Positions 1-64,000 of a stretch of 64,000 nucleotides of DNA are shown here, one piece after another; within the stretch, counting starts at the first letter, position 1, and each line of letters begins with the position of its first letter. A program made the position numbers and the translations under genes. The stretch comes from Arcicella rosea (lineage in GTDB: Bacteria > Bacteroidota > Bacteroidia > Cytophagales > Spirosomataceae): NCBI RefSeq assembly GCF_014204325.1, contig NZ_JACHKT010000012.1:1-64000 (forward strand), in the 5' to 3' direction. The notes under the pieces were generated by a model that saw only the letters and a list, made by a program, of their open reading frames with translations, made no database searches and was not told where the DNA came from.

Positions 1-345
1 GACTAATCTCTCAATCTTACCAAATCTAGCTACAATTATCTTCCTAATTGCTCCCTCTTCTCAACCCGTTGGCGTCGTTTGGGAGTGCAAAGATGTAGGA
101 TTAATTCGTAACCACCAAACTTAATCGCAAAGTTTTTTGAAAATATTTCTATAAAAAATCACAACATACACCGCAAATAACTTAATATCAATACTTTATT
201 ACACTCAATAAATATTGAAAAATATTTGAAAAAAAATGAACATTCTTTAATCATTCAAGTAACTATACTAAAAATAGTGTGCTTAAAAATAAAACGAGTA
301 CTAAATTTTGAATCTAGTACTCGTATATTTTACTCGAAAAATGTA
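1..345. other. Intergenic region left of tyrS
   Basis: No open frame of convincing composition is visible on either strand. The left third carries a candidate leftward promoter (listed separately) and a short GC-richer leader. The right part (about 120-330) is AT-rich with several A tracts and no hairpin strong enough to call a terminator for tyrS, which ends at 346. Confidence 0.5.
81..119 (-). promoter_or_regulatory. Candidate strong leftward promoter
   Basis: On the minus strand a TTTGG (115-119) is followed about 16 bases later by TACATCTTTGCACTCCC (81-97). This resembles the Bacteroidota -33/-7 arrangement, although the -7 box is imperfect against TAnnTTTG. The initial transcript would carry CTCCC (81-85) that can pair with GGGAG (51-55), an arrangement often seen in stable-RNA leaders. 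The gene it would serve lies outside the window, so its identity is unknown; a stable RNA is only a guess. Confidence 0.35.
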
Positions 346-1647
346 TTAACCTACAATAATAAGATGATTTTTCTTGCCTTTTCCTACTAATAAGTATTTG
401 CCATTGAGTAAATCAAAGGTTGCTGGGTGATTTGGATCAGCAATCTTGGTTTTGTTAATACTTAGTGCATTTCCTTGGATAGCTCTTCTTGCTTCTCCTT
501 TTGAAGGATAGATTTCTGCATTGGTTATTACTGAAACCAAATCTGTCACTGTTGGACTTGCTTCAAAATCAGCAAGCGTAATTGATGTTTGAGGTACACC
601 ATCAAAAACTGCTAAAATATCAGTATCGCTCATTCCTTGTAATACTTCTAAAGTTCCTTTTCCAAAAAGAATTTCAGAAGCTTTAACGGCTATGTCGTAA
701 TCCTTTTCAGAATGTACTCTTATGGTTACATCTTTGGCTAATGCTTTTTGCATGATACGAAGATGTGGTGCTTCTGCGTGTTCTGCTTCTAGTTTTTCAA
801 TTTCATCTTTTGAAAGTAACGTAAATACTCTTAACAAACGTGCGCAATCAGCATCTGTAGCATTCAACCAAAACTGATAAAACTGGTATGGCGTTGTCAT
901 TGTTGAATCTAACCAAACGTTTCCAGATTCAGATTTACCAAATTTTGTTCCGTCTGCTTTGGTTACTAATGGCGTTGTCAGTGCATAGGCTTTGTGTTCT
1001 ATTTCATCTGCACCCCCTTCTTTACGTCTGATGATTTCTGTTCCAGTGGTGATATTTCCCCATTGGTCAGAGCCTCCCATTTGTAAACGAACATTTTTAT
1101 TTTTGTATAACCAGTAAAAATCGTAGCCTTGCAATAATTGATACGAAAATTCTGTGAATGAAATTCCTGTTTCTAAACGTTTCTTTACAGAATCTTTAGA
1201 CATCATGTAGTTTACAGAAAGATACTTGCCTGCTTCACGTAGAAACCCTAAAAAGCTAAATTCTTTAAACCAATCGTAATTATTAACTACCTCCGCAGAA
1301 TTATCAATATCACTAAAATCTAAAAACTTTTCTAATTGTTTCTTGATACATTCTTGGTTGTGGCGAAGAGTGTCTTCTGAAAGGAACTCACGTTCTGCTG
1401 CTTTTCCTGATGGGTCTCCAATCATTCCTGTGGCGCCACCTACTAATGCGATTGGTTTATGTCCACACAATTGAAAGTGTTTTAACAACATAATCGTTGC
1501 TAAATTTCCGATATGTAAAGATGATGCTGTAGGGTCAAAGCCGATGTAAGCGGCTGTCATTTCTTTTTGTAATTGTTCTTCTGTGCCAGGCATCATGTCC
1601 TGAAGCATTCCACGCCAACGCAGTTCCTCTATAAAATTGCTTTTCAT
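346..1647 (-). CDS. tyrS: Tyrosyl-tRNA synthetase
   Basis: Class I aminoacyl-tRNA synthetase that charges tRNA-Tyr in the cytosol. The 433-residue length is normal for bacterial TyrRS. The N-terminal catalytic Rossmann fold carries the HIGH-type signature HIGN at residues 45-48 and the KMSKS-type loop KFGKS at 235-239. The tyrosine-pocket segment [11 protein letters not shown] is at about 189-199. The C-terminal 80 residues form an S4-like RNA-binding domain ([19 protein letters not shown]). Start is the ATG at 1647. The gene is monocistronic or last in a leftward unit behind the response regulator ending at 1759, with 111 bases between them. Identification is secure. Confidence 0.98.
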
Positions 1648-1758
1648 TTCTAATTAATGATAAATATGCTCTCTGTTTAACTTTTCACAAAGTTAGAGAT
1701 TGTCTATTGATATTTTACTTGCCTGAATGGTATTCCTGAAATGTTAAGCAATAATCTC

Positions 1759-2421
1759 TTAGCAAACCCCATTTCGTACTGCCCATGCTACTAAGCCTGC
1801 TACATTTTTTGTTCCTGTTTTTTCCATAATACGATTTCGGTGTCCTTCTACCGTTCTTGCACTTAAACATAACATTTCTGCGATTTGCTGAGTGGTAGTT
1901 CCTTGACAAATATGCTCAAGTACTTCAAGTTCTCTGTCGGAAATACCGACTTGTAAGCTTAATAAATTTTCTGCTTTTTTCTCAGGCTTATTAATCATCC
2001 TGTTGTGCATTACTTTTACCAAAAAAGGGCCGTAGTAATAGTCTTCATTAAAAACAGTATAAATGGCATTTTCTACTTCGTCGGGATGAGCATCTTTTAA
2101 TAAGTATCCATTGGCACCTAGTGACATCAGGTGACTTACAAACTTATCTTCGTCGTGCATAGAAATCACGATAATTTTTACTTTCGGAAAATCTTTTTTA
2201 ATTCTTTCTGTTGCTCTGATTCCATCTACTACGGGCATATTCAAATCCATCAAAACAATATTGGGCAGTAATTGCGGAATATTATCTATTAATTCCTGTC
2301 CATTGGATGCTTCAAGCACTACTTCAAAATCATCATTATGACTTAACAAGGAAACGAGCCCACGACGGAAAAGTGCGTGGTCGTCGGTGACGGCTATTCT
2401 AATCTTAGTTAGCTTACTCAT
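1759..2421 (-). CDS. NarL/LuxR-family response regulator
   Basis: Cytosolic two-component transcription factor of 220 residues. The N-terminal receiver domain (about 7-125) has the acidic pair D13/D14, phospho-acceptor D59 in VLMDLNMP, and the switch Lys in LLKDAHPDE. The C-terminal LuxR-type helix-turn-helix (about 155-218) has the typical SDRELEVLEHICQGTTTQQI and SARTVEGHRNRIMEKTG segments. Start ATG at 2421, 54 bases after the histidine kinase stop at 2476, so the two almost certainly form one cognate pair in one operon. Target genes cannot be inferred. Family assignment is secure. Confidence 0.95.
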   Translation of the reverse strand: MSKLTKIRIAVTDDHALFRRGLVSLLSHNDDFEVVLEASNGQELIDNIPQLLPNIVLMDLNMPVVDGIRATERIKKDFPKVKIIVISMHDEDKFVSHLMSLGANGYLLKDAHPDEVENAIYTVFNEDYYYGPFLVKVMHNRMINKPEKKAENLLSLQVGISDRELEVLEHICQGTTTQQIAEMLCLSARTVEGHRNRIMEKTGTKNVAGLVAWAVRNGVC

Positions 2422-2475
2422 TAATGGTTAGATTTATAGAGGAAAAATATCCTAAAACGCTACATAATATACATA

Positions 2476-3240
2476 TCAAAGAGGAACTGTAATGATAAAC
2501 GTTGAACCTCGTCCGATTTCAACGTCAAATTTAAGTTGTCCTTTGATAAGACTCATACGACTTTCGATATTTTTTATTCCAATGCCTCTACTTGGCTGAT
2601 TTACAGCTTCTAAATCAAAGCCTTTTCCATCATCTGTTACTTCTAATCTAAGTTTTTTGTTATTTTCGGATAAAGTGATTTTGATTTCTTTTGCCTCCGC
2701 ATGTTTTAGGGCATTATTAACTAATTCTTGCGTAGAGCGATAAAGTGCTAATTCTGTCTTAGCATCATATCTTGCGTTTAGGTCACAAGTAAAATGAATG
2801 GGGAGATTGGTGTGGAGTGTCATTTTCTGAGAGAAATCTTTCAAAGCTTCTATCAAACCAAATTCATCTAAAGTACTTGGCATTAAATCTTTGGAAATTC
2901 TCCTGACATTATGAAGGGCTTCGTTTAGTAACTCTTCTGTTCTACCAAGCAGTAAAGTTCTCTTGGATTCGTTTTCTGAGTACTTGTTTAATTGTGAGAG
3001 ACTCATTCTTGTAGCAGAAAGTAATGCTCCGATTTCATCGTGCAAATCTCCACCAATTTGTCGGCGAACTACTTCTTGCGAACCAACACTTGCCTCAAGC
3101 ATGGCTTGATGAAGTGCTTCTTCGTGTGCGGCTCTTTGTAATCTTTGACGACGATAATATACAATCACAAAAAGTATAATTGCCGAAACTGGCAAAAGCA
3201 TTGCAATGGTGCCTAGAATAACGATTTTGACCTCATTCAT
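2476..3240 (-). CDS. Sensorless HisKA_3 histidine kinase
   Basis: Membrane-tethered sensor kinase of 254 residues, DesK/NarX type. One hydrophobic segment (about 6-28) anchors it. There is no periplasmic or PAS/GAF sensor domain. The HisKA_3 dimerisation helix carries phospho-acceptor H67 in GGDLHDEIGALL. The HATPase domain shows an N box (QELVNNALKHA), a G1 box (TDDGKGFD) and a G2 box (SRGIGIKNIESR). It is preceded by a 47-residue membrane peptide ending 9 bases upstream and a 7-TM protein. Because the kinase has no sensor of its own, one of those neighbours may supply signal input; this is inference. The pairing with the regulator at 1759-2421 is strong by position and family. Confidence 0.94.
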   Translation of the reverse strand: MNEVKIVILGTIAMLLPVSAIILFVIVYYRRQRLQRAAHEEALHQAMLEASVGSQEVVRRQIGGDLHDEIGALLSATRMSLSQLNKYSENESKRTLLLGRTEELLNEALHNVRRISKDLMPSTLDEFGLIEALKDFSQKMTLHTNLPIHFTCDLNARYDAKTELALYRSTQELVNNALKHAEAKEIKITLSENNKKLRLEVTDDGKGFDLEAVNQPSRGIGIKNIESRMSLIKGQLKFDVEIGRGSTFIITVPL

Positions 3241-3249
3241 TCAATTAAA

Positions 3250-3393
3250 TCATTTATAGACTCCAAATTTCTGCTTTATCAGTCGTTCATGCAAAAAATA
3301 GACTAAAAGAATGATAGAGGTGGCAAAAGTAATCATCATGATTGTGCCGACTTCGATGATGATTTTAACTGTAGAGGCGTCTTGCTGAACCAT
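3250..3393 (-). CDS. 47-residue single-TM peptide of kinase operon
   Basis: Small ORF, ATG at 3391-3393, TGA at 3250-3252. The first 8 residues (MVQQDAST) are polar, followed by one long hydrophobic stretch (about 10-34) and a basic tail (HERLIKQKFGVYK). It overlaps the 3' end of the 7-TM gene in another frame by 58 bases and ends 9 bases before the kinase ATG, a spacing expected for a coupled operon gene. No family is recognised. It could be a modulator of the kinase, or the overlap may be fortuitous. Position, clean membrane topology and tight spacing support reality. Confidence 0.6.
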   Translation of the reverse strand: MVQQDASTVKIIIEVGTIMMITFATSIILLVYFLHERLIKQKFGVYK

Positions 3394-4016
3394 AATCCTA
3401 TTGCTAAAAAGATTCTAAAGATGAAAGATAAGATGAAATATATAACCCATAGCTCCTTAAAAAAAGGCGATTTATGAAAGAGTACTGTTTCTCCGTAAAG
3501 GAATAGAAATAAAGTACCTGAAAAATAAAGTAAGCAAGCTACACTAATCCAAAACATCGGAGTGACAGAGAGTTTCTGTACAGTTAGTGTTTGGAGAAGT
3601 TGGAAAAAGTAAATAAATACACAAATAATAATTATGATGCAGGCAATTGAATTAATTAAACTATTGAACTTTACAAAATTGGAAGTTTCAGTAAAATTGA
3701 AAATAGCAAAAAACGTAAAAACTGATATGGTAATTAAAGTAATTCGTTTAACTAGTTTATTTATAAATACTTCTCGATACATTAAGACCAATAGTAAGCA
3801 CTCTACTACCGAAAATATGTTTAGCATAAAATGATTAGGACTGTGTAAATATCTTGCCCAAAAAGTTGCTATTATTTCAGTTAGAGTAGATACTATAATA
3901 TATACAAACATTAGTTTTAATTCTAATGTGAAATTTTCCCTTCTGATAATAGCAATTATCAGAGGGAAAAAAACTCCTAAAGATGATACGTATGCGAGTA
4001 TATCTGGAAAGGTCAT
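3336..4016 (-). CDS. Seven-TM membrane protein of kinase operon
   Basis: 226-residue polytopic membrane protein with about seven hydrophobic segments separated by short charged loops (for example IIRREN and YREVFINKLVKR). The ATG at 4016 is preferred because it lies 9 bases after the stop of the upstream small gene; an upstream in-frame extension would overlap that gene and has no membrane-protein character. The C terminus is Ser/Lys-rich. No sequence family is recognised. It is the second gene of a leftward cluster ending in histidine kinase and response regulator, so it may be the sensor or signal-input partner of that kinase. Function unknown. Confidence 0.75.
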   Translation of the reverse strand: MTFPDILAYVSSLGVFFPLIIAIIRRENFTLELKLMFVYIIVSTLTEIIATFWARYLHSPNHFMLNIFSVVECLLLVLMYREVFINKLVKRITLITISVFTFFAIFNFTETSNFVKFNSLINSIACIIIIICVFIYFFQLLQTLTVQKLSVTPMFWISVACLLYFSGTLFLFLYGETVLFHKSPFFKELWVIYFILSFIFRIFLAIGLWFSKTPLQLKSSSKSAQS

Positions 4017-4024
4017 CCTATAGT

Positions 4025-4312
4025 TTAGTCTATGTGTACTGGACAGTAAGGTGGACAAGGTGGTGGTCCAATGATACATGAAGTAGAAATAACTTCACAG
4101 TCACCGTTAACTCCGCTAATAATTAATTGGTGAACCTCATCTTCGTCATAAGTATGTTCAATTTTGAAACCTACGATTTCTGGATTTTCTTCTAGCATTG
4201 CTACTAATAAAGATGCACTTACATAATGAGAATGTACTTGGTGTTTTTTCTTGTAATCTTCTAATCCTTTAGATGCTTTTTCTGATTCTCTTTTAATAAG
4301 TTTACCTGCCAT
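4025..4312 (-). CDS. Small protein with Cys/Pro-rich tail
   Basis: 95-residue protein of unknown family. The N-terminal 30 residues are highly charged and helical in character (KRESEKASKGLEDYKKKHQ). The middle (about 31-70) looks like a small alpha/beta fold. The C-terminal 25 residues hold four of the five cysteines in a Pro-rich context, ending CIIGPPPCPPYCPVHID. No signal peptide is present. It is the first gene of the 7-TM/peptide/kinase/regulator cluster. The tail could bind metal, be crosslinked, or be a modified-peptide core; no maturation enzyme is nearby, so function remains open. Confidence 0.7.
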   Translation of the reverse strand: MAGKLIKRESEKASKGLEDYKKKHQVHSHYVSASLLVAMLEENPEIVGFKIEHTYDEDEVHQLIISGVNGDCEVISTSCIIGPPPCPPYCPVHID

Positions 4313-4387
4313 GTTTGTTAAATAATTGGGGTTGGTTAATAATATTCAAAACTACTAAAATGTATATAATTACAAAGTATTCTAATG

Positions 4388-4434
4388 AAAATAGCGTAGA
4401 AATACACATAAAACAGGTATTTCTACGCTATTTC
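4388..4434 (-). terminator. Intrinsic terminator of ribE
   Basis: A 16-base-pair perfect stem (4390-4405 with 4417-4432, sequence AATAGCGTAGAAATAC and its complement) with an 11-base loop lies directly downstream of the ribE stop at 4436 and is followed on the minus strand by TTTTCATT. The stem begins within a few bases of the stop codon. Confidence 0.8.
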
Positions 4435-4435
4435 T

Positions 4436-5020
4436 TTATAGCGTAATCATCTTCTTGATGTATTTACCTACAATATCAAATTCTAGGTTTACGATGTCAC
4501 CGATTTTTAAAGTATGAAAAACAGTATGTTCGTAAGTGTAAGGAATAATGGCTACTCTGAAAGTATTTATGCCTGAATTAAATACAGTGAGACTTGTTCC
4601 GTTGATACAGATTGAGCCTTTTTCGACAGTAACGTTTTGTCCGTAGTTACTATATTCAAAATCATAGAGCCAAGAACCATCTTGTTCAATAATGTTGGTA
4701 ACTATTCCTGTTTGGTCAACGTGTCCTTGTACAATGTGTCCGTCGAAACGTCCATTTGCTGGCATACATCTTTCCAGATTTACTTTTGAACCTACCGTTA
4801 AAGCTCCTAAATTGGTTTTTTTAAGGGTTTCGTCGATGGCTGTTACCGAATATTCTTCTCCTTTAATATCAATTACGGTTAAACATACGCCATTGTGGGC
4901 AAGACTTTGGTCTATTTTTAATTCGTTGGTAAAAGGACAAGTAAGTGTAAATGTAATGTTTGTTCCTTCTTTGCTAAGATTGGTTACTTTGCCTAATGCT
5001 TCGATGATTCCTGTGAACAT
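4436..5020 (-). CDS. ribE: Riboflavin synthase alpha chain
   Basis: Converts two 6,7-dimethyl-8-ribityllumazine molecules to riboflavin in the cytosol. The 194-residue protein shows the usual start MFTGIIEALGKV and two tandem lumazine-binding repeats, recognisable by NGVCLTV in the first half and INGTSLTV in the second. The linker HIVQGHVDQTG joins them. Length matches the family (about 200). It stands alone: no other rib genes are adjacent, and the neighbour upstream (5118) is divergent. The name follows E. coli usage; in Bacillus the same enzyme also carries the name ribE. Confidence 0.96.
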   Translation of the reverse strand: MFTGIIEALGKVTNLSKEGTNITFTLTCPFTNELKIDQSLAHNGVCLTVIDIKGEEYSVTAIDETLKKTNLGALTVGSKVNLERCMPANGRFDGHIVQGHVDQTGIVTNIIEQDGSWLYDFEYSNYGQNVTVEKGSICINGTSLTVFNSGINTFRVAIIPYTYEHTVFHTLKIGDIVNLEFDIVGKYIKKMITL

Positions 5021-5063
5021 TTTTTTATCTATTATCTGTTATCGCTTTCGCAAGTTAATTTAC

Positions 5064-5071
5064 TAATTTTG
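5064..5071 (+). promoter_or_regulatory. Candidate -7 box of DUF1684 gene
   Basis: TAATTTTG matches the Bacteroidota -7 consensus TAnnTTTG and lies 46 bases before the ATG at 5118. No good -33 TTG is present, and AT-rich DNA yields such matches by chance. Confidence 0.35.
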
Positions 5072-5117
5072 CTTATCTATCAAGAACAGGCATGTTCCTC
5101 TTAAAATTCCTCAAAAA

Positions 5118-5735
5118 ATGTTCAAAAATAAATTCTTCCTTGTTTTTACCAGTGTTATTTTAGTTGCTATCATTATTTACTCTTTTGTTGATTCTCAAGA
5201 AAAACCTGCAACTGAGGCTCTTTCAGATAATTATGCGAAAACGGTTCTAGCTTTAAGACAAGCCAAAGATGAGGCTTTGAAAACCGAAAAAGATTCGCCC
5301 ATTGAGGATAAAAAAAACTTTAAAGGCTTACATTATTTTGCAATAAACCCTGTTTATAAAGTAGTGGCTACTTTGGATAAATTAACAAGCGGACAAAGTA
5401 TTAAAGTTGCGATGACGGGCGGAGAAACTGAGGAATATGAAGCTTTTGCGAACCTAACATTTGAAATTGATGGGAAAAAATGTGCTTTAAAAGTATTTAA
5501 AACACCTGAAGGAAACTTGTTTTTACCTTTCCGTGATTTAACAAGTAATAAAGAAACTTATGGTGCGGGGCGTTATCTTGATTTAAAAATGGAAGATATT
5601 AAAGACCAAAGCATTGAGATTGATTTTAATCTTTGCTATCAGCCATATTGTGCTTACAATCCTAGTTTTACTTGCCCAGTGCCACCAGCAGAGAACTTTT
5701 TGAATGTTGCTTTGAAGGTTGGGGAGAAAATGTAG
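5118..5735 (+). CDS. DUF1684 family protein
   Basis: 205-residue protein. One N-terminal hydrophobic segment (about 3-22) looks like an uncleaved anchor or signal peptide, so the rest is probably periplasmic or membrane-attached. The body is a DUF1684 domain, recognised by FRDLTSNKETYGAGRYL at about 138-154 and the C-terminal FNLCYQPYCAYNPSFTCPVP block followed by AENFLNVALKVGEKM. The conserved cysteines in that block are a family hallmark, but the biochemical role is not established. It is divergent from ribE and convergent with the acyl-CoA dehydrogenase. Confidence 0.88.
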   Translation: MFKNKFFLVFTSVILVAIIIYSFVDSQEKPATEALSDNYAKTVLALRQAKDEALKTEKDSPIEDKKNFKGLHYFAINPVYKVVATLDKLTSGQSIKVAMTGGETEEYEAFANLTFEIDGKKCALKVFKTPEGNLFLPFRDLTSNKETYGAGRYLDLKMEDIKDQSIEIDFNLCYQPYCAYNPSFTCPVPPAENFLNVALKVGEKM

Positions 5736-5809
5736 TATTGAAGGACATAAAATATCCCCACTTAAAAAGCAGGGATATGCGTTTGTTTTGATGAAAATGT
5801 AATTAAATA

Positions 5810-7627
5810 TTATTGAAAAACACCAAGCTTTTCCGAATCAACAGTTAGTAAAGTATTATCTGTTAATCGGGTTGCTAAAGCATAATTTTTGATTAATTCA
5901 TAATGATAGAAGAATTTCATGGTATGAATTTTCGATTCATAAAATGAGGTTTCACTTTCTTCAAGGCTTTGGGTAATTAATGCTTGTTTAGCTACAATTG
6001 CTTGTTTAAGCCATATCCATGCAACTGTGGTAATCCCGAAAAACTCCATATAAAGATTGGCATCTGCTAAAAAAGCCTCATTATCTCCTTTGGCAGCAAT
6101 ACTTAACAAGTGCATCGTTACTTTTTGCAAACGTCCTAGTTCCTTTTCAAGCTTTTCAGCATAAGGTTTTAGTTCATCAAAAGTATTTGCCAGCTCAATA
6201 CTCTTCATTATTTCATTGAAAAGTAACTGTGGTGCTTTGCCATTATTCAATGTCACTCCCCTACCTAATAAATTCAAAGAATGTATGCCCGTTGTACCTT
6301 CGTAGATAGACATAATTCTGACATCACGAGCCATTTGTTCTAATGGAAAGTCTTCTGTGTAGCCATACCCACCCAAAACCTGCAAGCCTTCATTCACTGC
6401 TTTGATACCCATTTCGGCTGGATAAGTTTTAGCAACGGTTGTCATCAAATCAAGCATTAATTGATAAGGTTTTGCCTCCTCAGAGGTTTTACCAAGTGCA
6501 TGAATCATGTCTTGCCAGTGATAACATTCTAGTAAAAGTGCCAAAGAGCCTTCAACAACGGCTTTTTGAAACAACAACATTCTTTTTACATCGGGATGGT
6601 TAATGATATACGTCTGTTCTTCTTCTAAATTTTTGTTGTTAAGTTTCCTTCCTTGCGGACGCTCCTTCGCATACTCCAATGAAGCATAATATGCGGCAGA
6701 AGCAATGTAAGTTCCGCCCATGCCAACGCCTAACCGTGCTTCATTCATCATTTGAAACATGTAGCTAAGTCCTTTATTGGCTTCCCCCACTAAATATCCA
6801 ATTGAATTATCTTTATCACCGAAGGTTAAGTGCATAGCGGGCGTAGCTTTCTGCCCCATTTTATGATAGATTCCTGTAGAAATCACATCGTTATCTACAT
6901 TGAATTCAGTCCCATTGGCATTTGCTCTGAATTTAGGAACAACAAATAAAGAAATTCCTTTAGTACCGAGTGGTGCACCTTCAATTCTTGCCAATACTAA
7001 GTGAATAATGTTATCGGCAATGTCATGATCGCCAGCAGAAATGAATACTTTCTGACCTTTAATCTTAAAAGTACCGTCACTTTGTGGAAAAGCAGTCGTG
7101 ATAACATCTGAAAGCGAGCTACCAGCTTGAGGTTCAGTTAAACACATTGAGCCAGTCCATTCGCCAGTTACCATTCTTTGGGCATATTTTTCTTTTAATT
7201 CATCCGAACCAAAAGAAAAAATCAAATTTGCAGAACCAGCCGTTAAACCAGTAAACATTACAAAAGCATTATTGGCTGAACCTCTAATCATTTCGCTTGC
7301 TGCGTTGACTACAGTTGGTAATTGTTGTCCGCCATTTTCATAATCAAAAGTTGCGGCAATCATTCCTGCATCGCCCATTGCTTTTACATAATCTTTTACG
7401 GCAGGATGTACTTTTACTTGACCATTAATTAACTGAGGCTGGTTTCTATCGGACGAGACGTAGGCATTTCGGAGGATTTTATCAGCAATTTCTTCGGCAG
7501 TATCCAAAACCATGTCGAACATATCAGGCGTATAATCCTGAAAGTATGAAAACTTAGTAAGTTCTGCCACTTGCAGCACTTCTTTCAACATAAAATCAAG
7601 ATTGCGACGAGAATATTGCTTATTCAT
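5810..7627 (-). CDS. Acyl-CoA dehydrogenase
   Basis: FAD-dependent alpha,beta-dehydrogenation of acyl-CoA, first step of beta-oxidation. 605 residues, longer than the classical 380-residue enzyme because of a C-terminal helical extension, as in the AcdA/FadE-like Bacteroidota form. The FAD/substrate region shows MCLTEPQAGSSLSD (161-174). The C-terminal catalytic domain has VLGGYGYTEDFPLEQMARD and the catalytic-base motif SIYEGTTGIHSL with E443. No thiolase or hydratase gene is adjacent. A palindromic site just upstream of the ATG may be its operator. Substrate chain length cannot be read from the sequence. Confidence 0.95.
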   Translation of the reverse strand: MNKQYSRRNLDFMLKEVLQVAELTKFSYFQDYTPDMFDMVLDTAEEIADKILRNAYVSSDRNQPQLINGQVKVHPAVKDYVKAMGDAGMIAATFDYENGGQQLPTVVNAASEMIRGSANNAFVMFTGLTAGSANLIFSFGSDELKEKYAQRMVTGEWTGSMCLTEPQAGSSLSDVITTAFPQSDGTFKIKGQKVFISAGDHDIADNIIHLVLARIEGAPLGTKGISLFVVPKFRANANGTEFNVDNDVISTGIYHKMGQKATPAMHLTFGDKDNSIGYLVGEANKGLSYMFQMMNEARLGVGMGGTYIASAAYYASLEYAKERPQGRKLNNKNLEEEQTYIINHPDVKRMLLFQKAVVEGSLALLLECYHWQDMIHALGKTSEEAKPYQLMLDLMTTVAKTYPAEMGIKAVNEGLQVLGGYGYTEDFPLEQMARDVRIMSIYEGTTGIHSLNLLGRGVTLNNGKAPQLLFNEIMKSIELANTFDELKPYAEKLEKELGRLQKVTMHLLSIAAKGDNEAFLADANLYMEFFGITTVAWIWLKQAIVAKQALITQSLEESETSFYESKIHTMKFFYHYELIKNYALATRLTDNTLLTVDSEKLGVFQ

Positions 7628-7649
7628 GGTTAATGGCTTTGTGTCTTGT

Positions 7650-7707
7650 TATGCTTGCATACAATAGAGCGTAAAAGTAATAACATTAATATTATTCTGC
7701 AAGCATA
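7650..7707. promoter_or_regulatory. Palindromic operator candidate upstream of acyl-CoA dehydrogenase
   Basis: Twelve-base palindrome TATGCTTGCATA (7650-7661) lies 23 bases before the acyl-CoA dehydrogenase ATG. A ten-base arm TGCAAGCATA (7698-7707) is the exact complement of its first ten bases. The layout fits an operator of a TetR-type fatty-acid regulator, but no such regulator lies in the window, so the binding protein is inference. Confidence 0.4.
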
Positions 7708-7730
7708 CTGTTTCAATTTAAGGCACAAAA

Positions 7731-7757
7731 AAAGTTGTCCTTTAGGGTGACAACTTT
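7731..7757 (-). terminator. Intrinsic terminator
   Basis: A nine-base-pair stem (AAAGTTGTC 7731-7739 with GACAACTTT 7749-7757) followed on the minus strand by a run of T. It lies 23 bases downstream of the stop of the small membrane protein at 7780. Confidence 0.75.
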
Positions 7758-7779
7758 AAAATTCTGTAAAAAAACCTCT

Positions 7780-7983
7780 TTACTTAGCGTTTTTCGTATT
7801 TATTGTATTTTTTCCGACATAAATCATCGTTACAAAAAATAAAATAGTTGAAACCCAACTGAATTGGTTAAGTAAAATATCTATTCCCTTATCATTGAAA
7901 TAAAGACCTACAGCAATTCTTAATAAAACACAAATTGCATATACACAGAGTACAAAATATATATTCTTGTTCACATTTTTCAT
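7780..7983 (-). CDS. Small two-TM membrane protein
   Basis: 67-residue protein with two hydrophobic segments (about 7-28 and 41-59) and a Lys/Asn-rich C terminus. No family is recognised. The ORF has its own terminator downstream and a clean ATG, and it lies 45 bases after the stop of the 40-residue ORF, which supports it being a real small gene. Function unknown. Confidence 0.55.
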   Translation of the reverse strand: MKNVNKNIYFVLCVYAICVLLRIAVGLYFNDKGIDILLNQFSWVSTILFFVTMIYVGKNTINTKNAK

Positions 7984-8028
7984 AGCTTTGGGTATTACTG
8001 ATATTGAAATACAATGCTAAAGAGCATA

Positions 8029-8151
8029 TTATTTTCTAATGGATTTCAAAAAAAATCTTCCAATGAAGAAAAGGAAAAGTCCAAATAAAATTACATTAAA
8101 AAGTTGCCATAAAATTAGGCTTAGGTTTGAAGTTAAAATGTTGTTTATCAT
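8029..8151 (-). CDS. Possible 40-residue membrane peptide
   Basis: Short ORF, ATG 8149-8151, TAA 8029-8031. It encodes a mostly hydrophobic segment (residues about 10-35, including WQLFNVILFGLFLFFIGRFF) followed by the basic end LKSIRK. It lies 45 bases upstream of the 67-residue membrane protein in the same orientation. The topology is protein-like, but AT-rich DNA gives hydrophobic ORFs easily, so existence is uncertain. Confidence 0.4.
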   Translation of the reverse strand: MINNILTSNLSLILWQLFNVILFGLFLFFIGRFFLKSIRK

Positions 8152-8223
8152 GATTCTGAAAGTTTTTTTGTTTGGAAACTATTTACGATAAAATTAAGAT
8201 AAATCATTGATAAATAAAAGTTT

Positions 8224-9102
8224 TTAATAGATTACACTTGTGCGATTATAAGCTGCAAAAATCCCAAAACCGCCTTTAATGTTTGAATAAATACTAATAG
8301 GTTCAACAAAAGGATTATCCTGCGAAAGTGCATTCTCAGCTAAATCTTTATGATAACGGTAATAATGAATATCGGTATTTAATACTTGTATTTCCCAAAC
8401 TCTGTAGTCGCCACCATAAAGGTTTTGTCTTTTCGAAAGGTAAAAATTGTTGGTTGAAGTCAACCTTTTACCGTCGTTGTTTTCATCAGTAATGGAATGT
8501 TCTGGATATTCGGAAGTTGCGTAAACATTCACTACACCCTTAGGGCTTGTATTGATGGTTTTTGAAAACACAAAAATGCTATAATGATTTGCTTCATTTG
8601 GAATATCATCCCAACTAACGTTATAATTTTTATCACCGTACACAGAAGAAGTACCTGTTTCTTTAACGGTAATTGTTTTCAAATCTACATTATTTAAAGG
8701 AATGGTGCAGGTGGCTTCTGCTTGTTGTCCATCATAAGTAGTTATTTTTAACGTATAAGTTTTTCCAGCCTCCACCTTAAAGTTTTTTGCTTTGAGTGTA
8801 AAAACGCCAAAACCACTGTTTAAAGGTTTATTAAAAGTAGCAGTTTGTGTTCCATCAGAAATCGTGATGATAGCTTTGCCTACATTAGCGAACCATTCTT
8901 CATACTTACTTGTGCCGACGATTGGTCTTGTATAATTCAGCCGTACTTGATGAATAGTATCTTGCGGACAAATAAATGCCTCAATTGTGGGTGCTGTACT
9001 TGATGGAATATTATCGACATCCTCAACCACAGTAAGTAAATCATCATTACAACTTGTGAAAAAGAGTACAATAACAACGAGTAATAAATATTGAATTTTC
9101 AT
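8224..9102 (-). CDS. DUF4249 outer-membrane lipoprotein
   Basis: 292-residue lipoprotein. The signal peptide has the lipobox FTSC with Cys18. DUF4249 proteins are the usual partner of one class of TonB-dependent receptors in Bacteroidota and are thought to act at the outer membrane. The gene starts 3 bases after the receptor's stop, so it is translationally linked. The middle contains Ig-like beta sandwich text (AGKTYTLKITTYDGQQAEATC). The ligand is unknown. Confidence 0.9.
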   Translation of the reverse strand: MKIQYLLLVVIVLFFTSCNDDLLTVVEDVDNIPSSTAPTIEAFICPQDTIHQVRLNYTRPIVGTSKYEEWFANVGKAIITISDGTQTATFNKPLNSGFGVFTLKAKNFKVEAGKTYTLKITTYDGQQAEATCTIPLNNVDLKTITVKETGTSSVYGDKNYNVSWDDIPNEANHYSIFVFSKTINTSPKGVVNVYATSEYPEHSITDENNDGKRLTSTNNFYLSKRQNLYGGDYRVWEIQVLNTDIHYYRYHKDLAENALSQDNPFVEPISIYSNIKGGFGIFAAYNRTSVIY

Positions 9103-9105
9103 GAT

Positions 9106-11451
9106 TTAGAATTTAAAGCTATAGCTGACAGATGGAACAACGGGGAATAATCCTTTTCTATAAAGTTTATTTTCATTATTACCTGAACTTGCATTATAAA
9201 CCTGACCACTATCATAATAAAAAGGGTTCACACGGTTATACGCATTGTAAATACTTACTTCCCATGTACGCTCGCCTCTTTTCTTTTGTTTATGAAATTG
9301 AACACCTAAATCCAAACGATGATAGGCGGCTGCCTGAAAGGAATTTCGTTCTCCGTAATAACTTACTTGGGTATTAACAGAATTATCGACGTTTGTATGC
9401 CCAACCAAACGAGAACTCGCTAAGGGAATGGTCAACCGATTTCCAGTACCATAAACCCAAGTAGCCGAAAGCGTGATTTTCGGTTTGAGTTGATAAGTAC
9501 TTACAATTGATAAATCATGACGACGGTCATAACGTGGAGCGAATTCTTTCCCATCATTTATTTCAGCAAATTGATGTTTTATCCATGAAAGCGTGTAACC
9601 AAACCAGCCTTTTAATCGCCCAACTTTTCTTTGTAACATTATTTCCATTCCATAAGCTTTTCCTTTGCCAGAAGTAACGTTTTCTTGCCAATCCACTTCG
9701 CTCGTTTTCTGTGCATCAGGACCAAATTCTAACAATAAGAAACTTGCTCCTTCTTTATAGCCGATAATATTATCCATTTTTTTATAGTAAGTCTCAACCG
9801 TCAAAGACAAATTTTTGTCTGGAAAATCTTTAGCTATACCTATTGCTATTTGTTGAGAGGTTTGTGGAGGAATTTTATCCGTGGCAGAAACCCATAAATC
9901 TGTTGGTAAACCTAAACCAGAATTTGAAAGTAAATGAATATATTGGTTCATTCGGGCATAAGACGCTTTGATAGCCAAATGATTTGGCAAACGATAAGCA
10001 CCCGAAAAACGAGGTTCAAGATTGAAGTACTTCTTTGAATTAACGTTAAAATTACTGAGGCGAAGTCCTGCATTAACAGTAATTTTTTCATTTACGTGCC
10101 AAACATCCTCTGCATATAAAGCTGTTTCTAAAGCGTCAGTAGCATTTTTTTTAATGCCTGATGTATCTGTTCTAGCATCAACTAATATTAATGCACTTGG
10201 TGTAAAACGATGAGCAGTAAGTAATATTCCTGTTCGGATGGCGTGTTGTGAGGAAGGCAAAAAATCTAAATCTGATTTCAGCGTAAAATCTCTAATTCCA
10301 GACGAGTAAGCTAAGGAATAAAAACCTTTGTCGGTAGTTTCTTCATTATAAACTTTAAAATTGTAGTTTGTAAAAATAAGCGAAGTATTACTAAATAGTT
10401 TTTGGTTGAATAGATGATTCCAACGTAAAGTAGTAGTGGCGTTTCCCCAATTAAAACCATTACTTTCTTGAGAGTCACGAACTTTACTATTTTCCTGAAA
10501 ATCAAAAACATCACGACCGAAGTATCCACTTAAATAAAGTTTGTTTTTCTGTCCGAAATCGTAGTTTACTTTCATGTTTAAATCGTAGAAATACATCGTT
10601 GGGAAATCTCCACCAGCAATTGGCTTTAATACAGCATCGGCATAAGAGCGACGAGCAGAAAATAGAAACGAAGACACATTCTTTTTCAATGGGCCTTCTA
10701 AAGTTACTCTGCTAGATAATAAGCCAATTCCTGCTTCTCCATGAATTTTCTCTTTATTACCTTCCTTCATTTGCATTTCTATGACAGAGGAAAGTCGCCC
10801 ACCGAAACGAGCAGGAAAACCGCCTTTAGTCATTTCAACACTTTTGAGGGCATCGCCATTAAACACCGAAAAAAAGCCAAACAAGTGATTGGCATTATAC
10901 ACAACAGCATCGTCGAGAATCAATAAATTTTGGTCAGGACCACCACCACGCACATATAATCCTGCCGAACCTTCTCGTCCTTTCTGAACGCCAGGCATCA
11001 GTTGAAGTACTTTTAGTACATCTTTTTCACCCAATAAAGCAGGAATATCTTTAATCTGTTTGATGGGCACAGAAACTACACTCATTTGCTCGCTTTCACT
11101 CACAAAATTTTGGCGTTCGGCATTGACAATTACTTCTTTTAAATCGGTTGATTTAACTTTTAGCTCAATATCAATTTGTTGACTGTTATTCGCCCTAACA
11201 TTTCTTTTTTCAGACTGATAACCTAGCATCGAGAACACCAATTCAAGGGTTTCAGTATTGGAAATCGTCAGAGAGTAAAAACCGTAGTTATTGGTTTGCG
11301 TTCCAATTTTTAGGTTGGGAATTGCTACAGCAACGTTGGCTAAAGATTCTTTACTTCCCTGTTCACGAACATAACCACTAATCGTGATTTTCTGAGCAAT
11401 AGAAGTATTGGCTATGATAATGAAGAAAGTAAAAAGTAGAATTTGTTTCAT
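9106..11451 (-). CDS. TonB-dependent receptor with carboxypeptidase-like N-domain
   Basis: 781-residue outer-membrane receptor. A signal peptide (1-19) is followed by a carboxypeptidase-regulatory-like beta sandwich (about 22-105, ITISGYVREQGSKESLANVA). Then comes a plug domain (about 110-230; KVLQLMPGVQKGREGSAGLY, GGFPARFGGRLSSVIEM) and a 22-strand barrel ending in PVVPSVSYSFKF with the terminal Phe. It is the second gene of a three-gene leftward operon (lipoprotein, receptor, DUF4249) with gaps of only 3 bases. The imported substrate is unknown. The smaller size and plug style set it apart from the SusC protein at 23622. Confidence 0.95.
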   Translation of the reverse strand: MKQILLFTFFIIIANTSIAQKITISGYVREQGSKESLANVAVAIPNLKIGTQTNNYGFYSLTISNTETLELVFSMLGYQSEKRNVRANNSQQIDIELKVKSTDLKEVIVNAERQNFVSESEQMSVVSVPIKQIKDIPALLGEKDVLKVLQLMPGVQKGREGSAGLYVRGGGPDQNLLILDDAVVYNANHLFGFFSVFNGDALKSVEMTKGGFPARFGGRLSSVIEMQMKEGNKEKIHGEAGIGLLSSRVTLEGPLKKNVSSFLFSARRSYADAVLKPIAGGDFPTMYFYDLNMKVNYDFGQKNKLYLSGYFGRDVFDFQENSKVRDSQESNGFNWGNATTTLRWNHLFNQKLFSNTSLIFTNYNFKVYNEETTDKGFYSLAYSSGIRDFTLKSDLDFLPSSQHAIRTGILLTAHRFTPSALILVDARTDTSGIKKNATDALETALYAEDVWHVNEKITVNAGLRLSNFNVNSKKYFNLEPRFSGAYRLPNHLAIKASYARMNQYIHLLSNSGLGLPTDLWVSATDKIPPQTSQQIAIGIAKDFPDKNLSLTVETYYKKMDNIIGYKEGASFLLLEFGPDAQKTSEVDWQENVTSGKGKAYGMEIMLQRKVGRLKGWFGYTLSWIKHQFAEINDGKEFAPRYDRRHDLSIVSTYQLKPKITLSATWVYGTGNRLTIPLASSRLVGHTNVDNSVNTQVSYYGERNSFQAAAYHRLDLGVQFHKQKKRGERTWEVSIYNAYNRVNPFYYDSGQVYNASSGNNENKLYRKGLFPVVPSVSYSFKF

Positions 11452-11454
11452 TTG

Positions 11455-11901
11455 CTATTTTTTAAGACGTAGTTCAATGGTTCTACCTTGATAAGTTGGA
11501 CTAGAAGCTTGTGGCCCTTTTAGCGTCATTGAATTCCCATCCAAGAATACTTTATAAGAACCGTTCAAATCAATTTTTGGCACTTTTGTCTCATACACGA
11601 ATATTGATGCTTCATTAAAAGAAGATGAAGCATTGTACTGTATATTGACTTTCTCATTTCCTTGAAGATTATAAAAGCCATTACAAATCTTTGCTTTGTA
11701 ATCATCACATTCATTCAACTGAAAAATACTGTTGGGGTATTTTACCACAGAATCGGGAGCAGTCTGTCCAACTTTTGAATAGACTATTTCATCTAATTTC
11801 CAATTACCAGACATATCTTCAAGGAGTTTGATGGTATCGTCTTTGCAAGAAAAGAGGAAGATGGTAGATAAGGTTAGGAATAGTTTTGAGTACGTTCTCA
11901 T
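11455..11901 (-). CDS. Lipocalin-like lipoprotein
   Basis: 148-residue lipoprotein with lipobox FSC (Cys19) after a hydrophobic signal peptide. The mature part starts DMSGNWKLDEIVYSK, a pattern typical of small lipocalin-like or META-type Bacteroidota lipoproteins, and then alternates short beta strands. It is the first gene of the receptor operon and ends 3 bases before the receptor ATG. It may serve as an accessory surface protein. The exact family is not certain. Confidence 0.8.
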   Translation of the reverse strand: MRTYSKLFLTLSTIFLFSCKDDTIKLLEDMSGNWKLDEIVYSKVGQTAPDSVVKYPNSIFQLNECDDYKAKICNGFYNLQGNEKVNIQYNASSSFNEASIFVYETKVPKIDLNGSYKVFLDGNSMTLKGPQASSPTYQGRTIELRLKK

Positions 11902-11929
11902 GGTATTTAGTTTAGTGTAAATTAAAATA

Positions 11930-12080
11930 TTAACGATTTGTAGTTGCTATAAATAATATTGTCAGTATCATAATCTCTTTGTTGGATAATCCTTCAGAAA
12001 CAAGTCGAAGTATTTTAGATTCTTGACGGGTAAAAAAAATCTACTTCGGTAATTTTGGTGTTGTGATGTATGAATTCCAT
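11930..12080 (-). pseudogene. Remnant of LuxR-type helix-turn-helix gene
   Basis: On the minus strand an ATG (12078-12080) opens MEFIHHNTKITEVDFF, then a run of eight T shifts the frame. The next frame reads TRQESKILRLVSEGLSNKEI, which matches the first two helices of a LuxR/NarL DNA-binding domain. The following residues (MILTILFIATTNR, stop at 11930) no longer match the recognition-helix consensus. This is a degraded regulator tail lacking the receiver or sensor part. It lies immediately upstream of the lipoprotein/receptor/DUF4249 operon, so it may be a former local regulator. The 208 bases from 12080 to 12287 hold nothing else recognisable. Confidence 0.6.
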
Positions 12081-12287
12081 AGGATTTATTAAGTTTTAGG
12101 GAATACTATTTGTTAATTATTTGTCAAATATAAATTATTTTTTATTTGACAAAACTATATTTTCTGCATTCATTTCTTATAAAAAAGCAAGAAAAGCTAC
12201 AAGTGTCTAATTTTCAGAATTTTAATGAATTGTATTTCAAAATAATTATTCTACAAACATAACTTATCCATAAATATCTGATTTTCT

Positions 12288-12641
12288 TCACTTTGTATAA
12301 CCACAAGCCCACCAAATCAACAAAAACTGCAAAGGAATTCTTAACCATAAAATCCATTCAGGAATTTTGACAAATTTTCCAGAAGTAATCATAAAAATAT
12401 TGGCTGGCAAAACTGCTATCAATAACAGAATTATTCCCCAAGCGGCATAAGTACGAGTCGCTGGAAAAAGTAAGGCTATTCCTAAAATCACTTCTGCCAA
12501 TCCGCTTAAAAAGACCATTAATCCATGTGCTGGAATATACGGAGGCATAATTGCCAAGTAAAATCTGGGCTTGATAAAGTGATTGATGCCTGCAATGGTA
12601 TAAAGAAATGACATCAGGTAAAGTCCAATTTGTTGTATCAT
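12288..12641 (-). CDS. DoxX-like membrane protein
   Basis: 117-residue inner-membrane protein with four predicted helices, matching the DoxX/MauE-type fold. Characteristic segments are YTIAGINHFIKPRFYLAIMP near the N terminus and LSGLAEVILGIALLFPATR in helix two. Length is normal for the group. It is a single gene on the minus strand, divergent from ubiE. The role in Bacteroidota is not established; proteins of this group are often linked to redox or quinone processes. Confidence 0.8.
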   Translation of the reverse strand: MIQQIGLYLMSFLYTIAGINHFIKPRFYLAIMPPYIPAHGLMVFLSGLAEVILGIALLFPATRTYAAWGIILLLIAVLPANIFMITSGKFVKIPEWILWLRIPLQFLLIWWACGYTK

Positions 12642-12741
12642 CGTTTTTTTTTGTTTAGTAATAATACCGAATATTCTGTAAAGCTCTGCTTTATGTTAGA
12701 AACAATATTTTCAAACAAGATGTTATTTCGCAAGAGTATGG

Positions 12742-12749
12742 TAATTTTG
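12742..12749 (+). promoter_or_regulatory. Candidate -7 box of ubiE-porT
   Basis: TAATTTTG matches TAnnTTTG exactly, 57 bases before the ubiE ATG at 12806. No clear -33 TTG was found at standard spacing. Confidence 0.35.
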
Positions 12750-12805
12750 TAAAATTATTCAAATAGAATTATTCCGACGGATAAGGTTGTCCGTACAACA
12801 ACATA

Positions 12806-13528
12806 ATGAGCGTAGTTCCTTATAAAGAGCAAAATGCAAGCAAAAAAGAGCAGGTAGCTCAGATGTTTGATAATGTTTCACCGAAATATGATTTTCTAAA
12901 TCATTTATTGAGCGGTGGAATTGATATTTTATGGCGTAAAAAGGCTATAAAATTATTAAGAAAAGCCCAACCAAAAACAATTTTGGATATTGCGACAGGA
13001 ACGGGAGATTTTGCGATTGAAGCGTTGGCTTTGAAACCAGAAAAAATCGTTGGTGTTGATATTTCTGAAGGAATGTTGAGTTTTGGTCGTGAGAAAATTA
13101 AGAAATTGGGCGTAGAATCAATCATTGAATTACAAAAAGGCGATTCTGAAAGATTGAATTTTGAAGACAATACTTTTGATGCTGTTATCGTTAGTTTTGG
13201 AGTACGGAATTTTGAGCATCTGGAAAAAGGATTAACAGATATGTGCAGAGTGATGAAGAAAGATGGTACTTGTATCGTTTTGGAATTCTCAAAACCTTCG
13301 GCATTTCCATTCAAGCAACTTTATAATTTTTATTTCAAATATATCTTGCCCGTAGTTGGTAAAATTGTTTCAAAAGATACTTCTGCTTATACGTATTTAC
13401 ACGATTCTGTACAAGCATTCCCAGATGGAAACGATTTTATCCAAGTATTCGAACGTGCAGGTTTTAACAGAACCCAATGCTTACCACTCACTTTCGGAAT
13501 AAGTACTATTTATATCGGCAGAAAGTAA
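12806..13528 (+). CDS. ubiE: Demethylmenaquinone methyltransferase
   Basis: SAM-dependent C-methylation of demethylmenaquinone, last step of menaquinone synthesis, at the cytosolic side of the membrane. 240 residues, usual length. UbiE/MenG signatures are FDNVSPKYDFLNHLLSGGID near residue 21, SAM-binding motif I ILDIATGTGDFAIEA at about 60-74, and IVSFGVRNFEHLEKGL at about 129-144. The ORF end overlaps the start of porT by 52 bases. The ubiE-porT order recurs in Bacteroidota from general knowledge. Menaquinone rather than ubiquinone is expected for this phylum, so menG is an equally good name. Confidence 0.95.
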   Translation: MSVVPYKEQNASKKEQVAQMFDNVSPKYDFLNHLLSGGIDILWRKKAIKLLRKAQPKTILDIATGTGDFAIEALALKPEKIVGVDISEGMLSFGREKIKKLGVESIIELQKGDSERLNFEDNTFDAVIVSFGVRNFEHLEKGLTDMCRVMKKDGTCIVLEFSKPSAFPFKQLYNFYFKYILPVVGKIVSKDTSAYTYLHDSVQAFPDGNDFIQVFERAGFNRTQCLPLTFGISTIYIGRK

Positions 13529-14229
13529 TTCTTTCTTCTTTGTTTTTTGGCATTTGTTCTGTCGGAACTTCGATAAACGCCAATGCGCAAAACTATGATT
13601 ACAAACGTATTTATGATGAGTATTACGATGATAAGCCAGTTCATTTTGGCTTTTTGTTTGGTTTTGGTTCATCAAGATTCAATGTTTATCATAGTAACAA
13701 TTTTAAAGCTCCAGGCGATACTGCCATTACGATTGTTTCGCCCGGGAATTTCTCTTTTCAAGTTGGAGGTTTGGTCAATTTAAAATTGAACGACCGTTTC
13801 GATTTGAAATCTGGGATTAATATTGCCTTGTATGGTCGTCAGTTGAATTATCGTTTTACCAATTCTCCTGATTTTCCTCCTGAACTTCGTGAATCAACTT
13901 GGCTTGAAATACCGATTCTATTGAAGTATAAGTCGATGAGAAGAGGTAATTCAAGAATGTACGTAGATGCTGGCGTTAAAATTGGACTAGAAACCAATGT
14001 ACGTAAAAATGCCAATAATACTCGAAAATTAGATACCAGAACAAGTGATCTTTCTTTAGAATACGGAATCGGTTTTGAACAATTCTTTAAGTATTTTAAA
14101 TTCACGCCTGAGATTAGATTTTCGCATGGATTGACAAACTTATTCATTGCCCCAAGTGTGAACAACTATGCAAGAGATATACAAAGATTGAATGCCCATA
14201 GTGTTACTTTGTATTTGATGTTTGAATAA
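13477..14229 (+). CDS. porT: PorT-family type IX secretion protein
   Basis: 250-residue outer-membrane beta-barrel protein, PorT family (type IX secretion and gliding). The signal peptide runs to INANAQ (about residue 38). The mature part starts DYKRIYDEYYDDKPVHFGF and has alternating strand and loop pattern with the conserved GLTNLF and NNYARDIQRLNAHSV near the end. The ATG at 13477 lies inside ubiE and gives an unusually long, basic signal n-region (RNKYYLYRQK); no ATG exists between this and the hydrophobic core, so the overlap seems real unless a non-ATG start is used. Translational coupling with ubiE is likely. Confidence 0.85.
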   Translation: MLTTHFRNKYYLYRQKVILSSLFFGICSVGTSINANAQNYDYKRIYDEYYDDKPVHFGFLFGFGSSRFNVYHSNNFKAPGDTAITIVSPGNFSFQVGGLVNLKLNDRFDLKSGINIALYGRQLNYRFTNSPDFPPELRESTWLEIPILLKYKSMRRGNSRMYVDAGVKIGLETNVRKNANNTRKLDTRTSDLSLEYGIGFEQFFKYFKFTPEIRFSHGLTNLFIAPSVNNYARDIQRLNAHSVTLYLMFE

Positions 14230-14237
14230 TTTTTTGA

Positions 14238-14271
14238 GTGATTGGTGATTGGTAATTAGTGATTAGAATTT
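14238..14271 (+). repeat. GTGATTGG-type intergenic repeat, copy 1
   Basis: 34-base segment starting GTGATTGGTGATTGG that is the imperfect complement (29 of 34 positions) of the segment at 14363-14396. It lies 9 bases after the porT stop. A related copy lies at 49660. Internal periodicity (GTGATTGG repeated) suggests a low-complexity repeat family placed at gene ends. Confidence 0.55.
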
Positions 14272-14313
14272 TAAAAGCCTGAAAATTTTATTGAAAAGTT
14301 TTCAGGCTTTTTA
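14272..14313 (+). terminator. Intrinsic terminator of porT
   Basis: Twelve-base-pair stem AAAGCCTGAAAA paired with TTTTCAGGCTTT, followed by a short T run. It lies about 45 bases after the porT stop and within the arms of the GTGATTGG-type inverted repeats. Confidence 0.8.
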
Positions 14314-14362
14314 TTTAGTTGGGATTTATTGTATCTCCAATGACTCACTAACTCAAGAGTAT

Positions 14363-14396
14363 AAATTCTAATCACCAATTACTATTAACTAATCAC
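14363..14396 (-). repeat. GTGATTGG-type intergenic repeat, copy 2
   Basis: Inverted partner of 14238-14271, five mismatches in 34. Its last four bases overlap the stop codon region of the FG-GAP lipoprotein gene ending at 14393. Confidence 0.55.
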
Positions 14397-17300
14397 TTTC
14401 TCCTCAACACCATCAATTTATCATTATTTCTTGCGAGAATCATTAGAATTTCTTTTCCTACTTTGATGTTTCTGATGCGTTTTACTTGTCCTTTTACGCT
14501 GATTCCATTGAGTTTTTCAACTTCAAACTGACAATTTCCTTTGTTAATCAAGATAGTTCCATAGTTGGCATCGTATCTTCCCATTTGGATATTGCAGTCG
14601 TAGAAATTCCCAAACATGATTATATCTGGCAACTTATCACCGTTAGCGTCTATAATTTCAGCAGCATAATAAGGTGCATATTGGGCTTTTGAAGGCAAAG
14701 ATTGCACTGTAAAATTCCCTTTTCCGTCGTTTACCAAAATAGCATTATCAAAGTAATTAGCTTCAAATACTTTTGCAGCCGACAATTCACTTTCGCCCAC
14801 AATATCCGCAATTGTAGCTTTAGCAAAATCTTTAGCCAAAAGAAATTTCTTTTTGGTAAATGGAAACTGCTTTTGTGTTTCAGCTTTGTTGGCAAACATT
14901 ACTTCTGTTCCTCCCAAATAATAACTTAGTACTTGGTCGGTAGTGCCATTTTTATCAAAATCACTTACATACATTCTAACAGGCTCTGTTTCCGAAGCTT
15001 TAATTCTACTATTTTGACCAAGATTTCCAGCCAAAATATCCAAATCGCCATCGCCATCAAAATCGTAAGGCATGGCGAAATTCCACCAACCTTTTTCTTT
15101 TGTGAGCATTTTTTTGATAAATTTTCCTTGCTGATTTTCCATTTCACAGATTCCATCCCACTCCAAAGCCAACAAAATATCTTGGTCGCCATCTTTGTCC
15201 AAATCTTGAACAACGGCATTTTTCACCAAACCAATATTTCTTAATTCTTTGGCGTACTTATCAGTTACATCCGTGAATTTTCCTGTTCCGTCATTTTGTA
15301 AAAGATAGGAATCAGGAATTTTCCCATAAGAATATGGTAAAGAACGAGCAGTAATCAATAAATCTATTTTCCCATCTTGATTAATATCAATTATCTCAAT
15401 AGCTGATGCCGATAAAAATATCTTTGGAATAGCATCTACTTTTAATGATAAATTTCCCTTACCATCATTTAGATAAACTCTCGGTGTGAGATAATTGGAT
15501 TTACCAAAGTACTCATTTCCACCCTCAGCTACAGTCAAATCAAGATGAGTATCATTATTTACATCAACCCATTTTGCATCTACTTCTTCATAAATACTAT
15601 CTTGTTTGAAAACTGTTTGTTTGCTTTCAATAAATTTACCGTTACTTTTTTGTAGAAATAAATGAGGCATTGATGTTTTAGAAGAACCTAAAAACACATC
15701 TTCTAAGCCATCATGATTAATATCTGCAACTGCTAAAGCGGGGCCTTCGGCTGACATTTTATGAGGAATAAGGGCTTCACGTTCAAACTCATTAAATTCA
15801 TTTTCTTGATGTTTTACGTCCAAATTCAAATCCTTAGCAATGTCAGCCAGCAAAGGCGTTTTAGCAGGTTTTTGTTTGAAATGTTCGTAATCAAACTCTG
15901 GGAGATTTTTACGATAAGTAATTGTTACTGAATCACTTCCTGATTGAAGATTAAGTTTCTGGAAAGTTCTATCAGGCCAAATCAAGTAAGTAGAATCAAT
16001 ATCAGCTTTGTTTCCTAAACCAATATTCATCGGAATTTCCATACTTGCTTGAAAAGCTTTTACTGGAAATTTTTCATAAGAAATCGTTTCTCTGCCTTTT
16101 TTGAAAACTAATACTTTTGCTCCGATGGCATTCAAATTTTTCTCAGAACCTTTCAAATACAAACGAAGAAAGGCATTTTCGGGAGCGTACTCATTGGCTT
16201 TGTTTTCATAAATAAAAGCCTTTTGATTGATATTATTCGTGATAATATCCAAATCGCCATCATTGTCTAAATCGGCATATAATGCTCCGTTGGAGTATGA
16301 ATTTTGATTATTTTCAATACTTTTCTCTTTGTCTTCAAAACGAAGGTCTGATTTATTTTGAAAGAATTTATTGGGAATTTTTATTTCGGGCAATTTATCT
16401 ACCAATGAAATATCACTTTCATCCATTTCTTTTCTTTCCAATTTCATCTGAATATCTTCGGCAGAAACAAAACTGATATAATCAATATCGTTCATTCGTT
16501 TCGGAATTCCATTTGAAATGAATAAATCTTTGCGACCGTCGTTTTCAAAATCAAAAAACAAAGGCGACCACGACCAGTCTGTTGCGTGTACACCCGCAAA
16601 CATTGCCATTTCCGAAAAAGTGCCATCGCCGTTATTCAACTGCAAATTGTTTCTAGCAAATTGATAATTATAGCCGTAACTTAACTTGTATTGAAAAATA
16701 TTATAGGAGTCTTCGCCTTCTGAACGCTTCAAAATCTCACGGTCGAAAGGTAACATATCCAAAGACATGATTTCTGGATAAATATCATTATTGATATCAG
16801 CAACATCAATTCCCATCGAAAACTGACTGGTGTGCATCATCGACTTTTCGATCCTTTCCAAGAAAGTACCATTCTTTTGATTGATGTACAAGTAATCATT
16901 TTCGTGAAAATCATTTCCAATATACATATCTGGATAGCCGTCGAAATTGACATCGCCAACACCAACACCTAAACCATAGCCTAAAGCGTCTCTTTTAATA
17001 CCTGTTAGTTCGGCTATTTCAATGAACTTTCCGTCGTCATTTCTAAAAAATTTATCGCCTGCCAAAGGATGAAAAGTGCCTTGAAAAGTACTTCTTACAC
17101 CAAAAGTACCATTTTGATGTACTGAATGATTGAGTTGAAACATATCCAAATCGCCATCCAAATCATAATCAAAAAAGGCAGCTTGCGTACCAAAACCGAC
17201 TAAATCTAACCCATACTCTTTCGATTTTTCTTCATACACAGGAATGCCGTCTTTGGTAATTTCTTTACAGACGAAGAGTAAATTATGTCCTTGTAAAGTT

Positions 17301-17827
17301 TCAAAACCACCCACTTGACTTACGTAAATATCTAATTTTCCATCTTGGTTTATATCCACTATCGAAACTCCATTCGACCAGCCTTTTTCTCCTTTGAAAT
17401 TTGACTTTTCAGTAATGTCCTCAAACTTCATTCCTCCACGGTTAAGGTAGATTTTATTATCTTTCAGATTAGCAGTAAAACACAAATCAACCAATCCGTC
17501 ATTATTAAAATCGCCCGCACCAACGCCTCCGCCATTATAAAAATACATATAAGTAAAGATGTTTAAATCTTTGGTTGGCGTTAGGTCATTTGAAAAATCA
17601 ATGCCAGTTTTTTCAGCATCTAATAATTCAAAAGTGTAGGGTTGTTTGGTTTTGCAGGAAACTAAGAAGAGAAAGAGGAGGAAGATTAAATACCTCACCC
17701 CCCACCCCCCTCTCCTGTTGAGAGGGGGAGTCTTAAAAGTGAATGAATCTCCCCTCTCAACAGGAGAGGGCGACCGCCGCTGCGGGTTGGGGGTGAGGTT
17801 AATTCTATTATCGTTTTTTCTCATCAT
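14393..17827 (-). CDS. FG-GAP/ASPIC lipoprotein with repeat-altered signal region
   Basis: Very large secreted lipoprotein (1144 residues from the ATG at 17827) of the CRTAC1-like group: many FG-GAP/VCBS calcium-binding propeller repeats (GDFNNDGLVDLCF, DFDGDGDLDILAG, VDINQDGKLDIYV) and a central ASPIC/UnbV domain (IGAKVLVFKKGRE to IDSTYLIWPDRTFQKL, about 560-620). Lipobox LVSC places Cys58. Residues about 10-45 are encoded by a 106-base palindromic element (17693-17798), giving a Pro/Arg-rich stretch before the hydrophobic core. A GTG at 17698, at the element's inner edge, would instead give a normal lipoprotein signal peptide and a 1101-residue protein; this is the more likely working start. 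Paralogue of the next gene upstream in the same locus. Confidence 0.9.
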   Translation of the reverse strand: MMRKNDNRINLTPNPQRRSPSPVERGDSFTFKTPPLNRRGGWGVRYLIFLLFLFLVSCKTKQPYTFELLDAEKTGIDFSNDLTPTKDLNIFTYMYFYNGGGVGAGDFNNDGLVDLCFTANLKDNKIYLNRGGMKFEDITEKSNFKGEKGWSNGVSIVDINQDGKLDIYVSQVGGFETLQGHNLLFVCKEITKDGIPVYEEKSKEYGLDLVGFGTQAAFFDYDLDGDLDMFQLNHSVHQNGTFGVRSTFQGTFHPLAGDKFFRNDDGKFIEIAELTGIKRDALGYGLGVGVGDVNFDGYPDMYIGNDFHENDYLYINQKNGTFLERIEKSMMHTSQFSMGIDVADINNDIYPEIMSLDMLPFDREILKRSEGEDSYNIFQYKLSYGYNYQFARNNLQLNNGDGTFSEMAMFAGVHATDWSWSPLFFDFENDGRKDLFISNGIPKRMNDIDYISFVSAEDIQMKLERKEMDESDISLVDKLPEIKIPNKFFQNKSDLRFEDKEKSIENNQNSYSNGALYADLDNDGDLDIITNNINQKAFIYENKANEYAPENAFLRLYLKGSEKNLNAIGAKVLVFKKGRETISYEKFPVKAFQASMEIPMNIGLGNKADIDSTYLIWPDRTFQKLNLQSGSDSVTITYRKNLPEFDYEHFKQKPAKTPLLADIAKDLNLDVKHQENEFNEFEREALIPHKMSAEGPALAVADINHDGLEDVFLGSSKTSMPHLFLQKSNGKFIESKQTVFKQDSIYEEVDAKWVDVNNDTHLDLTVAEGGNEYFGKSNYLTPRVYLNDGKGNLSLKVDAIPKIFLSASAIEIIDINQDGKIDLLITARSLPYSYGKIPDSYLLQNDGTGKFTDVTDKYAKELRNIGLVKNAVVQDLDKDGDQDILLALEWDGICEMENQQGKFIKKMLTKEKGWWNFAMPYDFDGDGDLDILAGNLGQNSRIKASETEPVRMYVSDFDKNGTTDQVLSYYLGGTEVMFANKAETQKQFPFTKKKFLLAKDFAKATIADIVGESELSAAKVFEANYFDNAILVNDGKGNFTVQSLPSKAQYAPYYAAEIIDANGDKLPDIIMFGNFYDCNIQMGRYDANYGTILINKGNCQFEVEKLNGISVKGQVKRIRNIKVGKEILMILARNNDKLMVLRRK
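17693..17798. repeat. GC-rich palindromic element inside a signal-peptide region
   Basis: 106-base element bounded by perfect ten-base terminal inverted repeats CCTCACCCCC (17693-17702) and GGGGGTGAGG (17789-17798). Inside are two hairpins (CCCTCTC-loop-GAGAGGG) that are also complements of each other. GC content is far above that of the surroundings. Elements with CCTCACCCCC ends are common interspersed repeats in Bacteroidota and some other phyla, from general knowledge. It carries no coding capacity of its own and sits within the 5' coding region of the FG-GAP lipoprotein gene, which reads through in frame. Confidence 0.85.
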
Positions 17828-17850
17828 TTCTATATTTAAAAATGTAGCAA

Positions 17851-20800
17851 CTATTTGAATTGAAACAATTTAGGCACTTCATTATTCAACAATGTCAAGA
17901 AATTTACTTTTCCTTGAATCTTGATTGGACTGATTTGCTTTACTTCTCCGTTCATTACAAAACCGCTTTCTTGGTTTGTTAATACTTTGAATTGAGCTTT
18001 GCCTTTGTTCAATAAAACATTACCACGACTGGCATCAATCATGCCCAATTGCGGAATGAAACCTGTATAATTTCCGCCAACAATAATGTCTTTCAATCCG
18101 TCATTGTTGATGTCAAAACATTCAATCGCATTGATACACGAAGTTTGAACGCCTTCTGGTAAATCAACTAAAGTAAAGTTCCCTTTTCCATCGTTGATTG
18201 CCACCGAAGATTTACAAGTTTTTACTGTTTTCACCAATGCACCTTCTAAAACATTATCGGGGAACAAGTCTTCAATGGTTTTCTTTGCATATTCTGAGTG
18301 CTTCAAAATCTGCTTTTTCAAGGCTGGAAATTGTTCTGCCATTTCTCTTTTCAAGAAAACAGGTTTGTCTTTTCCTTCAATACTCTTGGTCATGATTTTA
18401 TCAAGAGAACCATTATTATCAAAATCTTTTACCCAAATTTTCAAAGGTGCATCCATTGAAGCTTTCAGTGTAAAGTTTTCGCCCATGTTTCCTAAAATCA
18501 AATCATTATCTCCGTCGTTATCAATGTCGGTTACTTTCAATGCTCCCCAGAAACCTGTAAATTCTTCTAAACCAGTTTTTAGTTTTTCTAATTTTTTCCC
18601 TTTTACCGTAAAAATCACAGGCGACATCCAATCTCCAACAACAATTAATTCTTTCTTTTTATCGCCATTCACATCTTCCCAATAAGCATCACGAATCATT
18701 CCTAATTCGGTCAATTCTGGATTTACTTGTTGGGCAATGTCTTTAAATTCTCCTTTTCCATTATTTTCATAAAAGTAACTTGGCGGATTTTTTCCGTACT
18801 CCATCGCATAACTTCTACTTCCTACGAATAAGTCTAAATCACCGTCATTGTCATAATCAAAAGGAGCAATTACAGCAGTATTTGTTCCATTTTGTGGAAT
18901 TGCTCTCGAATTGAAAGTAAAATTGCCTTTTCCATCATTCAAATAGAGTTTGTCTATCAAATCTCTTTCGCCAAAACGTACTTCATTACCTCCGCTTCCA
19001 ACGTACAAATCCAAGTCCCCATCTTTGTCAGCATCAAAAAAAAGTACAGCTGTTTCTTCAAAATAGGAGAAGGTTTTAAACACTTCCTGAGCAGATTTTT
19101 TAAAACCTGAACCTGTTTGTAAGTACAATTGTCCTGCTTGGTCTTTCGCTCCTGCAATATAAACATCTTCCAATCCATCACCATTTACATCGCCAATAGC
19201 CGCTTTTGGCCCTTCTTTTGACAACAAAGCTGGAAGGTTTTTTTCTTGATAAAAATCAACATACTCGTCTTCTTGATGTTTATCAAAAATGGTATTAACC
19301 GCTTCAAAATAGCTTTTTGTGTTAATACTCTTTGCTTTTGTTTTTACGACTTGAGCATCTTTAATTGAACAAGTAAGTAATTGGTCAGCCTTTGGATTTT
19401 TAATGATACTTTCTCGCAAATCAGCCCAAGTGATTTTGATAGAATCAATTCTAGTAACTTTTCCTAAACCAAAAGTTAAATTATATTCTGTACTTGACTG
19501 AAAACCTCTTGAAGGAATTACCGAACGAGTTTGTATTTCGCCATTGGCGTAAAGATCGGCTTTTGCTCCTACGGCAAATAAGTTTTTACCTTCTCCTTTC
19601 AAACTCAATTTGATAAAATGGTTTTTCTCCTCTTTTTTGTCAGCATTATTTTTATAGACAAAACATGGCATATTTACATTATTCACCAATAAGTCTAAGT
19701 CACCGTCATTATCCAAATCGGCATACATTGCTCCGTTTGAAAACGAAGGAGTTGCCAAACCAAATTCTTCTCCTTTTTCTTCAAACTTCAAGGTTTTGCT
19801 ATTGTGAAAAAAGTAGTTCGGAATTGGTACAGAAGGCATTTTCCCAATAATGGTATTGATATTTTCCTTCACGCCAGTCGCTTGCATTCCTTGAATGAGT
19901 TCGTTGGCAAAGAAATCAATAAAATCTTGGTCGATTACATCATTGTAAATTCCGTTGCAGACATAAATATCGTTGTAGCCATCATTATCAGCATCAAACA
20001 TTAACGCACCCCAACTCCAGTCGCTTCCTGCCACGCCACTATAATTGGCGATTTCGCTAAAAGTACCATCTTGATTATTGAGTTGAAGACTATTTTGCTG
20101 AAACTGATTATAAAAACCACGGTCTTTTTTCAGTTTAAAAACATAATGATTGTCGAATGACGAAGTAGTTTTTAGACGGTACTCATCACGAGGAAGCATA
20201 TCGGTTGTGATGATTTCTTGGAAACCGTCGTTATTCACATCAGCCATATCTGCCCCCATCGAAGCCAAACTGATGTGTTTCATGCGTTGCTCAATTTCTT
20301 CTTTGAATGTACCGTTTTTCTGATTGATGTAGAGGTAATCTTTCTCATAGAAATCGTTTGAAACATAAATGTCTGGATAATTATCGTTGTTGGCATCACC
20401 AATCGTTACGCCCAAACCAAAGCCAATTAGGCTGCTATAAATTCCAGTATCTTTTGAAACATCGTGGAAATGTCCATCGTCATTTCGCATCAATTTATCA
20501 CCGCCACCTTTCAAGAAATCTTTCACTGGCCAATCTTCTGCACGCATATCACGGTTATTGGCATAGTTCAAAGTATTGACAGGAATAAAGCTATTGTTTA
20601 GAATATAACAATCCAAATCGCCATCTAAATCATAGTCAAAAAAAGCGGCATGAGTAGTGTAACCGCCTTCGTCTAAGCCATACTTAGCCGCAGATTCTGT
20701 AAAAGTGAGATTGCCATTATTGATAAAAAGTGCGTTTTTTTGCTTTTTCGTAAATTTCCGAAGACCAGCATTACACACATAAATATCCAACAAACCATCG

Positions 20801-21168
20801 TTGTTGATGTCCACCATTACTACTCCAGTATTCCATTTATCGGCTTCTTGAATACCTGCTTTTGCTGAAATATCTTCAAATTTGAAATTACCTTTGTTCA
20901 AATAAAGTTTGTTACTTCCCATGTTTGAAGTAAAAAACACATCGGGCAAACCATCATTATTGATGTCGCCAACGGCTACGCCACCGCCATTATAAAAGTT
21001 TCGGTAATTGAAAATATTGAACTCTTCAGTATTTTCAATTTTATTATTGAACAAAATCCCAGTATCTTCTTCCTTCATTAATTCAAACAAAGTATTTTTT
21101 CCTTTGTCAGAACAGCCAAAACATAATGCTACAACAGCGAAGAAAGCTATATTTTTTAACATTTTCAT
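17851..21168 (-). CDS. FG-GAP/ASPIC lipoprotein
   Basis: 1105-residue lipoprotein (lipobox FGC, Cys19) homologous along its length to the adjacent 14393-17827 product. FG-GAP/VCBS repeats with calcium-type DxNxDG motifs run from about residue 60 (VAVGDINNDGLPDVFF, DADNDGYNDIYVCNG, DYDLDGDLDCYILNN). An ASPIC/UnbV domain lies at about 555-620 (LFAVGAKADLYANGE to IDSIKITWADLRESI). Such proteins typically accompany SusC/SusD pairs in Bacteroidota and are thought to sit on the cell surface as binding scaffolds; their substrate is not established. Start at the ATG at 21168 gives a canonical signal peptide. Likely co-transcribed with the downstream paralogue (23-base gap from ATG 17827). Confidence 0.92.
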   Translation of the reverse strand: MKMLKNIAFFAVVALCFGCSDKGKNTLFELMKEEDTGILFNNKIENTEEFNIFNYRNFYNGGGVAVGDINNDGLPDVFFTSNMGSNKLYLNKGNFKFEDISAKAGIQEADKWNTGVVMVDINNDGLLDIYVCNAGLRKFTKKQKNALFINNGNLTFTESAAKYGLDEGGYTTHAAFFDYDLDGDLDCYILNNSFIPVNTLNYANNRDMRAEDWPVKDFLKGGGDKLMRNDDGHFHDVSKDTGIYSSLIGFGLGVTIGDANNDNYPDIYVSNDFYEKDYLYINQKNGTFKEEIEQRMKHISLASMGADMADVNNDGFQEIITTDMLPRDEYRLKTTSSFDNHYVFKLKKDRGFYNQFQQNSLQLNNQDGTFSEIANYSGVAGSDWSWGALMFDADNDGYNDIYVCNGIYNDVIDQDFIDFFANELIQGMQATGVKENINTIIGKMPSVPIPNYFFHNSKTLKFEEKGEEFGLATPSFSNGAMYADLDNDGDLDLLVNNVNMPCFVYKNNADKKEEKNHFIKLSLKGEGKNLFAVGAKADLYANGEIQTRSVIPSRGFQSSTEYNLTFGLGKVTRIDSIKITWADLRESIIKNPKADQLLTCSIKDAQVVKTKAKSINTKSYFEAVNTIFDKHQEDEYVDFYQEKNLPALLSKEGPKAAIGDVNGDGLEDVYIAGAKDQAGQLYLQTGSGFKKSAQEVFKTFSYFEETAVLFFDADKDGDLDLYVGSGGNEVRFGERDLIDKLYLNDGKGNFTFNSRAIPQNGTNTAVIAPFDYDNDGDLDLFVGSRSYAMEYGKNPPSYFYENNGKGEFKDIAQQVNPELTELGMIRDAYWEDVNGDKKKELIVVGDWMSPVIFTVKGKKLEKLKTGLEEFTGFWGALKVTDIDNDGDNDLILGNMGENFTLKASMDAPLKIWVKDFDNNGSLDKIMTKSIEGKDKPVFLKREMAEQFPALKKQILKHSEYAKKTIEDLFPDNVLEGALVKTVKTCKSSVAINDGKGNFTLVDLPEGVQTSCINAIECFDINNDGLKDIIVGGNYTGFIPQLGMIDASRGNVLLNKGKAQFKVLTNQESGFVMNGEVKQISPIKIQGKVNFLTLLNNEVPKLFQFK

Positions 21169-21212
21169 TGATTAAAATATTTGAATAAGTCTTTTTAGAA
21201 AGAACTTAAAAA

Positions 21213-21395
21213 CTATAATTTGAATAAGCAATTTAAATCACTCGTATGGTAATCATCCGAAATCCAAAAAGTTTTTTGTGAAAGAGAGACATTTAATTTG
21301 AGGCGATTATCAGGTGATTTTACCTCGATTAATGTTTGTGCAAAGCCTACAAAAGAGGCATAAAGCAGCATCAGAAATGTGCCTAAATACTTCAT
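21213..21395 (-). pseudogene. Truncated GH97-like N-terminus
   Basis: 60-residue ORF with a normal signal peptide (MKYLGTFLMLLYASFVGFAQ) followed by IEVKSPDNRLKLNVSLSQ, which resembles the first strands of glycoside hydrolase family 97 proteins. After about residue 42 the resemblance ends and a stop follows at 21213. Full GH97 enzymes have about 650 residues, so this would be a remnant. It sits between a lipoprotein and the FG-GAP gene in a Sus-type locus, a sensible place for a former glycosidase. The match is short, so another secreted family cannot be excluded, nor a genuine small secreted protein. Confidence 0.4.
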
Positions 21396-21440
21396 TGAAT
21401 TAAATTTTTGATGGATAAAAATGGTTAATACAAATGTATT

Positions 21441-22019
21441 TTAAAAGATAGACTTTCCATCAACAAAATTCTGAATTAATAATTTAGGTTTTTTGTAGAT
21501 GATGGAACCTTTAAATTCTTTCCATTTTGTAGCGTCTTGTTGTTCGTGATACTTTGCAATCGTTCCTCTTAGATTAATTATACACTTTTCATTATTTAAT
21601 TGTGTTATGGTAATTTCTCCGCTAGTCATTAAATACCCAATGCCAATTCTAAGTTTCTTATCTTTTATTTTCCCTACCATTGCACTTGAAGCTATTGGGT
21701 TTTCTGCGAATACTTGTTTCACTATCGGCATATCTTTACTCCATTTTTCAGTAATAAAAGAAACGACCAAGTTTCCTTCATACTGATCTGAAATATTTAA
21801 GCGAAACGAAGTTGGAAATATTTCTATATCACCAGTAAAAACACTTTCTGATTGATAAAATAAGGTATCTTGAATGGTTATAATAGCTTTAGCTTGACCA
21901 TCTTTTAACTTACTTAATATCATTTCTGTATTCTCAGAAGAACTTGAACAAGAACTAAGTAAGAAAATACTATAAAAAAATATTATAAAAATGGATGCAG
22001 TATTATTTTTCAAATTCAT
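21441..22019 (-). CDS. Lipoprotein of unknown function
   Basis: 192-residue lipoprotein from the ATG at 22019, preferred over a longer frame because it opens directly into the signal peptide (MNLKNNTASIFIIFFYSIFL) and lipobox LSSC. The mature protein has alternating beta strands (AKAIITIQDTLFYQSESVF, GEITITQLNNEKCIINLRG) and a conserved-looking WKEFKGSI near the C terminus; no family is recognised. It lies after the susD terminator palindrome, so it may be expressed separately from susCD. Function unknown. Confidence 0.7.
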   Translation of the reverse strand: MNLKNNTASIFIIFFYSIFLLSSCSSSSENTEMILSKLKDGQAKAIITIQDTLFYQSESVFTGDIEIFPTSFRLNISDQYEGNLVVSFITEKWSKDMPIVKQVFAENPIASSAMVGKIKDKKLRIGIGYLMTSGEITITQLNNEKCIINLRGTIAKYHEQQDATKWKEFKGSIIYKKPKLLIQNFVDGKSIF

Positions 22020-22043
22020 AATTGTCAATATTATAGCTCCTTC

Positions 22044-22085
22044 ATAAATCAAAAATGCTCGAAAATTCGAGCATTTTTGATTTAT
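22044..22085 (-). terminator. 42-base perfect palindrome after susD
   Basis: Perfect 20-base arms (22044-22063 and 22066-22085) around a 2-base centre, core CAAAAATGCTCGAA. It starts 16 bases after the SusD stop at 22101 and has T-rich flanks on both strands, so it should work as a terminator of the susCD transcript; some readthrough to the downstream locus genes is possible. Confidence 0.75.
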
Positions 22086-22100
22086 AAAAAAAATTATTGA

Positions 22101-23594
22101 TTAATATCCTGTATTTTGCTTCAAATTCGGGTTTGATACAATTGCAGAAGAAGGAATCGGGAACAAAACAAGATTTGCATCTTTTTTATCAGCCCCATTT
22201 CCAGTTAAGAATTTACCAAAACGCACTTCATAAGTTCTTGCTCCGCCTTCCCAGTAAGTTTCACGACCGATTTCGTCGAACAAAGATTGGTCTGTTAATG
22301 AAGCAATAGCACTTGCACCACGAGCAACTCTTAATTGGTTGATAAGTAATAAGGCTCCAGCAGCATTTCCACTTCTGTAAAGTGCTTCAGCTTTCGCTAA
22401 AAATACTTCTGCATAACGCATTAATATATATTTCCCTGCATCAGATGGGTGATATTTAATAACACGAATACCTTTGTCTGTTGCTGCTCCTGCTAAAGGT
22501 ACATCACGAGTAAATGAAAGAACTTTCAAAGTACGAGTATCAATCAGAGGTTTACCATTGTCATCTATTTGTGTTCCAATCAAGAAACCACGACCGATAC
22601 CTGAAAATTCTTTTCCATTACCTTTAGCAGGTTCTCCAATACGTTGGTCATTTTTATCAAATTTATCATAAAAGTCAGCTAAAGTGGTAAAACCATTCCA
22701 ACCTGATGGATTTTGACCATAGTGAAGTGTCATAAACCAACGGTTTTGTGGAGTACCTTCCAAACTCACAAAAATGACTTCTGTTGAAGCAGCAGTAGAA
22801 AAGTTTTTGAAATAACTACTTTCAAGAGAAAAACCAGAAGCAGTAACAGCATCACTATATTTTACTACTAAATCCATATCAGCTTTATCAAAAGTATATG
22901 GACCTTCAGGTTTTGATGACTTATAAACTGCTTTGTTCAAGAATAATCTTGCCAAAAGTGCATTTGCAGAAGCTTTCGATGCTGCTCCATTAGAAGCCGA
23001 AGGTTTAACTTCAGCCAAGGCTGGAAGAGCCTCTTGTAAATCTTTAACAATAAAATCAAAAGCTTCAGAACGAGTCATTACTTTCGGGTTATCATCAACA
23101 CCTTGAGTTACCTCACGAAAAGGTACTTGACCAAATAAGTCCATTACATGATACATATTAAATGCACGTAAAAACTTAGCTTGAGCCATTTGTGAAGCTG
23201 ATGGATTTGAAGCAATAATCTCAGTTGCTTTATAAACACGTTGGTTCAAATTATTCCAAGCATCTCTTACATAAGTATGAGATGCATCCCAAGTATGAGC
23301 ATCAAGCGTACGCCAAACACCATTATCACCCCAGTCAACGCCACGTGTTGGAGGAATCATCTCGGCAGAAGTATGCTGACCTAAGGCATAAATACCTGCT
23401 TGATCAGTATAGGTTCCTAAATCTTTATATGCAGATGCCAACATTTCGGTTGGATCACCTGGCGTAAAAACACTTCCACCAGTTGAAACACGGACAATTG
23501 AATCCTTTTCTGTAACAACTAAATCAGTACATGAAGAAAGTGAGATAATACTCGCTCCTGTCATTAATATTTTGAATATATGATTTCTTTTCAT
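22101..23594 (-). CDS. SusD/RagB-family surface lipoprotein
   Basis: 497-residue lipoprotein (lipobox SSC, Cys22) that forms the substrate-binding lid of a SusC transporter at the outer membrane. SusD hallmarks: an N-terminal ASAYKDLGTYT segment, the TPR-rich part (AKFLRAFNMYHVMDLFGQVP, ASANALLARLFLNKAVY), and a C-terminal end with MRYAEVFLAKAEALYRSG and ETYWEGGARTYEVRFGKFL. The partner SusC ends 27 bases upstream. Substrate unknown; the TPR scaffold and placement make the family call secure. Confidence 0.96.
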   Translation of the reverse strand: MKRNHIFKILMTGASIISLSSCTDLVVTEKDSIVRVSTGGSVFTPGDPTEMLASAYKDLGTYTDQAGIYALGQHTSAEMIPPTRGVDWGDNGVWRTLDAHTWDASHTYVRDAWNNLNQRVYKATEIIASNPSASQMAQAKFLRAFNMYHVMDLFGQVPFREVTQGVDDNPKVMTRSEAFDFIVKDLQEALPALAEVKPSASNGAASKASANALLARLFLNKAVYKSSKPEGPYTFDKADMDLVVKYSDAVTASGFSLESSYFKNFSTAASTEVIFVSLEGTPQNRWFMTLHYGQNPSGWNGFTTLADFYDKFDKNDQRIGEPAKGNGKEFSGIGRGFLIGTQIDDNGKPLIDTRTLKVLSFTRDVPLAGAATDKGIRVIKYHPSDAGKYILMRYAEVFLAKAEALYRSGNAAGALLLINQLRVARGASAIASLTDQSLFDEIGRETYWEGGARTYEVRFGKFLTGNGADKKDANLVLFPIPSSAIVSNPNLKQNTGY

Positions 23595-23621
23595 CTTTGA
23601 ATACTAGATTATTTTTTGAAA

Positions 23622-26600
23622 TTAGAATGAAATATTTGCACCGATTGTCCAAGTTCTAGCTCTTGGATAAGCTGTGTAATCAATACCGAATGATGGAATA
23701 CCATTCAATGATTTATTTGTACTAACTTCTGGATCTTGTCCACTGTAATTCGTAAAAGTTAACAAGTTTTGTCCTGTTACGAAAATTCTCAAATTTGAAA
23801 TAACTTTACTTTCAGTTTTAACTTTGTAACCTAAACTAAGGTTTTGTAAACGAACAAAGTCACCTTTTTCTAAGAAACGAGTTGAAACGTCAGGGGCATT
23901 TAAAGCACCTTCACCATTTCCAATTACATTCTTAACAACATTTCGACCATTTGCGAAAGATCCTTGAGTAAAGAAAGCATTCGCAGTATTTGAATAAATA
24001 TAATTTCCAAATACACCATTGAAGAATACGCTCAAATCAAAGTTTTTGTACTTGAAATTATTCGTCAAACCACCCGTTACTTTAGGAAGGGGACTCTTTC
24101 CGTCTAAGAATTTTTGAACATCACCATCTGGATAGATTGAATTTCCAGCTGCATCAAACCCTCCAAATTGACGAAGGAAGAAAGCAAACAAAGGTTGACC
24201 TTCAGCGATACGTTGAGCAAAAGCACCAGATAAACCTTGCCCATTGATTTCACCAGTATCATAAGTACCTTTTAAGTTTTTAACCAAGTTGTTGTTGTAA
24301 GCAACATTGAATAAAACTTCCCAACTAAAATCTTTTGCATCAACAGCTGTTCCGTTTAATGATAACTCAATACCTTGGTTTTGAATATCGGTATCCAAGT
24401 TTTTCCAAACGAAAGGAGTTGGTGCTGGCTGAGCAGAAACAACGTTAAATAATAAATCTTTAGTATTCTTTTGATAAATGTCAATACTACCAGAAAGTCT
24501 GCTTTTCAAGATAGCAAAGTCTAAACCAATATTCACAGAAGTAGTTGTTTCCCATTTCAAGTTAGGATTGTTAAACGCTACAGCATTTAGACCACCACCT
24601 TCTATATTAGTAGCACTCTGGTTAATAGACCATCCGTCGTATCTATCTCTACGATCATAAAGATTATGAGGAATTTCTTGGTTACCAGTTACACCATAGC
24701 CTACTCTGAGAGCTAAATCAGAAAAGACCTCTCTTGGAACAAACGATTCTTCAAACAACTTCCATTTAAATGCAAATGAAGGGAAATATCCATACTTATT
24801 GTTACCTCCAAATTTAGAAGAACCATCAACACGAAGTGTTCCAGTAAACAAGTATTTGTTTGCAAATGCCAAGTTTACACGTCCAAAATATGATTGTAAC
24901 TCATCTTTTGCTGAATTCGAGTTTTGAATTAAAGACCCTTTACCAGCAGAATTATCTGCAGAACCTAGGTTATTAATCATCAAATCTAAATCAGATGTAC
25001 GGAAATTACTTGCTGTAATTTGCTTGCTATATCTATCAAAACTTTGATATGAATAACCTAGTAAACCTGTAAATGAAAGATTTTTAAATTCTTTCTCATA
25101 CGTGAAGTAGTTTTCCCATAGTTTATTATCTGTTTCAATATCTCTTACATATGCACGACCTAAACCACCTACACCTTCAATTATTAAGTCTTTAGAATAA
25201 GCAGATTTTCTACTCGAAAATGATTTATCAAAACCTAAAACCGTTTTAAATTTCAACCCTTTAAATAGTTGTAATTCAGCATTGATATTACCTAAAGCAC
25301 GTAAAGTATTTGTATTATCTTTAGATAAATTCAAAAATGCTACTGGGTTTGGCTCAGTGATACCAGGCTGATTGTACTTACCATCTGCACCATATACCGC
25401 TAAAGTAGGATTTGATTTTAAAACACCTGCCAATAAGTCCCCAGTAAAACCTGAGTTCTCAGAAACTGGTACACCAACATCTTGTGTACTTGCAAAATTT
25501 AAGTTTGAACCAATCGTCAATTTATCGTTGATAAACTTCTTCGCTCCATTAAAACCAACACTGTATCTATCCATTTTAGATTTTTGGATGATTCCTTCTT
25601 GGCTCATATATCCTAAAGAAAAGCGGTAACTTCCTGATTGGTCACCTCCACCGTAAGAAAAATTATGTTGGTCGGTTTTAGCAGTTCTAAAAATTTCATT
25701 TTGCCAATCTGTAGCCCCTTTTTGATTTTGTCCTCCTGCAGCTATATATTCAGCGGTACTTAAAAGGTCGTATCTTTTCGTAATTTTACTAATACCGTGA
25801 TTATAACTATAATCTAAAGTTCCTTTTCCTTTTCCTTTTTTAGTTGTAATCAACACAACACCATTAGCACCACGTGAACCATAAATTGCAGTAGCTGAAG
25901 CATCTTTCAGAATGTCAATACTTGCAATATCATCTGGGTTCATGAAGTTAAGTGGATTTTTTGCTGGCTGACGTCCAACACCACTTGATTCACCATCACC
26001 AGAAGTATTATCACCACTTAGAGGCACACCGTCAATTACAAATAAAGGGTTGTTTCCACCACGAACAGAAGATGTACCTCTGATACGAACATTTATACCA
26101 CCGCCAGGTTCACCACTAGCTTGAGTAATTTGAACACCCGCTACACGACCTTGCATTAATTGCTCTGGCGAAGTCACAACACCTTTGTTGAAATCCTTTG
26201 CACCGATTGCACTTACAGATCCAGTAACATCTTTCTTTTTGACGGTACCATAACCTATTACAACTACTTCATCAAGTGCTTTCATTTCAGAAATCAGTGC
26301 AACGTTGACTACTGAGCGACTACCTACCGCAATTTCTTGCTTAGTAAAACCAACAAATGTAAAGACTAAAGTAGCATTACTTGGTACACTAATTTTATAA
26401 GTACCGTTAACATCAGTTTGAGTACCTCTATTAGTACCTTTTACTGCAACTGATACGCCTGGTAATCCTGAAGCATCTCCTGATTCAGTTACTTTACCCG
26501 TAACAGTTCTATCTTGAGCATTGATGCCCATAGATACAAACATTGCAACAGCCATCATAACTACTTTTACTAGTGAGTTAGATGCTGCACCTTGTCGCAC

Positions 26601-26636
26601 AGAGCGACAGAACCATCTGTAAAAATGATTATTCAT
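23622..26636 (-). CDS. SusC/RagA-family TonB-dependent transporter
   Basis: 1004-residue outer-membrane transporter. A long N-terminal signal region (hydrophobic core about 23-40, ending INAQ) is followed by a carboxypeptidase-regulatory-like domain (VTGKVTESGDASGLPGVSVA). Next is the SusC-specific motif EVVVIGYGTVKKKDVTGSV (about 121-139), the plug (PEQLMQGRVAGVQITQASGE, IRGTSSVRGGNNPLFVIDGV) with the SusC signature DASATAIYGSRGANGVVLIT, and a barrel ending TIGANISF. It heads the locus with SusD directly downstream. The glycan or other ligand imported cannot be determined. Confidence 0.97.
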   Translation of the reverse strand: MNNHFYRWFCRSVRQGAASNSLVKVVMMAVAMFVSMGINAQDRTVTGKVTESGDASGLPGVSVAVKGTNRGTQTDVNGTYKISVPSNATLVFTFVGFTKQEIAVGSRSVVNVALISEMKALDEVVVIGYGTVKKKDVTGSVSAIGAKDFNKGVVTSPEQLMQGRVAGVQITQASGEPGGGINVRIRGTSSVRGGNNPLFVIDGVPLSGDNTSGDGESSGVGRQPAKNPLNFMNPDDIASIDILKDASATAIYGSRGANGVVLITTKKGKGKGTLDYSYNHGISKITKRYDLLSTAEYIAAGGQNQKGATDWQNEIFRTAKTDQHNFSYGGGDQSGSYRFSLGYMSQEGIIQKSKMDRYSVGFNGAKKFINDKLTIGSNLNFASTQDVGVPVSENSGFTGDLLAGVLKSNPTLAVYGADGKYNQPGITEPNPVAFLNLSKDNTNTLRALGNINAELQLFKGLKFKTVLGFDKSFSSRKSAYSKDLIIEGVGGLGRAYVRDIETDNKLWENYFTYEKEFKNLSFTGLLGYSYQSFDRYSKQITASNFRTSDLDLMINNLGSADNSAGKGSLIQNSNSAKDELQSYFGRVNLAFANKYLFTGTLRVDGSSKFGGNNKYGYFPSFAFKWKLFEESFVPREVFSDLALRVGYGVTGNQEIPHNLYDRRDRYDGWSINQSATNIEGGGLNAVAFNNPNLKWETTTSVNIGLDFAILKSRLSGSIDIYQKNTKDLLFNVVSAQPAPTPFVWKNLDTDIQNQGIELSLNGTAVDAKDFSWEVLFNVAYNNNLVKNLKGTYDTGEINGQGLSGAFAQRIAEGQPLFAFFLRQFGGFDAAGNSIYPDGDVQKFLDGKSPLPKVTGGLTNNFKYKNFDLSVFFNGVFGNYIYSNTANAFFTQGSFANGRNVVKNVIGNGEGALNAPDVSTRFLEKGDFVRLQNLSLGYKVKTESKVISNLRIFVTGQNLLTFTNYSGQDPEVSTNKSLNGIPSFGIDYTAYPRARTWTIGANISF

Positions 26637-27144
26637 AAGGTTTTGTTAAGATTTGAAAATGGTTAATGAAATCAAGAGAAACGCTACAAAATTTTATGCG
26701 AAAGAAAGGAAATCACCGACTTGAAAGTTTCAAAGGGAAAGGATGTCAAATATGAAACTTTGGTATTTTCGCAATAAAAAATGTAAAATTGCTCTAATAA
26801 ATCTTTGCAAAGTAGAGGAAAAAGTTTCTATAATTCAATTTTTTTATGGAAAAATTTAATTCTACTTTCTAATACTTGTTACTAAAAAATTGTACTTCTA
26901 CATATTTTGAAAACTTAAAAAAAAGCTTTGTTCTAGGCTTAACCATTCAAATAATGTCCTCAAAGCATTTTTTGTTAAAAAATGTTAAATCTAATAGCAA
27001 CATTATGCCTATTTATTTTTGTACTTTTTCAATACAAATACCTTAATAAAATATTTTTATAAGCTTCAAATTGATTTTATTGGTAAATTTGAAGTCTGAA
27101 ATAAGAACTTAGAAAAACTATATTATTCTTTGTAGAATCCAAAA
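26637..27144. promoter_or_regulatory. Divergent regulatory region between susC and the FAD oxidase gene
   Basis: 508 bases without a gene. On the susC side, 85 bases before its ATG, is the palindrome TTGAAAGTTTCAA (26721-26733), with a complementary arm TGAAACTTT shortly after (about 26753-26761); this pair is a possible operator or leader hairpin. On the plus side TATTTTTG (27014-27021) matches the TAnnTTTG -7 box 124 bases before the FAD oxidase ATG. No riboswitch-like structure and no regulator gene are recognised. The rest is AT-rich. Confidence 0.4.
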
Positions 27145-30090
27145 ATGACCAATCCAACGATATTATCACAACTTGCCAGTCAATTAGAAGGTGAACTCTA
27201 TCATGATACCGTTATGCGTACTTTATACGCAACTGATGCCTCTGCTTATAGAGAAATGCCTCAAGCGGTCGCCCTTCCTAAGACGATTGAGGATATTAGA
27301 AAATTAATAAATTTTGCTCGTGAAAATAAAACTTCTATCATTCCTCGAACGGCTGGTACTTCTCTTGCGGGTCAGGTAGTTGGCAATGGTATCGTAGTAG
27401 ATGTTTCTAAAAATTTCACAAAAATTCTTGAAGTAAATAAAGAAGAACATTGGGTAAGAGTACAACCGGGCGTAGTTCGTGATGTATTAAACATTGAACT
27501 GAAAAAACATGGTTTATTTTTTGGGCCAGAAACTTCTACTGCCAACCGTGCAATGATTGGTGGTATGGTTGGCAACAATTCTTGTGGTTCAAATTCTGTT
27601 GTTTACGGCTCTACTCGTGAACATTTGATGGAAGTAAAAGCCATTTTAGCAGACGGAACGGATGTAGTTTTCAAAAATGATAATTTGAATACTTTCAATA
27701 ATCATATTCAATCAGCACAAAGTAAAAATGGTTCGGCTACTTTGTTGGATAAAATTTACTTAAAAACCAACGAAGTATTATCCAACGAAAAAAATCAGGC
27801 TGAAATCAGAAATGAATTTCCAAAACCAAGTATTGAAAGACGAAATACAGGTTATGCTTTGGATATGTTGCTCAATTGCGAGCCTTATACCGAAGGAGGA
27901 AAACCTTTCAATTTCTGTGAATTAATTGCAGGTTCAGAAGGAACACTTTGTTTCTTAACAGAAATCAAATTGCACGTAAATGATTTACCTCCGAAAGAAA
28001 TTGGTTTGGTTTGTGTTCACTTCAATGACGTTCAAGAATCACTCAAGGCAAATTTAATTGCGTTAAAATATAAACCTTCGGCTTCTGAGTTGATGGATCA
28101 TTATATCTTAGAATGTACTAAAGCAAGTGTAGAACATAGCCAAAATCGTTTCTTTGTTCAAGGTGACCCAGGGGCGATTTTAGTCGTTGAATTACGTTCT
28201 GATTCAAAGGCGACCATTGAACAACAAGCCAAAGAAATGGAAGCAGAAATGCGTGCGGCTGGTTTGGGTTATCATTTCCCTGTGGTTTATGGCGAAGACA
28301 CCAAAAAAGTTTGGAATCTGAGAAAAGCAGGTTTGGGTTTACTTTCTAACCTTCCGGGCGATGAAAAAGCGGTAGCAGTGATTGAAGATACTGCCGTTGA
28401 TGTAAACGATTTGCCTGATTTTATTCGTGAATTCAATGAGATTCTTTCGGCAAATAATATGTACTCAGTACATTATGCTCATGCTGGTTCTGGAGAAATT
28501 CACTTGCGCCCGATTATCAACTTGAAGACGGTTGAAGGAAATAAACAATTCCGTTTGATTGCCGAACAGATTGCTACTTTGGTGAAAAAATTCAAAGGTT
28601 CGCTTTCAGGGGAACATGGTGACGGACGTTTGCGTGGCGAGTTCATCAAACAAATGGTGGGCGACCATAACTACGAATTGATGAAAGAAGTAAAACGTAC
28701 TTGGGACCCTTACAATGTGTTCAATCCGAACAAAATTGTGGATACTCCGCCAATGGATACGTTTTTGCGTTATACTCCGGGGCAACAAACGCCTGAATTT
28801 AAAACGACTTTCCGTTTCCACGACCAAGATATTTTACAGCACGCCGAACAATGTAATGGTTCGGGCGATTGTAGAAAAACGCCTGCTTCGGGCGGAACGA
28901 TGTGTCCTTCTTACATGGCAACTCGTAACGAAAAAGAAACGACACGTGCCAGAGCTAACATTCTTCGTGAGTTTTTAACACATTCTGATAAAGCGAACCG
29001 ATTCAACCATGAGGAAATTAAAGAAGTATTTGATTTATGTTTGGCTTGTAAAGGCTGTAAAGGCGAATGTCCATCAAACGTAGATGTGGCAAAATTGAAA
29101 ATGGAATTTTTACACCAATACTACAAAGAAAACGGTGTTCCATTGCGTAGTCGTATGGTTGGGAATTTTTCTTCGCTTTCAAAAGTAGCTTCTTATGTGC
29201 CGTGGGCTTATAATTTTATTTTTGAAACACCTGCTTTACGTAAAATCGCCAATACTGTCGTAGGTTTTCACCCTGACAGAACGATGCCCTTGTTGAGTAA
29301 TACTACTTTTAAAAAGTGGTTTGACAAGAATCAAGTAACCTTAAAACCTGCGGAAACTAAAAAACAAGTATTCTTATTTATCGACGAATTCACGAATTAT
29401 AACGATGTTGAAATTGGTATCAAAACCGTGAAATTATTGAATCGTTTGGGTTATGAAGTACTTATTCCAAATCATGCAGAATCTGGTCGTCCGCAATTAT
29501 CAAAAGGACTTTTGGATGATGCAAAGAAATTGGCGAACCAAAATGTAAGCCTTTTAAAAGATGTTATCAGTGCTGAAACACCTTTAATTGGCATTGAACC
29601 TTCGGCAATTCTTACTTTCCGTGACGAATATCCAGATTTAGTAAATGATGATTTGGTAGATGCGGCGAAAGCTTTAGCCAAAAATACTTTCATGGTAGAG
29701 GAATTTTTAGCGAAAGAAATTGATGCAAAACGTATTTCTAAAAAAGTATTTACGACAGAAAAACGCTTGATAAAATTACACGGACACTGTCAGCAAAAGG
29801 CATTGTCGAGTTTAGTGCCTGCCAAGAAAACACTTTCATTGCCCGAAAACTATGAAGTACAGATTATTCCTTCTGGATGTTGTGGCATGGCGGGTTCTTT
29901 TGGTTATGAAAAAGAACATTTTGAATTATCAAACCAAGTAGGTGAATTAGTACTTTTCCCAACCATTCGTCAGCAAGGTGAAGATGTAATTATTGCAGCT
30001 TCGGGTACAAGTTGTCGTCACCAAATTCATGACGGAACAGGTCGCACAGCGAAACACGCTGTTGAGATTTTGTATGAAGCGTTGATTTAG
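27145..30090 (+). CDS. FAD-linked oxidase/Fe-S fusion, YdiJ-like
   Basis: 981-residue fusion protein. The N-terminal half is a PCMH-type FAD-binding domain (PRTAGTSLAGQVVGNG; TANRAMIGGMVGNNSCGSNS) with an FAD-oxidase C domain containing GEHGDGRLRGEFI. The middle has ferredoxin-type cysteine motifs (CNGSGDCRKTP and CLACKGCKGECPSNVDV). The C-terminal end has CCG-domain motifs (GHCQQKALS, SGCCGMAGSFGYE). This architecture equals GlcD and GlcF fused, as in E. coli YdiJ, and predicts a membrane-associated D-2-hydroxyacid dehydrogenase passing electrons to the respiratory chain. Substrate (D-lactate, D-2-hydroxyglutarate or other) is open. Stands alone; a palindromic repeat follows 66 bases after the stop. 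Confidence 0.94.
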   Translation: MTNPTILSQLASQLEGELYHDTVMRTLYATDASAYREMPQAVALPKTIEDIRKLINFARENKTSIIPRTAGTSLAGQVVGNGIVVDVSKNFTKILEVNKEEHWVRVQPGVVRDVLNIELKKHGLFFGPETSTANRAMIGGMVGNNSCGSNSVVYGSTREHLMEVKAILADGTDVVFKNDNLNTFNNHIQSAQSKNGSATLLDKIYLKTNEVLSNEKNQAEIRNEFPKPSIERRNTGYALDMLLNCEPYTEGGKPFNFCELIAGSEGTLCFLTEIKLHVNDLPPKEIGLVCVHFNDVQESLKANLIALKYKPSASELMDHYILECTKASVEHSQNRFFVQGDPGAILVVELRSDSKATIEQQAKEMEAEMRAAGLGYHFPVVYGEDTKKVWNLRKAGLGLLSNLPGDEKAVAVIEDTAVDVNDLPDFIREFNEILSANNMYSVHYAHAGSGEIHLRPIINLKTVEGNKQFRLIAEQIATLVKKFKGSLSGEHGDGRLRGEFIKQMVGDHNYELMKEVKRTWDPYNVFNPNKIVDTPPMDTFLRYTPGQQTPEFKTTFRFHDQDILQHAEQCNGSGDCRKTPASGGTMCPSYMATRNEKETTRARANILREFLTHSDKANRFNHEEIKEVFDLCLACKGCKGECPSNVDVAKLKMEFLHQYYKENGVPLRSRMVGNFSSLSKVASYVPWAYNFIFETPALRKIANTVVGFHPDRTMPLLSNTTFKKWFDKNQVTLKPAETKKQVFLFIDEFTNYNDVEIGIKTVKLLNRLGYEVLIPNHAESGRPQLSKGLLDDAKKLANQNVSLLKDVISAETPLIGIEPSAILTFRDEYPDLVNDDLVDAAKALAKNTFMVEEFLAKEIDAKRISKKVFTTEKRLIKLHGHCQQKALSSLVPAKKTLSLPENYEVQIIPSGCCGMAGSFGYEKEHFELSNQVGELVLFPTIRQQGEDVIIAASGTSCRHQIHDGTGRTAKHAVEILYEALI

Positions 30091-30155
30091 ATATGAGTTA
30101 TGAATTATTAAATATGAATTGGTTGAAATAACAATTCTATCTATAAAATCAAAGA

Positions 30156-30233
30156 TGTAGCGGTAACCTTCACGGTTACCGTTTCCATTTTATACCATTC
30201 TATTTTTAGGCAACCACAAGGGGTTGCTGCTAT
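30156..30233. repeat. Modular palindromic repeat, two-hairpin copy
   Basis: The element starts TGTAGCGGTAACC and ends GGTTGCTGCTATA. It holds two hairpins, CGGTAACC/GGTTACCG (30161-30168 with 30174-30181) and GCAACC/GGTTGC (30210-30215 with 30222-30227). The same two modules occur at 32949-33064. It could act as a terminator for the oxidase gene. The remaining 30234-30398 up to the phospholipase gene holds no recognised feature. Confidence 0.7.
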
Positions 30234-30398
30234 ATTAATTATTAACCTTAACAAACCAATAATATATCAGGACAGTTTAATCCTCCTCTCTCATTTATCT
30301 TTGTACCCATTTCAACTTACTAATTATTTGAATCGGTTATATTAGTCTATTCAGATTACCGACAGCAGAATTCTAATAGCAAATCACAAAATCAACAC

Positions 30399-32948
30399 AT
30401 GGAATCAAGGAGAGAGTTTATCAAAAAAGCGTCTGTATTAGCCTCTGGGGCTGGTTTTCTGGGAATGTTGCCTGCTTCAATTCAAAAAGCAATGGCAATT
30501 AATCCTGCCGAAGGAAGTACTTTCTGGGATGCTGAACACATTGTCATTTTGATGCAAGAAAACCGCTCTTTCGACCACTGTTTTGGTACTTTACAAGGGG
30601 TACGTGGTTTCAATGACCCTCGTGCGATTACACTTCCAAGTAGAAATAAAGTGTGGTTGCAACAAAATGAAAAAGGACAAACCTTTGCTCCTTTTCGCCT
30701 AAATCTACGTGACTCAAATGCTACTTGGATGAGTTCTTTGCCACATTCTTGGGAAAACCAAGTGGATGCTTTGAACGGCGGAAAGAATGATAAATGGCTT
30801 CATGTAAAACAATCTGGACATAAAGAGTACAAAGATATGCCCTTGACTTTGGGCTATTATGACCGTGAGGATATTCCTTTCTACTACGCTTTGGCAGATG
30901 CTTTTACGCTTTGTGACCAAAATTTTTGTTCTTCTTTAACAGGAACTACGCCCAACCGTTTGTACTTATGGACGGGTACAATTCGTGAAAAGCAAGCTTT
31001 TGATTCAAAAGCCAATGTCAAAAACGAAGATGTAGATTATGGTAAATGGGCAAAATGGAAAACCTTTCCCGAACGTTTAGAAGAAAACGGTATTTCTTGG
31101 AAAATTTATCAAAATGAAATCAGTTTGCCTACTGGTTTGGAAGGAGAAGGCGATGCTTGGTTGGCGAATTTCACCGACAATCCGATTGAATGGTTTGAGC
31201 AATATCAAGTAAAATTCTCGCCAGAATATTATCGCTATATTCAAGAAGTTGTAAAATTTTTACCGAAAGAGATTGAGAAGCTTTCTGCTGAAATCCCAAC
31301 ACTTGAAGCAGGAAGTGAAGCTTTGAAAAAAGCAGAAAGAGCATTGGCACAAAAGAAAAACTATTTAAAAATCGCTCAGGAAGACATTGTAAATTACACG
31401 CCTGAAAATTTTGAAAAGCTTTCTACTTTCCAGAAAAATATTCATCAAAAAGCCTTTACCAACAACCGCAACGACCCACATTTCCATGAACTTACTTCAT
31501 TGGAATATTCTGATAACGGAACTGCCCGAAAATTAGAAGTACCCAAAGGTGACGTATTGCATCAATTCCGCCAAGATGTTGCGAATAATCAGTTGCCTGC
31601 GGTTACTTGGTTGGTTGCTCCCGAAAACTTTTCAGACCACCCCGGCGCACCGTGGTACGGAGCTTGGTACTTATCAGAAACGATGGATATTCTTACCCAA
31701 AATCCAGAAGTTTGGAAGAAAACCATTTTCATTTTGGCTTATGATGAAAACGACGGTTACTTCGACCACGTTCCTCCTTTCCTTCCGCCACATCATCAAA
31801 AAGCTGACACGGGAAAAGTTTCAGAAGGCATTGATGTTTCGGTAGAGCAAGTGAATTTGGCTCATGAAAAGAAAAGAGATTACTACAAAAATCCAGAAAA
31901 AGATACTCGTGACGGAGCAATTGGTTTGGGTTTTAGAGTACCACTTTTGATTGCTTCGCCGTGGAGTAGAGGCGGAAATGTTTGTTCAGAAATTTTTGAC
32001 CATACTTCTATTTTACAGTTTTTAGAGAAATTTCTCAGCCACAAAACGAAGAAGAATATCAAAGAAGACAACATTTCGGAGTGGAGAAGAACCGTTTGTG
32101 GCGATTTGACTTCGGTGTTTAAACCTTATAATGGCGAAAAAATCGCTCTTCCGACTTTTGTTGAAAAAGAACCATTTTTGGAAAGTGTCCATAAAGCAAA
32201 ATTCAAAAATGTACCTTCTAATTTCAAGGCTCTTTCTGCCGAAGAAATTAAGGAAGCCAATACTTTGGGCAATGCTTCTGCCTTGATGCCTAAGCAAGAA
32301 AAAGGTATTCGCAAAGCCTGTGCTTTGCCTTATGAATTGTACGCAGAAGCTGGTTTTAGTAGCGATAAAAAAACGTTTGAACTTACACTTTCGGCTGGAA
32401 ATAAGGCATTTGGCACAAAATCAGCAGGAGCTGCATTTGTGGTTTATACTCGTTACACCCAAAATGGTTTAGACGAAATTAGCACCCGAAACTATGCCGT
32501 AAAAGCAGGCGATACGTTGAAAGATACTTGGTCATTAGCAGCATTGGCAGATAAAAATACCCAAATAGAAGTGTACGGGCCGAACGGTTTCTTTAGGTCA
32601 TTCAAACTGAATAATGCACAGACAAATGTTGAAACAGCTTTGACTTACCAAAATAATCAGCTTGCTAAAAATTCTTTAACAGGCAATGGTATGTTGATTT
32701 TGAAAAACAATGAAGCACAAAACCTTCGTTTTATTATTGAAGATTTAAGCTATAAAACAGGCAAAAAAATCGTAGAAGTTGCTAAAGGGAAAAGCCTAAC
32801 GGTAGCTTTAGATTTCAGTAAAAGTCACGCTTGGTATGATTTTGCGGTTAAAATAGAAGGTAAAAATACTTTTGAACAACGCTATGCAGGACACATCGAA
32901 ACAGGCAAAGAAAGCTTCACCGACCCTGCCATGGGACAAGTGATATAA
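30399..32948 (+). CDS. Tat-exported phospholipase C
   Basis: 849-residue secreted phosphocholine-type phospholipase C. A twin-arginine signal peptide (SRREFIKKASVLASG) is followed by the phosphoesterase domain (about 45-520) with HIVILMQENRSFDHCFGTL, SSLTGTTPNRLYLWTG, DENDGYFDHVPP and SPWSRGGNVCSE, all matching the catalytic metal-site segments of the Pseudomonas PlcH/Francisella AcpA superfamily. Two C-terminal beta-sandwich domains (about 640-840; starting ACALPYELYAEAG) match PLC C-terminal repeats. It hydrolyses phospholipid headgroups outside the cytosol. A module of three palindromes begins 1 base after the stop. Phosphate regulation is plausible but no Pho box was identified. Confidence 0.94.
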   Translation: MESRREFIKKASVLASGAGFLGMLPASIQKAMAINPAEGSTFWDAEHIVILMQENRSFDHCFGTLQGVRGFNDPRAITLPSRNKVWLQQNEKGQTFAPFRLNLRDSNATWMSSLPHSWENQVDALNGGKNDKWLHVKQSGHKEYKDMPLTLGYYDREDIPFYYALADAFTLCDQNFCSSLTGTTPNRLYLWTGTIREKQAFDSKANVKNEDVDYGKWAKWKTFPERLEENGISWKIYQNEISLPTGLEGEGDAWLANFTDNPIEWFEQYQVKFSPEYYRYIQEVVKFLPKEIEKLSAEIPTLEAGSEALKKAERALAQKKNYLKIAQEDIVNYTPENFEKLSTFQKNIHQKAFTNNRNDPHFHELTSLEYSDNGTARKLEVPKGDVLHQFRQDVANNQLPAVTWLVAPENFSDHPGAPWYGAWYLSETMDILTQNPEVWKKTIFILAYDENDGYFDHVPPFLPPHHQKADTGKVSEGIDVSVEQVNLAHEKKRDYYKNPEKDTRDGAIGLGFRVPLLIASPWSRGGNVCSEIFDHTSILQFLEKFLSHKTKKNIKEDNISEWRRTVCGDLTSVFKPYNGEKIALPTFVEKEPFLESVHKAKFKNVPSNFKALSAEEIKEANTLGNASALMPKQEKGIRKACALPYELYAEAGFSSDKKTFELTLSAGNKAFGTKSAGAAFVVYTRYTQNGLDEISTRNYAVKAGDTLKDTWSLAALADKNTQIEVYGPNGFFRSFKLNNAQTNVETALTYQNNQLAKNSLTGNGMLILKNNEAQNLRFIIEDLSYKTGKKIVEVAKGKSLTVALDFSKSHAWYDFAVKIEGKNTFEQRYAGHIETGKESFTDPAMGQVI

Positions 32949-33064
32949 GTAGCACAGGTTTCCAACCTGTCCAAAGCCCATAAAAAAACGGTAACCCATG
33001 CGGTTACCGTTTGCTATTTAAAACAAAACCTATCGATTCGGCAACCGCAAGGGATTGCCGCTAC
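32949..33064. repeat. Modular palindromic repeat, three-hairpin copy
   Basis: The element is bounded by GTAGC (32949-32953) and GCTAC (33060-33064). It has three palindromic modules: ACAGGTT/AACCTGT, CGGTAACC/GGTTACCG, and GGCAACC/GGATTGCC. The last two modules are shared with 30156-30233. It begins right after the phospholipase stop codon. Size, ends and hairpins suggest a non-autonomous mobile repeat. Confidence 0.7.
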
Positions 33065-33539
33065 AATTCCAAATAAACCCTGTTACACTTTGCGGTTTTC
33101 TTCGGTTTTTAATCCTCAAACCTATCAAAAAGATAGGAAAAGCTATCTCCGAGATAGGACAACCTATCTTTTTCACGCAATTTCCCGCAAAAAAGACAGA
33201 TTATTCTATCTAATTCACGCAAAATACCGCAAAATAGATGGAACGACCATTCTTTTAGATAGCTTGTCCTGTCTTTTTGATAAGTTGGGGTGTGATTTTG
33301 ATGGACTTGCGTTTCATTGGAGACCTATTTCCTCTTCCTATTGGAAGTGTCTTCACTGCCCACGACAAAGCAAATGTGTAATCACTATCTTAAATCTGCT
33401 ATAATTAGAGAATAATCTATTATGAAACTATTTAGTAATCACTATTACAATTTTATCATATATAAGGTGATTTAGTATTTGTTAGATAATATTCTTATAT
33501 TCATAACTATAATCTTCCAGAATATCTTCTATCACAATA
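33065..33539. other. Non-coding region with twin repeat copy 1 and tandem upstream motifs
   Basis: After the modular repeat comes the first 215-base repeat copy (33090-33304), then about 235 AT-rich bases before the orphan gene. This last part contains the 11-base direct repeat GTAATCACTAT at 33378-33388 and 33435-33445, possible regulator sites for the orphan gene. No coding sequence is supported. Confidence 0.5.
33090..33304. repeat. 215-base direct repeat, left copy
   Basis: Starts TTGCGGTTTTCTTCGG and ends GTGATTTTGATGG. It is identical to 34895-35109 except for five substitutions, all transitions, and no gaps. It contains several nested palindromes: CCTATC/GATAGG (33121-33137), CTATCTC/GAGATAG (33143-33157), and GATAGG/CCTATC (33153-33168). 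There is no protein of bacterial character in it; a TTG-initiated frame is considered spurious. Confidence 0.9.
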
Positions 33540-34706
33540 ATGAACAGTAAGCAAGAAAAATTAGTGAATTTGTTTAGTCATACTCTAACTGGAGCACCAT
33601 CAGTATTTGCTCCTGACCTTTATGGATTTTCTAATAAACAAAAAACAGATGAGCCTGCTGATATAGTCTGGCATTATGAGAAATTCGTTCTTTTAATGTA
33701 CATGACTAGTACAGAAAAGGTCTTTCAAGATGAGTCTTTGATTGAAATAAAAAGACAAAAACAAATCAAGCATAACCTGAAGCAAGCAAAAAAATGGCTT
33801 AACCATTGGAGAGTGAATAAAATTCCTTTATGTGGAAAAAATGAGTTTCAGACATTCAATATTCCCTATACTAATGACTTAAAAGTTATGGTTATATCCA
33901 TATATGAAATAGGGACAAAGAATGGGTACATTGAAATTGATTTTACAATAAAAAATAATATTCCTTTATGTATTTCATTACCTGAATCAGCTATTCGTTT
34001 ATTATCAGAACTAGAAGCCACACCGTTGGATATATGTTGGATATTTACTGCTATAGTAAATATTGGAGTTCCATCTCCTTTCGATGCCCATGAAATAATC
34101 TTGAATCACTTTAGACCTAAAACGAAAGATTTCTACCCAGAGTTTCAAATAATAAATTACCAAGAGATGAAAAGCACTATTGAGACTATAAAAAAAATGA
34201 GAAGCAAAAGTGTAAGTCTAAAACACTTTGAAAAACTTGATCTTACAATCCTTATTGTATTAAATGACCTTCTTCATCAAGAGTTCCTGATGATTGCTGA
34301 AATAACTGATAAACTCATAGTAGAACATGGGAAAAAATTTGACTCTTTTAAGACTGTAATTATTCCACTTAATCATTATTTGATATCAGTTACAATTTGC
34401 AGTCTTGAAACAGTTAAAACTAATCAAGAAAAGCTAAAATTAAGTTTAGAAAAAAATAAACAATTATCAACAGAACAAGATAAGGATGCTATTCATTTTT
34501 TTTTCTGTGGGCTACAACCTGGTTCATACGACATTATTGGAGCATTTACAAAAACACGTAATACACACATAAACAAACTTCTTAAGAATTGTGTTGCTAG
34601 CCAACCTAATTATGAAGCTTTGAGTAATAAATTTAGCCAAGAGAGAAGATTATTAAAACTATTTGAGAAACAATTCTTAATTAATCCTGTCACAAACAAT
34701 AGCTAA
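33540..34706 (+). CDS. Orphan 388-residue protein between twin repeats
   Basis: Protein of unknown family. N-terminal third: EPADIVWHYEKFVLLMYM followed by a basic helix IKRQKQIKHNLKQAKKWL (about 69-86). The D41 element, the strand and the HNLxQA helix resemble the layout of NERD/PD-(D/E)XK-like nucleases, but the usual ExK pair is not evident, so this is weak. The middle (about 100-220) is mixed alpha/beta (NNIPLCISLPESAIRLLSEL). The C-terminal third has a helical region (TNQEKLKLSLEKNKQLSTEQ) and FFFCGLQPGSYDIIGAFTK. No signal peptide or membrane segment. The gene is more AT-rich and richer in Asn/Lys/Ile codons than its neighbours and is enclosed by 215-base repeats, which suggests acquisition. 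Function unknown. Confidence 0.7.
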   Translation: MNSKQEKLVNLFSHTLTGAPSVFAPDLYGFSNKQKTDEPADIVWHYEKFVLLMYMTSTEKVFQDESLIEIKRQKQIKHNLKQAKKWLNHWRVNKIPLCGKNEFQTFNIPYTNDLKVMVISIYEIGTKNGYIEIDFTIKNNIPLCISLPESAIRLLSELEATPLDICWIFTAIVNIGVPSPFDAHEIILNHFRPKTKDFYPEFQIINYQEMKSTIETIKKMRSKSVSLKHFEKLDLTILIVLNDLLHQEFLMIAEITDKLIVEHGKKFDSFKTVIIPLNHYLISVTICSLETVKTNQEKLKLSLEKNKQLSTEQDKDAIHFFFCGLQPGSYDIIGAFTKTRNTHINKLLKNCVASQPNYEALSNKFSQERRLLKLFEKQFLINPVTNNS

Positions 34707-35225
34707 CATTAATTGGCACTGCTAGTTATTTCATTTAGGTATTAATAAACAGTTACAATTCAAATTCACCTTTTGTCGTTAGCAGTGGTAAAAATACCTA
34801 CTGCAAAGATTTTAAAAAATTCAAACCAAAGTTTTCAAATCTAAACTAGGACTGCCAAGGATTATCACTAGCAGTTTTAATAACATAATTATGCTTGCGG
34901 TTTTCTTCGGTTTTTAATCCTCAAACCTATCAAAAAGATAGGAAAAGCTATCTCCGAGATAGGATAACCTATCTTTTTCACGCAATTTCCCGCAAAAAAG
35001 ACAGATTATTCTATCTAATTCACGCAAAATACCGCAAAATAGATGGAACGACCATTCTTTTAGATAGCTTGTCCTGTCTTTTTGATGGATTGGGGCGTGA
35101 TTTTGATGGGATTACCGACTGAAGAAATAAATCCCCTTCCAACAATTCATAAAAAAAGTAAGCGAAATGCTGAAAAGACATTCTTGCCGATTAATTTTAA
35201 GGTATAATCCTTGTTTCCTATCGTC
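34707..35225. other. Non-coding region with twin repeat copy 2
   Basis: Downstream of the orphan gene is a perfect nine-base inverted pair ACTGCTAGT (34718-34726) and ACTAGCAGT (34867-34875), plus a nearer 8-base pairing (CACTGCTA with TAGCAGTG at about 34776) that may terminate the gene. Then the second 215-base repeat copy (34895-35109) and about 115 AT-rich bases before the membrane protein. No gene is supported here. Confidence 0.5.
34895..35109. repeat. 215-base direct repeat, right copy
   Basis: Same orientation and length as 33090-33304. Differences are one C/T in the GATAGG hairpin region and four clustered near the right end (A/G, A/G, G/A, T/C). Flanking sequences of the two copies are unrelated from the first base outside, so the boundaries are sharp. 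Confidence 0.9.
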
Positions 35226-36677
35226 ATGAAAATTATCAAAATCCTAAAAATTAGTTCGCTGGTCTATTTACTGATTCCGACTTATCTGTTTTTGCTTACT
35301 TGGGTAAGGGCTGAAATTGGAATAAGTGCCTGCTTGATTATTAGTATTTTTGTTTTCAACTATCTAAAAAATAGCCAGACTGACAAAGTGCGTCGCTTAA
35401 AAACTCCTATTAATTGGCTTACGGTTACGCTGGTTTTTGTCTTGGCTTTAGTGCTAAATCTACTAGTTGGTATCGGTGAATTCCGAGAACAAACCGTTGA
35501 TTTTATGGCGAATAACCTAAAGTATCGTGACCTTGTTCAAAATAAATGGCCACTGTACTATCCTGATTTCAAGGTATATATGTGCTATTATTTAGGCTAT
35601 TATCTTCCCACAGCAGGACTCGGAAAAATCGTTGGCATTGAGTATTGTCGCTATATTTCTTTGGTTTGGAGTACAACAGGTGCATTCTTGGTTTTCCTTT
35701 GGGCTATTACTTTTCTTGATAAATATCGTCTATCTGTCATTGGCGTAATCATTTTATTTTCAAATGCTTGGCTAGTGTACAAAGTAATACTTTGGCTAGA
35801 TTTCCAAACTTATATTTATCCACCTTATCATGTAAAATTAAATAATTTTTGGTTGATGCGTCCACCCTTTTGGGAAGGCTTTGCCCTTGCTCCTCAGCAC
35901 GTTTTTCCCGCCTGTTTTGGTGCTTGCTTTATGTTGGAAGCGAACTTTCTGAAGAAAATAAATTTAGATGAAATGTTATTGATGTTATTAGCAACGATGT
36001 ATTGGAGTCCTTTGGCAAGTATCGGAATTTTTCCTTTTGTACTCTATTATTATCTCAATAATTGGTCGAGTTTATTTACCCTGAAAAGTATTATTGAAAA
36101 AATATTTTTGGTTCTTGGCTTTACTCCGTTGATTATTTATTTCCTAAGTACACAAGGCGTCAACAGCGATAATACGCAGTTTATGTGGCAAGCTGGCGTA
36201 GAAAAATGGTATTGGACTTATCTGTTTTATATTGTTTTCAACTTCTTGATTTGGTACTTTTTCTTAAAACAATTCCAACATCCCTTTACAAAAATGGTGA
36301 AGGTTGCTTTACTTTTTTTGACGATTGTACCTTTATATCAAATCGGGATTGCTAATGATTTGAATATTAGAGCGTCCGTTCCTTCCATGTTTATTCTGAC
36401 GGTTGCCATTGCTTATGTTTTTGTGCAAGCTCAAAAAAGAAAGCTTTATTATTGGCTTGGATTAGCCTTTTTCTTGATAAATACGCTACCGACTTTACAT
36501 CAAGTTTATAAGAGTATTTTACCTTCCAAACCACAAACAACCATCATGAAAGCCGACTATAAGCAATTTCATAATATGCTTTCTTTCCAACAAGTAATGT
36601 ATGGCGACAGCACAGCGGTGTTGGAATACTCTTTAAAAAATGATTCTTTCTTTGAGAAACATTTGTTGAAGAAATAA
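35226..36677 (+). CDS. Polytopic membrane protein, GT-C-like
   Basis: 483-residue inner-membrane protein with about eleven hydrophobic segments. The ATG at 35226 is chosen over an upstream TTG at 35211. After the second helix there is a large outer loop with FREQTVDFMANNLKYRDL and WPLYYPDFKVYMCYYLGYYL, a layout seen in GT-C fold glycosyltransferase-type proteins where acidic residues of this loop are catalytic; this is an inference and D/E residues here (F-D-F-M, P-D-F) are only suggestive. The C-terminal region has NDLNIRASVPSMFILTVA. No family recognised with confidence. It is convergent with the propeller protein gene. Confidence 0.75.
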   Translation: MKIIKILKISSLVYLLIPTYLFLLTWVRAEIGISACLIISIFVFNYLKNSQTDKVRRLKTPINWLTVTLVFVLALVLNLLVGIGEFREQTVDFMANNLKYRDLVQNKWPLYYPDFKVYMCYYLGYYLPTAGLGKIVGIEYCRYISLVWSTTGAFLVFLWAITFLDKYRLSVIGVIILFSNAWLVYKVILWLDFQTYIYPPYHVKLNNFWLMRPPFWEGFALAPQHVFPACFGACFMLEANFLKKINLDEMLLMLLATMYWSPLASIGIFPFVLYYYLNNWSSLFTLKSIIEKIFLVLGFTPLIIYFLSTQGVNSDNTQFMWQAGVEKWYWTYLFYIVFNFLIWYFFLKQFQHPFTKMVKVALLFLTIVPLYQIGIANDLNIRASVPSMFILTVAIAYVFVQAQKRKLYYWLGLAFFLINTLPTLHQVYKSILPSKPQTTIMKADYKQFHNMLSFQQVMYGDSTAVLEYSLKNDSFFEKHLLKK

Positions 36678-36692
36678 AAATAAAGTAAAAAA

Positions 36693-36719
36693 AACTCCCG
36701 CTCATTGAACGAGAGTTTT
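36693..36719. terminator. Convergent terminator
   Basis: Imperfect hairpin (AACTC with GAGTT plus internal pairs, two mismatches) with A-rich and T-rich flanks between two convergent genes. It may serve both. Confidence 0.5.
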
Positions 36720-36757
36720 AGAAACCTAACCACTAAATATTTAATCTTTGATTTCTT

Positions 36758-38680
36758 TTAGAATTTAAAAGCCGTAATCTCATTGTCTTTTGAACGATAA
36801 TACATTAAACCACCGATTTCATCTAAATCATAAACTGGTTTTTTATCGCCCAAAATTACGGTTGCTTCTACTTTTCCGTTGTCTTTATTTACTTTCACTA
36901 AGCCTACTCCTTTCTGATTGCCATCATTAGCATCATCAGTTAAAATCGCTTGATAATTTTCTGTTTGTGCCGATGCTTTAAAACGTTTATTCATCATCGC
37001 AAAACCTGCTGAAGCTACAGCAGACCACATTTGTTGTGCTTGTTCTTGTCCACGGATGTAGCTATCTACTTCATAAGTTCTACCTCCACCAGCAGTAGCT
37101 CCTCTGGCATAACCTGCATTTGCTGCTGCCGATACTGCTAACATAGTTCCACCAACGGCCATGATACCTCCGAAAATCTTTCCAGCTGTGCTGGCCGTTG
37201 GGGAGTGAAAATATTGGCTGTACATTACATTTCCTGCAAAACCAAACTTCACTAAATTCTGACTAGAGGTCAATAAAATACCATCGTTGCGTACTTGGAA
37301 TCCTGAAGGAGCTTCTTTTTCATTCAGTTTTACTTTGTCGGCTACAAATTCTTTCATGCTTGCACTTTGAAGATTTACTTCAAAAAGTTTTTTGTCAGAA
37401 TAAATCCATTGTAAATAATCTTTCTGGCAAGCCACATTTCCTTCTTTCAGCTTCAACGATTTATCCCATAAATCTTTACCTGTTTCCAAACTTTGAAAGT
37501 TGACCTCTTCTGTAGTACGATAAAAAATGCCTTTAGGTGTTAGTTGAAGGTCAACTATTTGTCCATCTACTTTATTGGGTTTATCAAATACGTGCTGACC
37601 AGTTTTTAAATCTAAAATACTGAGTGAGTTTTTACCTCTTGAACTTTCCATCGAAATCAAAAGTCCTTTGTCGCAATAATTATAAAACGATAATGTTCCT
37701 TTTAGTTTCGGGCCTTTTCCCCATAAACGAGTACCATTTTGATAATCCAACATGATAATTTCGGGGTCATCGGTGGCAACAATAAATCCGCCATTGTCAT
37801 AAATTGTTTCAACAATTTCGCCTCCAACTTTTACAGGATCAGCCCAAAGGGCTTTTCCTGTAGCAAAGTCAAAACTGTTAACATACTTTTTACTGGTATA
37901 GAAAAAACTATTTTTGTCTCTACCGGGGCGAATTTGTGTAAAGTAACGGTACTTAGGATTTAATGAATTTGACATACTGGCACCAAAGCCAGCACTTTTA
38001 TCAACGATGATTTCTGCATTCGGACTTTTTTGTTCAATCTCCCAAACTTTTTCACCCGTCTGACCATTGAATCTAAAAATTGCTTTATTACTTACAATTA
38101 AAATATCTCCATTTTGAACAAAAGGGCGACCAGCAAACATTTCTGTTCCACCAAAATCTTTTAATTCTTGTGTGAATTTTGCATGTCCATCGCCAGCATC
38201 TACCAGCGTCATAACTTTTCTACCAGTTTTATTCAACCCAAGAAAGAGTACTCCTCCGAGCGGCGGTAATTCTGTACGCATTTCTACCGTTCTAAAACCC
38301 ATTTCGCCAGTATTACACAATATTTTTCCAGAAACAACATCCAGAATAACATGATCCATCGACATCAAGCCTCTTTTGTCAATCAAAGCTACCAATGGAG
38401 AATTTTCAATGGGGTCGTAGCGTTCTTCTTTTAATTTTTTTAGAAACTCATGTTGCCATAATTTTTGTCCATTTTCAGGATTCAAGCCATACAAAGCATC
38501 ATCTGTTGATACCACCAAAATACCAACGTCAGTCATTCGTTGCCAGTTAATACCACGTGGAAAACTGGTTTTCCAGAAAGAAGGCGTTTCAGCCTTAGCT
38601 AACCGATAAGCTTGAACCGAACTCGTCACCAAAAAGATATTTACCAGACAGAGTCCAATGAAAAGTATTAGTTTTTTCAT
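36758..38680 (-). CDS. PQQ-type beta-propeller protein
   Basis: 640-residue exported protein. Signal peptide (about 1-24, ending SVQA). The body contains six or more PQQ/BamB-like propeller repeats with the characteristic x-G-x-x-x-W end: GLNPENGQKLWQHEF, FNGQTGEKVWEIEQ, DFATGKALWADPV, LDYQNGTRLWGKGP, LETGKDLWDKS. Near residues 500-540 is a Gly/Ala-rich hydrophobic stretch (GIMAVGGTMLAVSAAANAG) that could be a membrane hairpin. No quinone ligand residues are evident, so a structural or scaffold role is more likely than a dehydrogenase. An octamer microsatellite lies 155-218 bases upstream. Function not established. Confidence 0.85.
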   Translation of the reverse strand: MKKLILFIGLCLVNIFLVTSSVQAYRLAKAETPSFWKTSFPRGINWQRMTDVGILVVSTDDALYGLNPENGQKLWQHEFLKKLKEERYDPIENSPLVALIDKRGLMSMDHVILDVVSGKILCNTGEMGFRTVEMRTELPPLGGVLFLGLNKTGRKVMTLVDAGDGHAKFTQELKDFGGTEMFAGRPFVQNGDILIVSNKAIFRFNGQTGEKVWEIEQKSPNAEIIVDKSAGFGASMSNSLNPKYRYFTQIRPGRDKNSFFYTSKKYVNSFDFATGKALWADPVKVGGEIVETIYDNGGFIVATDDPEIIMLDYQNGTRLWGKGPKLKGTLSFYNYCDKGLLISMESSRGKNSLSILDLKTGQHVFDKPNKVDGQIVDLQLTPKGIFYRTTEEVNFQSLETGKDLWDKSLKLKEGNVACQKDYLQWIYSDKKLFEVNLQSASMKEFVADKVKLNEKEAPSGFQVRNDGILLTSSQNLVKFGFAGNVMYSQYFHSPTASTAGKIFGGIMAVGGTMLAVSAAANAGYARGATAGGGRTYEVDSYIRGQEQAQQMWSAVASAGFAMMNKRFKASAQTENYQAILTDDANDGNQKGVGLVKVNKDNGKVEATVILGDKKPVYDLDEIGGLMYYRSKDNEITAFKF

Positions 38681-38834
38681 AAGAGAAATAAATTTAAAAG
38701 AAGAGCAATTTTAAGATTTGGGCTTTCAGATAATTGCTTTCGTGATATTGATTTTGATGGTGGCAAATGTAGAAATAGCCAGTAGAAACAAAAAAATAAA
38801 GGAGTCCAGACTTATAAATCTGCACTTATTCATT

Positions 38835-38898
38835 GAGTGAATGAGTGAATGAGTGAATGAGTGAATGAGTGAATGAGTGAATGAGTGAATGAGTGAAT
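38835..38898. repeat. Octamer microsatellite (8 x GAGTGAAT)
   Basis: Eight exact tandem copies of GAGTGAAT, 64 bases, 7 bases after the AraC stop at 38906 on the minus strand and 155 bases before the propeller gene ATG. Not in any coding frame. Such perfect arrays are prone to slippage and could change promoter spacing for the propeller gene. Confidence 0.95.
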
Positions 38899-38905
38899 TT
38901 ATTCA

Positions 38906-40042
38906 TCAAACTGCTAAAAGTATTTCTTTACGGTATTCGGCTGGGGTTTGGTTTGCGTATTTTTTAAATACTGCATAAAATGAAGATTTAGAATTGAAGC
39001 CACATTCATAACCGATTCCTTCTAAAGTAAGATGCTCGTATTCGCTGGCAACTAATTTTGTTTTAGCTTCTTCTACTCGATAAGTATTCACAAAATCAAA
39101 GAAGTTTTTCTGAAAATGTTGATTTAAGATTTTTGATAATTGATAACTCGGAATTCCAAACTCATCAGAAAGTGTTTTAATTGTAAGTTCGGCATTGAGA
39201 TATGGTTTATTTTTTTGCATAAATTCTAGCAAGGTATTGGCAAAATTATCATCCACAGCAGGTAATGAAACTACTATTTTTTGCTCATCTAATTTCCTGT
39301 TTTCATTTGCTAATGTTATTTCAGAAAATGTTTCTAAAGTAGTAAACAATTCTGGCTGACTATAGGCTTTCCAAGCTACAAAACTCAAAATGGGCAATTG
39401 CATAAAAGGTACATAAGGAAAGAACTTTATAGCCAATAATCCATAACCAAGCGGTAAAACAAAGTGGAAAATCACTAAGAAAAGTAAGATATTAAAGAGC
39501 CATACAAGTCTCAGTTTTTCGATATTCGAGAAGTAGGTTGTTAAAGCCAAACGATATTTCAGCAATTCTACCAAACTTGCAACCAAGTAAGCAACATTTG
39601 AAAAATATAAAAGTAAATGATAAGGTCTGTTGATAGGATGTTTATCGGCTTTGATTAAATCAACATAAGCCTGAATCTCAGAAGCAGGAATAAAAAATAA
39701 TTTTCCGTAAAAGAAAATTGTAGCCACGATGGCTGGGATAAAATGCAAATAGGTTTTCCCTTGATACTTTATGGTTTTGCCTGTATAAGTTTGAACAAAA
39801 AAGAACAGCAAAACACCCCAAAGAAACCGAAAACCTGCACTTAAATGGATTAAAAAAGGAACATGATAGATAAAATCAGAAAGACGAAAAATAAAGAAGT
39901 GAAAATTACTGAGTGCTTGAAGTAAAAAAAGTAATCCTAGATACAAATTACTTCCTGCATTGTTATGCCGATTTTTGAGAAAGAAAATAGCTAAACCAAG
40001 CAAAAAGAAAACACTTCCAAAGCCAATCCAATTAAAAATCAT
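38906..40042 (-). CDS. Membrane-anchored AraC-family regulator
   Basis: 378-residue protein from the ATG at 40042 (an upstream TTG at 40048 is not preferred). The N-terminal two thirds form about seven membrane helices (VFFLLGLAIFFLKNR, FRFLWGVLLFFFVQTYTG, WLFNILLFLVIFHFVLPLG), acting as a possible sensor. The C-terminal AraC helix-turn-helix (about 270-376) shows LNAELTIKTLSDEFGIPSYQ, LSKILNQHFQKNFFDFVNTY and the second-helix segment FNSKSSFYAVFKKYANQTPA. This 7TM-AraC architecture is common in Bacteroidota. Regulated genes are unknown. The microsatellite follows its stop. Confidence 0.93.
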   Translation of the reverse strand: MIFNWIGFGSVFFLLGLAIFFLKNRHNNAGSNLYLGLLFLLQALSNFHFFIFRLSDFIYHVPFLIHLSAGFRFLWGVLLFFFVQTYTGKTIKYQGKTYLHFIPAIVATIFFYGKLFFIPASEIQAYVDLIKADKHPINRPYHLLLYFSNVAYLVASLVELLKYRLALTTYFSNIEKLRLVWLFNILLFLVIFHFVLPLGYGLLAIKFFPYVPFMQLPILSFVAWKAYSQPELFTTLETFSEITLANENRKLDEQKIVVSLPAVDDNFANTLLEFMQKNKPYLNAELTIKTLSDEFGIPSYQLSKILNQHFQKNFFDFVNTYRVEEAKTKLVASEYEHLTLEGIGYECGFNSKSSFYAVFKKYANQTPAEYRKEILLAV

Positions 40043-40241
40043 CTTCAAATATCAGTTAAATCACGAATTCTAGTAAAGCCCAAATTCAAATTTACAAAAA
40101 TTATGTATTTTATTATTCTTTTCAATAAAATGAGATTTCTTACAAAAACTGAAAGAAGAAAATGGATATTTAATGCTGAAAAATACCAGAAATCATCTAT
40201 TTATTTTATAGAAAAAGCCACAATTAATTAACAGATATTAC

Positions 40242-40853
40242 TTACCGAATGTTTGAAAAGACAAAAAGGGTTTCTTGGGCAATCTGAAGAGAACGTTCTT
40301 CATACTTCGCATCTTGCAGAGGAGTATTATCAAACGCTTTGGGGTCATCGTAAGTCGTACCGATTCTCAGCTCTACTCCAGGAATAAAAGGACAATTTTC
40401 TTCAGCATCCGAGCAAGTCATGATGGCAGCAAAATGCTCTTGAGGATTTGCTTCGTTATTATATACTTTAGAAAAACAAATCGTGCTTTCGTTCTCGCTA
40501 AACTGAACAGTGTAAACAGGATTTATATCTTGGTTATTACTTTCCATAACAAAACCCATTCTTTTCAAAGCGTTAATTGCATTGATATTGAAAGCTGTTG
40601 CTTCTGTACCACCAGAGTATGTTTTTACATTTTCGATTCCATAATAAGATGCCGCAACAGCAGCCCAAATTTGTCCGAAATGGCTTCTTCTTGAATTATG
40701 CGTACAAACGTAAATCAACTTAATTACCTCATCAGCTTCTTTTTTCGTTTGAATGTATTTACTAATTTTCAAGAGTAAATTTTTTCTTTGTTCTGGAATA
40801 GTATCAAATGAATTCACTAATTCATCACATATTTTTTGGATTGAAGAATACAT
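40242..40853 (-). CDS. ArsC-like low-MW tyrosine phosphatase family protein
   Basis: 203-residue protein from the ATG at 40853, preferred because it starts 23 bases after arsR and begins with MYSSIQKICDELV; a longer frame overlaps arsR and looks non-coding. The N-terminal 40 residues are a helical extension. The LMW-PTP/arsenate reductase P-loop CX5RS is present as C50-THNSR-R56-S57 in IYVCTHNSRRSH. A later Cys-rich segment is MTCSDAEENCPFIPG, which together with C50 could form a thiol relay for arsenate reduction. The arsR neighbour supports arsenical function, but no arsenite pump is adjacent. Family secure, substrate inferred. Confidence 0.9.
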   Translation of the reverse strand: MYSSIQKICDELVNSFDTIPEQRKNLLLKISKYIQTKKEADEVIKLIYVCTHNSRRSHFGQIWAAVAASYYGIENVKTYSGGTEATAFNINAINALKRMGFVMESNNQDINPVYTVQFSENESTICFSKVYNNEANPQEHFAAIMTCSDAEENCPFIPGVELRIGTTYDDPKAFDNTPLQDAKYEERSLQIAQETLFVFSNIR

Positions 40854-40876
40854 TTTTTGAAAATTAAGGTTAAAAA

Positions 40877-41209
40877 TTAGCAACAAGATTCCGTTTTGGG
40901 TGTGTATCCGTTGAAAAAAGTATTTAAAATATCTTGAAATTGCTTCCAAGTATTTTCGTCGATACAGTAGCAAATGGCATTTCCTTCAATGTCACCCTTT
41001 ATCAATCCAGCATTTTTCAACTCCTTTAAATGCTGAGAAACCGTAGGTTGTGCAAGTGGTAATTCGTTGACAATATCTCCACAAATACAAGAATCAACTT
41101 TAATCAAATAATCCAAAATAGCGATTCTAGCAGGATGGGCAATCGCTTTAGCAAGTGTTGCTAACTGATTTTGGCGTTCGGTAAAATGGTCTGTTTTGGT
41201 TGCACCCAT
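40877..41209 (-). CDS. arsR: ArsR-family metalloregulator
   Basis: 110-residue winged-helix repressor. The DNA-binding part has LAKAIAHPARIAILDYLI, PLAQPTVSQHLKELKNAGL and the wing KGDIEGNAICYCID. Metalloid-binding cysteines are likely C46 and C48 in DSCICGDI, with further Cys at the C terminus (ESCC). It sits directly upstream of the ArsC-like gene in the same direction and has an inverted repeat 17 bases upstream, consistent with autoregulation. Arsenic or antimony is the probable inducer by family; this is not proven. Confidence 0.94.
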   Translation of the reverse strand: MGATKTDHFTERQNQLATLAKAIAHPARIAILDYLIKVDSCICGDIVNELPLAQPTVSQHLKELKNAGLIKGDIEGNAICYCIDENTWKQFQDILNTFFNGYTPKTESCC

Positions 41210-41225
41210 GATGAATCAAGTATTT

Positions 41226-41243
41226 TATCGCAATATTACGATA
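41226..41243. promoter_or_regulatory. Inverted repeat, candidate ArsR operator
   Basis: TATCG-caatatta-CGATA: five-base perfect arms, 17 bases upstream of the arsR ATG. ArsR-family repressors typically bind AT-rich inverted sites with ATCG-like half-sites at this position. The call rests on position and symmetry. Confidence 0.6.
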
Positions 41244-41367
41244 TGAATTCTAAAACAAAAAAGAAATTATGAAAATTGCTTCATGTAAGAATAATAAATA
41301 CCTTGCTTCCAAAAGGTAAATAGTGATAATATTGAACCAATGTATAACCCATTTTATAAATTAAATA

Positions 41368-42444
41368 ATGATTGTTGATAATAGTAAAGATTCAAATACG
41401 ATTACAAAAAACACTAATAACAGATTTCTTGAACTTGATGCCTTGAGGGGGATTGCAGCAATGATGGTAGTTTTCTTCCATCTTTCAATGGGACGACCAG
41501 AAGCTGAATTTGGATTAAAATTAGGGACTACAGGTGTTGATTTATTTTTTATCATCAGCGGATTTGTAATTTTCATGAGTTTAAATAGAGTATCAAAAAG
41601 TAAAGATTTTATCATTAACAGATTAAGTAGATTATACCCAACTTATTGGTGTGCTGTTACTTTTACTTTTTTGTTGATTCTCTGCAAAACCTTATTACTC
41701 AAACAGCATTTTACACCAATCAATAATCTAGTGAATTATGTAGGAAACCTTACAATGTTTCAATATTATTTAGGTATTCCAGACCTTGACGGGCCTTACT
41801 GGACTATGATTATTGAAATGCTTTTTTACATTTCAATACTTATTTTGTATCAGTTCAATTTGCTCAAACTACTTAATATTTTAGGTTTAATCATTTCAAT
41901 ATCAATCGTAATCCTTACTTCGTTTTGGGGAAATCATAGCATTGTTAAATCAATTTTATATTGGATACCGTTATTACCTTACATTCCTCTCTTTTTAGCT
42001 GGTACAATTTTTTATAAAATCTATATTGACAATCAGCAAAAAATCAGTAATTACAGTATTATTATATTGTGTTTGATTTCTCAATTCCTACTTTTTGAGC
42101 ATTCTGGCAGGTCTCATCATTTTATCAATCATCAAGAATACGCTCTAATGATTTGCATTTATTTTGCACTATTTACACTTTTCGTCAATCATAAATTAAA
42201 TTTTATCGTTTCTAAATGGACTTTATTTTTGGGGAAAATCTCCTTCGCATTATATCTTACACACCAATATATTTCGTTACAATTTTTATTACCAATATTA
42301 GTAAATAAGCTTCATATCAATTTTTGGCTTGCAACGCTATTGATAACTTTACCAATTACAATAATAATAGCTACGCTCATTACTAACTATGTTGATATTC
42401 CATTAAGTAAGAAAATGAAAGAAAAACTAAAGTCTTTCAGCTAA
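41368..42444 (+). CDS. Acyltransferase 3 family membrane protein
   Basis: 358-residue integral membrane acyltransferase (OafA/YrhL type) that typically O-acetylates surface sugars. Family motifs: LELDALRGIAAMMVVFFHLS (first helix with the catalytic His, residue about 38) and TGVDLFFIISGFVIF. About ten helices in total. No SGNH domain is attached, so it is the short form. It is a single gene divergent from arsR and 77 bases before the M1 peptidase start. The acceptor sugar is unknown. Confidence 0.92.
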   Translation: MIVDNSKDSNTITKNTNNRFLELDALRGIAAMMVVFFHLSMGRPEAEFGLKLGTTGVDLFFIISGFVIFMSLNRVSKSKDFIINRLSRLYPTYWCAVTFTFLLILCKTLLLKQHFTPINNLVNYVGNLTMFQYYLGIPDLDGPYWTMIIEMLFYISILILYQFNLLKLLNILGLIISISIVILTSFWGNHSIVKSILYWIPLLPYIPLFLAGTIFYKIYIDNQQKISNYSIIILCLISQFLLFEHSGRSHHFINHQEYALMICIYFALFTLFVNHKLNFIVSKWTLFLGKISFALYLTHQYISLQFLLPILVNKLHINFWLATLLITLPITIIIATLITNYVDIPLSKKMKEKLKSFS

Positions 42445-42521
42445 TTTTCAATCGTATTTAAACAATCATTTATCGTAAAAATTAAAGTACTTTAGATAAA
42501 CTATTTAATAATTCATCAAAA

Positions 42522-44480
42522 ATGAAAAAAACACTCTTAGCAGCTTGCTTACTCTTGAGTTCTGGTAATCTGTTTTCACAACAAAAATCAAATTATAGTC
42601 AATACGATTTGTTCAATCCTTTGTTCAATTATACGCTTTCTACGCCAACTAGAAGCGGAACAGGTTCTCCGGGAAGCACGTATTGGCAAAACTCTGCTGA
42701 TTATAAAATCAATATCGCTTTAGATGATGAAAAAAATACAGTTGAAGGCGATGTAGAAATTACTTACAAAAATGCTTCTCCTGACAAGTTGAATTTCTTG
42801 TGGTTACAATTAGACCAAAATCAATTCAATACAAAATCTCGTGGTGGACTGACTACTCCTATCAATGGCGGACGTTTCGGAAACACCAGTTTTGAAGGCG
42901 GCTATCAAATAAAATCAGTAAGTATCGACGGAAAACCTGCTGATTTCTACATAAATGATACTCGTATGCAAATCAAATTGGCAACGCCAATCGTTGAGCG
43001 TACAGGAATTACAAAAATTAAAATTTCATATTCTTTCAAAATTCCAAAATATGGTTCTGATAGAATGGGAACACAAGAAGTAAATCAAGGTACGATTTAT
43101 GAAATGGCACAGTGGTATCCAAGAATGTCAGTTTACGATGATATTGAAGGCTGGAATGTTCTTCCATACTTAGGTGCTGGCGAGTTTTACTTAGAATACG
43201 GCAATTTTGAATATGCAGTAACGGTTCCTGCTTCGCATATTGTGGTAGGTTCTGGAGAATTAACGAATCCAAATGAATGCTGGACAGCCGAGCAAATTAA
43301 GCGTTTTGCAGAAGCGTCTAACAGTGATAAAACCGTAATAATTTTAGGAAAAGATGAAGTAGGAAATGGGAATACTCGTCCCAAAAAAGAAGGAAAAATT
43401 ACTTGGAAATTCCGTTGTAACAATGCTCGTGATGTCGCTTTTTCTAGCTCAAAATCATTTATCATTGATGCTGCTAAAATTAATTTGCCAAGCGGTAAAA
43501 AGTGTTTAGCGATGTCGGCATATCCAGCAGAATCTGCTGGCGATAAAGCTTGGTCACGTTCAACTGAATATGTAAAAGGTTCAATTGAATATTACTCTAA
43601 ATGGCTTTTTGAATATTCTTATCCAGTGGCAACCAATGTGGCTGGTTCAATTAGCGGAATGGAATATCCTGGTATTATTTTCTGCGGAATGCGTGACCAA
43701 ACTGAAAGTCTTTGGGGTGTAACAGATCATGAATTTGGTCATAACTGGTTCCCGATGATTGTGGGTACAAACGAACGTAAATTTGCTTGGATGGACGAAG
43801 GTTTCAATACTTTTATCAACTTTTATTCTACCGATAATTTTAATAGCGGAGAATACAAAGGTAATAAAATGGACATGCACCAAATGTCAAAGCAACTTTT
43901 CAGAGAGTCTGCCGAACCTATCATGAACATCCCTGATGTAATTCAGCCAAATGGATTAGGTTATGAAGCTTATTATAAACCAGCTATTGGTTTAAAAATT
44001 TTAAGAGAGCAAGTACTTGGTCAAGAGCGTTTTGATTATGCTTTCCGTGAATACATTAAGCGTTGGGCTTTCAAACATCCAACACCGTATGATTTCTTCA
44101 AGACGATTGAAGATGCCGCTGGCGAAGATTTATCTTGGTTCTGGAGAGGTTGGTTCTATGAAACTTGGAAACTTGACCAATCGGTAAAAGATGTGCAATA
44201 TATAGAACAAGACCCAAAAAACGGAGCAATTATCGTAATTGAAAACTTAGAGAAATTAGCGATGCCAGCCGTTGTAGAATTTGAAATGGTAGGTGGTACA
44301 AAAGAAAGAGTAACATTACCTGTAGAAATTTGGCAAAGAGGCGGTACTTGGACTTTTAAATCGACAACCAATTTACCATTAAAATCAGTAACGATAGATC
44401 CAGACCACGTTTTCCCAGATTTCAATTCAAAAAACAATACTTGGAAGCCTTTAAATTATAAAGCTCCTAAGCCGAATTAA
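42522..44480 (+). CDS. M1 family metallopeptidase
   Basis: 652-residue secreted zinc aminopeptidase-like protein. Signal peptide (about 1-20). The N-terminal beta domain is followed by the exopeptidase-type motif [10 protein letters not shown] (375-384, equivalent to GAMEN but with changes) and the zinc site H403-E404-F-G-H407 with third ligand E426 in WMDEGFN. The protein lacks the long C-terminal ERAP-type helical domain and resembles the Bacteroidota M1 subgroup with a short C-terminal beta domain. Has its own downstream terminator. Peptide specificity unknown. Confidence 0.94.
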
Positions 44481-44488
44481 AGTTTATT

Positions 44489-44530
44489 AATCAATAAGGA
44501 TTAGTCGATTGGCTAATCCTTATTGATTTT
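44489..44530 (+). terminator. Intrinsic terminator of M1 peptidase
   Basis: Sixteen-base-pair perfect stem (AATCAATAAGGATTAG 44489-44504 with its complement 44513-44528), 8-base loop, followed by TT. Nine bases after the stop. Confidence 0.85.
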
Positions 44531-44569
44531 AGCCCCAAACTTATACTCTTAATCCTAACATTTTCTAAT

Positions 44570-45199
44570 ATGCAAAACACAGAATGGCTAGCAATGGCAA
44601 AAAGAATTCAGGCAATTGCACAAGCTGGATTATTTTATACCGAAAGTCCTTATGATAAAGACCGTTATCAAGAATTATCTGACCTCAGTGTTCAAATTCT
44701 AAGTAAACTTTCCGACGAGCCTATTGAAAAAATTGGTGCTTTATTTACTGAGGAAAGAGATGGCTATCAAACCCCAAAAGTTGATGTTCGTGCAGTAGTT
44801 TTTAACGACAAAAACGAAATTCTGATGGTAAAAGAAAGGGTTGATGACCGTTGGTCTTTACCAGGTGGCTGGGCTGATGTGGGTTATACTCCTTCGGAAG
44901 TAGCCGTAAAAGAAGTGAAAGAAGAAACTGGCTTGGATGTAAAAACCATTCGTCTTTTGGCAGTGATGGACAAGAAAAATCATTCGCATCCAGCAGAAGC
45001 TTGGTATGTTTATAAACTCTTTATTCTTTGCGAGAAAATTGGTGGAGAGATTTCCCAAAATACGATGGAAACCTCTGATATTCAGCATTTTTCTTTAGAA
45101 AATCTCCCTCCCCTTTCTGAACCAAGAAACCTTGAATCTCAAATTAAATTGATGTTTGAATACAAAGATAATCCTAACAAAGAAGTTTATTTTGATTAG
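44570..45199 (+). CDS. NUDIX hydrolase with N-terminal domain
   Basis: 209-residue NUDIX hydrolase. The N-terminal 60 residues (WLAMAKRIQAIAQAGLFYTE) match the helical Nudix_N_2-type domain. The Nudix box is GGWADVGYTPSEVAVKEVKE followed by ETGL; against the consensus G-x5-E-x7-REUxEExGU the first Glu is Tyr and the Arg is Lys, as seen in this subgroup. Substrate cannot be read from the sequence; nucleoside-diphosphate derivatives are expected. Free-standing between the M1 peptidase and a convergent gene. Confidence 0.9.
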   Translation: MQNTEWLAMAKRIQAIAQAGLFYTESPYDKDRYQELSDLSVQILSKLSDEPIEKIGALFTEERDGYQTPKVDVRAVVFNDKNEILMVKERVDDRWSLPGGWADVGYTPSEVAVKEVKEETGLDVKTIRLLAVMDKKNHSHPAEAWYVYKLFILCEKIGGEISQNTMETSDIQHFSLENLPPLSEPRNLESQIKLMFEYKDNPNKEVYFD

Positions 45200-45216
45200 T
45201 TGTGAGCTATGAGCCT

Positions 45217-45290
45217 TGAGCTATCAGCTTTGAGTTTTGATATTATGATGAATGATATAATTAAAAAAAACTCTGATGGCTGATAGCTCA
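45217..45290. repeat. Inverted repeat between convergent genes
   Basis: Twelve-base perfect arms TGAGCTATCAGC (45217-45228) and GCTGATAGCTCA (45279-45290), spacing 50. It sits next to a low-complexity GAGCTATGAGC stretch. It occupies the gap between two convergent genes, like the GTGATTGG-type repeat pair downstream of porT, and may work as a terminator. Confidence 0.6.
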
Positions 45291-45305
45291 CCGCTGAAAG
45301 CCTTT

Positions 45306-45782
45306 TTAATACTTCAAAGTGATGGTTGTATCGTTCTTAAAATATCTTTTTACAGTCACGTCTAAACTTCCTGCTTTTTTGATTAAAGTATTTTTAGGCA
45401 TCACAAAATCGCCCAATCCAGCTTTATCATTTCCTAAATCTACCGTTTGTACTTCTCCTTTGGCATCAATTAATTGAAAAACATAATGAATTTCACTGTT
45501 TGGAGGAATAATATTTGCCCATTTTTTGGCAACTTTCCCTTCCCAAACCATCTCTTTTATATCAGAAACTCCTTGATACACTCTATGAGTATCGTTTTTT
45601 GTTCTGAAATAATCAATCCCATAAATAATTACAACTGCCGCAATAATCATTGGTGTTAATTTACCTGAAAAAAAACTAGGGTCTTTACTTGATGCGTTTC
45701 CTGAACCACCAAGCATATTGCCAATTAAAGGCATTTTTAATTTTGGACGGGGTGCTCTTTTACGTGGAGTTGATTGTTCCAT
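45306..45782 (-). CDS. Single-TM hypothetical protein
   Basis: 158-residue protein. The first 40 residues are basic and Pro/Gly/Ser-rich (PRKRAPRPKLKMPL), cytosolic by charge. One hydrophobic segment follows (about 44-60, MIIAAVVIIYGIDYF). The rest is an extracytoplasmic beta-rich domain (IHYVFQLIDAKGEVQTVDLG) ending DTTITLKY. No family is recognised. Convergent with the NUDIX gene and divergent from secA. Codon use is ordinary. Function unknown. Confidence 0.7.
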   Translation of the reverse strand: MEQSTPRKRAPRPKLKMPLIGNMLGGSGNASSKDPSFFSGKLTPMIIAAVVIIYGIDYFRTKNDTHRVYQGVSDIKEMVWEGKVAKKWANIIPPNSEIHYVFQLIDAKGEVQTVDLGNDKAGLGDFVMPKNTLIKKAGSLDVTVKRYFKNDTTITLKY

Positions 45783-46132
45783 TACTTGCTGTTTTTATTA
45801 TATCAAAGTTTAAATATAAAAGAAATCTTTTTTAAAACTATATTTTTAGTTAATATTTACTAGTATCGAAAATATATTGAATCAAGCTCCTTTTAGCTTA
45901 ATGAATTGGAAACAAAAACGAAATACCGTAAACCCTTGATTATAAAGACATTATTTTCAGAGTAAATGTTTTCCAATTTTATAAAATAGCAATCTGCAAT
46001 ATTATTACAAGGAAATTGTTTTTAAAAGCGTTGAATGAACTAAATTTGTAAGTATTCTATTTTTAGTTTGTAATACAAATGATTGATGAAATTAATTCAA
46101 TCATTACTTCTAAATGATTAAAACCCAACACA
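45783..46132. other. Intergenic region upstream of secA
   Basis: 350 AT-rich bases between divergent genes. The only supported signal is the candidate secA promoter near 46016-46048. No open frame, hairpin or repeat of note is visible. Confidence 0.5.
46016..46048 (+). promoter_or_regulatory. Candidate secA promoter
   Basis: TTG (46016-46018) and TAAATTTG (46041-46048) match the Bacteroidota -33 TTG and -7 TAnnTTTG elements, with a spacer of 22 bases, slightly longer than usual. The -7 box lies 84 bases before the secA ATG. Confidence 0.45.
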
Positions 46133-49100
46133 ATGATAAATTCAATCACAAAAGCAGTAACAAAACTGTTTGGTACAAAATCAGAAAGAGACATCAAAGA
46201 ATTGATGCCTTATGTGATTAAAACCAATCAGGAATTTGCTGCTCTTCGTAACCTTTCTGACGAACAATTACGTCAGCAAACGGCTGATTTAAAAGCTATT
46301 ATCCAGAAAAATCTTGCTAAAATTGATGCTGACATCTCTGATTTAAAATTAGAAGTAGAAGCTAATCAAGAAATGTCTGTTGATGCCAAAGAAACAATTT
46401 TTAACGAAATTGATAAATTACAACTCGATCGTGATAAGCAATTAGAGGTAGTATTACTCGAAATTCTTCCAAAGGCTTTTGCCGTGGTGAAGGAAACTGC
46501 TCGAAGGTTTACCGAAAATAAAAAGCTAGAAGTTCCGGCTACGGTGCACGATAAATTTATCGCTGCTAAAAAGAAAAACGTTGAAATTGTTGGTGATACT
46601 GCCATCTGGCATAACAAATGGCTTGCGGCTGGCAATGAAATCGAGTGGAACATGATTCACTACGATGTTCAATTAATTGGTGGTATCGTACTTCATCAAG
46701 GTAAAATTGCTGAAATGGCAACGGGTGAAGGCAAAACGTTAGTTTCTACTTTACCTTGTTATCTGAATGCTCTGGCTGGACAAGGAGTACATTTAGTAAC
46801 CGTAAACGATTACTTGGCAAAACGTGACTCTGAATGGAATGCTCCACTTTTTGAATTTCATGGCTTAAAAGTTGATTGTATCGACAAGCACGAGCCAAAT
46901 ACTGAAGAACGTCGTCAGGCTTATCTAGCCGATATTACTTACGGAACAAATAACGAATTTGGTTTTGATTATTTACGTGATAATATGTCACGTACTCCAG
47001 AAGAACAAGTACAACGCAAGCACCATTTTGCAATGGTCGATGAGGTCGATTCTGTGTTAATTGATGATGCTCGTACTCCTTTAATCATTAGTGGGCCGAT
47101 GGCTCGTGGCGATGAACAAGAATATGATGCTTTCAATCCATTGGTGGCTCGTATGGTTGAGCAACAAAAGAAATTGGTACAAGATTTCTTGGTTGAAGCC
47201 AAAAAACTGATTGCTGCTGGTAATAAAAAAGATGGTGGTTTGGCTCTTTTCCGTGCTTTCAGAGGTTTACCAAAAGCAAGACCCGTAATTAAATACTTGT
47301 CTGAAACAGGTATCAAACAGATTTTACAAGAAACGGAAAATATCTATTTGGCTGATAATCAAAAATTAATGCCAGAAGCTGATGCTCCGTTGATGTTTAC
47401 GATTGAAGAGAAAAACAACCAAGTAGAGATGACCGAAAAAGGGCTAACCTTTATGACTCGCATGGTTGAAAATCCTGATTTCTTCGTCATTCCTGACCTT
47501 TCTGTTGATTTGAATCAAATCGAACAAGCAGTTGGTATCACAGAACAAGAACGTTTAATCAAGAAAGAAGCTTTAATCCGTGATTATTCTGCCAAAACTC
47601 AGCGTATTCATACGGTTAGTCAATTATTAAAAGCTTTTACTTTATTCGAGAAAAACGTCGAGTACATCGTTGACGAAACAGATGGTAAAGTAAAAATCGT
47701 GGATGAGTCAACAGGTCGTATCATGGAAGGTCGCCGTTATTCAGACGGTTTGCACCAAGCAATTGAAGCAAAAGAAGGCGTAAATATCGAAGATGCTACG
47801 CAAACTTATGCAACGATTACTTTGCAAAACTTCTTTAGAATGTATCACAAATTGTGTGGTATGACAGGTACAGCAGAAACGGAAGCAGGAGAATTCTGGA
47901 CGATTTATAAATTAGACGTTGTAACGATTCCGACAAACCGTAAAATTTCTCGTTTCGACCACGAAGATAAAGTTTACAAAACTGTTCGTGAAAAGTACAA
48001 TGCCGTTGCTGACGAAATCCAAGAATTAGTGGATGCTGGTCGCCCAGTATTGGTGGGTACTACTTCGGTTGATAACTCTGAATTATTAAGCCGTATGCTT
48101 ACGATTCGTAAAATCCAACACAATGTATTGAACGCTAAACAACACGCACGTGAGGCAGACATCGTTGCAGAAGCTGGTCAGTCAGGAAAAGTAACAATTG
48201 CAACCAACATGGCGGGTCGTGGTACGGATATTAAATTATCGCCAGAATCTCGTTCATCAGGCGGTTTAGCGATTGTAGGTACAGAAAGACACGAATCACG
48301 AAGAGTTGACAGACAGTTGAGAGGTCGGGCGGGTCGTCAGGGAGATGTTGGTTCTTCTCAATTCTTCCTTTCATTAGAAGATGACTTGATGCGTAAATTT
48401 GGTTCAGACCGTATCGCTAAAGTAATGGACAGAATGGGTATGGAAGAAGGCGAAGTAATTCAACATTCAATGATTACTTCTTCGGTAGAAAGAGCTCAGA
48501 AAAAAGTAGAAGAAAACAACTTTGGTATTCGTAAACGTCTTTTGGAGTATGATGACGTAATGAATTATCAACGTAATGCGATTTATAAGCGTCGTCAAAA
48601 TGCACTTTTCGGAGAACGTTTAGCCTTGGATATTGCTAATAATACTTATGATGTTTGTTCTGAAATCGTTCAAAATAATGTAAGTTATGACGAATTAGAA
48701 TTACGTTGTATTGATATTTTAGGCATAGAACCTCCGTTTACTCGTGAGGAAATCGGTAAATTAAATACGCAACAACGCACTACACGTTTGTATGATGCAG
48801 CCGAAAAGCAATATCATGTCAAAAACAAAGGCTTGGCTGAAAAAGTAGTTGCTTTTGCTAAAGAAGCCATTACGCATGGATATGCAGGTATGCAAGTACC
48901 ATTAGTAAGTGGATCAATGGTTTCTCAATTGTTTGCTGATGCACAAGAAACACTTGATACTAACGGACGTAAATTGATTCAAGAAATGGAAAAATCAATC
49001 GCTTTGAGTTTGATTGACCAAGAATGGAAAGAACATTTACGTGATATGGACGACTTGAAACAGTCAGTACAGAATGCAAGTTACGAGCAGAAAGACCCAT

Positions 49101-49507
49101 TGTTAGTCTATAAATTTGAAGCGGTAAAATTATTTGAACGTTTCTTGAGCAGAATCAATTTGGATACAGTAAGTTTCTTGATGAAAGCAGATATGCCAGA
49201 AATTCAAGAAGCATCTGCTCCTGTAGCTCCAACACGCCAAGCTCCGCAACCTAAATTACAAGTACAAAAAGATGAAGCCATTTCATCATTATTAGGTGGT
49301 TTAGCTGGTGGTAGAGGTGACGAAAACGACTATCATGACCCAAGTAATCAAGTAGTTGAAAAAGTTACTCCACGTCAAGCAATCAAAATTGCCGACCGTA
49401 ATCAAAGAGTAACTGTTCAGTACCGTGATGGTTCAATCAAAGAAAATATCAAGTACAAAACAGTAGAACAAGACGTAGAAAAAGGCATTGCAGTAGTAAT
49501 TGCCTAA
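46133..49507 (+). CDS. secA: Preprotein translocase ATPase SecA
   Basis: 1124-residue motor of the Sec export channel. Walker A MATGEGKTLVSTLP, DEAD-like VDEVDSVLIDDARTPLI, the PPX domain, and second-motor motifs MAGRGTDIKLS and GTERHESRRVDRQLRGRAGR are present. It is longer than E. coli SecA (901) because of an extra helical segment after the DEAD motif (LVQDFLVEAKKLIAAGNKKD region, about 345-420), typical for Bacteroidota. The C-terminal zinc-binding SEC-C motif (CxCxSGx6CH) is absent; the tail ends KTVEQDVEKGIAVVIA. Followed by a small and a strong hairpin. Confidence 0.98.
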   Translation: MINSITKAVTKLFGTKSERDIKELMPYVIKTNQEFAALRNLSDEQLRQQTADLKAIIQKNLAKIDADISDLKLEVEANQEMSVDAKETIFNEIDKLQLDRDKQLEVVLLEILPKAFAVVKETARRFTENKKLEVPATVHDKFIAAKKKNVEIVGDTAIWHNKWLAAGNEIEWNMIHYDVQLIGGIVLHQGKIAEMATGEGKTLVSTLPCYLNALAGQGVHLVTVNDYLAKRDSEWNAPLFEFHGLKVDCIDKHEPNTEERRQAYLADITYGTNNEFGFDYLRDNMSRTPEEQVQRKHHFAMVDEVDSVLIDDARTPLIISGPMARGDEQEYDAFNPLVARMVEQQKKLVQDFLVEAKKLIAAGNKKDGGLALFRAFRGLPKARPVIKYLSETGIKQILQETENIYLADNQKLMPEADAPLMFTIEEKNNQVEMTEKGLTFMTRMVENPDFFVIPDLSVDLNQIEQAVGITEQERLIKKEALIRDYSAKTQRIHTVSQLLKAFTLFEKNVEYIVDETDGKVKIVDESTGRIMEGRRYSDGLHQAIEAKEGVNIEDATQTYATITLQNFFRMYHKLCGMTGTAETEAGEFWTIYKLDVVTIPTNRKISRFDHEDKVYKTVREKYNAVADEIQELVDAGRPVLVGTTSVDNSELLSRMLTIRKIQHNVLNAKQHAREADIVAEAGQSGKVTIATNMAGRGTDIKLSPESRSSGGLAIVGTERHESRRVDRQLRGRAGRQGDVGSSQFFLSLEDDLMRKFGSDRIAKVMDRMGMEEGEVIQHSMITSSVERAQKKVEENNFGIRKRLLEYDDVMNYQRNAIYKRRQNALFGERLALDIANNTYDVCSEIVQNNVSYDELELRCIDILGIEPPFTREEIGKLNTQQRTTRLYDAAEKQYHVKNKGLAEKVVAFAKEAITHGYAGMQVPLVSGSMVSQLFADAQETLDTNGRKLIQEMEKSIALSLIDQEWKEHLRDMDDLKQSVQNASYEQKDPLLVYKFEAVKLFERFLSRINLDTVSFLMKADMPEIQEASAPVAPTRQAPQPKLQVQKDEAISSLLGGLAGGRGDENDYHDPSNQVVEKVTPRQAIKIADRNQRVTVQYRDGSIKENIKYKTVEQDVEKGIAVVIA

Positions 49508-49565
49508 ATATTCTTTCCAAGTATTATCTAACAATTTTGATAGATAATGCTTGGAAATATTTCAT

Positions 49566-49606
49566 AAAAAAGCCTCAGATTTTCAATAAATCTGAGGCTT
49601 TTTTTA
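49566..49606 (+). terminator. Intrinsic terminator of secA
   Basis: Stem AAAAAAGCCTCAGATTT with its complement, followed by a run of T, 59 bases after the stop. A first hairpin (CCAAGTATTATCT with AGATAATgCTTGG) lies at about 49516-49555, so termination may be two-stage. The strong stem is symmetric enough to serve the opposite strand too. Confidence 0.9.
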
Positions 49607-49659
49607 TGCTTGAGCGATGTATTATTTTATAAATAACTGATAACTATACAGTTGAAAAA

Positions 49660-49689
49660 CTAATTACCAATCACTATTTACAAATCACT
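49660..49689 (-). repeat. GTGATTGG-type intergenic repeat, copy 3
   Basis: CTAATTACCAATCACTATTT followed by ACAAATCACT. It closely matches the 14363-14396 copy (CTAATCACCAATTACTATTA onward) and, like it, abuts the stop codon of a minus-strand gene (desaturase, stop at 49692). Confidence 0.5.
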
Positions 49690-49691
49690 CC

Positions 49692-50669
49692 TTAATGAAT
49701 CCAGCTAAACTTATACTCTAGTTCAGGAACTTTGATTCTGTCTGTCAAACGTGTTAAACGGTCTGGTAAACGCATCAAGTAATCTTGTGCTTTTGCTGCT
49801 GGGCCATTCAAACCCGTCATTGTAGCAATATTCCAATCTTTCAATAACAACTCTGTAATTTCAATATAGTCTTTTCCCGTATAAACACCAAGTCTTTGTG
49901 CTGCATCAGAAAAATGTCCATATACTCCACTTTTCTCACCATTCATTTCACGTAAAAAGTGAGCAGGCATTACAATTTTTTGTTTCATCATGTCCGCAAA
50001 AGCAATCATCATTTCCGAAGGGTCAATTTCAAAAATACTTGCAATGAAACTTTTATAAGCTTTATGATGACGCATTTCATCGGCAGCAATCATTGCACAC
50101 ATTTTCGACAATGAATTATTACCATGTTTTTTAGCCAATGAAGCTGTACGACGGTGCGAAATATTAGTCGCTAATTCTTGAAAAGACGTATAAACAAAAG
50201 TTTTGTATGGATCGTCATCCGTTTTAATATCAAAACCATCTGCAATTAAATACTGCGTTGAAGTTTCAACGGCTTTCATATTTACACGTCCTGAAAGATA
50301 TACATACTTATTTAATAAATCTCCATGACGATTTTCTTCAGCTGTCCAAGCACGAGTCCATCTAGCCCAACCTTCTGGTTCATGAACCATATCTACACCT
50401 TGAACTACCATGATAGAAGATTCATAAGTAGGCAAAGCTTCCTCAGTAATCATATCACCAATAAGGACCGCCCAATAATCATAAGGTAGTTCACGAGCAG
50501 CTTGTTGAAGTTCTTTTACTTCATCAAAAAATGTTTCCTTACTAGCATCTGGTAAAAAGTCTGAAGGTTGCCAGTTAGTATCTATAGGAATGAGGTATTT
50601 GTTCACAATGTCGTCCATATTAACGGCAAGGTGATTCATTACTTCAATTCTTTCATTTCGCTTTTCCAT
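49692..50669 (-). CDS. Acyl-ACP desaturase
   Basis: 325-residue soluble di-iron enzyme that introduces a double bond into stearoyl- or palmitoyl-ACP. Iron ligands are visible: E77 region in TEEALPTYE, EENRH at 111-115, E165 and H172 in FQELATNISH, and DEMRH at 197-201. The pattern and length match the plant-type FA_desaturase_2 family, which also occurs in Bacteroidota. It stands alone; the position specificity of the double bond is not deducible. Divergent from nothing close; a 163-base gap separates it from aguB. Confidence 0.95.
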   Translation of the reverse strand: MEKRNERIEVMNHLAVNMDDIVNKYLIPIDTNWQPSDFLPDASKETFFDEVKELQQAARELPYDYWAVLIGDMITEEALPTYESSIMVVQGVDMVHEPEGWARWTRAWTAEENRHGDLLNKYVYLSGRVNMKAVETSTQYLIADGFDIKTDDDPYKTFVYTSFQELATNISHRRTASLAKKHGNNSLSKMCAMIAADEMRHHKAYKSFIASIFEIDPSEMMIAFADMMKQKIVMPAHFLREMNGEKSGVYGHFSDAAQRLGVYTGKDYIEITELLLKDWNIATMTGLNGPAAKAQDYLMRLPDRLTRLTDRIKVPELEYKFSWIH

Positions 50670-50832
50670 TTAATTGTTGTGGTTTGGGGGACTAAAGTAT
50701 CGGTCAAAAGTTTAATATCATCACAAAAACTATCCTATTTTCGCTACCGAATTTTACAAAGGTACTGAATATTATATAAATGGTAGAATGATAATTATCA
50801 TTATTACGACATAGAATTAAATATTATTCGGA

Positions 50833-51717
50833 TTAATCAATAAATCTTTTTGTAATTGGATGATAACTATCCACTCGGCGGTCTCTGAGATAAGGCCATG
50901 TAGAGCGATAATACTCTGTCTTAGCTAAATCTATTTCTTGAACATGTACTTCTTCTTGCTCGTGTGAGCCTAAATAAAGTAGCGTCCCGAAAGGGTTCGC
51001 TACGAAACTTCCACCCCAGAATTGCTGGTCAGCCTCACGTCCTACTCTATTCACCGAAACCACATGAACCCCATTTGCCACAGCGTGCGAACGCTGAATG
51101 GTTTGCCAAGCATTGTACTGCTCACGGTTGATATTTGGGTCTGTTTCGTTAGTATCCCAACCAATCGCAGTTGGATAAAATAATACTTCTGCTCCCATCA
51201 AAGCTGTAATTCTTGATGCTTCAGGATACCATTGGTCCCAACAAATCAACACACCGATTTTAGCAAATTTCGTCTGAAACACTTTATAACCTGAATCTTC
51301 TGGCGAAGCATCACCAGGAGTAAAATAAAATTTCTCGTAATAACCTGGGTCGTCTGGAATGTGCATTTTTCTGTACTTCCCTAAATACGAGCCATCTGCA
51401 TCCAAAACTGCCGTAGTGTTGTGATATAACCCTGCGGCTCGTTTTTCAAACAAAGAAGCAATAATCACCACACCCAACTCTTTGGCAACTGCCGAAAGTG
51501 TATCAGTAGATGGGCCGGGAATGGCTTCTGCTAAATTGAAATTAGCGTGGTCTTCTACATCACAAAAGTATAACGAAGTAAATAATTCTTGTAAACAAAC
51601 AATATTTGCTCCTTTTAGAGCCGCTTCACGAATCCCTTGAATCGCTTTTTGCATATTTTCTTGTACGTTTTCTGTACAAGACATTTGGACAAGTCCGATG
51701 TTAATTTTTTTTGACAT
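50833..51717 (-). CDS. aguB: N-carbamoylputrescine amidase
   Basis: 294-residue nitrilase-superfamily hydrolase that converts N-carbamoylputrescine to putrescine, CO2 and ammonia. Catalytic triad: E44 in LQELF, K117 in KYRKMHIPDD, C159 in VLICWDQWYPEA. Length and the flanking residues match AguB rather than other nitrilases. The usual partner agmatine deiminase (aguA) is not in the window. The gene is the last of a tight string vapB-vapC-GT9-aguB, with 9 bases after the GT9 stop; the grouping looks positional rather than metabolic. Confidence 0.92.
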   Translation of the reverse strand: MSKKINIGLVQMSCTENVQENMQKAIQGIREAALKGANIVCLQELFTSLYFCDVEDHANFNLAEAIPGPSTDTLSAVAKELGVVIIASLFEKRAAGLYHNTTAVLDADGSYLGKYRKMHIPDDPGYYEKFYFTPGDASPEDSGYKVFQTKFAKIGVLICWDQWYPEASRITALMGAEVLFYPTAIGWDTNETDPNINREQYNAWQTIQRSHAVANGVHVVSVNRVGREADQQFWGGSFVANPFGTLLYLGSHEQEEVHVQEIDLAKTEYYRSTWPYLRDRRVDSYHPITKRFID

Positions 51718-51726
51718 TTTATTCTT

Positions 51727-52692
51727 TTACTTCAAGCTTTCAAATTTCATCTCGTTCATGCACTTAAAATGCCCTAAAGGACATTTGTCGTAACCTATTT
51801 TAGAACATGGACGACAAGCTAAGTGTTTCACTTCGAGGGCTACAAAATTAGTTTGATATGGGTACATTCCAAATTCAGGAACAGTATTTCCCCAAATAGA
51901 AATTACTTTTTTCTTGAAAGCCGCCGCTACGTGCATCATTCCTGTATCATGCGTATAAACAATCGTCGCTTCTTTAATCAACGAGGCAGACTGGTTTAAA
52001 GTGCATTTTCCACAGGTATTTAAAATGTATTTTCCTGTTTCATTTTTCAATGCTGAAATTAAGTTTTCAGCTTGTGCTGAATCTTCCTTCCCTCCTACCA
52101 AAACCAGCGGTAATTGAATAGTTTTGCACAATTCAATCATTTTATTCAAGGGCAATTTCTTGGTTTCGTGCTGCCCGCCAATAGCATAAACTGCATAAGT
52201 ATTTCTGAAATCTTCGGGCAACCAATTAGCTGGTAAAATATCTTTTTCAGGAATATAATAATCTAAACCTTGATTATCATTTTGTATTCCCAAATGCTCA
52301 AGCGTTTTTAAATTTCTATCTACAATATGTACTTTAGGCATAATATTCTTCTTGAATTTTACCAAAAGCCATTTTTGAAAATTGATTTTATCAAAACTAA
52401 AAGATTTCACTCCTAATCTGAATTTAATAATTCTTGTTCTCAGATTATTATGCAAATCTATCACATAGTCGTACTGTTCTACTTTTAGTTGTTTTATCAA
52501 ATCATTAAGACTGTCTTCCAACAAAAAATACTTATCAATGTAGGGATTATTTTCTACTAAAGTTTTATACGATTTCTTCGTTACAAAATGGACTTCGGCA
52601 TCAGGATATTGTTTTTTCAAACAACGCACTACTGGCGTGGTGAGGATTATATCTCCAATCGAAGAAAAACGAAGAATTAAGAATTTGGTCAT
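51727..52692 (-). CDS. Glycosyltransferase family 9, heptosyltransferase-like
   Basis: 321-residue GT-B enzyme of the ADP-heptose:LPS heptosyltransferase group. N-terminal RFSSIGDIILTTPVVRCLKK is the diagnostic WaaC/WaaF-like motif; the C-terminal nucleotide site shows THDTGMMHVAAAFKKKVISI and WGNTVPEFGMYPYQ. It acts in lipopolysaccharide core synthesis at the inner-membrane cytosolic face. Its ATG overlaps the vapC stop (ATGA), so translation is coupled to the toxin gene, an odd arrangement for a core-LPS gene. The exact sugar is not certain. Confidence 0.92.
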   Translation of the reverse strand: MTKFLILRFSSIGDIILTTPVVRCLKKQYPDAEVHFVTKKSYKTLVENNPYIDKYFLLEDSLNDLIKQLKVEQYDYVIDLHNNLRTRIIKFRLGVKSFSFDKINFQKWLLVKFKKNIMPKVHIVDRNLKTLEHLGIQNDNQGLDYYIPEKDILPANWLPEDFRNTYAVYAIGGQHETKKLPLNKMIELCKTIQLPLVLVGGKEDSAQAENLISALKNETGKYILNTCGKCTLNQSASLIKEATIVYTHDTGMMHVAAAFKKKVISIWGNTVPEFGMYPYQTNFVALEVKHLACRPCSKIGYDKCPLGHFKCMNEMKFESLK

Positions 52693-53099
52693 GTAAAATG
52701 GGTGATTTTCAGAGAAGAATTTTGAGCGATTAAGTCAAAATCAGAATCTTGGTAACAAATTTCAACGTTAAAATGAATGGCATAAGCCGCAATCAAACAA
52801 TCATTAGCTTTACGAATGGTAACGCCTTTTTGACGTAATGAACGATATAAATTGGCTGATTCTATGGCAATTTCGATTGGATTCAATACTAAGCATTTAA
52901 AACTCAACAAAGACGATTTCAACCTTTCAAATTCTTGAAGACTTTTTGTTCCTTGAAGAATTTCTTGCAAAATTGTCGGTGTCAGCCACAAGGGTTGATT
53001 TTCAGCGATGTACTCTCTGAGTAACAAAGCTTGTGGTGTTGATTTATGTTGAATAAGCTGAATCCAAACCGAAGTATCAAAAATAATCGCTGGTTTCAT
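52689..53099 (-). CDS. vapC: VapC-type PIN-domain toxin
   Basis: 136-residue PIN ribonuclease from the ATG at 53099 that overlaps the vapB stop as ATGA; an upstream ATG at 53111 is possible but less typical. Acidic metal-site residues fit the family: D8 in IIFDTSVWI, Glu in ILQEILQG, Asp in KANDCLIAAYA and D in CYQDSDFDLI. It probably cleaves tRNA or other RNA when free and is neutralised by VapB. Its own stop overlaps the heptosyltransferase start by the same ATGA pattern. Confidence 0.92.
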   Translation of the reverse strand: MKPAIIFDTSVWIQLIQHKSTPQALLLREYIAENQPLWLTPTILQEILQGTKSLQEFERLKSSLLSFKCLVLNPIEIAIESANLYRSLRQKGVTIRKANDCLIAAYAIHFNVEICYQDSDFDLIAQNSSLKITHFT

Positions 53100-53290
53100 T
53101 GGCTTCTCCATTGTTCTAAATCACCTTCCCATTCAATCCCTTGATCTATCAATGTTAATAAATCCACTCGTTTTAGATACATCAAGTACTCCTTCAAAGC
53201 AATATTTACAATTTCTTTCTTAGAAGAAGCTGGTTTCAATTGACTAATCTCTCGTAAGATTTCATCATTTATTTCAATATTCGTTCTCAT
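53096..53290 (-). CDS. vapB: VapB-type antitoxin
   Basis: 64-residue protein from the ATG at 53290 (an upstream frame adds eight residues without support). The N terminus MRTNIEINDEILREISQL is a ribbon-helix-helix of the MetJ/Arc type as in VapB; VNIALKEYLMYLKRV is helix two, and the acidic C-terminal tail (IEWEGDLEQWRSQ) would wrap the toxin. It precedes vapC with overlapping stop/start, the standard TA layout, and probably represses the string vapB-vapC-GT9-aguB. Confidence 0.9.
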   Translation of the reverse strand: MRTNIEINDEILREISQLKPASSKKEIVNIALKEYLMYLKRVDLLTLIDQGIEWEGDLEQWRSQ

Positions 53291-53414
53291 AATCATCTGA
53301 GTTTTTATACACAAAAATAACGAATTTTATACACATAGATTTCATTTTAAGAGAATTTGAATATTTATGACAAGCAAGTTGATGAATTATTCCAAATTTC
53401 CCCCAGAAAAGCAA

Positions 53415-53422
53415 TAACTTTG
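53415..53422 (+). promoter_or_regulatory. Candidate -7 box of glyS
   Basis: TAACTTTG fits TAnnTTTG, 68 bases before the glyS ATG. No -33 TTG at standard distance was found. Confidence 0.4.
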
Positions 53423-53489
53423 TATGATTGCGAAACAGAAGTAATTTTACCTTTCTGAAGAGTAATGTTTGATTAAGAAAATTAAAATC

Positions 53490-54986
53490 ATGGCTGAACA
53501 AAAACAACAAGATACTGCTTCCACGCTAAAAGAAATCATTTCGCACGCCAAAGAATATGGCTTTGTGTTTCCTTCTTCTGAAATTTATGATGGGCTTCAA
53601 GCCGTTTATGATTATGGTCAAAACGGAGTTGAGTTGAAAAACAATCTTAAAACTTTGTGGTGGAAAGCCATGACAATGTTGAACGACAACGTTGTTGGGA
53701 TTGATGCTTCAATTTTTATGCACCCGCTAACTTGGAAAGCTTCTGGTCACGTTGATTCGTTCAATGACCCAATGATTGATAACAAAGATTCTAAAAAGCG
53801 TTATCGTGCCGACCAATTATTAGAAGCGAAATCCGAACAATATGAAGCAGAAGGCAATCCTGAAAAAGGAAAAGCTTTGTTGCAAGAAATGGCAAGATTA
53901 TTAGATGCTGGTGAATTGGATGGCGTTCGTCAATTGATTATTGATGAAAATATCAAATGCCCAATTTCGGGTACTGGCAACTGGACAGAAGTTCGTCAGT
54001 TCAATTTGATGTTCTCTACCCAAGTTGGTGCAGTTTCTGAAGATGCCTCTTTGATTTACTTACGTCCAGAAACAGCACAAGGTATTTTTGTCAATTTCTT
54101 GAATGTTCAGAAATCTGGTCGTATGAAAATTCCTTTTGGAATTGCTCAAATCGGTAAAGCTTTCCGAAACGAAATTGTTGCACGTAACTTCATTTTCCGT
54201 ATGCGTGAATTTGAACAAATGGAAATGCAATTTTTCTGTCGCCCTGGCACTGAAATGCAATGGTACAATGCTTGGAAAGAAACTCGTTTGAAATTCCATA
54301 AAGCCATTGGTTTGCCAGCTGAAAAATTGAAATTCCACGACCACGAAAAATTGGCTCACTATGCCAATGCTGCGGTGGATATTGAGTACCAATTCCCATT
54401 CGGTTTTAAAGAAATGGAAGGTATTCACTCAAGAACAGCCTTCGACTTAACGGCTCACCAAACGCTTTCAAAGAAAAAACAACAATACTTTGATGCCGAC
54501 CTTGACGAAAATGGTAAACCTTACGGAAACTACATTCCTTACGTAGTTGAAACTTCTGTGGGTGCTGACCGTTTATTTTTAGCCGTACTTTGCAATGCTT
54601 ATACAGAAGAAACTGTTGGTGAAGGCGAATCTGAAAAACAACGTACTTATTTGAAATTCCATCCATCGGTTGCTCCTATCAAAGCTGCCGTTTTACCTTT
54701 GGTTAAAAAAGATGGTTTAGCAGAAAAAGCACAAGATATTTTCCATTCATTGAAACGTTCGTTCAATACAACTTACGATGATGGCGGAGCAATCGGAAAA
54801 CGTTATACTCGTCAAGATTTAATTGGTACTCCTTACTGTATCGTAGTGGATTATCAAACAATGGAAGACGAAACAGTAACGATTCGTCACCGTGATACAA
54901 TGGAACAAGAAAGAGTAAAAATCTCTGAATTGCGTGAAAAAATAGGTTACGCAATCAGCATGGAAAGAGTATTTGAACAATTATAA
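53490..54986 (+). CDS. glyS: Glycyl-tRNA synthetase, dimeric type
   Basis: 498-residue class II synthetase of the single-subunit alpha2 type, not the alpha/beta tetramer. The ATG at 53490 (MAEQKQQDT) is chosen over an upstream TTG. Class II motif 2 FRNEIVARNFIFRMREFEQM and motif 3 GADRLFLAVL are clear; STGxY-like ISGTGNWTEVRQF and the anticodon-binding domain (from about 395, VAPIKAAVLPLVKK) follow. The glycine-binding segment is YQFPFGFKEMEGIHSRTAFD (about 295-315). Ends with a strong terminator. Confidence 0.96.
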   Translation: MAEQKQQDTASTLKEIISHAKEYGFVFPSSEIYDGLQAVYDYGQNGVELKNNLKTLWWKAMTMLNDNVVGIDASIFMHPLTWKASGHVDSFNDPMIDNKDSKKRYRADQLLEAKSEQYEAEGNPEKGKALLQEMARLLDAGELDGVRQLIIDENIKCPISGTGNWTEVRQFNLMFSTQVGAVSEDASLIYLRPETAQGIFVNFLNVQKSGRMKIPFGIAQIGKAFRNEIVARNFIFRMREFEQMEMQFFCRPGTEMQWYNAWKETRLKFHKAIGLPAEKLKFHDHEKLAHYANAAVDIEYQFPFGFKEMEGIHSRTAFDLTAHQTLSKKKQQYFDADLDENGKPYGNYIPYVVETSVGADRLFLAVLCNAYTEETVGEGESEKQRTYLKFHPSVAPIKAAVLPLVKKDGLAEKAQDIFHSLKRSFNTTYDDGGAIGKRYTRQDLIGTPYCIVVDYQTMEDETVTIRHRDTMEQERVKISELREKIGYAISMERVFEQL

Positions 54987-55008
54987 TTTGATTTAATTAA
55001 AGACAAAA

Positions 55009-55041
55009 TAGAGGCTTCTGAGAAATCGGAAGCCTTTTTTG
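55009..55041 (+). terminator. Intrinsic terminator of glyS
   Basis: AGGCTTC (55012-55018) pairs with GAAGCCT (55029-55035), followed by six T. Located 26 bases after the stop. The following 55042-55265 holds no recognised feature. Confidence 0.85.
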
Positions 55042-55265
55042 TTTGTTTACTTACAATAAAAAAAACCTATATACGTTATCAAAGTACTTTTCTTAAAAGA
55101 AACTGGCTTAAAGCCCTTCATCTTTCAATTCCTGAATTCATTTCTTATCGTTCCATTTGGTAATAAACATTCAAATTACACTAGTAATAATTGATGTCAA
55201 ATAGCTTTTTAGATTAGTTTTTTGTATTTTCATAAGCATAACAAACTTATTAAACCCCCAATATT

Positions 55266-56162
55266 ATGACTAAACCCATTCTACAAAACTCTTCGCAACA
55301 AAATAATTTAGTACTTCAATATGGCAAAGATGCTTTATTGATAATTGTTGGAGTACTTTCTGCCAGCTTTGGGCTTGAAGGCTTTTTACTTCCAAATGAC
55401 TTTATAGACGGTGGAGTTACAGGTATTTCGCTGTTAATTAATATTCTGACAGACATTAATTTACCCGTACTTATCATCATCGTAAACTTGCCATTTATTT
55501 GGCTGGCTTATACACAAGTATCCAAAATGTTTGCCCTAAAGACTTTATTGGCAATTGGACTTTTGGCACTGAGTTTAACTTTCATTTCGTTCCCAATCGT
55601 TACAACCGATAAACTTTTGATTGCGGTTTTTGGTGGTTTTTTTCTGGGTGCAGGCATTGGACTTTCCATCAGAGGTGGCTGTGTGCTAGACGGAACAGAA
55701 GTACTTGCCCTATTTATTAGCCGTAAAACAGTATTGAGTGTTGGTGACGTTATCATTGTTATCAATGTAATTATTTTCTCGGCAGCTGCTATTTTAGTCA
55801 ATATCGAAACTGCCATGTACGCCATGCTTACCTACTTAGGAGCTTCAAAAACCATTGATTTTTTGATTCATGGTCTCGAAGAATTTACTGGCGTTACCAT
55901 TATTTCAGAACATAGTGAGGAAATCAGAAAAGTGATTATTGAAAAACTTGGACGAGGCGTAACCATATTCAATGGCAAAAGAGGTTTTGGTAAAAGAGGA
56001 CAAATCAACGAAGATTTAGAAATTATTTATACCGTAGTTACTCGTCTGGAAATTCAAAAACTAACTGATGAAATAGCCAACATCGATAACTCAGCTTTTA
56101 TTATTCAGCAAACCATCAATGATGTTAAAGGTGGAATGATTAAGAAGTTACCTTTACATTAA
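55266..56162 (+). CDS. YitT-family membrane protein with DUF2179 domain
   Basis: 298-residue protein. Six membrane segments of the YitT/DUF161 type run to about residue 215 (GVLSASFGLEGFLLPNDFID, GGFFLGAGIGLSIRGGCVLD). The C-terminal soluble DUF2179 domain (about 218-290) includes KLGRGVTIFNGKRGFGKRG and DNSAFIIQQTINDVKGGMIK. Such proteins are widespread but of unresolved function, possibly transporters with a regulatory domain. Single gene, followed by a bidirectional terminator shared with the convergent methyltransferase gene. Confidence 0.93.
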   Translation: MTKPILQNSSQQNNLVLQYGKDALLIIVGVLSASFGLEGFLLPNDFIDGGVTGISLLINILTDINLPVLIIIVNLPFIWLAYTQVSKMFALKTLLAIGLLALSLTFISFPIVTTDKLLIAVFGGFFLGAGIGLSIRGGCVLDGTEVLALFISRKTVLSVGDVIIVINVIIFSAAAILVNIETAMYAMLTYLGASKTIDFLIHGLEEFTGVTIISEHSEEIRKVIIEKLGRGVTIFNGKRGFGKRGQINEDLEIIYTVVTRLEIQKLTDEIANIDNSAFIIQQTINDVKGGMIKKLPLH

Positions 56163-56172
56163 AAAACTTACT

Positions 56173-56209
56173 AAAAAAGGCTAATTTCATTAAGAAACTA
56201 GCCTTTTTT
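56173..56209. terminator. Bidirectional terminator
   Basis: AAAAAAGGCTA (56173-56183) pairs with TAGCCTTTTTT (56199-56209), with more pairing inside (TTTC with GAAA). It lies 10 bases after the YitT gene and overlaps the stop region of the methyltransferase gene ending at 56198. Confidence 0.85.
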
Positions 56210-56971
56210 CTTTGAGATTTTCATAAATAAAGAACTTCCAAAAAAGCCTTTATAAAAAATCTTCTCTTCAATTTTCACTAAACGATAAAAAAACGCATTT
56301 ATCCAATTTGAAGGTACTTCAACATCAGAAACTACATTTTGGGTATCTATCAATTTAAGTGCTATTCCAAGTCGCTGACTTAATCTTACCGCTAGTACCA
56401 GAGGAGATAAAACCCAAGTCCAATAAGAGTAGTAATCAATTTTCAATAACTCTTTCGGCAACAAGCCTTCAATATCTCGAAGCTTAAATCGTTGTTTTCC
56501 ACCAACGGCAATATCATGTGTTCCCCAAAAAATATTAAAGGCATTATTATTAGAAATAAAAATGCCTTCCTCTTTTAATAAACCGTGTATTGTTTGAAAA
56601 ACATTGACAATTTGAGATTTCTCCAAACAGTAAAAAACATCATTGCAGACAATCACATCAAACTTGTTTGAGCTTATAAATTCTTCCAAAAAGTTGATGT
56701 CAAATCTCTGAACATTCAAATTTCTTTCCTTACAAAAAGAAATAGCGGCTTCGGAATAGTCAATTCCTTGAATATTTTGAAAACCATTTTTCATTAAAAA
56801 GCTCATCAATCCACCTGTTCCACAGCCAATATCTAAGATGTTTATTTGATAATTTTCAGGATATTTTTTAGTAATTTCTGCCAAAACTTTTTCGTGTAAG
56901 ATACGATACCACCAAAGCTTTTCCTCAGCCTCAAACATTACTTTATATTCCTCAACATTACTATTCAGCAT
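56198..56971 (-). CDS. Class I SAM-dependent methyltransferase
   Basis: 257-residue methyltransferase. SAM motif I is INILDIGCGTGGLMSFLMKN (about 45-64), with motif II/III-like VIVCNDVFYCLEKSQ. N-terminal EEKLWWYRILHEKVL matches the UbiG/small-molecule type often found in polysaccharide loci. It overlaps the upstream glycosyltransferase gene by 11 bases, so the two are probably co-translated. The acceptor is unknown; a sugar or lipid-linked oligosaccharide is likely by context. Confidence 0.88.
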   Translation of the reverse strand: MLNSNVEEYKVMFEAEEKLWWYRILHEKVLAEITKKYPENYQINILDIGCGTGGLMSFLMKNGFQNIQGIDYSEAAISFCKERNLNVQRFDINFLEEFISSNKFDVIVCNDVFYCLEKSQIVNVFQTIHGLLKEEGIFISNNNAFNIFWGTHDIAVGGKQRFKLRDIEGLLPKELLKIDYYSYWTWVLSPLVLAVRLSQRLGIALKLIDTQNVVSDVEVPSNWINAFFYRLVKIEEKIFYKGFFGSSLFMKISKKKG

Positions 56972-57863
56972 GACTTATTACTTTATATTTCACAGAATAT
57001 TGTGGATAATTATTTTGTGTCAGGAACATTCTTCCCATGTACTCACCTATAATACCTAGTGACATCAACTGTACTCCGCCAAAAAACATGAAAACAGTAA
57101 TTGAGTATTGAGACATTACTCCCCAAATATCTAAGCCAAAAAGTAGTAAAGAAAGTAAAATCAAGAAAAAACCTGAAAGTAGAATAAATCTTGCTGGAAG
57201 AATAGAATAGCCAAAAATAATGGTGAGAAAAAGTACTGACAATTTACTAAAAGTATAATTTGAACGCCCTTCCTCTCTTTCAGAATGTTCTACATGAACA
57301 CTTCCAACATTAGATACCAAACTAAAAATTATTCCATCAATATAGGGAAATGGCCCTTTGTAATGACAAATTTCATTGACAATCTCTTTACTAATCAGCT
57401 TAAAACTTGACAAATAAAGTCCTTTGGGTTTATTTAATAACCTTGTAGCAAGTTGATTGACCAACCAACTACCAAAATTCCTAAAAATACTATGCTTTTT
57501 ATCTGAATAATAAGTATAAATTACTTCATGTCCCGTTTTTTCTGCTTCCTTTAATAATTTAATAATTTCAGATGGAGGATTTTGGAAATCATCATCAATC
57601 ATTACTGCATAATCACCACGTACATGATTCAAACCACACATAACTGCATTGAATTCCCCAAAGTTTTTTCGCAGTGAAACAAAAGTAATATTCTTGTATT
57701 TTTTTGATAATGCTAAGCAAACTTGTTCTGAATCATCTGGACTACCATCATTAACCAAAACAATCTCAAAACTATACTGATTCAGTTCTTCGTGAAGTTT
57801 CTCAACCAGTTTACCAATGGTTTTTGCACCTCTATAAACTGGAATGACAACTGATAATAACAT
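56961..57863 (-). CDS. Glycosyltransferase family 2 with membrane tail
   Basis: 300-residue GT2 enzyme of the DPM1/ArnC/GtrB type. N-terminal VVIPVYRGAKTIGKLVEKL and the nucleotide-sugar motifs NDGSPDDSE and IDDDFQNPPSEI (DXD-like) are evident. The acceptor region includes LRKNFGEFNAVMCGL. Two C-terminal membrane helices (about 230-275) should anchor it to the inner membrane, where it would load a polyprenyl phosphate. It ends inside the methyltransferase gene and follows the aminotransferase by 12 bases. Confidence 0.92.
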   Translation of the reverse strand: MLLSVVIPVYRGAKTIGKLVEKLHEELNQYSFEIVLVNDGSPDDSEQVCLALSKKYKNITFVSLRKNFGEFNAVMCGLNHVRGDYAVMIDDDFQNPPSEIIKLLKEAEKTGHEVIYTYYSDKKHSIFRNFGSWLVNQLATRLLNKPKGLYLSSFKLISKEIVNEICHYKGPFPYIDGIIFSLVSNVGSVHVEHSEREEGRSNYTFSKLSVLFLTIIFGYSILPARFILLSGFFLILLSLLLFGLDIWGVMSQYSITVFMFFGGVQLMSLGIIGEYMGRMFLTQNNYPQYSVKYKVISHAE

Positions 57864-57875
57864 AAATAGAATGGT

Positions 57876-58964
57876 TTAGTATGAATTTATCGTTTCAACG
57901 ATATAATTAATTTCGTTTTCAGTCAAAGCTATATTAAGTGGGATACTAACCACTTCTTGATGAATTTTCTCTGTAATTGGTAGGGATTTATCATTCCACT
58001 CTACAAAAGCTTTTTGTTTATGAGGTGGAATTGGGTAATGAATATCAGTACCGATTCCTCTTGAACTCAAAAATTCCATAAAGTCATCTCTATGCTGTGT
58101 TCTAAGTATAAATAAATGCCAAACATCGTCATTAACTGTATCGATGGTTGGTAAAATCACCTTTTCATTTTTAATCTGATTTAAATAAATGGAAGCTATT
58201 TGTCGTCTGTAATTATTATCAAAATTAAGTCGTAGTAGTTTTAAATTTAATATCGCTGCTTGAATTTCATCCAATCTACTATTTACACCTTGATAATCAA
58301 ATACATACTTTTTACTTGAGCCATAATTTCTTAAAGCTAAGATTTTTTCAGCAAGTTCATCATTATTAGTAGTAATCGCTCCGGCATCCCCTAGTGCTCC
58401 TAAATTTTTGGAAGGATAAAAACTAAAGCCAGCTGCATCTGATAAATTACCAGCCATCTTTCCATCATATCTAGCACCATGAGCCTGTGCAGCATCTTCA
58501 AAAACATGGAGATTATATTTTTGGGCAACCTGAGAAATGCTATTCATATCACAGCATTTGCCATAGAGATGGGTAACCAAAATTGCTTTAGTATTAGAGT
58601 TGATTACTTTTTCAATGTTTGCAGCATCTATCAAGTATGTTTCCAAAGAAGGTTCAACCAAAACTGGAATATACCCAGCCTGTTTAATTGCTAGAATCGT
58701 AGCGATATAAGTATTGGCAGCTACAATAATCTCAGAAGATGGTGGAAAATTACTTGCTTTTAAAATGATAATTAAAGCATCTAAACCATTAGCAACGCCA
58801 AAACAATGTTTAACACCGCAAAAATTTGCAAAATTCTGTTCAAATTCTTTCCCTTTATCACCAAGGATATACCATCCTTTTTCAACAACTTCATTGACTA
58901 GATTTTTAATTTCTACTTCAAAAGGCTTATTAATTGACTTTAAACTAAGAAATGGAATCTGCAT
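57876..58964 (-). CDS. DegT-family sugar aminotransferase, FdtB/QdtB-like
   Basis: 362-residue PLP-dependent aminotransferase that makes a 3-amino-3,6-dideoxy sugar nucleotide. FdtB/QdtB-type segments are [44 protein letters not shown], and the PLP-Lys region [17 protein letters not shown] with the catalytic Lys in [11 protein letters not shown] and [14 protein letters not shown] also match. It would convert dTDP-3-keto-6-deoxyhexose to the 3-amino sugar. The expected preceding enzyme, a 3,4-ketoisomerase, is present only as a remnant 14 bases upstream, so the pathway step is unfulfilled locally. Assignment of the exact sugar is not possible. Confidence 0.92.
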
Positions 58965-58977
58965 TTTTTACAGTTTT

Positions 58978-59175
58978 TTATTTATAAGGTTCATCTTTAT
59001 AATCACTAGAATCATATAATTCATTAGCTAGTACTAAAAGAATACAGGAATTTGAGTTTTCCTTCTTCACAATGAATATAAAAAGCTCTTTTTATACTTC
59101 CAGGAAGATGTTTTCAAACACGGTTAGGGAACTTGATTCAGAATCAAAACATTGTAATTCAAGAAATTTACTCAT
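58978..59175 (-). pseudogene. Internally deleted sugar 3,4-ketoisomerase remnant
   Basis: On the minus strand an ATG at 59175 opens MSKFLELQCFDSESSSLTVF then ENIFLEV, resembling the start of FdtA/QdtA/WxcM-type cupin isomerases. A TAA at 59092-59094 interrupts; the same frame continues KELFIFIVKKENSN, then SCILLVLANELYDSSDYKD, which matches the C-terminal end of the same family (LVLASxLYDxxDY), and stops at 58978. The conserved central His-rich cupin part (about 70 residues) is missing. It lies 14 bases before the FdtB-like aminotransferase, its natural operon partner. Both ends in one frame with a lost middle argue for a decayed gene. Confidence 0.72.
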
Positions 59176-59528
59176 TGAAAATTTTGTTTTTCCACTCAAA
59201 TACAGCGAAACCTAAGTAGAATTAAGCTCGATAACATTGATGGTTTGATTAATAATATTCTGAATTGGATAAAATGGCGTGTTCATGAGCGTAATTTGAT
59301 TAGATAAAACAATTAAGTATATCTAACACTAAATAATTTTCATGATTGTGCAAAGCTAAAATACTTTACACTCGAAAGTAGCTATTCCAAAGATAAGCTA
59401 CATAATTCTATTTTCCAAAATGAGATAAAAAATGGAATATGATTTCCCAAAATACAACATCATTTTACATAAATAAGGCAGTAACCTTTTTTTAATAGAT
59501 TACTGCCCAGCAATTGTAAGATTTAGAT
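59176..59528. other. Gap between ketoisomerase remnant and LytTR gene
   Basis: About 350 AT-rich bases. A short minus-strand frame (MNTPFYPIQNIINQ..., stop near 59219) could be another relic, but nothing identifies it. The only firm feature is the LytTR-gene terminator at 59477-59507. Confidence 0.4.
59477..59507 (-). terminator. Terminator of LytTR gene
   Basis: GGCAGTAA (59477-59484) pairs with TTACTGCC (59500-59507); on the minus strand it is followed by TTATTTATG. The stop of the LytTR gene is at 59529, 21 bases before. Confidence 0.7.
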
Positions 59529-59909
59529 TTAGAGATTAATATTCATTCTTGGGTATTTCCCAATAATTTTGCGGATTGAAGAGACTCTTATCATACTTTT
59601 TTTTCGTCTTGCAATAGGTGCACATAGATTATTTTCAAGTAAAATCTTCCTTTCTTTGCCAATATAATCCAGCACATATTGTGGGTTTATAATGTATGAT
59701 TTATGTACACGCAAAAATCCATATCTAGTCAATTCTTCGTCAAAAGCATTAATACATCTTGCTAATAGACAGCTATTACCATCTTTTGTATGGACTAATG
59801 TATAGTTACTTTCTGCTTCCAACATGATTATTTGTTCTATTATTAAATGTAAACTTCTTTTTGAATCTACAATTAATTCAAAATTCTGACGAACTGTCAA
59901 CGATGACAT
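59529..59909 (-). CDS. Stand-alone LytTR DNA-binding protein
   Basis: 126-residue protein consisting only of a LytTR domain: IIMLEAESNYTLVHTKDGNS, INAFDEELTRYGFLRVHKSY, IINPQYVLDYIGK and a basic end with IARRKKSMIRVSSIRKIIGK. No receiver domain precedes it and no histidine kinase is adjacent, so it is not a conventional response regulator. It may be a constitutive or ligand-controlled DNA-binding protein. It lies next to the surface-sugar cluster and the gldG gene on opposite strands; targets unknown. Confidence 0.9.
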   Translation of the reverse strand: MSSLTVRQNFELIVDSKRSLHLIIEQIIMLEAESNYTLVHTKDGNSCLLARCINAFDEELTRYGFLRVHKSYIINPQYVLDYIGKERKILLENNLCAPIARRKKSMIRVSSIRKIIGKYPRMNINL

Positions 59910-60064
59910 AAACTCATTTTTTGGGTTAGTGGTAATTTTAAAGCTTCTGAAGTATTAGTCGTGAAAGGCAAACAGAATGGAAACAAAACTTTATCATTTT
60001 TTTTATTCTAAATACAGTTTTGCTTCAACCTTCGTTTAAAATGAATTAATCAAAAGATAAATAC

Positions 60065-60072
60065 TAATTTTG
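60065..60072 (+). promoter_or_regulatory. Candidate -7 box of gldG
   Basis: TAATTTTG matches TAnnTTTG, 81 bases before the gldG ATG. The -33 element is not clear. Confidence 0.35.
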
Positions 60073-60152
60073 TGTACTTGTGTAAAACATAAATACCTTT
60101 TGAGATTCAAACACAATTGAAGTCAAGAGAAAGAAAATTCTTTAGAAATTAA

Positions 60153-61817
60153 ATGAAAAATAAAAGCGTTCAATTTATCATCATTTTTGTAGTAATACTG
60201 GGAGTAAATCTCTTGGCAAATCATTTCTTTTTTAGGATAGATTTAACCCAAGAAAAACGTTATACAATCTCTGATGCAAGTAAGAATTTATTACAAAACC
60301 TTGATGATGAAGTATATGTAAAAGTATATCTAACAGGAAAAGGTATTCCTGCGGGGTTCAAACGTTTAGAAAATGCAGTAAAAGAAACTCTTGATGAATT
60401 TCAAATCTATGGTGGAACAAATATAAAATACACATTTATCGACTTGAATGCTGAGTATAAAGATGAAAAAACACGAAATGAGAAAATCGCCGCTATCGCT
60501 CAGAAAGGAATAACACCAACCAATGTTTACAATAATGAAGACGGTAAAAAAACACAAAGTTTAATTTTGCCTGGTGCTATTATCACTTACAAAGACAAAG
60601 AAATTGCTACTTTATTGTTGAAAGGAAATAAATTATCGTCACCTCAAGAAATCCTAAATCAATCTTATGAAGGAGTAGAATATCAATTGGCTTCTGCCAT
60701 TAAAAGAGTAACCGCTACAGCCAAAAAGAAGATTGGCTTTTTCATCAATTATACCAATTTGCCTGCGGTGAATCAATTAGATTTAATTGGTGCTTTAAAA
60801 CCAAACTATGAACTTTATCCAGTTGATTTAAGAAATTCACCAACGTTAGATGGTTTAGATGCCATTTTTGTTTTAAAACCTGAACAGGTTTTTAACGATG
60901 ATGATAAATACAAAATCGACCAATTTATTATGAATGGTGGTAAAGCGATTTTCTTTGTAGATGCTGTAAAAGTAGATTCTGTAGCTCGTGAAGGAAATAT
61001 GGCTCAAGTTCAAAGTGTTGGTTTAGAAGATTTATTATTCAAATACGGTGTTCGCTTAAACCCAAATCTCATCAAGGATGCTCAGATGAGTGCTGCGATT
61101 CCCTTAGATGTTGGAAATTTTGGAGACCGTTCTAATATTCAGCTTACTCAATGGCAATACTTTCCTTTGATAAATACTTTTGGGAAATCACCCATTGTTA
61201 GAAATTTAGATGCTATTTATACAAAATATGTTGGTACTCTTGATACTGTGCGTGCGAGTGGAATCTTGAAAACTCCATTACTGATGACGTCGCAATATAC
61301 CCAGCTACTAAAAGCTCCAGCTATTATGAGCTACAATTTTGCCAGTAAAGATTTAAACGCAAGCCAATATAATGCAGGTGTTCAAACCGTAGGTTTGTTA
61401 TTGGAAGGGAAATTTGAGTCTCTATACAAAAATAGAATCTTACCAAATGATACTCGTTTTGCTACTTTTAAAGCAAATGGTGAAGATTCTAAAATAATTG
61501 TTTGCTCTGATGGAGATATTCCTGCGAATGATTTTGACAAAAAAAATAATACTCCTCTCCCACTTGGTTTTGATAAGTATTCAGGCAATACATTCGCCAA
61601 CAAGGATTTTGTGCTAAACGCTATCGACTATCTATTGGATGATAATGGAGTAATTGTTGCCAGAAATAAAGAAATCAAATTAAGACCTTTAGATAAAGCG
61701 GCTCTGCAAGATGATAGAACATACTGGCAATCAGTTAATTTAATTGTTCCTATAATTATTTTAGTGATTTTAGGAATTGCTAGAAACTTTTGGAGACAAA
61801 GAAAATATACTAGATAA
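60153..61817 (+). CDS. gldG: Gliding-motility ABC-type protein GldG
   Basis: 554-residue protein matching GldG of the GldA-GldF-GldG ABC system. One N-terminal helix (about 6-25, IIIFVVILGVNLLANHFFF), the GldG/ABC_transp_aux start RIDLTQEKRYTISDASKNLL, a long periplasmic domain (for example KPEQVFNDDDKYKIDQFIMN and GGKAIFFVDAVKVD), and a C-terminal helix VNLIVPIIILVILGIARNFW. dnaN follows on the same strand, a gldG-dnaN order known in Bacteroidota. The permease partner gldF, usually directly upstream, is missing here; a LytTR gene on the opposite strand takes its place. Confidence 0.9.
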   Translation: MKNKSVQFIIIFVVILGVNLLANHFFFRIDLTQEKRYTISDASKNLLQNLDDEVYVKVYLTGKGIPAGFKRLENAVKETLDEFQIYGGTNIKYTFIDLNAEYKDEKTRNEKIAAIAQKGITPTNVYNNEDGKKTQSLILPGAIITYKDKEIATLLLKGNKLSSPQEILNQSYEGVEYQLASAIKRVTATAKKKIGFFINYTNLPAVNQLDLIGALKPNYELYPVDLRNSPTLDGLDAIFVLKPEQVFNDDDKYKIDQFIMNGGKAIFFVDAVKVDSVAREGNMAQVQSVGLEDLLFKYGVRLNPNLIKDAQMSAAIPLDVGNFGDRSNIQLTQWQYFPLINTFGKSPIVRNLDAIYTKYVGTLDTVRASGILKTPLLMTSQYTQLLKAPAIMSYNFASKDLNASQYNAGVQTVGLLLEGKFESLYKNRILPNDTRFATFKANGEDSKIIVCSDGDIPANDFDKKNNTPLPLGFDKYSGNTFANKDFVLNAIDYLLDDNGVIVARNKEIKLRPLDKAALQDDRTYWQSVNLIVPIIILVILGIARNFWRQRKYTR

Positions 61818-61928
61818 ATATTTTATTCATCATCTCGTAACCACTGAATGAATAAAATTAAGTTTCAAAAAATCTTTTTCTTGCTGGCGAAATTTAACTA
61901 AAAACAATTAAAAGTCAGGGCTTATTTG

Positions 61929-61936
61929 TACTTTTG
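61929..61936 (+). promoter_or_regulatory. Candidate -7 box of dnaN
   Basis: TACTTTTG matches TAnnTTTG, 94 bases before the dnaN ATG in the 212-base gap after gldG. It suggests separate transcription of dnaN. No -33 TTG at standard distance. Confidence 0.35.
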
Positions 61937-62029
61937 TTGAACTTTTTAAAATACAGTACTTTATATCAAAACTGAAACCGTTTTGATACTTTAATAGTCA
62001 TTCCCAACTAAAAATATTCTCTTAAGATA

Positions 62030-63154
62030 ATGAAATTCGTCGTATCCTCATCAGTTTTATTGAAACAACTCTCGACAGTTAATGGCGTTATTGCTAATAA
62101 TCCGATTGTACCTATTTTGGAAAACTTCTTGTTCCAAATTGATCAAACTCAACTGACTGTTACTGCTTCTGATTTACAGACCGTAATGATTACGACATTG
62201 GCAGTAGAATCTTCAGATACTGGAGCAATCGCTATTCCTGCTCGTTTATTATTGGATACTCTTAGAGGCTTGCCAGACCAACCAATTACTTTTAAAGTTG
62301 ATAGAGATACTTTTGGCACTGAAATCATCACTGAAAATGGTCGTTATAAACTTTCAGGCGAAAACCCAATTGATTTCCCGAAAGTACCACAAGTAACAAA
62401 AAGTTTATCGGTACAAATTTCTGCTGATATATTAGGTGCGGCAATTGCTAACACTATTTTTGCTGTTTCAAATGACGATTTACGTCCTGCCATGACAGGT
62501 GTTTATGTTCAATTATCACCAGAATATACCAATTTCGTTGCGACTGACGGACACCGTTTGATTCGCTATAAAAGAAGTGATGTAAAATCAGAATATGATT
62601 CTACGATGATTATTCCTCGTAAAGCATTGAATTTATTGAAATCTTCATTGCCTTCTGATGACACAACAGTTACTTCTGATTTCAGTTCATCAAATGCGTT
62701 TTTCAGTTTCAATAACATCAGAATGATTTGCCGATTAATCGACGAACGTTTCCCTGATTATGAAAATGCAATTCCTCAAAATAACCCAAATGTATTAACA
62801 ATCAATCGTTCAGAGTTTTTGGGTTCATTGAAACGTATTTCTATTTATTCAAATAAAACCACGCATCAAATTCGTTTAAAATTAGCTAAGAACGATTTAG
62901 TAATTTCAGCTGAAGACTTAGATTATTCTAATGAAGCGAATGAAAGATTAATGTGTGACTATGATGGCGATGAAATGGAAATCGGTTTCAATGCTAAATT
63001 CATGGTTGAAATGTTAAGTAACCTTACTTCAAACATGATTTCATTAGAAATGTCACAACCTAATCGTGCTGGTTTAATTATTCCTGCTGATAAAAAAGCG
63101 GACGAAGATATTTTAATGCTTGTTATGCCAGTAATGCTAAATACTTATGCTTAA
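62030..63154 (+). CDS. dnaN: DNA polymerase III sliding clamp
   Basis: 374-residue beta clamp, the normal length, with three clamp domains: MKFVVSSSVLLKQLSTVNGV at the N terminus, a middle domain with AMTGVYVQLSPEYTNFVATD (including the ATDGHRL motif), and a C-terminal domain ending in ILMLVMPVML. It confers processivity on the replicative polymerase. Not adjacent to dnaA here. Own terminator downstream. Secure. Confidence 0.98.
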   Translation: MKFVVSSSVLLKQLSTVNGVIANNPIVPILENFLFQIDQTQLTVTASDLQTVMITTLAVESSDTGAIAIPARLLLDTLRGLPDQPITFKVDRDTFGTEIITENGRYKLSGENPIDFPKVPQVTKSLSVQISADILGAAIANTIFAVSNDDLRPAMTGVYVQLSPEYTNFVATDGHRLIRYKRSDVKSEYDSTMIIPRKALNLLKSSLPSDDTTVTSDFSSSNAFFSFNNIRMICRLIDERFPDYENAIPQNNPNVLTINRSEFLGSLKRISIYSNKTTHQIRLKLAKNDLVISAEDLDYSNEANERLMCDYDGDEMEIGFNAKFMVEMLSNLTSNMISLEMSQPNRAGLIIPADKKADEDILMLVMPVMLNTYA

Positions 63155-63180
63155 TTGACATTTAACATATCCATATTGGG

Positions 63181-63213
63181 GGCGTAAGAGTATTATATTC
63201 TTACGCCTTTTTT
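63181..63213 (+). terminator. Intrinsic terminator of dnaN
   Basis: GGCGTAAGA (63181-63189) pairs with TCTTACGCC (63199-63207), followed by TTTTTT. Located 26 bases after the stop. Confidence 0.88.
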
Positions 63214-63342
63214 AATTTAAAATGTTAATGATTGTTAATCTAAAACTTTAGTGTTGCTTTCCTCGTTTAAGATTTACTCATCAATTAAACTATTTTCATC
63301 AAATTAAACGTTTTTGTATCAAACTTAATCAATCTTAAGAAA

Positions 63343-63795
63343 ATGTTAAAAACTAGAATTTTATCTGCTTTATTAATCCTTTTTACAATCAGTGTAAATG
63401 CTAAAAATGAGCCTGCCAAAAATACAAACGCAACAGGCATTCAATTTTTTAAAGGTACTTTTCAACAAGCTTTAGCAAAAGCTAAAAAAGAAAATAAAAT
63501 GATTATGATGGATTGTTACACTACTTGGTGTGGTCCATGCAAAATCTTGAAAAATCAAGTATTCACAGATAAAGCATTGGGAGATTACATGAACCAAAAA
63601 TATGTTTGTGTGGCAATGGATTATGAAAATGGAGAAGGCCCGGCAGTAGCTCAAAAATATCCAGTGGATGCTTATCCATCAATTTATTTTATGGATAACA
63701 ATGGTAAAGTAAAAACGATTATGGTTGGTGTGCCAAACCCTATTCCAAATGCAGCGAATGTCATTCTAGCACAAGCCAAGAAGTTTGTAAAGTAA
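63343..63795 (+). CDS. Exported thioredoxin-like protein
   Basis: 150-residue protein with a signal peptide (about 1-20, ending VNAK) and a thioredoxin-fold domain. Active site CGPC is in MDCYTTWCGPCKILKNQVF (Cys at about 64 and 67), followed by YPVDAYPSIYFMDNNGKV with the cis-Pro-type AYPS. This resembles the thioredoxin_7-type exported oxidoreductases of Bacteroidota. It should work in the periplasm as a disulfide reductase or in cytochrome or envelope maturation. Partners are not indicated by context. Ends at a strong bidirectional terminator. Confidence 0.9.
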   Translation: MLKTRILSALLILFTISVNAKNEPAKNTNATGIQFFKGTFQQALAKAKKENKMIMMDCYTTWCGPCKILKNQVFTDKALGDYMNQKYVCVAMDYENGEGPAVAQKYPVDAYPSIYFMDNNGKVKTIMVGVPNPIPNAANVILAQAKKFVK

Positions 63796-63808
63796 TTTTA
63801 TTACACAT

Positions 63809-63852
63809 AAAAAATCCGTGAATTTGTTTCGTACAAGTTCACGGATTTTTTT
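63809..63852. terminator. Bidirectional terminator
   Basis: AAAAAATCCGTGAA (63809-63822) pairs with TTCACGGATTTTTT (63838-63851). It is placed between the convergent thioredoxin and TerC-like genes, so it serves both. Confidence 0.9.
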
Positions 63853-63871
63853 ATTCTATCTAACAAAAAAC

Positions 63872-64000
63872 TTATTTAGAAATCTCTTGTTTTGTTCTCA
63901 TTTTAATATTCAGTACTTCAACTAATAGAGAGAATGCAATAGCAAAGTATAAATATCCTTTTGGCACTTCACCAATCTCTGAACCAAAGAAAGAAAAGTC
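63872..64000 (-). CDS. TerC-family membrane protein, 3' end only
   Basis: The last 43 codons of a gene continuing beyond the right edge, stop TAA at 63872-63874. The text EVPKGYLYFAIAFSLLVEVL then NIKMRTK is typical of the C terminus of TerC/Alx-type integral membrane proteins, which are implicated in metal ion (manganese) export or tellurite resistance. The rest, including the conserved acidic helix residues, lies outside the window. Confidence 0.8.
   Translation of the reverse strand, partial: DFSFFGSEIGEVPKGYLYFAIAFSLLVEVLNIKMRTKQEISK

Follow-up and report, generated by a model that had tools for sequence, protein, structure and literature searches.

Why does a gene of no recognised family lie between two nearly identical structured repeats, and did the repeats bring it there? 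In the 64-kb stretch of DNA analysed here (the window), two direct repeats of 215 nt, at 33090-33304 and 34895-35109 on the forward strand, align without gaps at a spacing of 1805 nt and with 98% identity, and the five sites at which they differ (33160, 33282, 33283, 33284 and 33291) are all transitions, just as the initial annotation had read from the sequence. It called their boundaries sharp, and the 12 bases adjoining the compared ends share no 5-mer. At a minimum length of 40 nt and a seed of 14, no other direct repeat in the window exceeds 74 nt in length or 80% in identity. Both copies start with the head TTGCGGTTTTCTTCGGTTTT and continue into a palindromic tail ending in GATTTTGATGG. 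The nested palindromes proposed for them were recovered in the left copy, where 23-nt arms at 33127-33149 and 33151-33173 form a palindrome around CTATCTCCGAGATAG (33127-33173; equivalent in the right copy, 34932-34978) and 24-nt arms at 33190-33213 and 33255-33278 form a second inverted repeat of 79% identity (33190-33278; right-copy equivalent, 34995-35083). With DNA parameters the left copy folds better than its shuffled versions (z -3.5, one of 200 shuffles being as good), and Rfam gave no match in the window at the gathering score. Other repeats were also seen in the window: by eye, a separate palindromic repeat of the CGGTAACC..GGTTACCG type in the gap that divides the phospholipase gene from the left element (32975-33075), a similar motif to which adjoins an element on contig C4, and a perfect 8-bp tandem repeat of TGAGTGAA with 8.1 copies (38834-38898).

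The enclosed segment (33305-34894, 1590 bases) has a GC content of 29.5%; of 240 equally long control pieces, 6 were as AT-rich. It carries the orphan gene on the forward strand (33540-34706, 388 residues), whose AT-richness, pointed out at the outset, was measured as 29.8% GC against 34.4% for the window. The codon usage of its own frame is normal for this genome (score -3.84, with 153 control ORFs at -4.08 to -3.70), so the ORF is probably a real gene; the other five frames score worse, at -4.29 or lower. The 11-base motif GTAATCACTAT does occur twice upstream of it on the forward strand (33378-33388 and 33435-33445), nowhere else on either strand of the window and not at all in 400 kb of control sequence, and its first copy may serve as an operator. 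TAnnTTTG, a Bacteroidetes promoter pattern, is absent upstream of the gene.

The initial view that the orphan belongs to no known family was upheld: PADLOC, NCBIfam, PHROGs and PDB gave no match, and two Pfam matches lay far below the cut-off. Among 38 relatives the search retrieved only the protein itself, and neither 394 genomes of the phylum nor plasmids or phages yielded a homologue; these genome sets, like the others used for the gene, overlap. GTDB contigs and viral contigs were negative by exact peptide patterns, which are insensitive to distant relatives. The sole match among 221 other genomes of the family, at 21 bits, fell in a frame that we read as TonB-receptor-like and was discarded as spurious. 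The predicted structure, with a mean pLDDT of 34.5, was too low in confidence for a usable fold. On the left, outside the repeats, lies the gene of a phospholipase C-type phosphoesterase (30399-32948, forward; PF04185, PF05506) with no match in the seven congeners searched, and on the right that of a 488-residue protein without a Pfam match (35211-36677, forward), matched in six of the seven congeners at 41-47% identity; the flanking genes are not syntenic in congeners. No transposase or integrase was found among the four window proteins scanned with Pfam, in keeping with the first reading of the locus, and in a PADLOC search of 43 other window proteins only mad2 (two) and Csa3 (one) were matched.

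A BLAST comparison of the left copy with its own, Cytophagales-related genome (5.3 Mb, 77 contigs) gave at least 67 matches; the inventory that follows may be incomplete because 40 of 55 candidate regions were scored. The family comprises 17 elements, here called type A, and six related type B arrays, besides two minor sites on contig C9 and on contig C2 near 161 kb; a search for the head motif recovered more distant copies. Type A elements have a precise, fixed head, TTGCGGTTTTCTTCG or a near variant, followed by a palindromic tail of variable length, and the window copies qualify as such by this head and their CTATC/GATAG tail; four type A elements carry GTATC palindromes in place of CTATC. 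Type B arrays differ from them in the leader and share the palindromes; four lie on contig C22 and one each on C5 and C45. By our own ORF calls all 23 main elements are intergenic, the short ORFs overlapping nine of them being treated as mechanical; most are solo, and their orientation to the neighbouring genes is mixed. The family is concentrated in this genome, with eight heads at no more than one mismatch versus one among 58 other genomes (among the matches listed), and with 35 exact occurrences of CTATCTCNGAGATAG, none in seven congeners and one each in two of 51 more distant relatives. A reversed control pattern was present in one genome only, and of the two distant occurrences that in genome G008 belongs to the family and that in G442 resembles, by eye, a lone terminator hairpin. 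Two solo type A elements (L047:3889-4833 and L045:2657-3523) have as next neighbour a PDDEXK_2 nuclease gene (PF12784), presumably Rpn-type, and a third, apparently broken relative was seen in L179, near a C5 methyltransferase gene.

The initial annotation had set against a cargo islet a repeat limited to these two places in all related genomes and constantly in the company of the same gene, or else a gene of a well-known family with a fixed location; a check of copy number and of solo copies showed instead a dispersed repeat, mostly solo, whose other close direct pairs hold other cargo. Such a distribution would also suit passive palindromic repeats akin to BIMEs or MITEs, free to insert or expand where they do no harm. 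The orphan would then merely lie between two of them, one copy having arisen from the other by a local hop, and defence genes would be enclosed because both they and the repeats favour variable regions. The intergenic position of all 23 elements, their mostly solo state and the combination of precise heads with variable tails speak in favour of this explanation. What the paired elements enclose, on the other hand, does not.

The genome contains four pairs of elements that lie less than 6 kb apart in direct orientation, and three of them enclose recognised defence systems; the fourth is that of the window, whose copies are each other's closest relatives within the genome. The same is true of the second type A pair, C30a and C30b (94% identity over 199 nt), which encloses a Dazbog-type locus made up of a 153-residue gene, DzbB (E 1e-48), DzbA (E 1e-105) and a C5 methyltransferase. 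The other two pairs consist of elements on C22. That at 36.9 and 42.1 kb holds a type IIG/ISP restriction-modification enzyme (PADLOC, E 0; PF18135, E 1e-80), a 207-residue protein without a match and a Y1 transposase. That at 64.8 and 69.5 kb holds a 912-residue protein matching Cas13b (PADLOC, E 3e-19, residues 30-234), a CRISPR array with 36-base repeats (by eye) at a 66-base spacing, and a 196-residue protein without a Pfam or PADLOC match. The Cas13b match and the array, between two type B arrays, form a type VI-B-like locus (L051:2709-3467 and 4184-6922). In neither C22 pair are the two members each other's closest relatives; they are 77% and 73% identical with their leaders in a multiple alignment (local matches, 74% over 237 nt and 84% over 210 nt). 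The segments enclosed by the two type A pairs are AT-rich, with 29.5% GC in the window and 30.1% on C30 compared with a minimum of 30.4% in 80 control windows of 5 kb; the cargo of the C22 pairs is not.

As a control, twenty 20-kb stretches were chosen regardless of content; together they cover 400 kb and encode 207 proteins of 200 residues or more. At E 1e-15, a limit that all the named enclosed systems meet, PADLOC matched one AbiEi, one C5 methyltransferase (L179), one HNH protein and one weak type II nickase there; matches to mad3 (five proteins), RecD types and DndA/SspA were regarded as generic, and a second control table covered 25 of 60 families among the matches listed. By our own reading, at least two to three defence loci fall in the 80 five-kb windows, that is, in at least 2.5-4% of them, as opposed to three of the four close direct pairs. 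At 4% each, three or more defence-bearing intervals among four would arise with a chance of about 2e-4, and of about 0.01 if every listed control match is counted (about 12 of 207 proteins, 15% of windows); these odds were computed post hoc, from a null that takes no account of the preference of defence genes for variable regions. When 64 proteins from loci with solo elements or with the inverted C2 pair were compared at E 1e-10, one helicase being excluded, the only models matched were mad2, caspase and PDC-M43B, each by a single protein. Bracketing is not universal among defence loci: that of the L179 type II methyltransferase has no long direct repeats within the 9 kb examined. Neighbouring elements in inverted orientation enclose ordinary genes: those between C2a and C2b, 11 kb apart, are of this kind apart from a UvrD-type helicase matching GajB models, and those between the middle pair of C22, 22 kb apart, were judged by eye from ORFs only.

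Because the three other close direct pairs enclose anti-phage genes, the orphan is probably an exchangeable defence gene as well; having no defence-like homologue of its own, it is a candidate named by the cargo of the neighbouring pairs. The explanation that we prefer, at a little under an even chance, is that the orphan is acquired cargo that entered between the repeats by homologous recombination. The gene and one copy of the element would have come in as foreign DNA that recombined with an element already resident, or else as a complete repeat-gene-repeat segment. Either event would leave two nearly identical direct copies, and a further recombination between these could remove the cargo, with a solo element left behind. 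The family would in this way act as portable homology through which accessory genes, anti-phage genes for the most part, could be swapped with no need for a dedicated recombinase, and the orphan protein may itself be an anti-phage factor. The islet proposed in the initial annotation gains a dispersed family, solo copies and other cargo; its excision or exchange through the repeats is a step that we infer, neither an empty site nor a junction read nor a recombinase having come to light. With four close direct pairs as its basis and a defence link that was noticed afterwards, we would put this explanation almost, though not quite, on a level with all the others together. A bolder version, in which the 21-bp palindromic elements described below are chromosome-wide docking sites for the recombinase-free exchange of anti-phage systems, the 388-residue protein is a new defence protein and the solo copies are vacated sites, is possible but doubtful.

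The core of the element is conserved in two other genomes, and thus in three in total. G008 has the same element in the same gap between a SusD gene and a CRTAC1-type gene as the window's genome, the only place matched there, and in G633 it lies on the upstream side of that CRTAC1-type gene (genes named by eye in both cases; G000, the genome of the window, L044:3609-4162; G008, L109 near 5900; G633, L111:1-480). The element and some 4 kb around it are about 90% identical at the nucleotide level in each of them, so that this copy is either old or has moved together with its neighbours. G633 also holds related arrays with a 63-bp period. Two of its array pairs are direct: one (95% over 182 nt; L160:127-310 and 3367-3610, on a 9.9-kb contig) encloses two caspase-domain genes, and the other (90% over 175 nt; L164:4665-4840 and 6981-7155) a single one, two of these three genes having an FGE-sulfatase domain. 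A third, mainly inverted pair (79% over 131 nt, about 7 kb) encloses polysaccharide-export and other genes (by eye), and two further arrays are solo, beside ordinary genes. In L164 (6981-7375) the 63-bp array runs into a short ORF adjoining an AbiEi gene; this ORF resembles, by eye, the start of a nucleotidyltransferase and has no Pfam match. Near-identical direct pairs around accessory genes therefore recur in G633, where the caspase-domain genes may or may not act in defence.

The orientation of the G633 pairs led us to raise slightly our estimates for acquired cargo and for docking sites and to lower by a similar amount that for passive repeats. The last explanation does account for the element shared with two other genomes in some 4 kb of surroundings at about 90% identity, and for the several G633 arrays that adjoin ordinary genes. 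It does not lead one to expect defence systems in three of four close direct pairs but ordinary genes, mostly judged by eye, in the three neighbouring pairs of inverted orientation, which span 11 and 22 kb in this genome and about 7 kb in G633, and the window copies have neither the terminal inverted repeat nor the target duplication of inserted elements, nor does a Y1 gene lie between type A heads in the stretches around the six Y1 matches of the genome. We consider it a questionable account of the locus, though one to be reckoned with.

The elements have a regular architecture that bears on a third possibility, namely that they act as boundaries, whether regulatory or topological (transcription attenuators, insulators or phased binding sites), which keep costly genes, defence systems among them, apart from their neighbours. 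Each of the six type B arrays can be read as consecutive 21-mers in unbroken register from its first palindrome to its degenerate end, and across their first 200 nt nine core type A elements hold the register as well. The spacings of neighbouring hairpin centres are multiples of 10.5 in 49 of 68 cases; when these elements were shuffled 30 times, 11 of 428 were. Twenty-one bp correspond to two turns of B-DNA, and also to seven codons; an open frame runs through several elements and not through others. A coding repeat found no support, as the changes per codon position, 45, 31 and 42 (p 0.25; nine core elements, one frame, 200 nt), show no excess at the third. The 21-bp lattice is more likely a feature of the DNA, for instance one that places bound proteins on the same face, than a coding one. 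The register with its palindromes, the core conserved across three genomes and the strong folding would all fit boundary elements; most copies, however, do not flank recognised defence genes, their orientation to genes is mixed, and no compensatory change was found within the core-type elements, which makes this explanation unlikely. The same mixed orientation and the lack of a compensatory double change in 11 core-type elements leave the paired structured RNAs of the initial annotation without direct support, although covariation neither demonstrates nor excludes an RNA structure here because the stems hardly vary. Several unrelated sequences in the genome also form tandem arrays with periods of 21 or 42 bp (L045:10269-10616, L053:338-567, L167:8431-8724, L173:331-418, L176:870-1140, L181:1336-1754 and L184:11080-11230), so that the 21-bp module may extend beyond the repeat family; other periods occur too, and some of these arrays may be coding. 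The register is a separate, testable puzzle. As for a meaningless chance duplication next to a fast-evolving, lineage-specific gene, it would agree with the failure of every search to find an orphan homologue and with the single such pair in the window, but the second type A pair of the same design around Dazbog makes it highly improbable.

If the orphan is acquired cargo, then the bracketing of Dazbog, a type IIG enzyme and Cas13b by related repeats within a single genome would represent a recombinase-free route of exchange, and new defence genes could be found by reading the content of paired elements, the orphan being the first candidate. It remains to place the elements among known repeat and mobile systems. 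Titles and the openings of abstracts on repeats near defence genes, Bacteroidetes RAYTs and 21-bp palindromic arrays contained no matching report, which is a statement about those lines and makes no claim of absence from print. Integron gene cassettes consist of a gene followed by a structured repeat, in direct orientation, and carry exchangeable accessory genes. The present segments resemble them in the order of gene and structured repeat and in the direct orientation; unlike cassettes, their solo copies are dispersed on many contigs and do not form one array. The boxes of attC are GTTRRRY and RYYYAAC, and neither pattern occurs in the left copy (215 bp, given strand).

REP sequences and BIMEs with their RAYTs share with our elements the enrichment in a species, the intergenic position, the palindromes, the many copies and the closely spaced units (PMC3733652); our elements differ in being roughly 200-400 bp long on a 21-bp lattice. 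A REP with a GTAG or CGTC tag at one end of a 20-40 bp palindrome was rejected, as neither tetranucleotide occurs in the window copies and occurrences in some other elements are scattered. Around several of the six Y1 transposase matches other palindromes were seen by eye. Stretches of 3-14 kb around the six contain no Y1 gene flanked by type A heads, but a Y1 gene and one type B array are about 340 bp apart. Of note, Y1 genes on C22 and C34 lie near other palindromes, of the GCCCTTTCAGGGC and GAGCGTCTCGCTC types (L050:6154-6269 and L045:10600-10660; by eye), in a REP-RAYT-like arrangement.

How defence genes move without recognised mobility genes is an open question raised for hotspots of E. 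coli, where defence islands without such genes occupy variable sites and their route of movement is called unclear (PMC10121019). Unlike the islands described there, each of the four segments considered here is bounded by members of related repeat families. In TIME-COMPs, a composite structure has a miniature Tn3-derived element at either end (PMC13367494). A terminal inverted repeat of the MITE or TIME type was rejected for our elements, the head matching the reverse-complemented tail at 2 of 20 positions, and no 5-mer of a target site duplication is shared within 12 bases of the ends in the three flank pairs of the window. TIME-COMPs thus differ from the window elements, which have neither of these marks and could be assigned to no transposase family, and our elements are spread over many contigs of one genome and enclose defence rather than drug-resistance genes (PMC13367494). 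In both, two non-coding elements of about 200 bp, direct or inverted, bound accessory genes (PMC13367494), and TIME-COMPs would appear to be the nearest functional likeness to the pairs described here.
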